Part shown: one piece after another, positions 1 to 64,000 of the stretch
Position numbering within the stretch: position 1 is the stretch's first letter
Layout: the number at the start of each line of letters is the position of its first letter
Assembly: GCF_026210795.1 (NCBI RefSeq)
Contig: NC_089434.1
Location: 3,906,001 to 3,970,000, forward strand
Direction of reading: 5' to 3'
Length of the DNA stretch: 64,000 bases
Source: Rhizophagus irregularis
Taxonomy: Eukaryota > Glomeromycota > Glomeromycetes > Glomerales > Glomeraceae
Made by a program: the position numbers and the translations under genes
The notes under the pieces: generated by a model
The model's input: only the letters and a program-made list of their open reading frames with translations
What the model was told of the DNA's origin: nothing
Database searches by the model: none

Positions 1-2137
1 TCTATAAAAGTATACAAGCAATTGATTAATTAAATAATAGTTTAATACTATTTACTATTTACAGTTTTGTAATAATCTACGTATATTAATTTGCAAATTA
101 GATTTTAGATGATATAATAGAATTTCATTTTTTGCTGTTCTAATATTAACTTATTAAGTTTAGTCCAAATCTTAATAATTCATTAATTTCTACAATAAAA
201 TATTTATTGAGAATGTAATTATCGACAAGTAGTATTTTTATGCATTAAAATTGTATTATAAATTTGAAAATGTTGTAAATATAAATATAAATAAATATAA
301 GAAATACGTTTGAAGGAGTTAGAATAATTTTTTTTTAAAAAAAAAAATAAATATAAAAAAGTCTGCGCCCGCGTAAAAAGTTTCATTAACTATTGTCTGT
401 TAACAAACTATTTATTTTATTCTTATTAGTGTTAAATTATCGAAGCAAGTTAATTATTGTCTGGAATATGAATTTTTATAGATTTTTAATGATTATCGAA
501 TTTTTTGTTATTGGTCAAAATTACAGAAAAAAATAACATTTAATATTATAATTAACCTTTTTATACATAATTTTTACAATTTTTAAGAATAAAAACTCGA
601 TAAACTTAGTTTCCGCAGCAACCTAGAAAATAAATTATAAAGTAAAATTATCTATAATTGAAGAATTCAAATAAATCAATTATTATAACTTACAGAAATC
701 TTAAAATTTTAAATGATATCATTTTAATGTTATTTAACATTGATATAATATTCTATAATTCGGATATTCATGATTCAGTTCTTATTTAAAAAAATTATTA
801 AACTCTATTAAAATAAAACTAAATGGATCCTATTAAATCGACACACTCTATTAAAAAAAAGTCAAATGTACCTTTCAAAGATTATCAAATTCACAAGTAT
901 TGTGCGTCTATCCTAACAACTTATACTGTATGTCCTAAACAATTAAAGTGTTATTGATTATATAAATTTCTCAGAAAAATTTGTAAGTTTATTAATAAAT
1001 TACACTATTTTTATTTTTATTGTCATACAGTATAATAGGAATAGTTAAATATTAATAAAGGTAATAAACCTACCCAGAAAAGGACAAACATATTCACTTT
1101 TCGTTAAATTGTTATAAAAAGTAATTTTATGTTTTGAGAGAAGCTGTAAAATGTTTCGTAATATATTTTAGTGTCGTTAAGATATTTTTGTTAATAAAAA
1201 TGAGAAATTTTTTAATCAATAGGTTTTTAAAGCTTATTTAAAGTTAATTGCAGCTTTAAATTAATAGTATCATCGCCTTATTAAAAGCCTATTTAACTAC
1301 AAGGATTAATAAATTTAATGTCTGATTAAAAAGCATTATAATTAGTATCTGGTACTAACTTTCATTTTATCACGACCTCTTACAAAGAATGATTATCAAT
1401 AATTACAAATTAAACCACGAATGGTAATCTCTCACTAAATTAAAATAAGGGGCGTTCTTGTGTATCAAATTTCAAATGATTGTCATTTTAACCGGTTAGC
1501 AAACAATTTTTATAAACAATATTAATTTTTTAATTTTCGAATTTTGAGATACCCTGTTTATTTTATTTTCAAATAAAACTAAAAAACTATTTAAGGTATT
1601 CTTCATTCTTGTGTACCAAAATTTCATGATGTTACTGATATAAAATTCAACGATATAAATTTATACAGAAAATGTCGTATTAAATACTTTCAATAATTAT
1701 CTTTTTGTTGTTAGACCATGATAAAATTCCCTAATTCGAAAATAAAAAACAGTCGTCGATTATTAAATATCGGCCATAATGGTCTAATAAAAGTTTTATT
1801 TTCCTAAAATTTTGATGATTATTTTCGAATGACCGAACAAATCTTTTATACCTTTATTTTTCACATACCCACCAGGCGTTATTGGCTAAACATATATAGT
1901 AATATACTAGTAAAAAAAAAATATTCTAATTTACGATTTGGCTTGACAAATTTTTATATAAATATGCATTATTTATCCTTCAACTATTTTATCATTCACA
2001 TCATTAGTTTAATTTTAATATTCTTGATATAATCATCCAATGTTTTTTAATTTTTTCCTTTTTAATTTTTGATTTTCTTCTCGTAGGGAGCGCTTTTTTA
2101 CAATTTATAATTTTTATCATTCCATTTATTGCTTTTA
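1..2137. other. AT-rich gene-free stretch
   Basis: No convincing coding region was found on either strand. The sequence is AT-rich with many short homopolymers, including a T-run/A-run palindrome near 328-347. The open frame at 1829-2032 has no recognisable motif and a composition like its surroundings, so it is not called. Confidence 0.6.
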
Positions 2138-2156
2138 ATAATATGACACAACTTAT
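2138..2156. repeat. Target-site duplication, left copy
   Basis: The 19-mer ataatatgacacaacttat occurs here and again at 4071-4089, exactly bordering the minus-strand retrocopy between them. Length and position are those of a target-primed reverse transcription duplication. Confidence 0.9.
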
Positions 2157-2195
2157 TTTTTTTTTTTTTTTTAAACAAAGGACAATATTTATTAT
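2156..2195 (-). terminator. Poly(A) signal and templated poly(A) tail of the retrocopy
   Basis: On the minus strand AATAAA at 2193-2188 lies about 15 bases before a 17-base A run. This is the spacing of a cleavage/polyadenylation site, so the element was copied from a processed transcript. Confidence 0.8.
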
Positions 2196-4070
2196 AAAAG
2201 AAAAATATACAAAATTGAACTAATCTAGTTTAAATACAAGATCGAATAAAAACTAATAAAAAAAATGGTGACTTAAGAATATATGTTCAAAAGAACTATC
2301 TACCGTCATGCCTGCCCAAATACTTTCACATGCATAAGCACCCTACCAGTATTCGTACATCCTTTGGTGACTAGATCAAAAATATTTTTCTAAAAAAAAA
2401 AAACACACTATAAAACAAAAAGAAAATTATTCTAAAACCTAAAAAAATTTAGTATATCCTAAATTAATTTACGTAAAACATCTAAAATTTCTGCTAAGAC
2501 CTTTGATCGTGATGTTTTACGGGACTTATCTTTCTTCTGCTTTTTATGCTTCTCAGATTTTGCCTCTTGTGGTTTCTTTTTAGAATTCTTAGAATTCTGT
2601 TTACTTTTATCAGTCTGTCGACTTCCTGAAGTTCGTTGCCGGTCCTTGTTGGTATTATTACCAAATGACCTTGTTCGTTGCGATGGAGAATCATGTCGAT
2701 TCCAAGACAGGTGCAATTGCTCCCAATCAAATTGATTATCTAATGCTGTACGCATATCAACCCACTTTTCAAAATAACCAATAAGTTTACGATCCCCCCT
2801 TGCAGTCTGTATAATTTTAAAGCTTTTCAAACCCTTAATCGCAGAAAGGAATGAATGTGGGCAATGGTCTTTCCATAAGGCTGCTATCGTCATCAATTCT
2901 GGAATTTTTCGAATCGTAGCTTGGAACTTCTCACGTTGTTTTCTTTCTTTGAGTGTCCACCTTGCTGGAAACCATCGAACCGGTATCCCCCCTAAATCCG
3001 TAGTCCAAACAGGATCATCATTACCTTCGAACTGGGTAAGACGCAAAGAATTTAATTCTATCTTCAAACGAACTGTTTGGTATTTCTTTTGTTGTTTCAT
3101 TTGTAATGAGATAGTATTCCCCCAAAATGTTAACTTTTGCAGAATTTCTTCTGGCGTCCAGGATACTGGGATATCATAAACCAAAATGTCTCTGACTTGT
3201 GATGTACCATCATCACCTGGTTTATGACCTGTAATAACTTGCTGAATTATATTTTTATTTGACTTCTTTTTTTTATTCGAAGATTTTGTCAAATTAGATA
3301 AATTATTATCTGGTTGTTGTAATAGCTGCGGCTGAGGCATTGTAACATCCAGATTAGATACTGGTTCTACTGGTGTGACGTCCATATCAAAAGGTTGATC
3401 AACATGTGATTGAGATCCAGAGGCATCCGCAATCGACCGATTTATATTAACATCTTGATCATCACCTATTTGATCATCATCATCAACAGTATTTCGCATA
3501 TAATCATCTGATTCATCATTTGTTAATGGATCAGAATCAGAATCAACAGTTTGGTGTTTTTTTCTTTTTATTCTTTTTAGCCTTTCTTTTTTTAGACTTA
3601 TCCTCATGTTTTCTCACAACATTCATTATTTGCTTTCTTTCAGCATATCTCTGTTGTATCCCATCATATACTGCGTTAAAACCATGAGAAGCAGAGTACA
3701 TAGCAACATGTAAAAAAAATGTGAAACTTTGAGGAGTCATTTGGTAATGAGAGGCTCTATTCTCCCAACTGAGTATGTCTTCATTTGTTAATCCAAAATT
3801 TGCTTTTAAAATATTATTTTGAACTTCTGTTGAACGTCCCTTAAAAAATGAAGCACTAAGACTTTCACAATATTGTATATATTGGAAATATGTAGTTTTT
3901 AAAAACCTATTTTCATCACCCATAATAAGCATAGGAAACTTATTTTCGGCTATTTGTATTTTTCTTGTATCTTCCATTTTAATAAAAAACTGAGTAAAAT
4001 AAAATTAAAATTTTACTGCGGAATTGTTATGTTTTTTAATTTTTGAAGGAAGAGTTTTTTTTCCATTCAT
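2157..4070 (-). mobile_element. Polyadenylated retrocopy carrying a LINE ORF1-like gene
   Basis: A 1.9-kb insertion bounded by a perfect 19-bp target-site duplication. Read on the minus strand it has about 93 bases of 5' leader, a long ORF1-like coding region, about 285 bases of 3' UTR, an AATAAA signal (2193-2188) and a run of 17 A (T-run 2156-2172) at the 3' end. There is no endonuclease or reverse transcriptase frame inside, so it needed enzyme supplied in trans. It is either a non-autonomous ORF1-only element (comparable to HAL1 in mammals) or the retrocopy of a host or element mRNA. The perfect duplication suggests it is fairly young. Confidence 0.85.
2459..3977 (-). pseudogene. LINE ORF1-like RNA-binding protein, one frame change
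   Basis: Two overlapping minus-strand frames belong to one protein. The first (ATG at 3977, 144 codons) runs into a lysine-rich stretch and stops at 3543. The second (to 2459) continues sensibly with HQTVDSDSDP if one base is skipped in the A7 run at 3557-3563. The joined product would be about 500 residues: an N-terminal helical part, a lysine-rich linker, an acidic low-complexity part, two regions that look RRM-like (one starting DILVYDIPVSWTPEEILQKL, one around FKIIQTARGDRKLIGYFEKW) and a basic lysine/arginine-rich tail. This is the layout of non-LTR retrotransposon ORF1 proteins, which bind RNA as a chaperone. I recall it as a repeated family in Rhizophagus genomes but could not check. 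The frame change may be an inactivating indel, a sequencing error in a homopolymer or, less likely, +1 recoding. Confidence 0.6.
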
Positions 4071-4089
4071 ATAATATGACACAACTTAT
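4071..4089. repeat. Target-site duplication, right copy
   Basis: Identical over 19 bases to 2138-2156. The next bases outward differ (a at 2137, t at 4070), which fixes the length. Confidence 0.9.
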
Positions 4090-4099
4090 AGGAGATGTT

Positions 4100-4912
4100 C
4101 TCTTGTTAACCTTTAATGAATTACATGCCGATCTTGCTTCTTTGCATCTGTACTTTAGGAAATTCAAGCTGATGTCATATAGCTGTACCTTTACTTTAGA
4201 ATTATTTTTGAAAAGTTGAAAATCCTTTCAACTACGAAACAAGAATCACGTGAAAAATTCTATAATGTTGTTACTCACTTTTTACCAAATAATTCAGAAT
4301 ATCCTTCGCCACAAAATAATATTGATACCTTTAAATAAATTTCCAAAAGGACCAACGTTCAAATACAACTCACAACATTATGGTTTACAGATATGGTACA
4401 ACTATCAATAAATGATGAAGTCAAGGATTCTAAATACAAAAAAACAAATATTAGAACCAGTAATTTACAAATTAATTTTAATATATAATAATGCAAAGTA
4501 TTTCCATTGGATACCAAGAAGAAATTACTGTATATCAATAAAATCATTTTTTCAAACTTACGTTCCCTTGAACTCAATTTTGATGTTGTGACATAAGTTT
4601 ACTAATATTTGTCAAAATATAACAAACTTGGAGATAAATGAGTGTGATAAGGATACTATAGGTTTAGCTTCATTCATTGAAACACAAAAAAATTTGCAGT
4701 CATCTTTGAGTTTACATTTTGATAATGTAGAAGGACAATACACATTGTTAAACAATATAATTAGAAAAAAAGCTGCAACATTAAAAAAAGTTACAATACA
4801 ACCTATTATTACATTAATTTCACCTATATTTATTCCATCATTATTAAAAAATATACAATATTTAGCTTTAATAATTTTAATAATGAATATGGTAACTTAT
4901 ATGAAAGTGTAA
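4100..4912 (+). pseudogene. F-box/LRR-type gene relic
   Basis: Fragments in shifting plus-strand frames resemble the F-box/leucine-rich-repeat proteins of this genome. The best is the open stretch 4628-4912, where CQNITNLEINECDKDTIGLA, a following ETQKNLQSS-LSLHF segment and later SLLKNIQYLAL show the leucine spacing of the LRR part. Upstream pieces (around GDVLLLTFNELHADLASLHL) carry stops and frameshifts, so no full-length protein is possible. F-box proteins recruit substrates to SCF ubiquitin ligases. Assignment is by resemblance to the intact copy at 42290-43723 and to remembered family members. The retrocopy lies immediately upstream. Confidence 0.5.
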
Positions 4913-4914
4913 AG

Positions 4915-5518
4915 TGAATCCCACATCAATGCTTTAGCCCCATCGGAGCAGAAACATATAGTTCTGCTCGCACTTTATAGGATCAGTAAATTCGATCCTC
5001 ATTCATCGCACTTCAACTACAAACCACATGACATCTCACTATTCGCAACATCTCCCAAAAAAGAAGAGAGAAGATGCCACAGCCAAAAAGAAAGAGGCGA
5101 CTTTTAATCGGCAATGCAAGAAACTTGGACATGAAATTCTCCAATCTGATAGAGCATACACTCCAGAGGTTTATAATAACATCTCATGAGAATTACATTT
5201 TTCAATGCTTCAACCCCATCGAAGCAAAACTTATAGTTCTGCTCAATCAATAAATTCGATCCTCATCATCGCTCTTCAACTACAAACTACATGACATCTC
5301 ACTATGCGCAACATCCCCAACCAATATAATGTCATCCCGCATGAGAATTACATTTCTCAATGCTTCAACTCCACCAAAGTAAAAACTTATAGTTCTGCTC
5401 AGGCTTTGGGGATCAATAAATTTGATCTTCATCATCGCAACTACAAACCACATGACATCTCATTATCATGTGCAACATCCTCCAACTCCAATGGTCTACA
5501 ATATCATCCCACATAAGG
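4915..5518 (+). repeat. Three diverged direct copies of a ~140-190 bp unit
   Basis: Copies lie at about 4918-5060, 5185-5323 and 5329-5518. Shared pieces include tatagttctgctc, aattcgatcctcatcatcgc, caactacaaaccacatgaca and gcaacatcc. Copies 2 and 3 also share atgagaattacattt. The stretch between copies 1 and 2 (5060-5170) reads as a lysine-rich open piece, KKEATFNRQCKKLGHEILQS, of unknown origin. The block is richer in C than its surroundings. Product, if any, not recognised. Confidence 0.7.
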
Positions 5519-7031
5519 TGACGTAAATGGGAATATTACATAAACATGACCTCTTTTCCATACCTTCAATACTTTGATACCTCATAATATTATTATGTTT
5601 TCACTAGGGGTGCGAAATAAAAATAACTAAAATAATATGAAAATGACCATCATTTCGATTTTGGCAGTATTTTTTAAGAAATAGCTTTAGTATTGACATT
5701 TAAAATAAAACATATTTAAAATTTTGGCATTTTTTATGAGAGGTATATATTGCTAACAGAAATGCCAAATAATTTCTAATTCAATTAGAAAATTCCTAAA
5801 AATTTGTTTCAAGAAAAAGTTAACACCTCATAAATAAATTTAATTGTAATAGGAGCTATTTTGGGTAATAAAATAAAAATAATATGAGTATTTGAAATTA
5901 CTTTTTTTCATTGCTTTTTAAATAAGCATTCCACTGTTTAATTTGGTATAAAAAGTAATGCTCTAATTGGGATAGTAATGAAGTTATAATCAAATTAGCG
6001 GTATTCTCACCGCCATTATTTTTGCTAGGGACTGTAATATTATTTGTTATTTTACAGATTAAAGAATATCCATTTTCTAAAAGACTATCTCTGTTCGAAA
6101 AAAAATTATTTTTAGGAGAATGAATAAAATAAAGTTAGACATCTACATTATTATGTTTAATGCAAAGCAAAATGTGGTGGAATGATTTGAATAGAGGTAG
6201 TTGATATTTAATCTATTATGAAAGATTAGGATTTATATTACGAAATAAAAAATCAATTTGATTAATTTCTGAAATCAAAGTGAAGAAATAATTGCTTATT
6301 AAAGCTTATATAATTTGATTAATCACTTTTCATCTTGAGAAAAAAAAAAAAATTTAGTTAACTTATACTAGGCTATGTTTTAAAATAGTTTTTTGATTAT
6401 TATTTTTTAAATTCAGTAAAATCAGCACTTCCTTTTAGATTGGGTTTCTAATTAGATAATGTATTACGGTTATTTGATTAAAATATTCGACTTAATAGTT
6501 ATATATCTAATAATTAATTACGAAATTATTTAATATTTGAATCCATTAAACTATAATGTGTGTAATATTGCATGAAAAATTTCTCGTCTTATTATTTATT
6601 TGCTTCGCTTCTACCAGTTGTCAGTTATATTAAGAATCACATTTAGTATAAAATTGCTTTTTTATTCTTTTAAATTTAACTATTAAAGTTAAACTCACTA
6701 TTTAAAACATCAATGAGTGACGTTAAAAATTTTAAATATAATAAAAAATAAAAAATGTATTAAAATAAATTCATCAATTATTTAAACCCTTTAGGACGAA
6801 TCAACCAAAACTATTTATTACGCATAAAATAATATAACCAATGTTAAAATCTTTATTTACATAGAATATTCTTAAATATAAAATCCAATAAATCTATACT
6901 ATGTAAATAAAAAACTAAGATAAAAACTTTTAAAGTATAACAGATAATGAAAGAAAAATAGAAGTAAACTAACTTCAATACACGAATTGATATTTAAACT
7001 ATTTGATTTCAACTTTCACATAAAAGAAACT
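5519..7031. other. Gene-free stretch
   Basis: No coding region, RNA gene or repeat that I could support. Both strands are closed by frequent stops. Confidence 0.5.
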
Positions 7032-7302
7032 TCATTCAATATTATGTTCATCATCTTGGCAAATTTCATTTAGTTCTATAAAAAAAAAAAATTAGATATA
7101 GAATATTAATAAATTACAAATAATAATAACTTACCTAATAATTCACTTAATTGAACATCCAAGCATTCTGAAACTGTATATTATGTATTTATAGTATTTA
7201 AACGTTAATAAATTTAAATAAAATAATTATAATAATAAGGGAATACTTACTTGGATTTGCTGATGTTGATTGAGCAGTGTAACTAGTGGTCTACTAAAAA
7301 AT
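7032..7302 (-). other. Three small 3' exons of the kinase gene, out of frame with it
   Basis: Downstream of the kinase frame are three short open pieces with proper splice borders. The first encodes TTSYTAQSTSANP, the second ISECLDVQLSELL and the third ELNEICQDDEHNIE followed by TGA at 7034-7032. They join to each other in one frame. The first cannot be joined to the kinase exon ending at 7359: the only acceptors (after TTTTTAG or TTTTTAGTAG) bring an in-frame TAG. One lost or gained base near 7290 would explain it, either a real C-terminal truncation or a sequence error. Confidence 0.5.
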
Positions 7303-7350
7303 AAAAATAACATTAATGTAAAATGAATTATATGATAAAACAAATTAAAT

Positions 7351-8903
7351 TTAATTACCTGAACTAAATTGAAAAGATGATAAATTTGAAGAATTTACTG
7401 GTTTTGGAAGATTTTTGAAATTTAAAAGTCTACTAGTATAAATTGCTTGTGGATGCGTTTTGAAGCTTTTGGATTTATTTTCATTTGACTTGTTTTTGAA
7501 TTTTTCTTCTCTAGTTTTATCACATTCTTTTATTTGAAAATAAATTTCACTATTTTGATTATCGGTACCATTATACCATCTATTTAGTGTTTGATACAAC
7601 TCTTTAGTGGTTGGTCTATTTTTTATTTCAGCATCCCAACATTTTATTATCAAATCTGCAAGTAACTTTGGTATGTCTTTAGAAATCGTTGGTCTAAACC
7701 CTTTACATATTTTAATAGCTAAAAATTCATCATGAGGAATATCATTAAAAGGAATTTCTTCAGAAAGAAATTCGTTCATTATTATTCCAAATGAGTAAAT
7801 CTCTGCTGCTTTTGTATATTGTCGTTCATGTAAAACTTCTGGTGCCATATATGGTAATACTCCATAAATTCCTTCTTCTTTAACTGTTTGCTTTATATTT
7901 GCTGGTTGACACATTCCTAAATCACTTATATATGGCATATAATTAAATAATATATTGCCTGAATGAAAATCTTTGTGAACTTTTTCAGCATTATGAATAT
8001 CTAAAAGTCCTCTTGCAATTTGTTGTAATTGATCAATTTTTAATTTATAATTGATATAATTTTTAGATTCATTTAAATAATTTCTCAAATTTCCATCATT
8101 ACAATAATATAAAACCATCATATACTCTTTATTTTTTGGATCTTGAGTAATTCCATAACATTGAACAATATCTATAAGATGAATCTGAAGATGAGATTTA
8201 ATCTAATTATCATCAAAAAGGAAAAGTTTTATTAATAAATAAATGTAAATAACAAACTTTATATATAAGACAAAGTAAGTTTAAATTACCTCATTTAAAA
8301 AATCTGAACATATATCAGAAGAATTATTCAAACTTTTCAATGCATATTTATCATATGAAAATCTATACCATATTTGATTTTCAATATCCCAATGATCAAT
8401 ATGTCCTTCAGGCCATTCGGCTGAATAAATCTTACTAAAACCACCTTCTGCAATATAAGTGATATTATGAAATTTTTCAAAAGGTATCCATTCAAGATAT
8501 TTCAAATAATGTACAGCATTAAGTTGTGATTGTTGTATAAATTCATCAATATCTTTATTTCCACTAGTCCAATTTTTAAAGTTATCTTTAAATCTTTTAG
8601 CATTACAGGATTGACACCAATTGTATCCTGTGCCAGGTTCTTTACATTCTCCACATATTCCATATGCTTGTTTTCTTTTTTCTACGTCTCCTATATAAAT
8701 TACTCTTTCATCTACATTTTTTGATTCAATAGTTGAATCAATAATAGGAATTGTAACATGAAACTTTTAATAGACAAAAAGTTATTAATATTTTTAACTA
8801 CGAAAATTCAATAAAATAATTCTAATTATTAAAAATATTAAATTGCCATTACCTGATATTTATCATCATAACCCTTCCATAAATTTTTTGGGGTCTCATC
8901 CAT
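7351..8903 (-). CDS. TKL-like protein kinase with N-terminal CxxC...CxxC motif
   Basis: Three exons read well: 8903-8853 (MDETPKNLWKGYDDKYQ), 8763-8290 and 8202 down to a stop at 7351, giving 458 residues; all introns are GT-AG in phase 0. Residues 51-75 carry C54-x2-C57 and C67-x2-C70, a small zinc-ribbon-like leader. The kinase domain follows: glycine loop around EGGFSKIY (about 123-130), lysine of YALKSL (K160), catalytic HKD (D253, with N258) in place of HRD, DLG (D269) in place of DFG, then MAPEVL. All residues needed for phosphotransfer are present, so activity is plausible. The domain order is the one I remember for the large kinase family of Rhizophagus; cytosolic, substrate unknown. 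If the donor at 7359 (TCAG|gtaatt) is used the protein ends a few residues later, because the tail exons are out of frame. The ATG at 8903 is chosen because it opens a short exon with a good donor. Confidence 0.8.
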
Positions 8904-9839
8904 ATTAACTGAGCTGTGGATTATAATTTTAATTTTAGTTATATAAATAAATAACTATGTTACTCAAAATAAATTTCAAAATTATTATGGGCAAAGAAAA
9001 AAATTATAAATTGAACGAAGTTTCGCACATTTGTATTAATTATTTGTATTACTATTTGTATTACTATTTGTACTACAAAAATTACTATTTTTGTAACAAA
9101 GAAAATTCGAAGCAGCAGCTGATCATCATCATAAAAAATAAATCTAACCCGAAATGGTTAAATGAAAAATGCGAAGTAAAATTATTTCGATAATGTAGAT
9201 CATATAATTTTTTTCTGTATTTTCAAAAAAAAAATAAACCTATAATAAAAAAACCATTGCCAAATTATATATCAAAAATAAATTAGTTTGGAATAAAAAT
9301 TCTAATTAATATATTTTTAATTAATGAAAATCAAGGTGGATATAGATTATAGTTCGCACATAAGTTTTTTTTGTCTTTATGCTAGAAAGATAATAATAAT
9401 ATTGTAAGATTGGTTAAATGAACCTTGTCTAGTAAATATGGTAAATGAAGGAAATATAGATAACATTATGAAGATAAAGACTTCTCCAATCATACCTAAT
9501 TACAGAGCATTTGAATTTTACTAAGAAGTTTTAATAATGCTGCTAAAAATAGGTTAATAACATTTTCAATAAAGGTAAATAAAAATGCTGTCTTATTTAC
9601 CTTTTCTATTTTCAAGCTAAAGTATTGACACATTTTTAAATTAAAGTAAAAGAGAGTTAATATTTTTTTATAATGAGAATAAAATAATAAAAAAACTTTT
9701 TCTAATGATTACTTAAGTTTCAGTTATTAGATGAAAGAAAACTATATTCTTCAAAATTTATAATAATTTGTGTGCCAGAAGGGAAGGAACCTTATTCTCA
9801 AGTCTCATGCTTTGTATGAATAAAATTTTTGAGAAGCAA
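8904..9839. other. Gene-free stretch with a small minisatellite
   Basis: Holds a 12-base repeat (tatttgtattac, about three copies) near 9046-9080. The open frame across it (8957-9193) is tyrosine-rich only because of that repeat. Nothing else supported. Confidence 0.5.
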
Positions 9840-10229
9840 ATTTTATAGGTTTTTTCTATGGAAGTTGGCTAGGTTTTTGACTGATTTGGCGCATGGAGAC
9901 GAAACGTGGAAAAAGGTCGAGCTACGCGCTAGGATATATAGTAGTTTCTCTAGATTAGTCAGTGTTTTCTATAGACATTAGTCTTCGTGTTTTAGATTAG
10001 TTATTAGTGTTAGTAGATAGTTTTTTTCGTTTAGATATAGGATAGGTATAGGAGGTACTTTTTCTTTTTCTGTTTGTTTTTGTTTTTGTTTGTGCTTTTT
10101 TTTAGGATAGATTGAACTCTGTTATAGAGGCGTTTCGTGTTTGCACGGGCGCTCCTAGGTATTTCAATGTAAAAATTCTATCCTAAATAAAGAAATGCGT
10201 TACAGTTTTTTTTTTTAAAAAAAAAATTT
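9840..10229. mobile_element. GC-shifted block, possible retroelement end or SINE-like piece
   Basis: This block is visibly richer in G and C than both flanks and has no open frame. It ends with a short GC-rich part (gtttgcacgggcgctcctag), then aataaag, then a T-run/A-run palindrome at 10206-10227. The overall shape (GC-rich terminal segment, AATAAA-like signal, homopolymer) resembles the untranslated end of the LINE at 32170-32353, without close sequence match. A relation to retroelements is inference. Confidence 0.35.
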
Positions 10230-13081
10230 ATAATTATTTTGCATAAATTACCAATGAAAAATTGAAAAATAAATCATCTCAATTTTTTAGGTTTCTATAG
10301 GAGTGTTACTGTAACACCTTATTTATTCCTTTAATTATATTTGAAACTGTTGTTTGGAGTTCTTCATTCCTAGAACTCTGATACCAATAAACAAGAAGTT
10401 ACTTTAATTTTGAAAATGCGACCAGGCTATTTATCAAAAAAAAAAAAAGAAAAAAAAATATTTTACATACTAAATATGGCATAATGATGCATTTATATTA
10501 TTAAATGAATTATGAATACATTAATGAAAAAATTTTTTTATTGAATATATATTTGCTTGAATAATGATATTATAATTTTTAAACAAATTTTTTTTAAGTA
10601 GAAATAGAACATTATAATTTTTTAACTGGAAACAAAGAATTTTTTTTATATATATTTTTTATAATCATAGTAAAGTAAATACAATTAAATTAATATTCAG
10701 TTACAATATTGGCAATATGAATATAATCAAAACAATTATATAAAAAAATTTAATATAACAAAATGTTTTTATTATAAGTAGGAAAAAAAATGCTACATTT
10801 TTATTATAAAAATATACAAAATTTTTTACAAAATGGAGTTGTTTCAACAATAGGACGAGTTTGAAGACTTTGTTTACAAATATTTTATTAGCAAAAAACT
10901 TCAAAAAAGCCAAAAATATCATCAGAAACCTTATAGGACAAAATAGACAGACTATTTTTCAGGCACAAAAGACATATAGATATAGGTACAAATTCAAAGA
11001 TAAGGTTAAAAGTAGTAGAAACTTTATTAAGGAGTTGTTTGAAACAGTTTCTAGAAAACATTTTAGAGTTCTTCAATAATTAGGAAAATAAAATTTGAAT
11101 CTTCATATTTAAGGATATGCCAAAAATTAGCTGATTTGATAAGAAGTGGCCTGCAATCAAGTTTCACAATGTATCTTTTATAGTAATATTACATTTTTAC
11201 AACTAAAATATCTTACATGGATATGAATTCATTTTTATGTTTTCAAAATTGTGAAAAAGAATTCCATGGTTAATATAAATATATATTAAAAAAATTGTGT
11301 CACCTAATATATAAAGTGTTTAGCAATGTTGTTTTTAATAAATTAAGATTTAAGAGTCATTAATAAGTCACTTTCTTCTCTTTAGTCACATGTATCCACT
11401 AACCAGTCCTAATTTTTTAAATAATAAATCCACCTTTATAATCACAATATTAAGTACAAATTGTTGGTACAAGGTTATTAATAATTTGTAATCACAAATA
11501 ATTTTAATATACTATTAATGCAACAGGAGAGAGGAATCATCACATGTTAACTGGCTCAGTTCGAGTTTAGCAACCATTGATTATAATATACAATAATGTG
11601 AATTTATATTAATATTTACCAATATAATTACTGCTGTACATTGCTACTAGATCTATATATTAAGTCTTTTTATCCACATATTGGCCTTCTTTTACTTCTT
11701 TGTATGTAACCTTAAATTTAGTCTTGAAGTATCTTATTTTTGAATCCCAAATTTCTAGTACTTTTGTATTATTGATTTTAATTTGCATGGCTTGGTAGTC
11801 TTTTTACATTGCAAAATATACTATAAATATTCTAGACTTATCTGTCTTCTATTTATATTACTTTATTTTGAATTTTGATACAGTACATTTTAAATTTAGT
11901 TATTTTCATCCTTTCAATAGTTATATGGTGTTATAACAGATGAAATTTATTTATAATAGCTTAGTATTTTTTTCATTGTATTTTCTTTATAAGTGCCAGT
12001 ATAAAATATATGGATATTATTCTGATTCTTATTAATATTATAAATGTTACCAGTTGACCATATGACACCTTCAAAGTTATGTATTTGTAATGGCAACTGT
12101 GACAAAAAGCTCAGCTATGGGGTGTTTTTATGTAAGTTTATAGAAAATTTTACGTAAATTTACATAAATAATTCAATGAAATTTTAAAGACTCAATATGG
12201 ATTTTAATTTTATGTGTAAAATAATATACTTATATATATATATGATTTTTTTTTATTTAAAATTAAAATAAAATAAATAAAATATATAAATATTATATTT
12301 AATGAGATCCATTAAATATACAATTTTATATTTTATACAAATTCTTGATTTTCTTTATGAATGAATAAAGTTTTTAATTATTTTATGATGTAATTTTGTA
12401 TACATTTGATGTTGTTTACTAGTAGTGTAACAATGGAAGGATTATATGATAGTACCCAATATTTTTGCTAAAAAAATTATAGATTCATTCCTTCAAATAT
12501 CTAATAAATTGATTTTTGACTTCTTTGAAAACCCCTCTTTTAAGAATTGATTTTACAGCCTCATTAGAAGTTTTATATTCATGGATTTCTGACCTCAACT
12601 GAATAGATATTTTAAATAAAATAGATGAAGCAATATTTAGTTATTAGATAATAACTGTATTCTGCAAATATAACTTGTAATTCTAAGTGAAAATATACGA
12701 AATAAAATAGAATACCCAGATGATATAACTATGTGTTTTTAAAATTAAATATCTTCTTTAAAATTATTTTTAATGAATTTTAATAACATTGCTAATAATC
12801 TTGCATTTTGATAGATTTCAGTTATTAAAAATTATATGATTTAATTCACTAAATTTGGATTTTATCTTTTATTATCTGTACAGGTATGTGCAAGCGTGAA
12901 AAGGAGTCTTATTATGAGCAATTAATTCGTTTTTTTCCCCTAAAAAAAAACAAATAATTTAGGATGATTGTCGTACTCATCAATGATTCCTAAGATTTTC
13001 TGAAAGTTTGTAATAAAAAACATTGATGTTAGAAATTAATATTTCTCGTATTGTAAGGCGAAGAAGGATTCAAAGAAAAAT
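10230..13081. other. Long AT-rich stretch with weak coding traces
   Basis: No intact gene. A mixed-frame stretch at 10830-11080 contains phrases such as DEFEDFVYKYFISKKLQKSQ that may be a relic, and a better trace lies on the minus strand at 11620-11830. Microsatellite tata tracts occur near 12230. Confidence 0.45.
11620..11830 (-). pseudogene. Unrecognised coding relic
   Basis: On the minus strand one frame reads about 50 residues with protein-like composition, including VLEIWDSKIRYFKTKFKVTY then KEVKEGQYVDKKT, a stop, and YIDLVAMYSSNYIGKY in the same frame. The mixed charge and low Phe/Asn/Ile bias differ from random translation of this DNA. No family recognised; no start or splice structure is clear. 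Confidence 0.3.
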
Positions 13082-13340
13082 TACCGTACCGCACTGCCTA
13101 TAGTATCCCCAAAGTTAGACCCCCACGTTATAAGTCCCGAGTATTTTACTAGATATAAAATTTTTACTCTCAATTAGTACCCCCTCTTAGTTCTGGTAAC
13201 TTTAGCTTAATTCTGGTTAAAATTATTATGTACCCCTCATATAATACCCGGTATCTCACAAAGTACCCACGGGTATTATATAATTTTTAAATCAGGTATT
13301 TGTATAATATCCGGTGTATTATGTGCAGTGCGATACGGTA
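13082..13340. mobile_element. 259-bp MITE with 16-bp terminal inverted repeats
   Basis: Left end TACCGTACCGCACTGC (13082-13097) and right end GCAGTGCGATACGGTA (13325-13340) are inverted copies with one mismatch. Both ends finish in TA, as expected if a TA target was duplicated in the manner of Tc1/mariner elements. The inside has no open frame and is rich in tacccc/gggta motifs pointing inward. It is non-autonomous. Assignment to Tc1/mariner rests only on the TA ends. Confidence 0.75.
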
Positions 13341-13829
13341 TATTGGGGGAAGAAGATTTTTTTTTTTGATCAAGAAAAAATAATACGTAATCAAAAGTGA
13401 TTGGGTTTTTAAACATTAGTTCAATTTAGTTAATATTAACAGGTTTAATATAAACGTTTATGCTTCATTTATTAACATTTTGTTTTTACATATTATAATT
13501 TTGTACAGAGAAGAAATATATTTGATGTACTGTCATAGGATGCATAGGATGTATGGAAAAATTTTTACATCATAGATGCGTAACAAAAAAAATTTTCAGG
13601 TTTTACTAAAATGATTTGATGCCGAAAATGTAATTAATTGATAATTAATATAAATAATGTAACAATGTGGCTTTGCCATTTTGTATTACAAATAAATCTT
13701 TCATATTCTCAAATCTTTTAAAAAATATTTTAAGGTAGCAATTTTGACTATTGACTTAAATTAATTAAAAAAATGTTAACGTGTATAGATGTAAATTGTT
13801 TTAAAACAATTTTGATAAATTAAACTCAC

Positions 13830-14269
13830 TTTTAACCATTCATCAGTTAGTGTTTCAGTATCTCGAATATCAAATACCCAATAGAAAACAGTATTTACCT
13901 TATTTAAATCTGCTTTTTGTTGAAAATAAGTTTTCGCGCTTGCATACTGTATAAATAGATAAATAAAAAAAAAATTACTAACGTCAAAGGAGATTTCAAA
14001 GAAATCAAAATTAAAGTGTATGATTCATTATGTAATAACTAATTAAAAGCGTTAGTTAAAAAAGATATTACAAAATTATATATAAAAGTCAAATTCATCG
14101 ATATGTGTAGGAGTGATCGCGTTGCGTTACCACTAATAAAGAGAGTTATTGGAAAAAAAAAATGAAACAAAGAATACATTCTTAATAATTACCTTCAACA
14201 AGTTCTTCTAATGATATATTATCATATTGTTCATCTTCTATGATCAGTAATTTTTCCCTGTCGATTTCA
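13830..14269 (-). pseudogene. Two candidate exons of an unrecognised gene
   Basis: Exon A (14269-14193) reads EIDREKLLIIEDEQYDNISL then EELVE and ends at a GT donor. Exon B (13946-13830) is preceded by tttatacag and followed by gtgagt, and is exactly 39 codons: YASAKTYFQQKADLNKVNTV then FYWVFDIRDTETLTDEWLK. Composition and splice signals look genuine, but A ends in phase 1 and B needs phase 0, so they do not join directly. Either an exon is missing between them, the gene is broken, or they belong to different genes. Family not recognised. Confidence 0.4.
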
Positions 14270-14829
14270 CTTTATTGAATTGAACGGTAATAAGTTAAAT
14301 AATTAGCTTTCACGCGTAAAATGTAAATTATAAAAATCAAAACTTTTTATTTTCATCTTTTGTCAATATATAAAAATATGGTACTTAAGTTAGCTTACAC
14401 TTTAAATCGTTTACAAGAGTAAACCTGAAATCTGAACTTAAATATTACTGTCTTGTTGCGAAAAACCGTTAGACTTCAACTTGTGAGGTGGATTCTCAAG
14501 TATTAGGAAAACTTCGTAAATTCTGATTTTTGAAAAGTTCAAAGTGCCACATTTGTTTAAGTTTTCAAATAAAAAGTTTTAAAAAACATATACCAGCTAG
14601 TTAGTTTAAACCGAGTTTCAGGATATGAAAAAATGCATAAAAATGTTTATAATCAGAAAATAAATCATTGCAAGATTAAAAATTATTAAATTTTATTGAG
14701 TAATTATTGTAATTATTATTAATATATAACATTAAAGTACAGCATTATAGAAGAAAAAAATATTTTTTATGATATGAAATAACGAGGTTCGTTTCTTGTT
14801 TCCGATAGGGTTGAATAGGTTGAAACGGT

Positions 14830-16461
<1,632 letters not shown>

Positions 16462-17115
16462 TTTTTTTTTCTTTTAATGGGGGAACATTTTATATAAATT
16501 GGTTTTTTATTTCTTTAATGTAATTGGGTGGGAAAGTTGGATATCGTTATATTTTCCTTCGTAATTTTTAATATGTACATACTCATATAAGCCAAATAAA
16601 TTTAAATTTCGCGTCTTTAAAACATCGCTAAAAATGTTATTGATCCACTAATTTGCCATTAAGATCAAGATCTGTTTAATCTAATCATCACATGTATTTT
16701 ACTAACTACCGTAGGACAACTTCGAATATCGTGAAACCATATTACTATAGTTCGTTATCCAGGCAAAAAGTTGAGACTAAAAAAGTTGAGCCTATTAGTT
16801 AAAAAGGCTGAGTCATACTCTCATACATAACTGAAGCTAACATATATGATACTGAAATTCCTTTGATTTTTTTGTCACGCGAACCTAGAATTATTCGCTG
16901 TTGTTGATTGAAAAATTTTATTCGACGCAAAATTTCAGCCAACGATATTTTCGATATTTCGATATCTTAATATTGTCAAGAAATTTCCCTTAAAAAAAAA
17001 TTTAAGCTTTCATTCGTTGTTACTGGATTACTCTTAACAAAGATTTCTTAAAGAACTGTCGCATTCGCCGCGCGAATCGTCGACACTAAGTGAGTTTGGT
17101 ATGAATTCGCTTCTA
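16462..17115. other. 3' flank of H3, gene-free
   Basis: Contains the H3 3' UTR (aataaa near 16596) and then sequence with no supported gene. Some short GC-containing patches near 17060-17095 may be the first remains of the SulP pseudogene but do not translate into a recognisable segment. Confidence 0.5.
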
Positions 17116-17281
17116 CCAAATAAAATATTTTACCCGTTATATTTGTAAAACTCCGTAAAAAATGAGCCTTTCACGGATCCATTCACGAAAAACGTAAATA
17201 ATTCCGGGATTTAAGGTTATTAATATGAGCCTTTTACGAAAAAGACGGAATATAAAAAACGGATCGATTTTTTTTACAGGG
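17116..17281. mobile_element. MITE of the CCCTATAAAA group, copy 1
   Basis: Shares long segments with 44729-44899 and 46035-46215: ccgttat, aactccgtaaaaa, atgagcctttcacggatcca, attccggga, ggttattaat, tgagcctttta, aaaacggatcga and a terminal ttttttacaggg. The left end is the most mutated (ccaaataaaatattttaccc). About 166 bases, no open frame. It lies within or just at the 5' border of the SulP relic. Confidence 0.75.
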
Positions 17282-17544
17282 CGATCTTACACTAAGTACG
17301 AAAAGAGTCTAAATTATTTGTTTTACGAATAAAATTATAAGGTAGTCAATACGATACTGACAAAGAACAGCAACTTACGTGAAGTAACTTCACTTATAGC
17401 ACCCGATGGATCAGGTATTGCGTTCAACATAAAATAGCTCTTCTTATTCGATTTGCAAGTAAATTACTTTCTCATAATTCTTAAATTTAGCTCCTCAAAC
17501 CAATAATAGACATAATGACTCACGGATAAATTTCAAAACTCGGC

Positions 17545-19430
17545 TTAGATATTATGTCCCGGTTTCAGAAGCACTTGTATCTATGCTTATAGGTCTTCTA
17601 TAGTACAACAACAACGATATAGGGTGACCCAGAAACTGCTATTTTAATCGCAGGTTTAATAAGATTGGTACATGATATTATTGCCATTTTCAAAATAGTT
17701 GAAATTGATGTCGATCACGTAAGGTGGGACGAAAACAACAAAAAACAAGAAAAAAATATGTGTAATGTATGTGGTATAATGCAAAATCATAGAACATGTC
17801 ATATATAATAAGCGACAATTAAATTACTTAGAACATTTTTTGTGGGTATTTGACGTTTATTCTTGGTATAATTCGATTAGGATTCTTAGATTCTGTATTA
17901 TCTCGTGCTCTTTTGCGTGGATTTATTTCTGCTGTGGCAATTGTAATTATGATCGAACAACTTTTGGTTATGTTCAAGTTATCTGAGACAGCTGCAAAGG
18001 ATGGAATTGGTCACGCATCGTCATCATTTAAAACTTTGTCTATATTATTACACATCTTGATCATGCTCATATATTAACTACCATAGTTTCATTCTTTTCT
18101 TTTAATAACTGGCTTCATCAAAAAAAAAATTGTCCAAACGATGGCCACAAGTGCAATTCGCGTTAATATATTCACAATCTTGTGTGATATTTTTAATTGA
18201 GATGTAGGTGGCGTCGATATTCTTGGATCCAGTTTCCAAATCCCTTTTCCGGTAAATTATTTTCATCTTAGGGATTGTTTTGAAGCAGCTGTTTTGATAT
18301 CTGTTATCGGTTTTGTAGAAACTATTGTAGTCACAAAAACCTATGCGACAAAACATAATTATGCTGCTAGTACCAAACTTCCAATCGTGAGTTGGGTACA
18401 GCATATTTAATTGGAAGTTTTTCCAATGCTTCGCTGCTTATGGTGGTATGGCGAGACATGGTGTTAATGATAGAGCTGGTTCCAAGACTCAATTATCAGG
18501 GCTATTAATGCTTCACTTGTACTCTTATACTTACTTTTCCTTCTTGGTGCATTTTATTATCTGCCGAAACCAGTATTAGCAGCAATTGTCACTGTTGCCG
18601 CTATATCCCTGTTAGAAGAATTTCCACATGATTTATATTTCATGCACAAGATTAAAGCATGGAAAGATTTTGCTTTACTCTTTTCGACCTTTTTCTCCAC
18701 TATTTTTATTTCTATTGAATATGGCACATTGATTTCAATTGCCCTATCGTTAATGCTTGCGGTTTAACATTCCACTTATCCACGTATTATATTATTAGTA
18801 AGTGCTTATAGTTAAATAATGGGTTTCTTTCTTTTTACTTACCTTTTTATTAAAAACCAATTGTATTTGCAATTATGTGGTAGGTCCTGACTAAGCTGAA
18901 CATGTTGAAGGGGTGCTCGTTGTTAGAATTTCTGAACCCTTGTACTTCGCCAACACTGGGATCGGTTAAGGCGTCAAGAAGAATTCGGTGATATGAGTGT
19001 TCATCCTTCTGAAGAAGCTCGGGCGCCACCAATTGAGAATGTAATATTTGATATAGAAACAATGGAAGATATTGATGCTAGGTATGTATATAATGAATAT
19101 ATATATTTTTTATTACGAATTTACGTTGATTTAATAATAAAAAAATTCACAATCAATTATAATTATTTAGTGCTGTGCAATTCTTTTGGAAATTATTGTA
19201 GTATATCATCAACGTGGAGTTAATATATTTTTGTAAAATTGCGTGAAAATCAAAAAAAAGTTATTTATACGTACTGGAATAACGGATAGAGTTGGGAGTG
19301 ATCATTTCTTTAAGAATTTTTTTTTTACTTTAAAAGCGATTATTAATTTGGATTTTAATTTATTTACATTTTATTTGTTTCAAATAGGCCAAATTCCTGA
19401 TATTAATAGAGTAGGATTGAATATTGAATG
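17545..19430 (+). pseudogene. SulP-family sulfate permease relic
   Basis: Plus-strand fragments in changing frames match a fungal SulP transporter in order: EALVSMLIG (17560s), a membrane stretch FILGIIRLGFLDSVLSRALL (from 17853), GFISAVAIVIMIEQLLVMFK, then LISVIGFVETIVVTKTYATK (18290s), NDRAGSKTQLSGL (18465), FLGAFYYLPKPVLAAIVTVA (18541), a further membrane pair to about 18768, and the C-terminal STAS domain (VLVVRISEPLYFANT, then EEARAPPIENVIFDIETMED, 18910-19080). SulP proteins move sulfate or other anions across the membrane. Frameshifts and stops separate almost every segment, so the gene is dead. A poorly matching insert sits at about 17690-17815. Confidence 0.85.
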
Positions 19431-19432
19431 AT

Positions 19433-21590
19433 CTAAAAAATATATAATATTATTATAATGATGAAAATAATTGCTGATGCAATTGTTTTTAAATTAGATT
19501 TGAAAATCTATATATTCTGTAATTATTTACACTAAAAGATTTGTTGGCTGCCGATCGTATTAAATAGAAAAGCTTAAATCAAATTTGGTATAAGTGTATT
19601 ATATAATTAGCTAAACATCATAAAAGGAAATCATTCAAAAACTAATCTTATGTTAACGTTTAACGATAATCACTAAATTAAGAACCATGTTAAAAAAAAA
19701 GAACAATTTTTGTATTTTTATATGAAAGGTACTACAGTATATATATATATATATTTTTTAATTTCATAATATTTATAAATTATATGTCAGTGAGATTGCC
19801 CGTTGGCGAGATGACCCTGTCGGCAAAATGCTTATCGGTGATATGGATATCGATGATATGATTGTTGGTGAGTTAATTGCGTTCCTTTCTCGTGGCTGTT
19901 ATTTTAAAATAATTTTTTTTTTGTAAGTTTATATGTATTCGTACTCAAACTTTTGTTTTAATAAAATGTTTTGATCATGTGTCTACCTTTATCTACTACA
20001 TTTCCGAAGTTAGAACTTTCCAGAACAACCTTACTCGGTTAATATTAATTTTTTTTTTTTAGTTACAAATAAATAATATACTTACTTATTAATTGTATTT
20101 CATTCGTCTTGTTATTACAATTGTACGGACTGGACATTTTCCTGGAACATCCAATTTCCCGAATTCTTATTTTCCAAATCCCAATTTGCTGGAATTCGAT
20201 TTCCTGCCAATATCTTGAATTCCAATATCTCGAATTATAATATCATGAATGGACATTAAATTTTGTTAAGCAAATTAAAGTGAAACATTCTAGATTTCTA
20301 GTTGAATGATAACTGTTTATTCCGCGTTTCCTTTGTGAATGCATTTTTGTATAAAATTTAATAATAAAGTTAAAAAATTTGGGAAGAATGTGCTGAAATC
20401 AAATTTACAAAAAAAAACACTTCCGTATGTCAAGAAAATTGATTCATAAAAAAATTATACTGAAAATTTATGCCAAGAAATTTTTCTCCCGAAGTACAAA
20501 CATCAAATTAATTTTGATTTTTTTTCCTTTGATAATGAATGAAAATGCTTGTATTGTTTAGGAAAACTAGACAAATTTTTTTATTTCAATGATATTCTTA
20601 GCTAAAACGATTGAATCACGTGATATTAGTAAGACATTTCCCAATAATATCCCTCAATTTTATCACCTAATCATTACTTAGTGAAATGAGTCCCGTATGT
20701 TATTTCATACAATATATGAACATCAATTATAACATATACACGTTAATTTTCAATAAAATGTATACAAATTATATAGACATGATCATTTCTTATATTTTAA
20801 TAGTTTTGTTTGTTTTATTCATGCTTTTATTCATTCCTTTATTCATTCGTTTATTGTTTGCTCATTTATTTATTTATTCATTAATTTGTTTGTTTATTAT
20901 TAAAAATTTCTCAATTTTTTTACACGTAAAAAAAAGTATTAAGAATACTAATTAAAAAAATAAATATTGAAAAAATAAAGTATCGGAAAATTAAAAATCA
21001 CATGATATGAGGTGGGTCGCCATGGTGACAGGGTATTATTATTTTGATAATTTATATCTCATAATTGGAAAAGTTATAAAAAAAAGATTTATTTAAATTA
21101 CAAACTAAGAAACTTGTAAAATATTTACTACTCTAGTCTTAGTGTTTAAATAATTCTAAGTATAATAAAAAAGTGAAAAGCTAAAAAAATGGAATTACTT
21201 AAATTACAAATTAAGAAACTTGTAAAATATTTTACTATATTGTTTTTAAATAAAAATTTAACAATTCCTTTCAATAGTTATTATCTTTTTTTTCAAAATG
21301 TAATTTTATTATTTTATTACTGTAAATTATAAATGGTTTTATAATGTTAGATATTAAAATAAAAACATTTAATTTATGATTTACTAACCATAGGACAATC
21401 TGATGCTTCTCACTATTAAAAAGTTTTGAAAGTTATAAAAAAAAGCATTCCAATTAAGGTGCGTCATACGTGGGTATAGTATTATAACTTTTATACTGAT
21501 GTTGGACGATCTTTCTTTGGATTGATTATGTTCTTTTGATGGCCTTGCCAACTTCACATAAAATAAATAAATTTTACATATATAAAAAAA
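19433..21590. other. Gene-free stretch with small repeats
   Basis: A short protein-like piece at 19790-19872 reads EIARWRDDPVGKMLIGDMDI then DDMI; it may be a leftover of the SulP gene or another exon. Around 20120-20260 gaattc/ccaat motifs recur. A tttattcatt minisatellite at 20810-20900 creates the open frame 20686-20955, which is not called. Two copies of a ~36-base block (ttaaattacaaa...) lie at 21093 and 21199, 106 bases apart. Confidence 0.45.
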
Positions 21591-21594
21591 AAAT

Positions 21595-21660
21595 GCCGGC
21601 CGGCCGGGTCATTTTTAAAATTTTATGTCATGAGAATCTAAAAATTTTTTTTGCCCGGCC
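21595..21660. repeat. GC-rich inverted repeat in AT-rich DNA
   Basis: gccggccggccggg at 21595-21608 faces gcccggcc at 21653-21660 across about 44 AT-rich bases. The left arm is itself a perfect GC palindrome. This could be the remains of a small foldback element. Confidence 0.5.
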
Positions 21661-21969
21661 TTATATAGGAACGAAAGGTTAAGTTATTTTAACAGGTTAT
21701 TCAAATTGATATTTTTTGGTTACATCATTTCAGATCATATTCATTGTAGTAAAATTTTTTTTTTAATATAAATTACATTGTTTTTTTGTGCACCCTAAAA
21801 TTTTTTATTTAAAAATGCATGAACGTATAGTACATATGATCTACAACTGACTACAAGTATAGATATTGACGAATGATCAAAACTCGTTTTTTTTTAATTA
21901 TTTTATTAAATAAATAAAAATTCATTTTTTTTTTTTATTAAAACGAAAAATCTTTTTTAAAAAAAAGCA

Positions 21970-22270
21970 GATTTGAAAGATCAAGCAATTGCTTTTTTAA
22001 ACTTAAACCGTGCTGTGACATTCATGATACACGTATTGGATAATGAATTGACAATATATTTTTTTTGATTAATTATTAAACAGAAGCTTGTTAAATGCTT
22101 ACTTGTTATATGTAATAAATTAAATTTTTTTATTTTATTTTAAACATATAGACAGAAACAAAGGTATTACAAGTATGGGAGCGGAGCTCTCTACAAGAGG
22201 TTCGAAACTACACCTATCTAAATAATTACCCAACCCTCGAAAGAATCGTCCTGCCTGTTATTTGTCAAAA
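21970..22270 (+). pseudogene. Two coding-like pieces of an unrecognised gene
   Basis: After an aaaaaaaag acceptor-like end, 21970-22060 reads ADLKDQAIAFLNLNRAVTFM then IHVLDNELT. After acatatag, 22151-22270 reads TETKVLQVWERSSLQEVRNY then TYLNNYPTLERIVLPVICQK and ends at gtaaga. Both look like true exons in composition and borders. No family recognised and no start or end found. Confidence 0.4.
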
Positions 22271-22915
22271 GTAAGAACTAGGTATAGCTTGTCCTGTAAG
22301 AGGAGCGAGAAGAATGAGAAAAAAAGGAAAAAAAATCTAAAAATTGTTCATTATCATTATAAAAATCTATACTATAATTAAAATTGTTCAAGAAAGAAGT
22401 CCAACCACTCGAGTGTAAATAATTTGACGTTATAAGAATCATCCACCAGTATCGGAGATTGAGAGTTCGGAGAACTATGTGCGATTCCGATCCGCGAGAC
22501 GTCACGTGTCGAACGGTCGGCGTAATCTTGAGGAAGTTGAGAATCTAAAGAATTTTTTTGTGTGCGTCGTTTGTGTTTGTATTGGCGTTTTTTGCGTTTC
22601 GTGATGATAATTGATTTTTCTCAGTCGTGGAGAGCTTTGTTGTGTTTAATCCATATTTCTTGTAATAAACTGTCGACAAATTTGAAAGTCACGTGCCATG
22701 TTTTTGATTATTTGTTAATATAAGAATGAATAAAATGACACTGTTTTTGCTCCACAACTTAAAAATAAAAAATAAAAAAATAAATATTGATAAATTTTAT
22801 TTAATATATCATGAATTATTATTAGGAACTATGAGATAAAATAAAATAATCCTTTATTTATATATATTTCAAGAAAAAAAATGATATAAAAATAAAATAC
22901 TTTAAATTCGCTAAA
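22271..22915. other. GC-shifted stretch without a supported gene
   Basis: 22430-22690 is richer in GC than its surroundings (cgatccgcgagacgtcacgt, tgcgtcgtttgtgtttg) but lacks a convincing open frame. It may be a 5' leader or old element end. Confidence 0.4.
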
Positions 22916-23784
22916 CTATAAGCTTAAAGGAATTACAGGACGACTAATACATCCAAAATAATTAAAATTTTCCATGATCATAACATTTGCTACTGATTCA
23001 GGATATGATGGTGGTTGTAAAGAATAAGAAACATAATTACGCATGAAGAAATGATTTTCAATTAAAGGGACAAAAGGAACAGAAGGGACACTCTCAATAT
23101 TAACACGATTACCATTTTTCGTACGTTTTGTCGTTTGCCTTTTCTTGACGTACCAAATATTTTTTAAATCATTTCGAGAGCGTAATATTCCAAATTTTTC
23201 TTTCATTTTTGACTGTAAAAGTTTCCAAGAAATAATTTTGTTATTAGAGTTAAGATAGTCCTCAACCCATTCAACGATATACTCCTTCTCTTGGAGAGTG
23301 AAGGGTACGTCTTTAACTAAACGCACTATAGAACAAGAAAATAAAAGTTATTATAAAGTTTTTCTAATAAAAGAAAAAAACATTAAATATAATGTGATTC
23401 TTACATTTTGGGTCCATTTTATTCATCCAGCTAAAATTTATGATATATTATTAGTATTGTTAGTTATAAATTAAAATATTTTTTTTTTTTCAAAAAAAAT
23501 AAATAAATAAATAAATAAATAAACTTACTGGTGACATATTTTTTTTGCGCTATATGGAATCAATTTGCTTATTTGAGCAAAAGGATTACGTTCAATTTTT
23601 CCTTTGTTAATCCATTTCTGCATGTAATCAACAATAATTTTTTCGCTCTAATATAAAAACAAAAATGAATAAAAAAATAAAAAATAATAAAATATAATAG
23701 ATTTTTTATATATAAAGTTATTTAACATACGTCGGGATCAATCTTATTATATTGTTTCTTCTCACTTTCATTTTGGTATTCCAT
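22916..23784 (-). CDS. Myb/SANT-like DNA-binding protein, four exons
   Basis: Exons 23784-23731 (MEYQNESEKKQYNKIDPD), 23647-23529, 23430-23405 (26 bases) and 23325-22916 join in frame through GT-AG introns, giving about 202 residues. Two helix-rich units follow each other. The first reads WINKGKIERNPFAQISKLIP then YSAKKICHHW. The second reads VPFTLQEKEYIVEWVEDYLN, then ISWKLLQSKMKEKFG and LKNIWYVKKRQ. The tryptophan spacing and the basic end of the second unit suggest tandem Myb/SANT (homeodomain-like) repeats that bind DNA in the nucleus. I recall this as a recurrent Rhizophagus family; no target is known. The last 70 residues are of low complexity. The 26-base microexon is required to keep the frame, which argues the model is right. 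Confidence 0.75.
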
Positions 23785-26641
23785 GATTTATGTTATCCGT
23801 CAGCGAGCAAAAAGAAGAGGAGTAGAGGAGTAAAGGAGTATGAATTTAATGTTTAATTTATTTATTATTGTTATTTTTTTTTTTGAAGTTGAAAGGAATG
23901 CTCCATTCTCGCTATATTTATATTAAAATCTATAATATGACTACCCCTTGCGCTCTGTGAAAAAGTTTATTTACAGTTATTTGTGTAATATTAAAAAAGT
24001 GTAAAATATTTACATATAATGAACTTTTTAATGATATTGATATAAAGTATTTAGATAAGGGATCTGGTTATCTTGATTTTATTCGTTTAAGGTTTAAATT
24101 TTAATTAATAATTATTCTTCTTTTGTCTTAAATCTTAGATGTACCATCATTTACAAAATTTATTATTTAATTCTATATAAGGTTATTTTAATATATTAAT
24201 TTTTTCCATAACAATTTTTGTGTAATATTGTATGCTGCTGATCCTGACATAATGTATATACTGAAATATAACATTCGGTCTAAACAAAAATTTTAAAAAA
24301 AAAAATTCTATAATTTAACCAATTCATGCTTGGTAAGGAGAATTGAAATCCAGTAAAAAAAATATTACGATTACTAGTTCGATAATTCCGATGGAAATAT
24401 ATGTAAAACACCTTCGTTTCTAAATCATAATATCGATAAGTATTTTTTATATCGAAATCTATTTTTTTTTAAAAAAAAAATATTTATTTATTTTTCGTTT
24501 GGCACTTCATCGTAACTATGCAGGGAATGCATAAATCATATGGACATGTAATTCTTTGATCATGCATCCCTTCCCTGTGATACACATCTTCGGATTTTGG
24601 ACTTTTTTTTACAATAGCAGTTTTTCTTCGGAAAATAACTCCATCTGGCATTATCAATGATTTTTTTTATGTACTAAAAAGACGTAAATCGCCTCACATG
24701 AGTTAAAAATAAATTCTTTTATTTATCAAAAAGATAAGGATTTACGGTTGTTTCGGAAATGAAATAACAATATTCCGTTCATCAAATGACAATCAACTTA
24801 CTATCTCAAATTTGGAAGTACATTGATACGCCAAGATCTACTTACAATCAGAGATGTTTTTAATTCGTCGCTCTATTTTTATGCAAATATTTGCTACTAA
24901 CAACGAATATTTGTTAGATACTGTAGATTAGAAATCCTTTCAATACCATTTTTACTCAATTTTTTAATCAAAAAAGGGGGCATTATATTATTTACTATTG
25001 TTTATGCAATAATAATGTGTTTTATATCGTGATTAAAAAGGTGCAGCAGTTTTGTTTGTTTATATTGACCATTAAAATTAAAATTTACTGAAAATGAATT
25101 TTATTTTCCATTTTTTATATTTTTTATGAAGATTTATTAATTTTTGCCAAAATAAGATAGTATGCGCCGACGGTCACGTTAATAATTAAGTATATAAGGA
25201 AATTTAACGATAGATCCTCGTCTTCCATGGTTCAGCTAATGATGATCACAGGATTGTATAAATGAATTATTTTCGTAGGTACTCATTAATGTAGATCATG
25301 GCGCAGAAAAAATCACTTGATGACGGGCCGCAGCTCTAGTGGTTACCAGTTACTCCGATTTCTTATCACATAACCGATTGTATATTATTTGTTATTTATT
25401 GAACTAGTACAAAAAAATTTTCCTTTTTATTGTACTTAATATTTTTTATAACAAATATTTTGTATAAATAAATAAACAAATAAAATAAGAACAATATATC
25501 TTAAAAATTTTAAGGTCAAAAGATTAGTAATACTTTCACGATTTATACTATTTGAAATGGAACCAATCAAAATTTTCAACAATGACAAAATGTTCAAAAA
25601 ATTTTTAATGATTTATTTTATTTCATTAATTTTTTTCAACTTTTAACTTTGGCATTTATCATGATAGCAATATTTTTAACGATCTACAAATAATTTAATA
25701 ATTTCTACATAAAATAAATAACCTAATAAATTATTAAAATAGAATAAAAATTCATCGGAGATGTCAAGTCCAAGATTTTAACCATATGCAAAACACGCAG
25801 CTTGCATTAAATGAAAATACCATTTTTTAATAATTCTTTAAAAAATCAGGCATTTTTAACTCCCCGAAAGATAATTAATAAGCAAAATATTTATTCTTGT
25901 TGAACCAACTAAATTGTAAGAAAAAAATTTTTTTCCACAACCCCCAAAATTCGATGTTTAACGAAGATCTTTCTTTGTGCAGATCACGACTATTCTCACG
26001 GATGTTTTCCCAATGGTTTATCTTTTTATCAAACGGCTAAAAAACTTTTGCCTTCGTATGTAAGAAAAGATGATGATCGCTAGTCCAAATTTCGTCTCAT
26101 AGAATGTGTTTGTACTTTTTTCTCGGTGATGATATCAACAAAGATGCATAAAATGACCATATGATAGTATTTTATGGATATATGTCATATTCCACGAAAA
26201 AAAAATTTGCTATTTTTTTTTACTATAACTTGTGAAAAAAATAAAGGTTCTTTTTTACATGCTCATTAATTCGGTGTACCCCAAAAATATTATTAATTAC
26301 ATTACACAAGATAAAAACTTTTAAATTGTATAATTTTTAATCTTCATATATACATATAATAATTTATATTAGGAAGAATAATATATCGAGCTTTTGTTTT
26401 TAATATGGTGATTACGATATGACGTTACGTATATATGCTTTAAAAGTATTTCCTTGTCGCATTTTTTTTTTAAAAAAAATTTTTTTTCTTCACCGTCCGT
26501 TTCACCTAAACAAGGAAAATTTTTCTTCATTATTTCACTTGACCAAATCATGCTTAATTTAGATGAGAGACTAATGTAAGTTATTCTATTCAAAATTTAA
26601 AAGTTTTTTTTTTAAGAAAAAAATCCTCCTCTTATTTCGCT
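23785..26641. other. Long gene-free stretch
   Basis: No supported gene. Contains a T-run/A-run palindrome (24463-24481), a small inverted pair (agggaatgcat near 24520 facing atgcatcccttccct near 24562) and a short GC-containing patch near 25325. The frame at 26369-26593 is low-complexity and not called. Confidence 0.5.
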
Positions 26642-26930
26642 TATTAATATAAATCGTCAATCTAGTAAACTAAGACGTAATAAACAAAATCAATTGCTTG
26701 CCGCGAAGTTTGATAACAACGAATGGGATTATATCCGCAATTGGGTAAAATGCAACATGAAATGTGAACTAAGCACAAATTGGTCACTTCTGCAAATAAA
26801 ATTAGTGGAAGAATTCGGAAAGCGTCATGAGCTAAACCACATTATAAGGGCTTCTCATATCATTGCGAGAAACATGGATTTTGCTGCGGTTTACTTTAAT
26901 AAGGAAGGAAGGAATTCGGAACAAAATTAA
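26642..26930 (+). pseudogene. Myb/SANT-like fragment, relative of the 22916-23784 gene
   Basis: An open stretch reads INRQSSKLRRNKQNQLLAAK, then FDNNEWDYIRNWV, then NWSLLQIKLVEEFGKRHELN. The pattern W-x-LLQ-x-K-x2-E-x-FG-x-R aligns with WKLLQSKMKEKFGILRSR of the neighbouring Myb-like gene, and the preceding helix aligns with EKEYIVEWVEDYL. Only the second DNA-binding unit is present, and the normal ATG and first unit are missing. It is probably a partial duplicate; a short spliced gene with unseen exons cannot be excluded. Confidence 0.5.
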
Positions 26931-27870
26931 TTGACAAGATTTTAATAACGAAAAATTTTTTTGAGCATAGTTTTTTTTTTATTATGTTTGGTATAATTTT
27001 TTTTTAAAAAAAAAATATTTGACGTGACTTTGTTTTTTTTTATGTTTGGTATAATTTTTTTTTTAAAAAAAAAAATATTTAGCGGGGATTTTTTCTGGTA
27101 GTCATCTTTCATAAAAATATTTAGTATAGAGAACTAAATAAAATAATAAAATAGTTCTAATATTTTTTTTTTCTTACAGTATAATCGCGTCCGATTTTCA
27201 TTTATTTTGGTATATATTTGTCACATATTTCTGTCACATAGTTAAATCATATTTGAACATGCGCCACGTTTTTGTGTTAGATAATTTGAACAAAGAAAAT
27301 GCACAATAAAAAAAAAAAAATTTTTTTCAGCTTTTTATGAAAAAATGATTTTAGCTTGGACTTGTAATTTGAAATATTTACGCTAGCTATATACACATTT
27401 TTACAGCTTGTTTTACGGGAGGGGAATAAGTAATTGCTGGTGACTACAATCAACGAACTAGTGGATACATTTTTTTTCACATTAATATATGCTCGTCAAA
27501 ATATCCATAAATTACAACCTGCAGGGAGGGGATATTATACATATGTTGGCGCAGCGTAAATCCTATATGCTAATCCCTATTTATCATTAAATCACACTCT
27601 ATTTATACAAAGAAATTACTACTTTAATCCAAATTAATTTTGTTTTTGTGCAACCCAGATGAATTTTATTTTTCATTTTTTTTTGTAATTTTGAAAAAAA
27701 TTTAAACGAATAAAATTTTAATTAATTTATTTTTTTAAAAAAAATTAAGAGATCAATAGTAATAATAAGGATAATAAAAATCACGAGATGAAGAAGTTTG
27801 TAGTGTTGAACAGATTATAATGCCTCAGAAATTAAATGAATATCAAATAATAAAAATACTATAAATCCTT
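26931..27870. other. Gene-free stretch with a duplicated T/A palindrome
   Basis: The phrase tttatgtttggtataat followed by a T-run/A-run palindrome occurs twice, at about 26980-27017 and 27040-27080. Otherwise nothing supported. Confidence 0.5.
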
Positions 27871-29434
27871 CCCTATAAAAAAATTGGATACGTTTTTTAT
27901 AAAGTTTTTATACGATTTTTTTCCTTAGAAATAACGTATCATAATAGGATACGGAAAAATGCACAATTCCTTATCACTAAAAATATGGTTTGGATACGGA
28001 ATTTGCACGGAATTCATATGGAATTTACATGATTTGATCACTGATTTTATCACGAAATTTATACGATTTGGTCACTGAATTTATTATTTGTATTACAGTT
28101 TACTATAATTATATTTATATAAATCTAATTTTACTTTATTAAATTAAATAAAAAATAAAAAATAAACAAAATACAAATACATTATGAAAATTCCCTCCTT
28201 ATTAAGGCCACCTATTGCAACCAAAATTATCTATAAGTTCAGGTTCATTTGGAGTCAAACAACCTAAAAAAAAAAACAAAAAAGAACGTCTAACTTAATT
28301 GGAAACAAAACCCCCCTTCATATAGTATCTGCAATCGTCCAAGTCACCAAAGGTCAGTATTCCTACAAAAAAAGAAAGAGAACTCCAGAATGTCTGACCT
28401 ACATAAATGAAAAGAATTATGAAGCATCTGATGAAAAAGAAACCAAAACAACAAAATAAATCCAAAACTGACCTACAAAAAAAGAAGACTCTGAAGCAAC
28501 AAAACTGAAACAACCTACAAAAAGAAAAGAATCTGAACCCAACTTAAAAAAGAAAATTTGAACTGACCTAAAAAAAGAAAAAAATCCTGAACAATCCTAC
28601 AAAAAGGAAAGGACTCCCAAACTGATCTACAAAAAAACTGAATCTTCTCACAAAAAAAAATCTGCTGGCCTATGAAATAAAAAAAGGGATAAATATAAAT
28701 AAAAAAGAAAGGGGAATAAAGAATAAATCAAAAAAAAATATTTTTTTAAAAAGAGGGTAACGAAGTTAGGAGAGTTAAGAAAAATTTTTTTTTTAAAGGG
28801 AGGACGTCAAAGTTAGAAAAATAAAAAATTTTTTATAAATAGGAAATAGAAATAGAAAGAAGAAAATTTTTAGAAGAGTGGGAATAAAAGAATAAAATCA
28901 ACAAAATTTTTTTTTTTTAAGGGGGTGACGAAAAAAAAATTTTTTTTTTAGAGAGTGATGAAAAAGAAAAATTTTTAAAGTGAGGCACGAAAAAAAAAAT
29001 TTTTTTTTAAAGGGGGGTGACGAAAAAAGAAGAAAAATTTAGAAAAAATAACAAAAATAAGACAAGAGAAAAGAGAAGAAAAGGAAAGACAGAAAGGAAG
29101 ATCGGAAGATCAAACTCATCAAAGTAAGGGTTTATATAAAAACAAAAAACGTATCATAACAAAACAATAAACAATCACGTGATCTCGTGTTATGATACGA
29201 GATTTTTGTAAAATTATTTTCTAAAAATATTAAGTTTAAAAATTCCGTATACATTCCGTATGATTAATTTTTTCCGTATACATTTCTTATACTTTTCTTA
29301 TACATTAGTTTTTTTAAAAAATGTTCAAAAATGAATTGCTTATTAAATATACGGAATTTGTATACGGAATCTATAGAAACGTACATAAAATGTATACAAA
29401 ACGTATCCTTTCCGTATACATATTTCTTATAGGG
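27871..29434. mobile_element. 1.56-kb TIR element with CCCTATAA ends, no ORF
   Basis: Begins CCCTATAAAAAAATTGGATA and ends (reverse complement) CCCTATAAGAAATATGTATA. CTT on both sides (27868-27870 and 29435-29437) is a 3-bp target duplication. Both subterminal regions carry repeated ggatacggaa/gtatacggaa motifs in both orientations, the usual look of transposase-binding sites. The middle holds a cgtatcataac...gttatgatacg palindrome (29149-29199) and tandem low-complexity repeats. No transposase frame exists, so it is non-autonomous. The 3-bp duplication would fit CACTA- or PIF-like enzymes, but the CCC ends match neither canonical terminus. Confidence 0.8.
28300..29050. repeat. Tandem low-complexity repeats inside the TIR element
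   Basis: 28340-28660 repeats variants of ctgacctacaaaaaaagaaa with ~30-60 base spacing. 28740-29045 repeats a unit of A-run, T-run and aaagggggtgacg about five times. No coding sense. Confidence 0.65.
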
Positions 29435-30593
29435 CTTTAATCCCTTATTATAACCTCACCATTTGTATACTTAAAAAATTATAATAATAATTATGATTTA
29501 ATAAAAAAATTTTTGTAGATCAATCAACCCTCTAAATATTCACGCAATATTCAGGTACCTGATGTTTTGAAGAAACTTTTTCACGTCGATTAATAGACCA
29601 AAATTTACAGTAACGAAACGTTCATATAAAACCTTATATTTTTACTAAAAAACTTATTAAATAAATACAAATAAACCCGTTCCACGACGTGAAAAATTAT
29701 ATCTACTACCAACACTTCAAGCAAAAGAAAAACGAGAAATTCTAATAAAGGCTCGTCCAATTTCACTGACGAAGATATATTATGCTCCATATAACAAAAA
29801 TAACAAAACCGATCAAAATATCAAATATAAACAACAAAAATTAGATACTGATAATATAGACGCCCCTACGGATAGAACTCAAGATATAGATGTTCAAGAA
29901 CTTCATCCATTATCGACGAAATACTCATTCCTTCGGAGATTTCTGATAGATCACATGATCAGATTGTTCATCAATCAATCAACGTAGAAATTCAAAAAAC
30001 TTCTATTCCTGGAAATCAACAAAATCCTACTAAGTACTAACCATAAACAGAAAGAAAAAGAATACATGATGAAATAGAAATCAATATAAGGAAAACTCTT
30101 CACACAACGTTATACATGAGGGCGTTCATTCCTTTCCTAAAGAATGGACATACCACGACATAGAAGAAATGCTTTTTGTCAGTGAAAGAGACTTTAAAGT
30201 CTATCGACGATCATACATGTCATTTATATTTTTTGTCATACAATTTCAAACAAAGAAGAATATATCAACGAACATCATGTCGATGTGAATACATTATTCA
30301 AATCTAAATTTGAAAATCATGATAACAATATCATAAAAGTCTTGGAATTAATAGTTCAGCACATAACGAACATAACAAGAAAAGAAATTAAATCTTATAA
30401 ATAAATCATCAAACGATCACCTCCTAAAAATCTCAATTACCAAAAAGTCAAAAAGTCAACAAGATCACAACATCGACCTTCCCGCACTTGATCCAATACG
30501 CGAAGGCCACAATACAAACAAGCCATTAAACATTTTGAAGACGAAACTGCGATAGATTTCCTATATGACACCGATGGAGTTTAATTATTGAAA

Positions 30594-31290
30594 ATTTTTC
30601 TATAAGAATCGTCCCGGGTAACACGCAACTAATTTATCCCACACCAATGAATGTCTCGCGCAACATCCAAATTGCTATACAACAAATCCATCACGCCCTT
30701 ACTATTAAAACCAAATTAATTACTTTAGCACAGAAGTTTAACGACTACTCTAACTTTCTTTTTTACACGGATGATTCGGTTAAACAAATAGGAACTCGAC
30801 AATGCACAAGTGGCTACAGTTGGATCCAAACTCATCCTAACACACCTAAACTCACTTTAAAGGATCAACTGGTTTCTTCCCATCGTCAACAAAAAGTGAA
30901 GCTATGGGAATTTTAACAGCTCTTATTACACTCCCTTTTAACGGCAATTATACTATTTTCAGAACTGTATCTTTACATCTACGAGAAAAGATTAAAATCT
31001 TCTGTGATTATTCCTTGACGAAAACTCGAACAAAATAATTTTTTAATTTGGGACTTAAGTGTATATGTCTATGTTCGGGAAGCCAAAAAATTAACATTGA
31101 AGAAAGTTAAAGCCCACTCTAATATCGAATTTAACGGAGAAGCAGACAAATTAGCATCAGCAGGTACTTTACTTGAGGACCCAATCATAGTAAACTTCAA
31201 ATTTTTCAACGCTACTTCATGCAATGGAACAATATATACATATTCGATCAGAATATCCGACAATCATGTATATTCAACTCTCTGATTAAT
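30594..31290 (+). pseudogene. LINE RNase H domain, broken
   Basis: FLFYTDDSV (about 30750) corresponds to the YTDGS catalytic start of RNase H, and LTLKKVKAHSNIEFNGEADK (about 31095-31152), followed by LA, to the last conserved block with its aspartate. The middle block (ALITLPFNGNYTIF onward) has lost the TDS motif. Two or more frameshifts separate the blocks. RNase H removes the RNA strand during retrotransposition. Confidence 0.75.
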
Positions 31291-31439
31291 AATTCAACTC
31301 TCAAACCTGTAGAACAACAAATACTAGATGGACAAGTGGATTGGACATATACTAAACAATAATCCTACAGACTCTCCTACTAGCGACAAATTATCACGCG
31401 TCTAAGGAACAAAATCAAAAAATTGACTTTTATTTACCC

Positions 31440-32025
31440 AACAGCGGACATTTTACAAAGAAATTACCCTAAACTTTACCCAATGGGACCCATACTATGT
31501 GTGGAATGCAAATCAGCTAACGATTCAAACCTTCACGCCCTCAACACTTCAACAACATTAAATTAGTACTACAAAAACAAGATATACTTATAACAATTTA
31601 ACAGAAAACGCCACAGGATTGACTTTCGACATCGTTGATCACGTCATCTTATCACCGCTTTTTAATGTCAAGGAAGAAGCCAACTCCCTTAACCAGCTAG
31701 TACCTATCACTAACCCTTGTATGCTCCTCTTCCACAACTTAATACCGTCATAATTAACCAGTCTATTCTATAACTATATAGGAAAACGTTCCATACGAGG
31801 CCCTTTACTCATAAATTACATCGAACAATTTATTCACGATCTTACACAGATAACTTGGGTGGGACGATCCAAATATTTCGAATCATGGGAATTATCACAA
31901 GGAATTACCAAGAAAAAGAAAAAGAGATATTACCATTATTTCAAAAATAACCGTGATACTAGAATATCAAATTCTAACGCCTCCCGAACGAATTCACGCA
32001 ACGTCAACAGTCCACATTAGATGGA
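31440..32025 (+). pseudogene. LINE C-terminal region, broken
   Basis: NYPKLYPMGPILCVECKSAN (31451 onward) carries a CxxC and a later Leu-His, as in the zinc-binding module downstream of RNase H in LINE polyproteins. Later LYNYIGKRSIRGPLLINYIE and WVGRSKYFESWELSQGITKK, ending in a basic tail, resemble the C-terminal host-family segment I remember from Rhizophagus LINEs. Frames change several times. Confidence 0.6.
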
Positions 32026-32170
32026 CCTCTAGTAATTTTTACATTCAGGTGCTTGATAGATTCTTTATTATTTGAAGATATATTTTTTTTACGATATATC
32101 GTGTTTTAGTAATTTTGATCATAGATAGTTTTTATTTTTTATTTTTATTTTCTCTCAACTTTCTTTTTTA

Positions 32171-32244
32171 TCTTGGTTCGGGCGGTTACACCCGTAGGGT
32201 CACTAGGGTTGCACCCGCCACTTTTCTTTTATTTTTAACCAAGA
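32171..32244 (+). ncRNA. Structured RNA element in the LINE 3' UTR
   Basis: TCTTGGTT (32171-32178) pairs with AACCAAGA (32237-32244). Inside, GGGCGG (32180-32185) pairs with CCCGCC (32214-32219), and within that ACCC-GTA-GGGT (32190-32200) forms a small hairpin, with a second alternative pair GGGT/ACCC at 32206-32216. The nested pairing survives although the ORF is dead. In LINEs such 3' structures are bound by reverse transcriptase; here that role is inferred. Confidence 0.5.
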
Positions 32245-32353
32245 TGACACCGCCAATACGCAGTTTATTTTTCGATTCTAGTGTATAATTTCTGTGTAAT
32301 TTGTACTGTAACCTTGTTCACTTTGAGAAATAAAAATAAAAATAAAAAAAAAT

Positions 32354-33476
32354 AACGGGTTTGTAGGGTTTCTCAAATATTCACCTTCAACCAAGGTAAA
32401 ATAAATTCCGGTAAATCAATTAATCACCTATCTAAATATTAGAAGATTTCATTTGTAAATCAGTTTTTATTCCATGCAAAATCTTCTTTATCAGATCCGC
32501 GTGCCAATGCATATTGGCGTTAAATATTAATCTAACAAACTTGGACGAATTATTTCAAAAAGGGTTACTCTCGAGCTAGATGCGTAAAATTATCCCTATA
32601 AAAAAAAATTCTGGAAAAAACTCCGATGAATGATCATTTTTCTGAAAAATTTTTATCAGGTTAGTAAAATCTGAACTATTTTTTCACACTTTCACATGCA
32701 AAAAAAAATTCCATACCGTACCGACGTACCGTACTTGTGATACTGTCATGTGATCATCATGTGCCAGTTCGATGTTGCGAAACTTTGAAGTTTGACATGC
32801 TTAACTTGATTAACATGCCGAACATGATTGACATGTTAGATATGTTAAATTTATTAGTATATGTAACGAAATAAAGTTTTATTAAAAACAATAAAAGGTT
32901 ATCCTCACTGTTGTATATTGATAATTTTTATTGTGTGAAATCCTTTATTCGTGTTGCGCTATACTACACGTCTGATTGGATAGTTTTGATACACTGTTTA
33001 ATTATACACTATATAAACCTTTCTGCTTACCTAATAAAATAATTGCTTAATATTTTTAAGCGTAAAGAACTGATACAACAATACACATAACTTGATAAAA
33101 TTTCCAAAATATACGTACCGTACCATGCTGGCTCTATAACAATTATTGTTATTATTAACGTTCTTTTTTTTATTCTTTATTATTTGCGTATATATATTTT
33201 TTAAATAGTCTAATAGGGAAGAGAATAACGAATAAGACAAGAGTGTTTGGAAAATAGACCACGCGAAAAAGAATTAGAATTAAAAGTAAAACCTTATTAG
33301 AAGAAGAGGAAAGAAAAATCTTTAAAAAGAAAGTAATAATTTATTATTGTTACAATTTTTTATTTTATTATTTAATTTCAATAGTTCAATTTTTATCATT
33401 TTTTTTAAAAAAATAAATCATTCCAATCTAATTTTTTTTAATATGCCACCACAAAAAAATTTTATTTAAAAACACT
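32354..33476. other. Gene-free stretch
   Basis: Holds a short palindromic MITE-like piece at 32594-32660 and two separate stretches of taccgtacc (32713-32737 and 33114-33125). No gene. Confidence 0.5.
32594..32660. mobile_element. Short palindromic CCCTATAAAA element
   Basis: Starts ccctataaaaaaaaattctg. Its right half (ctgaaaaatttttatcagg) is an imperfect inverse of the left. The centre actccgatgaatgatcattt matches, inverted, the centre of 45283-45391 (aaatgatcatttatcgga). Confidence 0.5.
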
Positions 33477-33902
33477 TATCATAACTATAAAATAATAAAG
33501 AATACTGCTTAATTATGAAAATTTTTAGAGACATTTATTTCTCGAATGATATTCAAAGAATTGAAAACGATATGAAGTTATTATTTCTAAATTTACAAAA
33601 GAATCCTTGACGTTATATAGTAATATGGGTAATACAAAACACAACACTATCGTTTTCTCTTTATCTAGTGATAATATATATGTGTATCATAACTATAAAA
33701 TAATAAAGAATACTGCTTAATTATGAAAATTTTTAAAGACATTTATATTTCTCGAATGATATTCAAAGAATTGAAAACGATATGAAGTTATTATTTCCAA
33801 ATTTACAAAAGAACCCTTGACGTTATACAGTAATATGGTAATACAAAACACAACACTATCGTTTTCTCTTTATCTAGTGATAATATACTGTATATGTGTA
33901 TA
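33477..33902 (+). repeat. Recent 208-bp tandem duplication
   Basis: Copy 1 (33477-33684) and copy 2 (33685-33902) start with tatcataactataaaataat. They differ by a few substitutions and short insertions, so the duplication is recent. The unit has no open frame. Confidence 0.9.
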
Positions 33903-34484
33903 TAAAATAACCTAAATCTATATATAAAAAAATATCTCGTGTCAATACACTTGTAAATGCACCATATGAATCTCAAAGAACTTTTATCATTAACAATTAA
34001 TAGTTTAAATATCTCATATTCTAATTTTAAGAATCAGAGGTCAAATGTGTTATCTTTGAATAACACGTATAATTTCAAGTTTATTGTATTCTTGATGAAG
34101 ACGCTTGTCTCACAAGTTCTTCAATAACTTTTAAATATTTTAATAATTAATCGACGCGATTCTGCCGTAAAAATTCATGATGATTTTTAATTAAAATATT
34201 AGCATCGGATTTTATATCCGGATTATAAATATTCTCCAAGATATAATTCTGCGAGAAAATCTAGGATAAAGCGAAACGGGATGAATTGAAAGGAAAGAAG
34301 AAGGGTCGTATTATCCTGTATATCATCATGTTATGGACATTTCTAGTTCTAGTTGTAATGTATTTCAGAATAGATAAATTCATGAGCCATGATAAAAAAA
34401 ATTTTTTTTTTTTTATTATAAGTTTCTATCGGATTTTCAATTTCGGAATTTTTATAAACTAGGAAACGGGCCCAGTTTTATTAA
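33903..34484. other. Gene-free stretch
   Basis: Nothing supported on either strand. Confidence 0.5.
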
Positions 34485-34757
34485 TTAAGAAATTAGATCT
34501 TCTAATAAAATCATCTTCTGGCTGAATAGCTTTTGATGATATTTTGATGCCCCAATGGGTCCACTTTGTTTGTGATAATCTTGAATCGTATTTTCTAATG
34601 GTGCGAATTTATTGTGCCCTAAGGTGTACACTAAAGAGTTCTCATTAGAGATTGACCCTATGAAAAGTTTTTGAGTTTTTTCCAGAAAAGTTTTCGAGGG
34701 ATGATATGAAAAGTTGATATGTATAAAAATTAATGGTTTATTATTACTAAACGTCAT
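34485..34757 (-). CDS. Short unrecognised open frame
   Basis: 90 codons from ATG at 34757. The composition is more protein-like than other random frames here: FSYHPSKTFLEKTQKLFIGS, then LVYTLGHNKFAPLENTIQDY, then QSGPIGASKYHQKLFS. No signal peptide or membrane segment. It may be one exon of a larger gene or a relic; a coding-like minus-strand piece lies 410 bases upstream. Family not recognised. Confidence 0.3.
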   Translation of the reverse strand: MTFSNNKPLIFIHINFSYHPSKTFLEKTQKLFIGSISNENSLVYTLGHNKFAPLENTIQDYHKQSGPIGASKYHQKLFSQKMILLEDLIS

Positions 34758-35169
34758 GGTTAAGATACTATGAGTTAATGAATTTCAAGAAAAAAGATAG
34801 CAAAAAATTTAGCATTTATATATTTATTTTGGAAGAATGCAAACTCCGATTTTATTTACGTATTTGGTATTGTTTCATTGAGTAATTCCGCCAAGACTTT
34901 AACCAACATAATAAAAATGCTTTTGTTCAAATATAATTACCGTGTATGTACTAGTTTAGAATACTCAGGAGCTAAGGTATTTGATCATAATTCAGGAGCT
35001 GCAATGATTAATTATAAATTAGGTAAATTCTTTGTTAGATTATTATGGTTAATAGTTTTATATTGAAAACACAATAATATAGAAATACAGTATATGATAC
35101 CCGTATATGTATTAGTTTAAAATGCGTTTTCCGTGTGATGCACAAAAGTCATTAATTCGTTATTAAAAA

Positions 35170-35316
35170 AGAATATTATAGTCAATGATTTTCTTAACTT
35201 GGAAAATTTTCCATTGATCCGATACTTCCGATACCGGTTTTTCATCTACAGTAGAAGAATCCAAAAGAATTTCTTTGTTATCAAAACTACCAATTAAGAC
35301 AATATACTCTTACAAC
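35170..35316 (-). pseudogene. Unrecognised coding-like piece
   Basis: One minus-strand frame reads YIVLIGSFDNKEILLDSSTV, then DEKPVSEVSDQWKIFQVKKI and DYNI, without a stop over about 48 codons in very AT-rich DNA. No start or splice signals could be fixed. It may belong with the open frame at 34485-34757. Confidence 0.3.
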
Positions 35317-37290
35317 ATCAAGGAATGCTAATAAGATGATCAATTTTAAATTTTGATACAAAGAATTGAATGATTAATATTGATAATTAACCCAATAAGT
35401 TCGATATAAATAAATATTTACGTTAATTTATTTTAAATGATTTTCATCCAATCAATAGACGTTTAAAAGAAATTACTTTAATTATAAAGTTTCCTTTCCA
35501 TATTTAAGTTTTATAATAATTTTTACAATATAATCAAATAATTTATTTGAATTGATTTCACAATTAATATATCTAATATTAACAATTATTTAAGATTTTT
35601 TTTTTATTATTATTTTTTTTTTATGATCGTCGTCTAAAATCTACCTTTACGAAAGAGGGAATAAAAAATCTTGATAATTCCGTCAAAAAACGCGATTCAC
35701 GAAAATTATATAATTTCGAAAATTATTTTACAAATTACTATAATAATAAAAAAATATTTCATTATATGCAAATTTTTTGGATTGTTATTGGTTGTAAAAA
35801 TAGCAACAACTAACTTTCTATAGAATAAAAGACTCATGCTTTTTTTTTAAAAAAAAAAATACTAATAAATATTCATTTAGAACCTGCTGGAACCAAATAA
35901 GATATACGCAAAAAATTATTAATTAGATACATTTCTTGGCATGTTTCACAAATTCTAAATTATATATTTTCTTTATTCTTCTTTATTCTTAAATTCCTAC
36001 ATAAATTCAATAAATGAAAATTTATATTATTATATATTTTCTATTATTTACTATTGACTGATATTATAAATAATATAAATTAATTAAAATAATAAAATCA
36101 TATCACCATTAGAGGAAAAAAGTGTGATATATGATTCTGTTTATTATGGAATTTTATCTCCTGTAAATGCGAATGGCTAACGTAATGAAGAGATAAGATT
36201 TTTTTTTTTGTTTTGTTAGTAACACGCATTCCTTTATTATATTTGATGTAATATACATATAAAAAATAAGGTTAGAATAATAATTATATACACTATCTAC
36301 TAACTCATAATATGCGTTACGTAACATCATAATTAATAGATGATCAAATTGATCAATTATCCAGATGGAGTAAATTTGCAGATCCCCAGCTAAAACCCGT
36401 GATAATTTTCATAATTTTGGCCAAAGTCTGATAACGTCAGATTTCCTTTTTCGTTTTTGAACGAAGAATGGTAAAGACGTTCTATAGATTTGTTCCAAAC
36501 CTTTTAAAGGAATTACACAAAGAATGCAAAGAACAATAGGATCATCAAAGGCGTAAATTTATACGGTAATGAAATTCTGTAAAAGGAATAATAAATATGG
36601 ATTAAAAATAACTATTTTTGTTTCTTTATAATAAAAATATGTTGTTTATTTTAAATTGTTTAAATTAAATTAATTAAATAATTAATTTCAAATGACGTAA
36701 ACATATGTGAAACAAGTAAATAAATGTATCTCATGATTTTTATAAAATTTTACAATGAATTTTACTCAACACAAAAGACGTCATAGAAGCTTTCATAATT
36801 TTTATCAATAATTTATTTTACTTGATTACAAATGGCATTAATTTAATAATATTTTTTAAATAAGCTGCATTTCCAGAAACTCCGATGCATGTTGACGTTT
36901 CAAAACTGGTCACCTGTTTAGTGACTTTAGCCAATTTTTTTTTTTAAGAAAAAAAAGACCAATCTAAACGAAGTAACTTATCAAAGAAAAATGGTCAATG
37001 AGAATAAATTTAGATAAATTATTTATTTATATTTTTTTTCAAAAAAAAGGAGGTTGGTATTTTTTCTTTTTTTTTAAAAAAAAACAAAAAGGGATATATC
37101 GATATATCATAAAATTTCAAAATTTTGGAATTCTACGTTTTTACTATCGTAAAGAATTAAGTGTTGCTAGGTGTGACGTATCTGCATTACCCGTGACATT
37201 TATTTTCTTCCGCAGCTAAAATTAATTAACATGATCTTTATTTATTTTATTTATTTTATGTAAAATAGGAGAAATACAAAACACGATTCA
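35317..37290. other. Gene-free stretch
   Basis: No gene supported. T-run/A-run palindromes occur near 35838, 36936 and 37069. Confidence 0.5.
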
Positions 37291-37334
37291 AAGAATAAAA
37301 CGAACGGACACCATTATACAACTTCGTCCAAACC

Positions 37335-38083
37335 TTAACGGAGCGGACCCTCACTAGAAAAAGAGAAAAAAGAAAGAAACGGACCACCTATCCATACCCG
37401 ACCAGTACGACGATTCCAAAAAAAATTAATAAACCCGTATTTTTCTTTCGACCATAAGGCCGCCACTTGTAAATACTGTAAGAGGTGGAATGATTCACAA
37501 TATTCTAAATTGTTAAATGTTTTAAATGATGCAGATGAATGTTTTCTACGGGCCAGGGTGATACGACTCATTATATGAAAAGGAGTAACAATAAAAATTA
37601 ATTAATCTTCGACGGTCCAGCGGTCAGGGAGTCAACGGGGTAACTGGGTGTTAGACGCGTCTTCTTGGTCTGATGTAGAAACTCGGAAGGAGTGTTCTGT
37701 CGGTGCCTTTAGTAGTATTGGTGTTGATGTGGTGCGAAACATCGAAATATTCTAGTTGAATGCAGCATGTTCGGCTTGATTTTGTGTTTATTTGTGGCTT
37801 TTTTATGTTTGTTGGCGAGTGGTTATGGAAGACGTCTTGGAAATAAGTAAGGTCATCCGTAACAAGCTGACGACGCTCGAGATGTTTTGCAGTTGTGCCA
37901 TGATAAACGGCTTTGATTTTCTTTTCCTTTTCTTCAGCAATCGATTGTTATAAGAGCGTAGCTTCTCTAGCGAGACGTTGATCACGTTGATCTTCCTCGT
38001 CGCGTAAAACTTGTGCTCTTTTAAGCTTTATGTTCAATGAATTAAACCAGGCTTTACTACCAGGGCCGTTAATTATGGCCATT
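37335..38083 (-). pseudogene. Broken ORF of unknown family, probably linked to the Helitron
   Basis: From an ATG near 38083 the minus strand reads MAIINGPGSKAWFNSLNIKL, then KRAQVLRDEEDQRDQRLARE, a stop, and in the same frame IAEEKEKKIKAVYHGTTAKH onward to about 37610. A separate 78-codon frame follows at 37571-37335 (SFHLLQYLQVAALWSKEKYG). Codon and GC content match the Helitron relic just upstream rather than the AT-rich flanks, so these may be captured or accessory ORFs of that element. Function unknown. Confidence 0.4.
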
Positions 38084-38599
38084 CACATCATTTGATCATC
38101 GATATGAGCGCATTTTCGATAGACACACACCTTTACGAAAATCGGTTATATTAATCTAGTGAATTTACTTATCAATTAATTATGATTATTTTGTAAAGAG
38201 AGAGGAAGCAATAGTTTGAAAAACTCCATTACACTTAAATCGCCCGACTAAAATTGGACATTCCATTTCCGAATTTCTACGCAAAAACGGAGCTCTAAAA
38301 TATGTTAAATTATTGGCTAGAATTATTAGATTTTTTTTTTTAAAAAAAAAAAGATCAAAGCTTATTAATTAGAAATATTTTATAGCAATGTTATATACTA
38401 GGAAAACGGAAACCGTCGGAGAGTCCGAAGCAGTATCGCAAGTAGCACAAAAATAAAATTTTAAACCAAAAATAAACGTATCACAAAAAAAGAAGTATTA
38501 TTAGATGAGGACGATAATCAGGATCACTTTTTTTTGTATCTAAAAAAAAAAATTATTTAATGCAAATTAATAACTATTTTCTCATGTAACCTCTTACAA

Positions 38600-40780
38600 G
38601 TTTTAACACGGCGGGAGTCTATCAAGAGATAACGGGAAAATAACATCTTTGAGAAAACAAATTTGAGATATAGCCACAAATGAGAGGCCGGCAGCAAATT
38701 CCATCTATTACGGCCTTTTTCAATGTAAGGCCCTGACTCTCATGTACAACGATCGCCCACGCAAGACAAACTGGGAGTTGCAAGCGTGAACAAGGGCCCT
38801 TTTTCCCTTCCCAAGAATGCCTAAACGGGACAACTGGAACGAGTTTTTTGTAATCAGTAGTCACTAGCAGGGCCTGAATAAGTGTCGAATTCCACCAAGA
38901 TTGCAATAGGAAAGAAAGGCGGGCCTTGATTTTCTTCGAAAACAATTTCTTGAACAACACCCACCGAACCATTAACCAAACCAGTGTCAGCCCATAAATT
39001 GACCTGAGCAGTGAACATTACCCTTAAATTTCTTGACAAAAGACCTTTAGCCACATCGGAATCTGCTTTACGAGCATCATTATCACCTGTATGAACGGTA
39101 TGAACGGAATTAGTTCTAGCAACAGGGGAATTCAAGGATCTGAGTTTATTAATGTTGAATTTACAGGGCATAATACAAGTGGAGTCGGAGAATCGAGCAC
39201 TTTCTAAGGATGCTAATACGTCTGGAGCATTAGAAAATCGCACATCTTCAATCGAGTCACCATCACGCAATCGCAATAGGAGATCTCTTGTTCTTCTGAA
39301 TCACCTGATTGAAGTTGGACAACACCAAGATAATAGACCTTACAAACTGACAATAAACAGACATAGCATCATTTGATAGGGAATCAAAACGTAGTACTTG
39401 AGAATACATCGGTTCATCAAGTACAGGCGGGAGTTGTCCAAAGTTACCGACCAAGATAACTGATCGTCCACCAAAGACTCGAATTCCGTATTTCTGGAAG
39501 GCTTGACGCAGACGTAAGTACCAAAGCAAGCATGTGACGACCGACCTTACTTTTTTATCAATAACGAAATAATACACATCATCTAATCTGCATTGTAATT
39601 TTCGTTGGTTAAATCAAAATTTTTGCTAGATAAGGGATAGAAAAAAACGAATTGATAGTCGAACTGTGAATGTTGAACGCTGTAGCACCAATAGGGACAA
39701 GCAGCATAACAGGGGAAATATTGACATCGTGAAGACGAGTAAGATCTTGAATTATCTTGATCAAATAAGATTTCCTGTACCAGCAGTGCCCATCACGATA
39801 AGTTTGACCAGATCAACGCATTCAGGGTTAGTAAGCAAGGTAGCGTAATGAGATTCAATTCTCTTGTATATGGTTTTCATTCAAAGATTAGGATCTACAA
39901 AATAATCAGGAACGTCAGCAACATTAGATTTGGCGAATTCGAGAGCTTACTGGATAAAGTTAGGAATGACAGCAAGATCGAGATTAGGGCGTACTCTAAG
40001 GTTGGCAAACCAATCACAATTTCGGTCGATATCGTGGAAACCCAAATCAGAAGCAATTTCAATCTCTGCATCAGGTCCCATCTCCGAAAGAATCATCCAA
40101 TCGGGCGTACATCATTCTCGTTATCGTCAGGATTTTCAAAATCCAGATCGTTCTCGTCATTAACAACAGTATCTTCTAGGATATCCAGAAGCATTTTCGA
40201 TGATTTCATGGTAACGTTCAAAGAGATCAGGTCAGGAGACAGAGTTATTCTTTTAGATCATGATGGCTAACATGGAGGAGAACTTTCATTGAGAGCCACA
40301 AAGCCATCGAGGAGCAAATTTATTGAGTTTAAAGAGACAAACTGACGCTGGAACGATAAAATGGAAAACCAATTAGTAGATGGCACGTCTCCTGAGCGAT
40401 ATATCACGCTTGGCAACATATCCGAGAACTAAGGAAGCTGAGAGGTTCTGATCTACTAGCGTATTTGGAAATGTAACTTAAGGCAACATTTAAATTAAGG
40501 ATAGGTTTCAAATCAACATTCGCACGCCAACCTTGAAGCTGTAAGCGATCATGAGGATTAACAAGAGGATCATTTCTTGTAGTAATAAGCTCATCTCGTA
40601 AGTACGTATTTTCAATGGTATCTTTCAGATAGCCAAACTTGTAATATTGACGTCCTGAGTAGTCAACACGAAGACAATAAGAAGGACTATAAGTTATACC
40701 ACCTATACCAGCATTATGTGTTTCTTTTATTGCCTCATTCTTTCGTCTAATGTAATTATATCTACTTCATTATAAATACT
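38600..40780 (-). mobile_element. Helitron relic: Rep-like part and PIF1-family helicase
   Basis: Reading the minus strand from 40780: a Rep/Helitron-N-type stretch with WRANVDLKPILNLNVALSYI then SKYASRSEPLSFLGYVAKRD (about 40540-40370). Next are a P-loop region (VMGTAGTGN, about 39785; the lysine is lost through a frameshift) and FGGRSVILVGNFGQLPPVLD (helicase motif III region, about 39460). Then come ARFSDSTCIMPCKFNINKL, NLWADTGLVNGSVGVVQEIV, CSRLQLPVCLAWAIVVHESQ and GLTLKKAVID (about 38790-38690, the final helicase motif). The order is that of the rolling-circle Rep-helicase of Helitrons. Frameshifts separate the blocks, so it is dead. Several plus-strand open frames in the region are shadows. 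Confidence 0.8.
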
Positions 40781-40837
40781 CTCATCAATTTCTTCTATTG
40801 GTTTATATATATATTGAGAAGAAGATTCTCACAATGT

Positions 40838-40975
40838 TACGATTTCAATAGATGATTCGGATGATGAACCCGTTGATATGGAAATTGATTATGACATTTC
40901 ACAACCTGCGACGTTTATCTCGAATCAACTAAAGTCTTGGACTACTGATACCGGACTTGAACCTGTGGTAAATAA
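40838..40975 (+). pseudogene. Acidic coding-like piece
   Basis: EEDSHNVTISIDDSDDEPVD, then MEIDYDISQPATFISNQLKS and WTTDTGLEPVV end at a possible gtaaat donor. Composition is protein-like and strongly acidic. It may be an exon of a transposon gene. Family not recognised. Confidence 0.35.
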
Positions 40976-40989
40976 TACACCAAAAGAGC

Positions 40990-42289
40990 ACTCCATTCTT
41001 CGTCTTCTATTAATTCTAATTTAATATCCTATTTCTTGTCCATTCTTCATAGTGTGTTGCAACCTTCTTTTTTATATTCCCTTTATTTACTTTATTCTTA
41101 ATCTATCATTTTCTTCTATCGCTATCGCATCTAATTTTATTTATTTTTTTTGTTTTTCTAAAATATTACTTATCGTTAAACCTAACCTATATCTTCTTCC
41201 AAATGTCTATATCTATCTATAATTTTGTCAAGTTTCGTTTGTATCTCATAATTTTCTTTCGTCATTTTCTTAATTGTCGCGTGATTCTTTAAGTTTATAC
41301 ATATTGATTTCTTCCATATCATCCGTTTTAAGTTTATTATATTTTTTTAATTAATGTGTTGATTTTATTATTCGTAGCACGTGAATTCCAATTAATTGTT
41401 TACTATATACTTCCACAGTTGTATTTTGTTTTTACGTTTCCTATTTTTCCAGTATTTTTCCTCATGATTCTCATTATCGCACCTTTAACTATATTTACTA
41501 TTTCCTTCAATATTTTATATAATTCTTCTAATTTTATATTCTTTGATTAATTAATTGTTTTAACAAATAGTAATGATCTTAACTTCGGTTAATAGTTTCT
41601 TTTTTCACTAATTAATTTAACGCTATAATTATTTTAATGCTATAATTGTTTTAATGTACTAATTGAATCCTAATACATTTGTAAATGTGGAAAAAGGTTA
41701 CGGTACGTTTCACAAAAGTATATTTTGTCGAAACCCATTTCGCCGAGACCATTTCGCCGGAGGAAAGTTTCGCTGTAGGGATATTTGGTTTCGGTGAAAT
41801 GGACTTCGATTGTAACGAGAATTGTTATTTGTATTTGTAGTTAAAGGAGATGGGGAAGATATATGACTAATACACTAATACGAGTTGATAAATAATGTGA
41901 CCTATTTATTTTTCGTGAGAGGAACGTTAAATTCTTTATTGACGAAGTTGATTAACTGATTAAGGATTATTATTTGATGTATTTTTTTCTTCTTTTATCT
42001 TGTAGATGAGAAAGGTATATGAATTAAAGGGTAGAAAAACGAAAGTTGGAAAATTGGGATAAAATTGAGGTAGCATAAAAGTTAGAAAACCATTAAAAAA
42101 AAGAGAGAAAGCAACGTTATTAGCTGATTATTAATAAACAACTAAATAATTACACCACTATTAAATGTATTATATAATTACAATAGTTTAATTTAATAAA
42201 ATATATAAATTTATTTAATATAAATGATAATAATGAACAATAAAAAAAAATATATAAAATATTCAAATTAACAAAAAAAAAAACTAATT
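40990..42289. other. Gene-free stretch with a foldback
   Basis: At 41728-41815 cgaaacccatttcgccgaga faces tttcggtgaaatggacttcg, an imperfect inverted repeat of the tttcgccg motif. The frame 41356-41550 is low-complexity and hydrophobic, and is not called. Confidence 0.45.
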
Positions 42290-43723
42290 TTATTCAAATT
42301 CAAATTTTTTAATGATACCCAACTTTTTATATTTTTCAATTATTTTCATATTTTCAATATTTTCCTCATTATTATTATGAATAATAAAGGAAAGTGATTT
42401 TTGTACCTTACGATTTTTCCAACCAATAAAAAAGGATTCCAAATCTTTTGAATCTAATTTTACATAATTACGTAATCTTAATTCATGAAAATTTTTTGGT
42501 GAATACTTAGTAACAGTTTCCAATACTTCATCACATTTTAAATATGTTTTACCACTCCTAATTTTAATACTTTCTAATTGTTGACAACTAATAAAAATTA
42601 TTCTTAATGTTTTTAATTCATTTTTTATAAATCTAGTATAAAGAGATTTCAAATTTGGACAAAATTTAGATATAGCTAAATTTAAAAAATTATTATGTTT
42701 ATCTATATATAATTCTTTTAAATTTTTTCCATTATTCTCTAAAAATTTAATTAAAATTTCAGCTTTTGGACATCCATTAATAAATTTTAAAATTTGTAAT
42801 TTTGTAAAATTAATATTTTGTATTTCTTCAAAATCATCTCTATAATCAAATGATATAATAAGCTCTTGTAAATTTATTAATCCAGAAATAAATGATAAAG
42901 GTTCATAACTTGCCACTCCTTGTACAACTAATTTTGTTATTGTAAGTGAATGACTTGTTAATGAAGGTACAATTACTGAATAATCATCATAATCCTGTAT
43001 TTTTAAAGTTAAAGATTTTAAACTAACTTGTGAAAAAATCAAATCTTGTAACCCATCTGAAACAATTTCTTCAAATGTTATATCTAATGATTGTATATGA
43101 TGACATATTTGAGATAATTGATAAAAAAATTTTGAATGAACATTTGAACCACATGCTAATTCTGAAAGATTTTTTAAACAATCCTTTGCTCCAGAAAAAT
43201 TTATGAAATTTGGAATATTTCTATCATAAAAATCAGAATAATAAGTCAATTTTTTCATAGTAGTTTGTTTCATAAACATTTTTAATATTTCTTGTGCAAT
43301 CATATTATTCTTATTTAATAAAGTATATGTAGTAGATTTTTGATTCTTAAAATACTTTTTGTTATAAAATACATCATCAAGTATTAGATTGATATCAAGA
43401 ATTGAAAGAACTTTACAAAATGATGCATAATTAAACAATGGAGATTTCGAAGTTAAAATTGGAATAGCTCCATTCTTATATAAGAGATCTTTTGATTCTT
43501 TAGGAAGACAATTAATTAAAGTATTAAGGATTTGTGATGATATTCCAAACCTATACGATGGTGATATTTTACGTTTTAAATCCCAAATGTTTCGCCACAA
43601 AACTCTAACAGAAACTTCACACCAAAGACGATTAACTAGTAAGCATGAATATAATGCAGTTTTATTTCCATCTAAATAATTAAAAATTTCGATAAGACAA
43701 TCAGCTGGAAGTTTATTAGGCAT
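42290..43723 (-). CDS. F-box/LRR protein, intact
   Basis: A single-exon gene of 477 codons. The F-box is at residues 1-45 (MPNKLPADCLIEIFNYLDGN, KTALYSCLLVNRLWCEVSVR), the usual Skp1-binding start. A family-specific segment with PLFNYASFCKVLSILDINLI follows, then about 300 residues of irregular leucine-rich repeats (for example LKNLSELACGSNV, LINLQELIISFDY, GKNLKELYIDKH, CPNLKSLYTRFI). F-box proteins choose targets for SCF ubiquitin ligases; the target is unknown. The ATG at 43723 is chosen because the F-box starts there as in relatives. An in-frame ATG at 43843 would add 40 residues translated from a tandem repeat and is unlikely. Relics of the same family lie at 4100-4912, 44240-44340 and 51067-51405. 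Confidence 0.9.
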   Translation of the reverse strand: MPNKLPADCLIEIFNYLDGNKTALYSCLLVNRLWCEVSVRVLWRNIWDLKRKISPSYRFGISSQILNTLINCLPKESKDLLYKNGAIPILTSKSPLFNYASFCKVLSILDINLILDDVFYNKKYFKNQKSTTYTLLNKNNMIAQEILKMFMKQTTMKKLTYYSDFYDRNIPNFINFSGAKDCLKNLSELACGSNVHSKFFYQLSQICHHIQSLDITFEEIVSDGLQDLIFSQVSLKSLTLKIQDYDDYSVIVPSLTSHSLTITKLVVQGVASYEPLSFISGLINLQELIISFDYRDDFEEIQNINFTKLQILKFINGCPKAEILIKFLENNGKNLKELYIDKHNNFLNLAISKFCPNLKSLYTRFIKNELKTLRIIFISCQQLESIKIRSGKTYLKCDEVLETVTKYSPKNFHELRLRNYVKLDSKDLESFFIGWKNRKVQKSLSFIIHNNNEENIENMKIIEKYKKLGIIKKFEFE

Positions 43724-43754
43724 TTTATCTATTATTTTTTTATAACAAAAAGTA

Positions 43755-43835
43755 ATATGATGAAGTTCAACGTTAAAAATGATATGAAGTTCAACGTTAA
43801 AAAAGATATGAAGAAGTTCAACGTTAAAAAGGTGA
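43755..43835 (-). repeat. Three-copy tandem repeat in the F-box gene leader
   Basis: aagttcaacgttaaaaa plus a short spacer occurs three times just upstream of the F-box start. In the open extended frame it encodes FNVEL repeated three times, so it could lengthen the protein if an upstream ATG were used. Confidence 0.75.
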
Positions 43836-44239
43836 ATTTTCAAAAAAATAAAATCGTTGTTACCTTTTTATAGTAAGTTGAGTTTAATCGTGTTACAATA
43901 CCTGTTGTATAACAGATAAAGTAATGTGAAAATTACGCCAATAATTTATACATTTTTGGGGGAATTTGCCGATCATTGATTATTATGAATGTTGTACTAC
44001 AATTCGTGAATCGTGAGTCGATAAATTAAATTTTGTGGACGGTAGCTTAATTCTTTAATCAATCTCATTGATCCAGAAAAGGTATTGGTTTGTTATAAAA
44101 GTGATCTTCGAGTTAGAAATAATTATTTCAAGCTATTAAATAATGATGCACAATCAAATAATTGAATATCAATAAATCCCCCCTTAGAGTACATACCTAT
44201 TTCCAATGATTATAAATGTCTTAAATATTCGTACATGCA

Positions 44240-44340
44240 ATTTCAATTAATAAAAAATGATCCCAAATCTTTTGATGATTTTTAATTTTAATTTACGGAA
44301 ATTCCTTGGTGAGAATAATAGCTTCCCAATATCGGTCTTT
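44240..44340 (-). pseudogene. Small F-box/LRR gene fragment
   Basis: cccaaatcttttgatgattt, aattttaatttacg and aaattccttggtgagaataa match, with gaps, the segment 42428-42525 in the C-terminal part of the intact F-box gene. It is a short decayed duplicate. Confidence 0.45.
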
Positions 44341-44725
44341 TTTTCGTCTGAAAATTTCCCATGCACAACATAAATTGTCACATCATAACTTGTTACACCA
44401 GTTTCCAATTATCATGAGAACGAATTTTTTTCGGGGGAGTAAAAATTTATTTGTCACACGGTTAATATAAAAAATCATGTGAACGAACACGGCATTGGAA
44501 ATATCATTTTTTGGTATGAAGATCTCTTTTAAAGTTGGCTAGTTCTCATACGGTGAATCCCGAAGAATGCAACCCATATTTCGCTACCAATACTATTAAG
44601 AACCATCTTCTTACAACCCATTCAGTTCCATTTACGATCATTTATTTATTAACTAACTCGGCTAATTTTGTTTCATTCAAATTATATATCTGCCTTATAT
44701 ATTTTGCCCATTTATAAATAATGTG
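44341..44725. other. Gene-free stretch with a possible BED-finger trace
   Basis: The plus strand at 44535-44640 reads SSHTVNPEECNPYFATNTIK then NHLLTTHSVP. The H-x4-H spacing hints at a BED-type zinc finger of a hAT transposase, but the first cysteine pair is not seen. Weak. Confidence 0.25.
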
Positions 44726-44728
44726 TAT

Positions 44729-44899
44729 CCCCTATAAAAAATTTTATCCGTTATTTCTGTAAAAACTCCGTAAAAATGAGCCTTTCACGGATCCAAAATA
44801 ATTCGATAAATTCCGGGATATAAAGTTATTAATTCCGAAAATGAGCCTTTTACGGAAAAAAAGACGGAACATAAAAAACGGATCGACTTTTTTACAGGG
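44729..44899. mobile_element. MITE of the CCCTATAAAA group, copy 2
   Basis: Left end cccctataaaaaattttatc and right end gatcgacttttttacaggg, an imperfect inverted repeat. TAT on both sides (44726-44728, 44900-44902) is a 3-bp target duplication. About 171 bases; homologous to 17116-17281 and 46035-46215. Confidence 0.8.
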
Positions 44900-44989
44900 T
44901 ATTAGAGATATATATATAAAAAATAATTTTTTACGTTCTTTCATATTAAATAAAGGAAATTTTATAATTTTATTCTCTTACAATTATAG

Positions 44990-45275
44990 GAGTGCAATCT
45001 GCTGTCGTTAAATATGGTGGTTCATCTTGTGAAGTCAGTGTTCCAACGCGTACTGAAGCCCGGGCTATTCTAAATCTAAAGTTAAAGAGGACCAAGTTAC
45101 TTTCTTTGTTTCTTTGATTAGAAAAGAGTGACCAAATTGTCGTATGTCGGATGCAGAATTAAAGATATAGTACCTAAAAGGCTCAAAAGTGAAATTAGAG
45201 ACGTGCTCAGAGAAGTAAACGCCGAAAATAAGAAACAGTAAATTGCTACCGACGCATAAATAATTGTAGAAAATG
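44990..45275 (+). pseudogene. Unrecognised gene relic
   Basis: After an acceptor-like tataggag the plus strand reads VQSAVVKYGGSSCEVSVPTR, then TEARAILNLKLK. In another frame it reads VTFFVSLIRKE, and in a third RIKDIVPKRLKSEIRDVLRE, then VNAENKKQ and a stop. The three pieces are collinear and protein-like, so one gene with two frameshifts is likely. Family not recognised. It lies between two MITEs. Confidence 0.45.
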
Positions 45276-45282
45276 TCTGGTT

Positions 45283-45391
45283 CCCTATAAAAAATTTTTT
45301 AGAAATTAATCACATATCGGAGTTTGTTTAGAATGAAACTAGAAAAATGATCATTTATCGGAATTTTCTTCAGAAAATTTTTTATTGAGGT
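45283..45391. mobile_element. Short palindromic CCCTATAAAA element, second subfamily
   Basis: ccctataaaaaattttttag faces cagaaaattttttattgagg. The inner part matches the element at 32594-32660 in inverted orientation (aaatgatcatttatcgga). GTT on either side (45280-45282, 45392-45394) may be a 3-bp duplication. Confidence 0.5.
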
Positions 45392-46034
45392 GTTGTCTTG
45401 TAGATTGAGTTGAGTTCTATTTAGATAGTTGTTTTGAAATATTAACTTCGAGTTTTAATCGGACATTATCATAACAATATTAAAATAGAATCCTTGAAAC
45501 TATTTTGGTATAGGTAGAGCCCTATTAGGGCGTTTACAATCAGGACATAGTATTAGCCGCATGGTAAAAATCATTGATGAAGATTTTTTGTGTACAAGCT
45601 ATTTTGAATCTGACATCTCTAATAAATTCTCTAAATAAATTTTACGTAGTAATTATTCAAATTTGCAGTTTTCCAATTGTTAAAAACGGAAAACACTTTA
45701 TGTTATTTAAATTTGATATTTTCATATGGGGCGATTTTTTTCCGTACATTTCCGTACATTTTCAGGATATTTTCAGGATATTTTCTGTACAATTTCTGTA
45801 AAACAAAACACAAAAATCACAAAAGCCGGTTAATACGGAAAACTTGCATAAAATGTACGTAAAGTATTCTGAAACATATCGCGAGAAATTAAATTTTTCG
45901 CAGTAGGAATTTTGAAATTTCTATAGAAAAATCTTTAATGATTTTTATTATGGAGCTACTCCTATGTTTATGGTAGGCCTGATTGTAGACACCTCAACAC
46001 CCTATGTTATTGCAACAAAAGTTCATGTTTAGAG
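45392..46034. other. Gene-free stretch
   Basis: Contains a run of cgtacatttccgtacatttt and caggatattttcaggatatt (45748-45790) reminiscent of the subterminal motifs of the CCCTATAA elements. The open frames 45574-45801 and 45677-45862 are not convincing. Confidence 0.4.
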
Positions 46035-46215
46035 CCCTATAAAAAATTTTATCCGTTATTCTATAAAAACTCCGTAAAGATGAGCCTTTCACGGAACCAT
46101 TCACGGAAAATGTAAATAATTCAATTCCGAGACATAAGGTTATTAATTCCGGAAATATGAGCCTTATACGGAAAAAAGACGGAATGTAAAAAATAGGATC
46201 GACTTTTTTTACGGG
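46035..46215. mobile_element. MITE of the CCCTATAAAA group, copy 3
   Basis: Left end ccctataaaaaattttatcc and right end gatcgacttttttttacggg. GAG before the left end (46032-46034) and gag overlapping the right end (46215-46217) may be the target duplication. The inside matches copies 1 and 2 (gatgagcctttcacgga, aggttattaattccgg). Confidence 0.75.
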
Positions 46216-47316
46216 AGGGGAGTTGGGTTAGTATAAATGCTGATGCAAGATTTAGTAACGATTATTAATTTTATATGAAAGTTTTGTTTTAATATTTTAG
46301 AATAATGATGTTTATTGAATTTAAATATATATATATTTTTTAAAAAAGCACATTAGCATTTCCGTAACATGCTATTGAGATCATTATTTATAATAATTCA
46401 AAGTTAAACTTGTTTATAAAATTTTATTATTTTGACTTGTATACCTTTGTAATAAAAATAAAACAAAGTTAATAAAAAATTTATTTATATATCTTAATTC
46501 TTAAATAAAAAAAAAATTACGTATATTTAATTCATCATCACACGTTTTCTCGTCATTTTGAGTATGATAATCTGACTCCGTGTCATATATATATATATTG
46601 GGACGTCATTTATCATCATTGATTAATTTTTCGTCAAGTATAGAGAATTTAATGTAATGTATATGAAAAATCATAAAGAAATCAGTTCTTAAATTCGATT
46701 ATAAAATAATTCATTTACAAAGGTGTTAAAGGAGTTTAACCATTTGAAAAATGTGCATATCATAAAATAAAATCTGTGGATAAATGCTTTGAACCAATGG
46801 ACAAAACATTCTAACAACTAATATAATAATAAAAAAGAAAGGATTAATGTTCTAAGTTATTGTCATCAATATGGAATAAAAAAAAAGAATAGGAGAATCT
46901 ATAAAACTAAATGAAGTGTTCTACCGTTGTCGCTACGTTAAAAAACTTCTATAGTCACCTGAATTTTTTTTTCTTAGTAATAACACAGTATTTAGAATTA
47001 TAATAATTATTAAATAAGAAAAAAAAAGTATTTAATTTTATTTAAATACTTGCGTCTTTTCGATATCTTTGATCACCAAATTAGTACGTTAATATCGTTA
47101 AATCCTGTGAATATCAAACGATTGTGCATCATCTAAAAATTAATTATATTTGTGATGAACAAAGCTAAACCGATAATTGAATTGGATCATCGCAGTTCTT
47201 AATAAATATTTGTCGTACAGATTGGATCATATGATCAATCATACCAGCTTAAATAAATCATTTTCTTATTTTTTTTTTCTTTTCAAGAAAAAAAAAAAAA
47301 GAAAAAAAAGAAAAAA
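46216..47316. other. Gene-free stretch upstream of the kinase-Sel1 gene
   Basis: No gene. The last 80 bases are a T-run then an A-rich tract directly before the ATG, likely the 5' leader of the next gene. The frame 47177-47407 is a shadow across it. Confidence 0.5.
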
Positions 47317-50300
47317 ATGTCAAATCAAGCAACATATTCGGATATTCACAGACAAATTCCTGATGAGCTCATCAAATATTATGATTATTCATACTTTCAA
47401 TATATAAAACAAATAAGTAGTAATGTCGTTCGTGCTACTTGGAAAAACACTGATCGTTTTTTCGCTCTGAAACATATTAATAACGATAAACAAACTTTCG
47501 AACAAATTATTAGAGAGGTAATATATATATATATATATATATATTTTTAGTTATTTTACTTTGATTAGATAAAAATTAAAAAAAAAGAAATTATATTTTT
47601 ATACCGTAGTTAAAATTGTATCGGAGTGTTGATTTTCATGAAAATATTTTACGATTTTACGGTATCACGAATGTAGAAATGGGTAATTTGTATCATTTTG
47701 ATTTATAAATGTATTAAATATATTATTACCTATTCTTACTTTTTATATTTTTATTATTCATTCAGATGTTTATGAAGCAAAAAAATATTCTTTGGTCTTA
47801 GAATATGCTAATAGAGGTACATTGAACACTTATTTAAGTGAATATTTTGATGAACTTGATTGGGATGACAAATATAATTTATCATTGCAACTGGCAAGTG
47901 CCGTGGAATGTATGCATAATTGCGGTGTTATTCATTGTGATCTGGTATATTATTTATTTATTTATTTATTTTTATCTTATTATAATGATTTTAAATCAAT
48001 TAACTATTTATTTTATTTCTACTTTTTTAAATATTATATAGCATCCGAATAATATACTTGTACATAAGAATAATATTAAAGTGGCAGATTTTGGGTTATC
48101 GAAAAGGATTTCTGAAGAATCAATTAACGCACCAAAAATTATTGGCGCAATACCCTATATAGATCCAAAAATTTTTAATAATCGAATTGATTATATTAAT
48201 GAAAATCAAAAATATAAATTCAATGAAAAATCTGATGTATATAGTATAGGAGTTCTTATGTGGCAAATTTCTAGTGGATATCAACCATTTAATACAAAAG
48301 ATTATGATATAGATTTAGCTTTAGGTATAATGAACGGAAAAAGAGAAAAAATCATTCAAGAAACTCCTATCGAATATTCTAATTTATATCAAGGTAATTA
48401 ATAATTTTTAATTATTATGTTAATAATCATGTTTTTTTTATTAAAAAAAAAAAAATATTAATATTTTTCATCATTTATGTGAAAATAGAATGTTGGAAAT
48501 TTGAACCAAGTGAACGTCCAAATATACAAAACATTGTATCTATTTTAAAAAAATTAAATTTTTCAATACAACAAAATCCGGGATCAAATAAAAACATCAT
48601 GAATGATGATTTAATGTTAGAAAAAATTGCGTCAAACCTTAATTTACTCAATTTAATAATTGTTAATGAATCCAAAAGTGGTACTGAAAATAATTCATCA
48701 GATACATTAATTCAATTAACGGAATTATCAACAGATATATTTGATTTAGCATCTAATAAAATCAATAATATAATTATCGATGAGTTTATTGCATATTTAA
48801 TTAAGAAGCATGATAGAGATTTTACTTTTGGAAATATTAAACAACTTATCAATCAACAATTATTAAAATTAAGTCAACCCACGGATAAAATTATAAAGTG
48901 GTTATCAAAAAACCAAGACAAGATACAATATATTTGGTTTCTTGGTTTATTATACTATTTTAATATTGGTATAGAGGAGGATTTTAATTTTAAAGCTTTT
49001 AACTTGTTTTTAAAGGCGGCGAATGAAAATTTTCCAATTGCGCAAGTTTATCTTGCTAAATGTTATTTTGAAGGATATGGAACTGAAATAGATTATAATT
49101 TATCATTTAATTGGTGTAAAAAATCCGTAGAAAATGATAGTATTATTGGAAGGCTTAATTTAGGATATTGTTATAAATTAGGTATTGGAACTGCAATTAA
49201 TAAAAGGAAAGCAATTCAATTATATGAAACAGCAGCTGATCAAGAAAATAGTAACGCGCAAACTAATCTTGGAATTATATATGAAAAAGGTGAAGGAATT
49301 AAAAAGGATTTAAAAGAAGCCATTTATTGGTATAGTAAAGCAGCAGAAAATGGTAACAAAGTTTCACAATATTATTTGGGTAAATGTTTTGAATTAGGGA
49401 ATGGTATTAAAAAAGATTTGGTTAAAGCTTTTGGATATTATAAGATGTCAGCTGATCAAGAATATTTAAACGCTCAATTTCAGCTTGGATATTTTTATTT
49501 TAATGGTATTGGAACTAATATTGATAAAGAAAAGGCATTTAATTTATATAAAATAGCAGCAAAAAAAGGACATAATATAGCACAAAATAATCTTGGATTT
49601 TCATATGAAAATGGTGAAGGAACAATAAAAGATTTGAAAAAAGCTATTTATTGGTATAGCAAAGCAGCAGAAAGTGAATATGAAGTGGCACAATATAATT
49701 TAGGTAATTGTTATAAATTAGGAATTGGTGTAGAAAAAAATGAAGTTAAAGCTTTCGAATGTTTCAAAAAATCAGCTGATAAAAATTATTTGGATGCTCG
49801 ATTTAAATTTGGGTATTGTTATGATGAAGGAATTGGAACAGAAATTAATAAAGAATTAGCATTTGAAATATATAAAGTAGCAGCAGAAAAAGAAAATAGT
49901 AATGCTCAAATGTTTCTTGGTAATTTATGTAAATATGGTCAAGGAACAAAGAAGGATATAAAACAAGCCATATATTGGTATCGAAAAGCAGCAGAAAATG
50001 GAAATAAAATTGCACAATATAATTTAAGTAATTATTGTAAAGGATTTGGGATTGATTTTAATAAAGAAAAAGCTTTTAATCTATATAAAACTATAGTTAA
50101 GAAAGTACATAGTATAGCACAAAAACATCTTGAAAGATTGTATAATAATGGCGAAGGAGATAATTTAAAAGATACATTTTATTGGTATGGAAAGGCAGCA
50201 GAAGGTGGATGTGAAATAGCACAATGTTATTTAGGTAGTTATTATGAATATATTATAAAAAATAAGGTTAAAGCTTTTAATCTTTATAAAAAATCATCAA

Positions 50301-50596
50301 AGAAAGAATATTTAGATGCTCAATTCCAACTTGGATATTGTTATGATGTAGGAAATGGAACTGAGGTTAATAAGGAAAAGGCATTCAAATTATATAAGAA
50401 ACTAGCTGAAAAAGAATATAGCATAGCGCAAAATAATCTTGGAATTTTATATATTAATGGTGAAGGAACTGAAGAAGATTTAGACAAAGCTATTTATTGG
50501 CATAATAAAGCGGCAAAAAATGGATGTGATGTGGCAAAATATAATTTAGATATTTATTATGAATTTATTGCAGAAAATGGAACTGTAATAAGTTGA
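47317..50596 (+). CDS. Protein kinase with long Sel1-repeat tail
   Basis: Five exons: 47317-47517, 47610-47682, 47766-47944, 48042-48393 and 48489-50596. All borders are GT-AG and all phases agree, giving 970 residues. The kinase domain spans about 25-290: lysine of FFALKHI (K52), HCDLHPNN with D150 and N155, and VADFG with D167. The glycine loop is weak (QISSNVVRATW), HRD is HCD, and APE is replaced by IDPK. A linker of about 120 residues follows. From about residue 418 to the end there are about 15 Sel1-like repeats of ~36 residues, type AQ-x2-LG-x2-Y-x2-G-x-G followed by KAIYWYSKAAE or KAFNLYKIAA, plus a truncated last one. Sel1 repeats form alpha-solenoid scaffolds for protein binding, and kinase-Sel1 fusion is a known large family in Rhizophagus (recalled). 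Likely a cytosolic signalling scaffold; partner unknown. Confidence 0.9.
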
Positions 50597-51066
50597 TACT
50601 TTGTATTATTTATTATTAGCTTACAATATATTCTATTCATTTGTATATTCATAATTCAATAAATTTTGTATAAAATAATTTTAAATATATTATCAATAAA
50701 TATGTAAAAACTTTATAAAATTTCTTGTAAAATTAAAATTCATCTGTGAATTCATTTGAAAGAAAGAAAGTGTTGATACCAAAATTTATGATAATAAGCC
50801 AGTGAACGTGCTACAAGTTAAATACAGTTTAAAATAATTTTATTTCGATTTTATTAGAGTCTTAACTAATAGCTATGTTATTTACTGTAAAATTTGCATT
50901 AATTTATGTAAACTTTCTTAATATGCAAAAGTATTATTTTTACGGTAAACTTAATTATTACTTAATGACCTAGACCGTATAAGAATTCAAAATTGATCAT
51001 GTAATAAATAAAATACTTGCATCATATTTATAACACAAATATTTTCTCTCCTCATCTTTATTAAAA
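50597..51066. other. 3' flank of the kinase-Sel1 gene
   Basis: Has aataaattttgtataaaat near 50658, a likely poly(A) signal region. No gene. Confidence 0.5.
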
Positions 51067-51405
51067 ATGTCTCAACTTAAGGTTGATATGTTGATTGCCT
51101 TAACGAAATTTTTGAATAAATAGAACATGATAAAGTCAATCACCTTTGGTATGATGTTTAAATTCTATATGATAAATAATATTATTGCTTAATCCTTAGC
51201 TTCAAAACTTCTAATGTTTAACTATGCATCATTTTGTATAATTCTATCAATCTGTGAATTTAATTGCGAACTTGAACTAATATTTATGTATTGTGTCACG
51301 AAAGTCTCTTTTATAAGAAATTGGATTAGTTATTTATTATTGTTAAGATCAAATGTTACTTTTACCTTTTATATTGGAGAAAGAGATCGTTTAAAAGATC
51401 TTTAA
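51067..51405 (+). pseudogene. F-box/LRR gene fragment
   Basis: Starts MSQLKVDMLIALTKFLNK then stops, like the start of an F-box. Then FNYASFCIILSICEFN (51215-51265) matches FNYASFCKVLSILDIN of the intact F-box gene at 42290-43723. The region between is deleted or frameshifted, and no LRR part is left downstream. Dead 5' fragment. Confidence 0.65.
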
Positions 51406-53756
51406 GAACTACACTGTTCTTCAAATATTTGTCTTCAATCGTTTTATCGATTATCTTAAATATGTCATAATATACAATTATTTGATATAACATTTAAAAA
51501 AAGTTATTTCAAATAGATTAAAAGATTTAATTTCTGTTCAATAAAATTTAAAAAATTTACAAATATTTCTACCTTATTAATGCGATGAATATAGTATAGG
51601 CAGTGAATATGCAGTATGTTGATATTTTTTAAGTATCAGTTGCTTAAAATTAATTCAAATTACATATATTACTCAGTCTTAAGATATAGTTTTTCGAGTT
51701 TAAGTCAAAAAACTTAGGAAAGAGTTTGCTGATCTTTGTATCGTTTCTTTTAAGTATATGTATATTATTATTGTCATTAAATTTTAAGTTAAAACATAGG
51801 TGATAATTTCATGGTATAGTGAGAGTTTACAAAAAATCTTTTTCTTTATTTTGATAAACTTCAAGTATTAATTTTCATAAAAGAAAAAGAAATAGATATT
51901 TTATTTAAAGTAATAAATTTTTTTGTATACATTATTTCCTAAACTTAATTGGTAAAATCGGTTTGATAAATATTTACTTTAATAATTTTACAGTCTAATA
52001 TTTTAATAAGGACGTATTGTATAGATTATGAGGGAAAATCTAATATGTCATCATCATGTTTATGGTAATTGTAAATTAGGTAAATTTTATTATTTTGGAG
52101 AAAAAATATACAATATCTCAATAATCGTCTTTAATAACTTTAGTAACTTTCTGAACTAATGAAAGTTGTATCTATATATATTTAATTACATAAGTTTTAT
52201 TTTCTAAGCGAAGCATTGATTGAATAATTAGGTAGCTCATGATTTTATTTATTGTTTTTTCTAATAGTAGAAGTTAGTCTTACCGGCAAAAGAATAAATT
52301 GTAGATTATAAAGTTCAACGAAAAATTCAGAATTTATACATTATTTGGGTTTAACAAGTATAGCTTTTAACTTTATTTTATTAAAACTGATGGAACAGTT
52401 TTATTGTTTACATTATTGTAAGAATCATACATTTTTATAAACTATAGGTAAGCATATTAGATTTATGATTTTAGAGTTATTAGTAAGTGCCTGTCTGTTC
52501 TTTATAATCTGAGACTAAAATATTTTTTTTAAGATAGTTTTTTTGAACAAATTTTGTTTCATGTTCTACAATATAATTATAAACCTTATAAAATACTAAA
52601 TGTGTTAATATAATGGCTTACTTTTCAGTTCAAAATAATTGCAATCGGACCATTTCCACAATATCGTTAAATAATTAATATTGTATTGCTAATCTTTTAT
52701 TTTTTTTTTAAAAAAAAAGAAAATTATCTAAATATTATACATTATTTAAGAATGATTTTAGGAGTGCAAAGTAAAATATTCATTTCTAAAATAAGATTCC
52801 CACTTTTCTGGACCTATTCATTAGAGAATATACTGAAATTAGCAAATAAAATTAATAAATTTGCTTAGTTTCTTGAAAGTGCTACATTGGTTTTGAATTT
52901 CATATTAGGAACTATATATATAAACATAGGAATATAATAAATACTCTCTTACTAACTTGCCAAAAAATGCTAAACCAAATACTAGCACTGTATAATTTTT
53001 AATAAATCAAATTGATATAACAAAGAGGCAACAATTTCATTTATTACTTACGAAGTATAAGTGAATAAATCTTTAGGAGTATCGCGATATAATACTAAAA
53101 ATTAAATATAGTTTTTCGTTAATAGTTGATCAATATCAATAGGATTATAACTTACTAAATATTATTAGGAAAACATTTCCAATGAAATAACTGTGATTAA
53201 ATTATATTTAAAGTTAATATATTCAAGGTAAAAAACGTAACGCGTATGAAATTACTTACAGAATTCCTGAATAATATATGTACCTCTGTATAATAGCTTT
53301 ACAACACAACATTATGTAAAGATACTAAATACGAAATTTCTCTCTCTCTCTTTATTTAGAAATTTGGAAAAAAACATTGCAAGTTTCATACCTGTACCAA
53401 TACATACAATAAAGCAAAGAATAAAAATAATTTTAGTAATAATAATCGAAGCTTTCATGGTTAAAGTATAATTATGATTCAAATTTGCTTTCCTTTATAA
53501 AGTATTTTTCTTTTTTTAGAAATACTATACGGATAAAGAACAATTTTATTTTTATTATTCTACCAAAAGAGAAAATAAAACAATAAATGCATTGGTGTGA
53601 TGGTATATCGTCATCTGCGTAAATGGAAAATCCAATTGTATTTTGTGATGTATCTCACAAAAAATTATAATAAGATAGAACAATAACTCTTAAAATTGTT
53701 TTTGTTTTGCTTCGAGAAAATTAACTACTTAAAATATTTAGTTGACCCAATATAAG
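51406..53756. other. Long gene-free stretch
   Basis: No gene on either strand. A T-run/A-run palindrome is at 52697-52719, and a short tctctctctctc tract is at 53340. Confidence 0.55.
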
Positions 53757-53937
53757 CCCATATAAAAAATGAATGACTGGAAAAATGCAGAGAATGTCCG
53801 ACGGAAAATTGCAATATTCCGGATGTTGAGACATGATTGTGATTTTTCAGAAAATGTCTAGGAGGATTCAGGCCTAGTGTTGAGAAAGTATTTTCTGGAC
53901 ATTTTCAATGACAATTTCTGATATTTTTTTTATAGGG
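53757..53937. mobile_element. MITE with CCCATATAAA ends and 3-bp duplication
   Basis: Begins cccatataaaaaatgaatga and ends atttttttttatagggg-like (atttttttatagg g at 53937). AAG on both sides (53754-53756, 53938-53940). The inside has tggaaaaatg/attttctggaca inverted motifs. 181 bases, no frame. It has the same type of ends as 27871-29434 but different insides. Confidence 0.75.
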
Positions 53938-55604
53938 AAGAGTAACCATTTTGGAACCAAAAATACGTTATTATTTTAGCTGAAGAAAAATGTTAAGAAG
54001 CTCATGTTTATGTCTCAACATCATTTTTTAATTTGATAATAGTATGGTATATATAAAAAATATTTACAATAAATATTAAACTTTCGATATAATTATATTT
54101 AAAACGTATCAAATTATAAATTATATTATTTATAATTACTTTTAAAATTTAAACTGTATTCAAAAAATATTGAATTAAAACATATACGAGATCTTGAAAT
54201 TAATATTAATCATCTATTGATTTTTTATATATATTTAAGAATATAATAGAATGGCGTCCTGATGAAATTTTAAATTTGTTGACCTACGAATTTTAAATTT
54301 TCTTCACTATTGTGGTAAGTTAAGAATTAGCAACTTACTTCTATGATTGTAATTGTACTATATCCTATTAGGGGTCCACAATATTTTTTTAAAAAGTTAC
54401 TTATTTTTATTTTATTTTATTTGTGTTCCTTTACTTTCGTTGTCTTTTTGTTTATTTTTTTCTGGTACAGTAGAGGTGCGTTTCCAGAGAATTGTTGGCT
54501 TACGCACCCGAATCAATATTAAGATTACTACTTTTTTTTGTAGTTTCTTCCATGATCATGTTGTCCTTGAAATTTCTTTAGAAATGAATTGATATCTCCA
54601 TTCAGCATAGTATAATGAGTTGACAAATCATTTTAAAGATAGATTGACCGATACTGTAATACATGTATGGTACCGGTTAAATTTTCGGTGAATTAGCGTT
54701 ACAAGTTACTAGAAAGTGCTGTCACGTGATACTATGTTATTATGTTCTGTATATATAAGCATTTATAACAGTTTATTAACTATGGGCAGATATTTGACGA
54801 TTATTGCAAAGTTTATGTTAATTATATGTTGATAAAGAGATGTTTGTGTCTATTCGTTTAAATATATGCGAATGAAATGTTCCTTACAATTATTTATTAT
54901 TTATTGCTATTACTAGTAGATTATTACCCATTAAAATATAATTTATTAACTGAAAAAAATGAAATATAAGCTCGCTCAAATTAATTTATAAATCAAATAG
55001 GAACAGAAAATACAATCAAGGATGTGTTATAATATCCATTACATTTGCAAACAGTAATTCAAAATGTTTTATTGCAATATGTTACCTAAACGCTTAGTGT
55101 GCAATGCTGTTCATTACATAAAGAAATTAAGAATTAATTTCCTTATCAGACTAGTAGTACAGTATTACGTCCCGATGATTATTTAGTCAGCAGCAAAGGG
55201 TTATCCAATATATCCAAAAGAAGCTCAAAAAATGGCAAGTAAATAATTTAAAATATGTTAATTTTATTATAATATTAAACATGATTTATTTATTTAGATG
55301 ATTATAAGATTAATTTTTTCTTTGATTTATATAAACGAGTCAAAAGTATCATAAGATATTTATGAAAACATAGAATTGTAGGATTGAGTCAGTCTGGACA
55401 AGTCTCTTGGTCTACACGATAAAAGTTGAGGGATTAGTCCATCACAGTAAAGTTAATTTTACTTTCTGGAACATGTGCATGCATTAAATTTAGTTGTATG
55501 TTATTTTATTCTTATCTTACATTATACTTGTGTTATATATATCATTATATCATGCTATAAAAAATTTCTTCCCCAAAATACTTAAAATTAGCGTACTGTA
55601 TTTT
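53938..55604. other. Gene-free stretch
   Basis: A small inverted pair gaggtgcgt / acgcacc (54474-54510) and a protein-like scrap near 55190 (AAKGYPIYPKEAQKMASK) are the only notable items. Confidence 0.45.
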
Positions 55605-55612
55605 GCTTCAGG
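55605..55612. repeat. 8-bp target-site duplication, left
   Basis: gcttcagg here and at 56716-56723 flank the hAT-type element exactly. Confidence 0.85.
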
Positions 55613-55773
55613 TAGTGCTTCGATCCGTTTCTGTCTCATCCGGATGAATCCGGATGAATCCGGATTTTTTTTTTATCCGGATATCCGGATTTTGACCCGG
55701 ATTTTGATCCGGATGGAAAATATCCGGTTTGAACCGGAATCCGGATGAGTTTTCATATATATTTACTATATTC

Positions 55774-56038
55774 ACGCAATATATCGCCATCCAGTAATCG
55801 TAGAAAGACGATTAATGGCTCATTGGAATCGTCGCATCGAGAGCTTTCGAATGGTACTAAAATGAGCTTTCTAGCTTCGATAGATGATGAGATAATTTTA
55901 AAATATTTACATGAATAACTCGCCATCTATTGATGCTAGAAAGGTTATTTTGGTACCATTCGAAAGCTCTCTATGAGTGGATTCTAATGATCCATTAATC
56001 ATTTTTTTACGATCACTGGATAGCGAGTTATTGCGCGA
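55774..56038. repeat. Foldback element nested in the hAT-type element
   Basis: The left arm (cgcaatatatcgccatccag, agagctttcgaatggtac) and right arm (gtaccattcgaaagctctct, ctggatagcgagttattgcg) are inverted copies of about 120 bases around a short centre near 55900. The arms have diverged, so it predates or was carried with the hAT element. Confidence 0.8.
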
Positions 56039-56282
56039 AAACAGTTCTGACTAATTAGAAAAGAACTGTAAAATAGTTTTTTTTTAAATGTAAAATATAT
56101 TTAAATGTTCTTTATTTTATTAACTTTAAAAATGTAAAGAATACACCTTTTTCAATTCAAATATGCAGATAAAAAAAAATTTTAAAAAATAAAAATTTTT
56201 GCTAAATTGTTAGAGTATTTGAAAAAAAAATACAAAATAAAAAAATTAATTATTTACTATTCTTCTCCATAAAGTTTATTAA

Positions 56283-56395
56283 AAAAGCCCAGATTCTTAT
56301 TAAATAAAAGCCATAAAGTTCATAAAAAAAGCCTAGATTCTTATTAAATAAAAGCCATAGTGTTTATTTAACAAAGCCACATACTGTATTTTAAT
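56283..56395. repeat. Tandem repeat, 44-bp period
   Basis: agattcttattaaataaaag plus ccata occurs at 56291 and 56335, with a partial third copy ending near 56395. Confidence 0.7.
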
Positions 56396-56715
56396 ACATA
56401 AAGTTTAATTAAGTTGTAAAAGTTACAAAGTATAGCTATAAATTCTAAAAATTAAATTGATATTAATATTAATTTAATCCAAATTTCATAAAATATTTGT
56501 TAAAATTTTTTGATAATAAATATGTTGGAATGCTATTCGATGTTTATTATATGGATCATCAACTAGTAAAAAAAATTTTATATGTAAATCCAATCCGGAT
56601 TCCGGTTTCCATCCGGATTATCTGACCCGGATATTAATCCGGATCAATCCGGATAGAATCCGGATTTTTTTTTTGTGTAATCCGGATGACGGTTTTCATC
56701 CGGATCGAAGCACTA

Positions 56716-56723
56716 GCTTCAGG
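56716..56723. repeat. 8-bp target-site duplication, right
   Basis: gcttcagg, identical to 55605-55612. Confidence 0.85.
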
Positions 56724-57990
56724 TGTTGATTTGCGTCAGATGTAGATTGACACCTGACGCACGTCACTTGTCTATTATAATTTTTCCAGTCTTAATAATT
56801 TTTTATTATTAAATAAATTTATTTATCACATTAAAAAATATGCAATCCTAAAATATAAAATTGATTAGACTCGAATTCATAGAAAACACAATTATTTAGT
56901 TATTACAAGATTTTTTAAGTATATAAATTAAATAAGTATAAAACTTTTATAATATGTATAATACATTGTGATGTATTAGTTTATTTATAGAATAAAAAGT
57001 GGTTCATTAATAAAAAAAAAGTGTTTACTATGGAAGACTCTATTGTGTATCAAAGTATCAGTTATCAACTGATAAAAATTGACACCTCACCTGAAGCACG
57101 ATATATATATTTTAAAACTAACATTGCATTTCAATTTTACTTAATTTCAGTAATACATTCTAAAACTGTGTTTTAATTTTTTAATTTTATGTATATTACA
57201 TAGCATGTTTGCACCACTTAAACATAAAATGAAATTTCAAAAGAAATACTGGTTCCACTAAATAAAATAACAACATTACATTATATATTCATTATGCTCC
57301 TATATAATATTGAATATTGATAGCCAATAAAATTAATATCAAAATGGTACTATATCACATGATTATTAACATAAATGAACAAGTTCATGTTTTTAACCAA
57401 ACAAGTTATTATATATATATTGTATATTAATGTTATTATTTTTTCAACAATCATTATCCATTCACTTAAAATAATTACTATACTGCTTTGTTGTTTTTAT
57501 AATCCTTATAAGAAATATGTGTGTCATAACATTTATTAAATTGCTTACATTTTTTATAATTTTGTACAAGTATTATGAGTATTTTGATTTTAGATAAGAT
57601 TTATTTATTTAACAAGTCATAGTGATATTTTATGAAGCAATATAAGTTTTTTTATAAATCAATTGGTTTAAAAAAAGCAAAGATGGGCTTATTATTAGTA
57701 TGGGCTGTGTGTTTATTAAACAAGTTTTTACAAAATCCAAAAAAAAGTTTAACAAATTAATTTTAAACAAGTATGAGAAGAAAATGTGAAAAGGTTTACC
57801 ATCTCTGATGCTGGTGTGGCTTTTAATGTAACTTTGCCAAGCCTTTTTTTAATTTTAATTATAACACAGCCCTCTGCAATAATAGTAGTCAAAGCATTTT
57901 GCATATAAATACAACTTGTCTAGCTGTTTCACAATTTATTTTTTTTTTTTACCATTTCTTTCTTTCCTTCTCTTGACAAAATATCCATGT
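56724..57990. other. Gene-free stretch
   Basis: Contains tgcgtcag...ctgacgca (56732-56761), a small hairpin, and cacctgaagca (57088-57098), which is the inverse of tgcttcaggtg at the hAT insertion point. The hAT element may therefore have landed in the end of an older inverted-repeat element. Confidence 0.4.
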
Positions 57991-59189
57991 TGGATTATAT
58001 ACTACAATCTGATGTTAATTAATAATTTATTAAATTTATTAGCATGTGATTGAATGTCAATCAAATTCATATTCACCTGAATTCAATTAGTAATACAAGA
58101 AAAGAAAGAAAATAAAGAATTACCAAGAATTTTGAAAGAAATTAAATTATTAAAAATTTTTGAAAATTATGAGAACCAAATAGACAAGTGTCTACTTGCT
58201 TCTATTACTTGAAAATTTATATTATGTAAAGAGAAAAAAAAGCAATGATGAAAATGATAGTGAATTCTGAAATCATTAAAATATTTAAATATTCTTATTT
58301 GTATTCTTTACATACTAATTTTAAAATATATCAGAAAATAATCTCTTGTAGATGAATAATATTTAGAAGTGAATAATGTATTATACTAATTCATGCATAT
58401 ATAATGAATAGACCAAGCAGAAGTGATTCCTCTATTTCTTTGAATTATTTACTACAATCTGATGTTAATTAATAATTTATTAAATTTATTAGCATGTGAC
58501 TGAATGTCAATCAAATTCACATTCATCTGAATAATTCAATTAGTAATACAAAAAATTAAAGAATTAACAAGAATTTTTGAAAGAAATTAAATTATCAAAA
58601 ATTTTTGAAAATTATGAGAAAGTGAACTAATTAGCTCCGAATTCGCCAAATTTATAACAGATACCAATCAGTACAGCGTGAATCATAACAAAAATAGGAG
58701 TCACTTCTAGTGACTACACTAAAGACTGCCAATTTTTTTATTTCTGAGGTGTAATAAAGTACTTCTAAATTTAGAATAGTAACGGCCCCTTGTATAAAAT
58801 ATTTATAAGTGGTTCATTTCAAAGTTAAGATTATAAGAAGTGAACCAAATAGTTGAGTGTTTACTTACTTCTATTACTTGAAAATTCTCGATTTTGAAAA
58901 AAATAAAGATAACTTGAAGAAATTTCATGGTATATAACAATCTGTTCCAACTTGATTGCATTTTCTTTAATGTATCATTGTATCCTCATTTAGATTTCGC
59001 TGGCCCAGCCATCTAGATTGAATATCTATGATCGCCATGAAATTTTCAATTATATTATTGATCCTAGATGGGAAGTCAAGGAAGAAATGGCAAACAATAC
59101 TATTGTGTATTATCATTTTATTGAAGCCAGAGCTTTTGATAGCTCAAAAGGAACCCATGTGTTAATTATAAATGGACAAATAAAAGATT

Positions 59190-59560
59190 ATTACATATCA
59201 TGTATAGAAAAAAAAGTAATGATGAAAATGATAAAATATTGAAAAATTATTCTTATTTTTAGAATGGAAAAAGGTACATGAATTTAAATATACAAATGAT
59301 CAAGATGATGGCAAAAATATATCAGACCTCTCTTACTCATATTCAAAAATCACTTAATCATAGCAGTTTAATAAAAGTTACAAGCATTTTTTGGAATAAT
59401 GCTTCAATTGAAGAAAAAACAATTTATAAAAAACTGTTTAAACGTGTGAAGAATTATATTTTCAAAAATAATCTTACCAGAATAGAACAATTACTGGTAC
59501 ATTATGATTATTATTTTTAAAGTAATAGCATTGGTATTTATATTTTTACCTTAATAAATA
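59190..59560 (+). pseudogene. HMG-box-like fragment, copy 1
   Basis: The open stretch 59278-59520 contains SSLIKVTSIFWNNASIEEKT then IYKKLFKRVKNY. The pattern S-x2-W-x4-(8)-Y-x2-L is what the second and third helices of an HMG box look like (compare MATA-HMG proteins of these fungi). The first helix is weak. HMG boxes bend DNA. A decayed second copy is at 60115-60460, so the unit was duplicated as DNA. Assignment is tentative. Confidence 0.35.
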
Positions 59561-59599
59561 CCATTATAAATTCTTAAAAATTTAGTGAAAGATAATTAT

Positions 59600-59937
59600 T
59601 TTAATAATTCTATTAGAGCTGTTGCTGGTAATAATTTTAAAGAAAATTTAATAAAATATTATGATTACTATCTTGGCCTTTTATATATTAATGGAGGACT
59701 CTATTCCAGCTAAATTTGAAATTCAAATAGGCAATTTTCCAGATGCACTAATGCTTTTTGTTTCTTGAATTATTTAAATGTGATAGTAGTATGATGTTGA
59801 TAAAGATTACCCAAAGGGCTTTTGAATTATGTAAAATATCAGCTGAAGAAGGTTGTTATTTAAAAGGAATTACTATTTATAAATATGATGATTATAATTT
59901 TCAAAGTAAAAACAGTGGTATCTTAATCTCAGTAAAC
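59600..59937 (+). pseudogene. Sel1-repeat fragment
   Basis: YYDYYLGLLYINGG (59655-59700) and, in the open frame 59758-59940, AFELCKISAEEGCYLKG resemble Sel1 repeat halves. Frameshifts lie between. It could be the tail of a former kinase-Sel1 or HMG-associated gene. Confidence 0.4.
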
Positions 59938-60114
59938 TAATTACTATTCACTTCTTTTCTTAAAAATTTATATCACATACCACCATAATAAAGAAAATAA
60001 AGAAATAATCATTATCAAAATATAGTGGGTAATAAATAAATAATAATGCAAACTCAATAACAGATAACAAAGAAGATGTAATACCTTAATGATGGCCAAT
60101 ACTTGAAAATTTAT

Positions 60115-60460
60115 ATCATGTATAGAAAAAAAGTGATAATGAAAATAATGGAAATATTGAAAAATTATTCTCATCTTTAGAATGGATTATTGGAAAAAGG
60201 TGCACGAATTTAAATATTCAATTAATTCAAATAATTGAGATATATATCAGGCCTCTCTTACTCATATTAACTAATCATTCAATTAAAACAGTTTAGTAAA
60301 ATTACAAGCATTTTTTGGAATAATGCTTCTATTGAAGAAAAAACAGTTTATAAAAAACTGTTCTTCTCAAAAATGATCTTACTAGAATAAAACTATTACT
60401 GGTACATTATGATTATTTTAAAGTAAAATACCATTATAAAATACTTGAAAATTTAGTGAA
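60115..60460 (+). pseudogene. HMG-box-like fragment, copy 2
   Basis: Near-copy of 59190-59560 (caagcattttttggaataat, ctattgaagaaaaaacagtt, actattactggtacattatg) with a deletion in the middle and several frameshifts. Confidence 0.45.
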
Positions 60461-61460
60461 AGATGAGTATTAAATCTATACTATTTTTAACATTTTAAAG
60501 GAAGAAAATATAAAGATAATTAAGGAAAAAGTAGTTTTAGTTTATATGGAAATTAATTCTGAATCATTGAATACTTAAATATTCTTTTTTTAAACTGCTC
60601 ACATTATATATATTCCTTTGACTATTCTAACATGCTAATTTTAAAATATATCAGAAAATAATCTCTTGCAGATGAATAATATTTAGAGGTGAATAATGCA
60701 TTATACTAATTCATGCATATATAAGGAATTAGGAATAGACCAAACAGAAGTGATTTCTCTATTTCTTTGGATTATTTACTACAATCTAGTGTTAATTAAT
60801 AATTTATTAAATTTCTTAATGCAATCAAATTCACATTCACCTGAATTCAATTAGTAATACAGCAAATTAAAGAATTACCAAGAATTTTTGAAAGAAATTA
60901 AATTATATAAAATTTTTGAAAATTATGAGAAAGTGAACTAAATAGATAAGTGATTCACTTCAAAGTTAAGATTATGAGAAAGTGGGCCAAATAGTCTTAC
61001 TTCTATTACTTGAAAATTTATATCATGCATGGAAAAAAAAGCAATGATGAAAATGATAGTGAATTCTGAATCATTTAAATACTTAAATATTCTTTTTTTA
61101 AACCACTCACATTATTTTCCTTCAACAAATATTCTCACATACTAATTTTAATAAATATATCAGAAAATAATCCCTTGTAGATGAATGAATATTTAGAAGT
61201 GAATAATGCATTATACTAATTCATGCATATATAAAGAATAGACCAAGTAGAAATGATTTCTTTATTTCTTTGGATTATTTATTACAATCTAGTGTTAATT
61301 AATAATTTATTAAATTTATTAACATATGATTGAATACAATCAAAATCAAATTCACATTCACTTGAATTCAATTAGTAATACAGGAAATTAAAAAATTACC
61401 AAGAAATTAAATTATCAAAGATTTTTGAAAATTATGAGAAAGTAAACTAGTGTTTCACTT

Positions 61461-62101
61461 TAAAGTTCTTTGCTGAAACCTCTGATTTAGCAACTTTAAC
61501 GCTTCTAGCATGTGACTATCACGTGATTATATGGTCGATCGCTAGTGGCATTTTTTTCGTCTAGACTGTCCAGTTTCTACCTCACTACTTTATATTTTCT
61601 ACATGGAGGTAATATGAAACTTTATTTGTTTTTTAATTGTGAAAAATACGTTTTTAATTTTTGAAAATACAATTATTTTTATTTTTAAAAAACATGTAAT
61701 TATAGATTCTGTCATTTCACTTCATATCTGTTATATAGAAGCGATAAGTTGTATACAAACCATAATAAGATGCTCGTTATTGGATATCATACAATAGTTA
61801 TTTTTTTTAAAAAAAAAAAAATTAAGTAACGCATTTTATTATTAATTATTAAAATTTTAATAGATTACATAATTTTTTTTATCAATAATAAATTATTAAT
61901 TGTATAATTGTAAAATATTGTAATTTAATTATAACATACACAAATAGTACAATATCTTATATAAAAATTAATTCCTCTTGTTATGATTGGATTGCCGCGG
62001 ATTTTTAAGCGATCAACGTACTAAGTTTCCGTTGACATAGCGCCCCTGGTGACACAACCATAACAAGGTGGGAACCCATTCAAGAATAAAATACAATTGT
62101 T
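61461..62101. other. Gene-free stretch with an inverted repeat
   Basis: cttgttatgattg (61978-61990) faces caaccataacaag (62055-62067) around a short GC-richer centre (ccgcgg, gcgcccc). It may be a small MITE or structured element; it does not fold as a tRNA. Confidence 0.4.
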
Positions 62102-62823
62102 TCAAATTTTAAGAATGTACATGGTTAAAGAATATATATAAAATGGGCGTATGTCACGTTCTGTTTCTATTTCATGATCATCATCACAAATCTTTTCAGA
62201 ATTATCCATAATTGTACTATAATCTAATTTGAAAGGCCCAGAAATGCTAAAATCATTGAGTGTATCATCAAATGCTGGTCCTAATTCATCATCAGAAATA
62301 GAAATGACATTAAGGTCTGGTTTAGATCCATTAAATCAATATTTGAAATTTACAAAAATAAAATAATGGTAAATTTCAAAATTAATTACCGGCTTCAGCT
62401 TCATATTCTTGAATCGAAGTATCACATTTAATCACTTGTTTTTTATTACCCCGGATACGATCACCAATTAAAGTAAATGCAAATCAGAAATTGAGAAAAA
62501 ATTGCTAAAATAGAAATTATCACTAATTTTTTTTAAAAAAAAGTCTGAACTCTGAAGACATTACCCACAGTAGTCTTTAGCACTTGGGTTGAACTTACAG
62601 AAGATTCAATTGGTTGATGTATATCACTACTATGATCACGACCACGACCACAACCTCGTCCACGTCTACCGCCATTTTTTTCACGACCTTCTAATTAAAT
62701 TAAAAAGTACTAAATAAAAAAATTATAATCATATTATATTGCAATTTTATATAAAAAATATTTACTTGTGACTTCTGCTTCATTTTGCATGGTAGTTTTT
62801 TGTTCTTTTCGTACTCTTGTCAT
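62102..62823 (-). pseudogene. RG-rich protein gene, frame-broken
   Basis: Exon 1 (62823-62766) reads MTRVRKEQKTTMQNEAEVT. Exon 2 (62690-62565) joins in phase and holds an RG-rich box (GGRRGRGCGRGRD) then HQPIESSVSSTQVLKTTV. A third piece reads FTLIGDRIRGNKKQVIKCDT then SIQEYEAEA, and a last piece reads DLNVISISDDELGPAFDDTL, then a Ser/Asp-rich end, with TGA at 62104-62102. Exon 2 cannot be joined to piece 3 without a stop in any of the three frames, so the gene is probably dead or a splice signal is missed. RG boxes usually bind RNA. I suspect a transposon-associated gene family but cannot name it. Confidence 0.45.
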
Positions 62824-63291
62824 TTTAAAAAAAATAAATAATAATTTAAAAATGTTTTTTTTTATAAAATTGGAAGTACTGTACTAGTTACGAAATTTAA
62901 AAAAATTATTTTTTTATTACTAATTTTATTATCAAGAAACAAAAGTTTATAAAAGTTTATTTTTAAACTTAATATAAGAAAAAGTCTATTATATGTTTAA
63001 GTTTATTTAGGCGAATAATTTAAATTTGAAACTTTAATATATAAAACCCATATATGTTAATAAATAAGCTTCTATATATATATTTTAATAAATAAACTTT
63101 TTTATACTTCTCACGGTTGCAAGTTTTGAAAATATCTAATTAAATTACCCTGACGTAATTGTGGCTAATCACATGATGATCACATTATCTTTAACATTCG
63201 GTCTTCAATAAATTTTTTCCTTAAAAAAAAATGATTGGATGATCAGATTTGATTATCTGATCTTTTTTTTAATTAATTTTTTTTTCTTCAG
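62824..63291. other. Gene-free stretch
   Basis: AT-rich upstream region between the RG-rich gene and the exon-intron array. It contains T-run/A-run tracts and ends in a T-rich tract with an acceptor-like cttcag at 63286-63291. Confidence 0.5.
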
Positions 63292-64000
63292 TTTCTTCAA
63301 GAACAGACCGAACGGGTTCTTTCAGAACGGTGATTTGGACTTCTAAGAATGCAAGAGGTGCGGAAGCTGGAAGGTTAGTATATTTCATTTTTTCTTTTCA
63401 TTTTTTTTTCATTTTTTTTTTGCTTACTTTATTTATTTCTTTAGGAATTGTCTCTTTTGGAACGAATATAAGAGATACGGGAAGGTTAGTATATTTTTTC
63501 GTTATATATATATATTTTTTCTTTTTTTTTATTTTATAATTTTCAGTTTTTTCTTTCTTTTATTTACTTTATTCTTATTTCTTTAGGAACGGTCTCTTCT
63601 TTCGGAATAGCAGTTTCGATGGATTTCTAAGAATGCAAGATAGACGGGAGGTTAGTATATTTTTCGTTTATTTTCATTTTTTTTATTTATTTTTTTCTTT
63701 ACTCACCTTATTTTTATTTCTTTAGGAATGATCTCTTCTTTCGGAATGGCAGTTTCAGTGGATTTCTAAGAATGCAAGATAGACGGGAGGTTAGTATATT
63801 TTTCGTTTATTTTCATTTTTTTTTATTTATTTTTTTCTTTACTCACCTTATTTTTATTTCTTTAGGAACGGTCTCTTCTTTCAGAACAGCAGTTTCAGTG
63901 GATTTCTAAGAATGCAAGATAGACGGGAGGTTAGTATATTTTTCGTTTACTTTCATTTTTTTTATTTATTTTTTTCTTTACTCACTTTATTCTTATTCTT
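63292..64000 (+). repeat. Tandem array of exon-plus-intron units, open at the window edge
   Basis: At least five units. Each has a short GC-richer block preceded by a T-rich tract plus ttag (ttcag in unit 1) and followed by gttagtatat: 63292 (or 63302)-63373, 63445-63484, 63587-63650, 63726-63789 and 63866-63929. The last three blocks are 64 bases each, on a 139-140-bp period, with nearly identical ~75-base T-rich spacers. The array looks like repeated microexons with short introns. Unit 1 reads IWTSKNARGAEAGR, and the 64-base units contain the related QWISKNAR or RWISKNAR in one frame. Since 64 and 40 leave remainder 1, every included block shifts the frame, and simple serial splicing soon meets a stop. 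The array runs off the window. A likeness to tandem-repeat secreted effectors of these fungi (SP7-like) is recalled, not tested. Confidence 0.7.

Follow-up and report, generated by a model that had tools for sequence, protein, structure and literature searches.

Among the closest described counterparts of the locus presented here is Tgm-Express1 of soybean, a CACTA-type element with exons and introns which the spliceosome can use; its fragments are described as deriving from five unrelated host genes, and their splicing has been seen in cDNA (PMC1947982). Other systems share individual features with it. Introners are reported as mobile DNA carrying splice signals (PMC9860276), and the CMITEs of corals as tandem arrays in which families with different ends have an internal region in common (PMC2872659). 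In Rhizophagus irregularis, the genes of SP7-like effectors are described as containing imperfect tandem repeats, as having similar paralogues on different chromosomes and as carrying a conserved intron ahead of the first repeat (PMC11333574), and transposons of the CMC and hAT families are reported to be known and expressed in this species (PMC11075540, PMC8647823). The main text of the introner report names neither Rhizophagus nor Glomeromycotina (PMC9860276). Among the best-matching open-licence papers, none described an array such as the following one by its title or the start of its abstract, and the only match for R. irregularis microexons was a Rhizoctonia genome paper.

The array lies at the right-hand end of a stretch of 64,000 nucleotides (C6:3906001-3970000), hereafter the window, in a genome that was searched over 146.7 Mb and 32 contigs. 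At 63528-63997, a tandem unit of 139 bp is present in 3.4 copies with 91% matches (TRF). Five exon-like blocks are found on the plus strand, each followed by the donor GTTAGTATAT. The first, at 63292-63373 (82 nt), is preceded by the acceptor TCTTCAG, and the remaining four, at 63445-63484 (40 nt, without a minus-strand acceptor), 63587-63650, 63726-63789 and 63866-63929 (64 nt each), are preceded by TCTTTAG. Between them are four intron-like spacers on the same strand, at 63374-63444 (71 nt, 70% T), 63485-63586 (102 nt), 63651-63725 (75 nt) and 63790-63865 (76 nt), with a T content of 68-70%. With an acceptor and a donor at all five blocks, the proposal of the sequence-only reading that each unit brings its own copy of the splice-like signals is borne out; its 64-base block in a unit of about 140 bp is exact for three units, whereas the first two blocks measure 82 and 40 nt.

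The spacers of the window resemble native introns both in length and in their excess of T on the plus strand. In 19 native introns read from Argonaute-type genes elsewhere in the assembly (one of 20 fetched stretches was omitted, and borders were set by eye), the mean length is 76 nt and T exceeds A in all 19. A genome-wide search with the exact pattern TTATTTCTTTAGGAA-N54-64-GTTAGTATAT gives 36 matches, of which 17 are forward and 19 reverse, and the reversed control gives none. Furthermore, tandem arrays in the fetched sequence (unit 80-180, at least two copies, TRF score of at least 120) were scanned under strict motifs for a single unit that combines donor, branch site and acceptor, with 100 dinucleotide shuffles of each array as the null. 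A complete unit is present in 25 of 42 arrays, where the shuffles predict 0.28, in a set that is non-random, since loci were fetched because they hold such arrays. The window's family accounts for 14 of these 25, while two further family arrays (C11, L021) miss, and five lie in loci picked by the palindrome described below; among the other arrays, which were fetched by chance, six of 21 match against 0.07 expected.

The sequence to the right of the window (L005, C6:3969000-3977000, in which the L005 position plus 62999 gives the window position) confirms that the window end cuts the array, which stops soon afterwards with a final half block beginning at L005 1005, the would-be window position 64004. 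A query with the 709 bases of the array yields at least 49 matches in the genome, and a model of the unit gives 101 matches in 17 fetched loci. In 15 of the 17 loci the last of these matches breaks off between positions 47 and 56 of the 121-position model, and in nine (L011-L019) the first consists of the 3' half only; L020 and L021 deviate from the other loci in the pattern of the array ends. The closest four members of the family, on C6, C3, C17 and C22, are on sequence grounds segmental duplicates. The segment at window 61500-63291 matches C3 at 99% and C17 at 96%, and C22 matches its positions 406-1792 at 96%; on the right side of the array the values are 97% for C3 and 94% for C22, and C17 is split by about 20 kb. 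Full units of 64-65 nt number three in C6, seven in C3, seven in C17 and eight in C22, so that, unless the assembly miscounts, array length differs by whole units among the duplicates, in line with the earlier expectation for copy number.

Several other features accompany the array. A putative small gene that includes an RG-rich stretch (window 62160-62824, minus strand) points away from the array and falls in the segment common to C3 and C17. Just right of the window, L005 1858-2414 contains part of a Piwi domain (PF02171, E 4.5e-14 and 6.9e-9) that is divided between two frames, whereas the copies on C3, C17 and C22 have it in one longer frame of 184-203 aa; Piwi matches in the genome number 108. 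Farther inside the window are a frame of 525 aa for an F-box-like protein (42293-43867, minus strand; PF12937, E 6.6e-7) and two tandem repeats found by TRF, one with a 324-bp unit in 2.7 copies (49163-50041) and one with a 210-bp unit in 2-2.4 copies (33477-33980).

The nature of the array is best seen in its copy on C27, to which the window array is 79% identical. This relative (L009 719-1810) is enclosed in an element of 4313 bp (C27:2408985-2413297), whose nearly identical inverted ends, CACTGGTCAAAATCAATRCTATCGGGTA, have TGC on both sides. Inverted ends beginning with CACTR, as in CACTA elements, are found as CACTGGTCAAAATCAATRCTATCGGG at both ends of the C27 element, and related ends are found at a second element, C1b, which is bounded by CACTGGTC ends and flanked left and right by TAC; both elements thus show the 3-bp target duplication of this superfamily. 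The left (85 bp) and right (503 bp) flanks of the C27 element adjoin in two places from which the element is absent, at 4857236-4857320 and 4857318-4857820 of C6 and, on the minus strand, at 2126411-2126495 and 2125912-2126413 of C7; in both places they have a 3-bp overlap and an identity of 100% as rounded. Two empty sites whose flanks are about 100% identical, together with the exact 3-bp overlap, imply that the C27 element was inserted recently with a 3-bp duplication. It is a non-autonomous, CACTA-like element, its longest frame measures 121 aa and has no Pfam match, and the family of its ends is large, with at least 40 scored relatives of the 315-bp left end among 156 candidates. No transposase linked to CACTA-type ends was found in the C27 element or in the one region considered as a candidate autonomous partner (C26:202900-217400), which has two frames above 110 aa. 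The inverted ends there (C26:203148/217185), a third such pair, have no 3-bp duplication, and the right ends are not settled for the copies on C24, C4, C11 and C29. As separate observations, another pair of inverted ends inside C1b (C1:1414500-1436000; L024, L019, L025), of the CACAGGTC type and flanked by CTG at either end, probably marks a nested element, and more arrays of intron-like units are present on the minus strand in the surroundings of the C27 element, but outside it (L026 4837-6383).

The copy in the window occupies 63137-64000 on the plus strand and runs on to the would-be position 64279 (L005 1280). Three stretches, L005 138-197, 198-367 and 978-1280, match the interior of the C27 element (L009) at 86, 82 and 87%. 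Window 40001-64000 and L005 contain no paired CACTGGTC ends (within two mismatches) and no paired CACAGGTC ends, and the window copy has no target duplication of its own; it is most likely an internal fragment of a CACTA-like element without ends. Because the C27 relative lies between CACTG ends, with a 3-bp duplication and empty sites, the array itself is most likely the interior of a transposon, and we consider it probable that it arose by tandem amplification inside a non-autonomous DNA transposon, of which the window holds a fragment lacking the ends.

A similar module is associated with a second group of elements. The palindrome GGAACGTYAYTAACGTTCC, located to the right of the array at C6:3970232, has 129 exact copies in the genome (70 forward and 59 reverse, against none for the reversed control), which among the matches listed often form runs with a spacing of about 110-240 bp. 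The run on C26 sits in an element of 2881 bp (C26:980608-983488) with the ends TAGAGGTRTGC, which we take to be of the hAT type, and the element with the palindrome array on C20 measures 3505 bp. The flanks of the C26 element alone match C24:2754200-2754708 and 2754701-2755211 at 95% identity with an overlap of exactly 8 bp, and an 8-bp target duplication, as in hAT elements, is present at both C26 and C20, with seven of the eight duplicated bases identical at each. By inspection, the inserted elements on C27 and C26 do not look cleanly removable.

A model of the module, built from 30 units of 32 matches from the hAT-like palindrome arrays, was run on nine sequences. Six matches fall in the C27 element (best E 3e-11), five of them on the plus strand of the array; others lie at L005 1164-1251 (E 5e-8) and in L010, L020 and C1b, the five in C1b all being on the minus strand. 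None was obtained in L011, C24, a 14.5-kb control or positions 1-62999 of the window. Related exon-intron modules thus occur in two transposon superfamilies, CACTA-like and hAT-like. Many modules carry a palindrome around a branch-site-like sequence, and 27 of the 30 hAT-like units keep both acceptor and donor. The palindrome arms of these units vary without compensating changes, and therefore no selection on a hairpin is claimed.

The alternative which survives best retains the transposon and regards the array as a plain satellite inside it, in which the splice-like signals, however they arose, no longer have any effect; we give it somewhat less than an even chance. Conservation was assessed in 67 full units of the 64-nt type (34 partial ones among the 101 matches were dropped). 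The AG of the plus-strand acceptor is kept in 66 of these (64 TAG and two CAG, with a YAG shifted by one base in the remaining unit) and the GT of the donor in 65. Before base composition and CpG are controlled for, such conservation of the splice columns is reached in 1 of 100,000 draws, a figure not corrected for relatedness. Variation within the exons amounts to 0.85 bits in CpG-capable columns against 0.35 bits elsewhere; differences are expected to cluster in this way because methylated CpG decays, and CpG methylation has been reported in R. irregularis (PMC8647823). This decay, as in silenced DNA, is consistent with a satellite, and much of the conservation of the splice sites reflects it. 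In the recent quartet, furthermore, variability in the splice columns (0.022 and 0.036) is little below that of the A/T exon columns (0.046). Over all units, however, the splice columns remain less variable than the non-CpG A/T exon columns (0.100 against 0.257; 278 of 100,000 draws, not corrected for relatedness), and in the hAT-like units they vary by 0.16-0.23 against 0.40, both of which argue against a plain satellite. Taken together, the evidence for selection on splicing at present is weak at most.

That the array is, or once was, spliced on the minus strand, with 59-nt exons, GTGAGT-type donors, TACTAAC branch sites and TTCTTAG acceptors, is an unlikely reading, which arises because the donor GTTAGTA is the reverse complement of the branch site TACTAAC. 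The strict scan favours it, with eight of the 14 family matches on the minus strand only (window, C1b, C27, C3, C17, C22, L010 and L017), five on both strands and one on the plus strand only; this outcome is mainly due to the plus-strand ACTCAC, which fails the branch motif used. Likewise, 40 of 54 minus-strand exons have an open frame 0, and the CT of the minus acceptor and the AC of the minus donor are kept in 59 and 64 of the 67 units, respectively. The plus-strand borders are better kept, however (66 and 65 of 67), and 13 of the 67 units contain no minus-strand exon, at least three of them only because the motif omitted GTAAGC. Minus-strand introns would also consist of about 70% A, against the excess of T over A in 19 of 19 native introns. 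In addition, a hand-picked chain of 14 blocks in the C27 element favours the plus strand: AG precedes each block (at one border one base early), GT follows each, and the spacers measure 62-107 nt, except for one of 408. Modules run in the plus direction in C27, L005, L010 and L020 and opposite to the 64-nt array in C1b, and L010 contains an additional array on the other strand. We therefore prefer the plus strand for the array. Coding on the minus strand was rejected, as 59 is 2 mod 3 and the second exon falls in a closed frame in most units, which interrupts the reading frame.

A coding role of the plus strand was rejected as well. In blocks 3-5 of the window, frame 1 is open and frames 0 and 2 are closed; since 64 nt shift the frame, none stays open over two 64-nt blocks in succession. 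Some frame stays open in ten of 53 adjacent block pairs of the 17 loci, chiefly where the lengths differ from 64, and the longest spliced open stretch (18-76 codons) goes beyond its shuffles in none of these loci, with 66-628 of 1000 shuffles reaching the observed value. The open stretch of the C27 chain, 58 codons, compares with a shuffle mean of 63. The WISKNAR motif, which had been taken as a hint of a repeat protein, is immediately followed by TAG in the window blocks, and no frame leads through two successive 64-nt blocks; neither this protein nor the gene with skippable exons that was proposed with it is supported. A host gene with tandem skippable exons encoding a repeat protein is thus highly improbable, for although every unit has an acceptor and a donor and copy number varies between loci, stops close every frame within two 64-nt blocks, open stretches are at chance in 17 loci and relatives of the array lie inside transposons. 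Micro-exon genes are defined by coding micro-exons that keep the frame; here, most blocks have a length of 1 mod 3 and the frames close, and this class was set aside. A structured RNA was also rejected, as an Rfam search of six loci (E up to 1) returned only a sub-threshold match, to MIR1507, whose 21.7 bits fall short of the gathering score of 73.

For the transposon interior, our preferred reading, a sequence of events can be envisaged in which an element captured an exon-intron fragment that gave rise to the module, and in which unequal exchange amplified this module in tandem. The element would have moved with a transposase from elsewhere, and its silenced copies would have lost CpG. Any transcript of the array could be spliced into non-coding RNA, as fragments in Tgm-Express1 are, and no use of the array to the host is indicated. 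In a broader and considerably more speculative proposal, which we regard as possible but doubtful, exon-intron modules with a branch palindrome would be mobile cargo across unrelated superfamilies, tandemly amplified into spliceable non-coding micro-exon arrays and seeding new introns, exons or non-coding RNAs where they land. Transposons with serial donor-branch-acceptor units are direct candidates for a source of new introns and exons, and at least one element is young enough to have empty sites of about 100% identity in the same genome, which makes the splicing of a fresh insertion testable. Such arrays can also mislead gene finding, since they look like a multi-exon gene and are yet non-coding.

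Compared with the systems introduced above, the array resembles the SP7-like genes in its imperfect tandem repeats, its similar copies on different chromosomes and its intron-like sequence. The SP7 repeats, however, are described as coding and hydrophilic and as following a signal peptide (PMC11333574), whereas the array has no coding frame beyond chance, and an SP7-like effector was rejected on the basis of this description. The CMITEs are similar in their shared interior and tandem arrangement, but they are related to piggyBac, their tandem units are the elements themselves, and the abstract mentions no exon-intron architecture (PMC2872659). Tgm-Express1 is comparable as a CACTA-type carrier of exons and introns; in place of fragments of several host genes with splicing seen in cDNA, the R. 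irregularis array consists of one tandemly amplified module, known here from sequence alone. Introners, finally, likewise bring splice signals with them as they move, but they become single introns of genes (PMC9860276), whereas here an exon and an intron are repeated together within a larger element.
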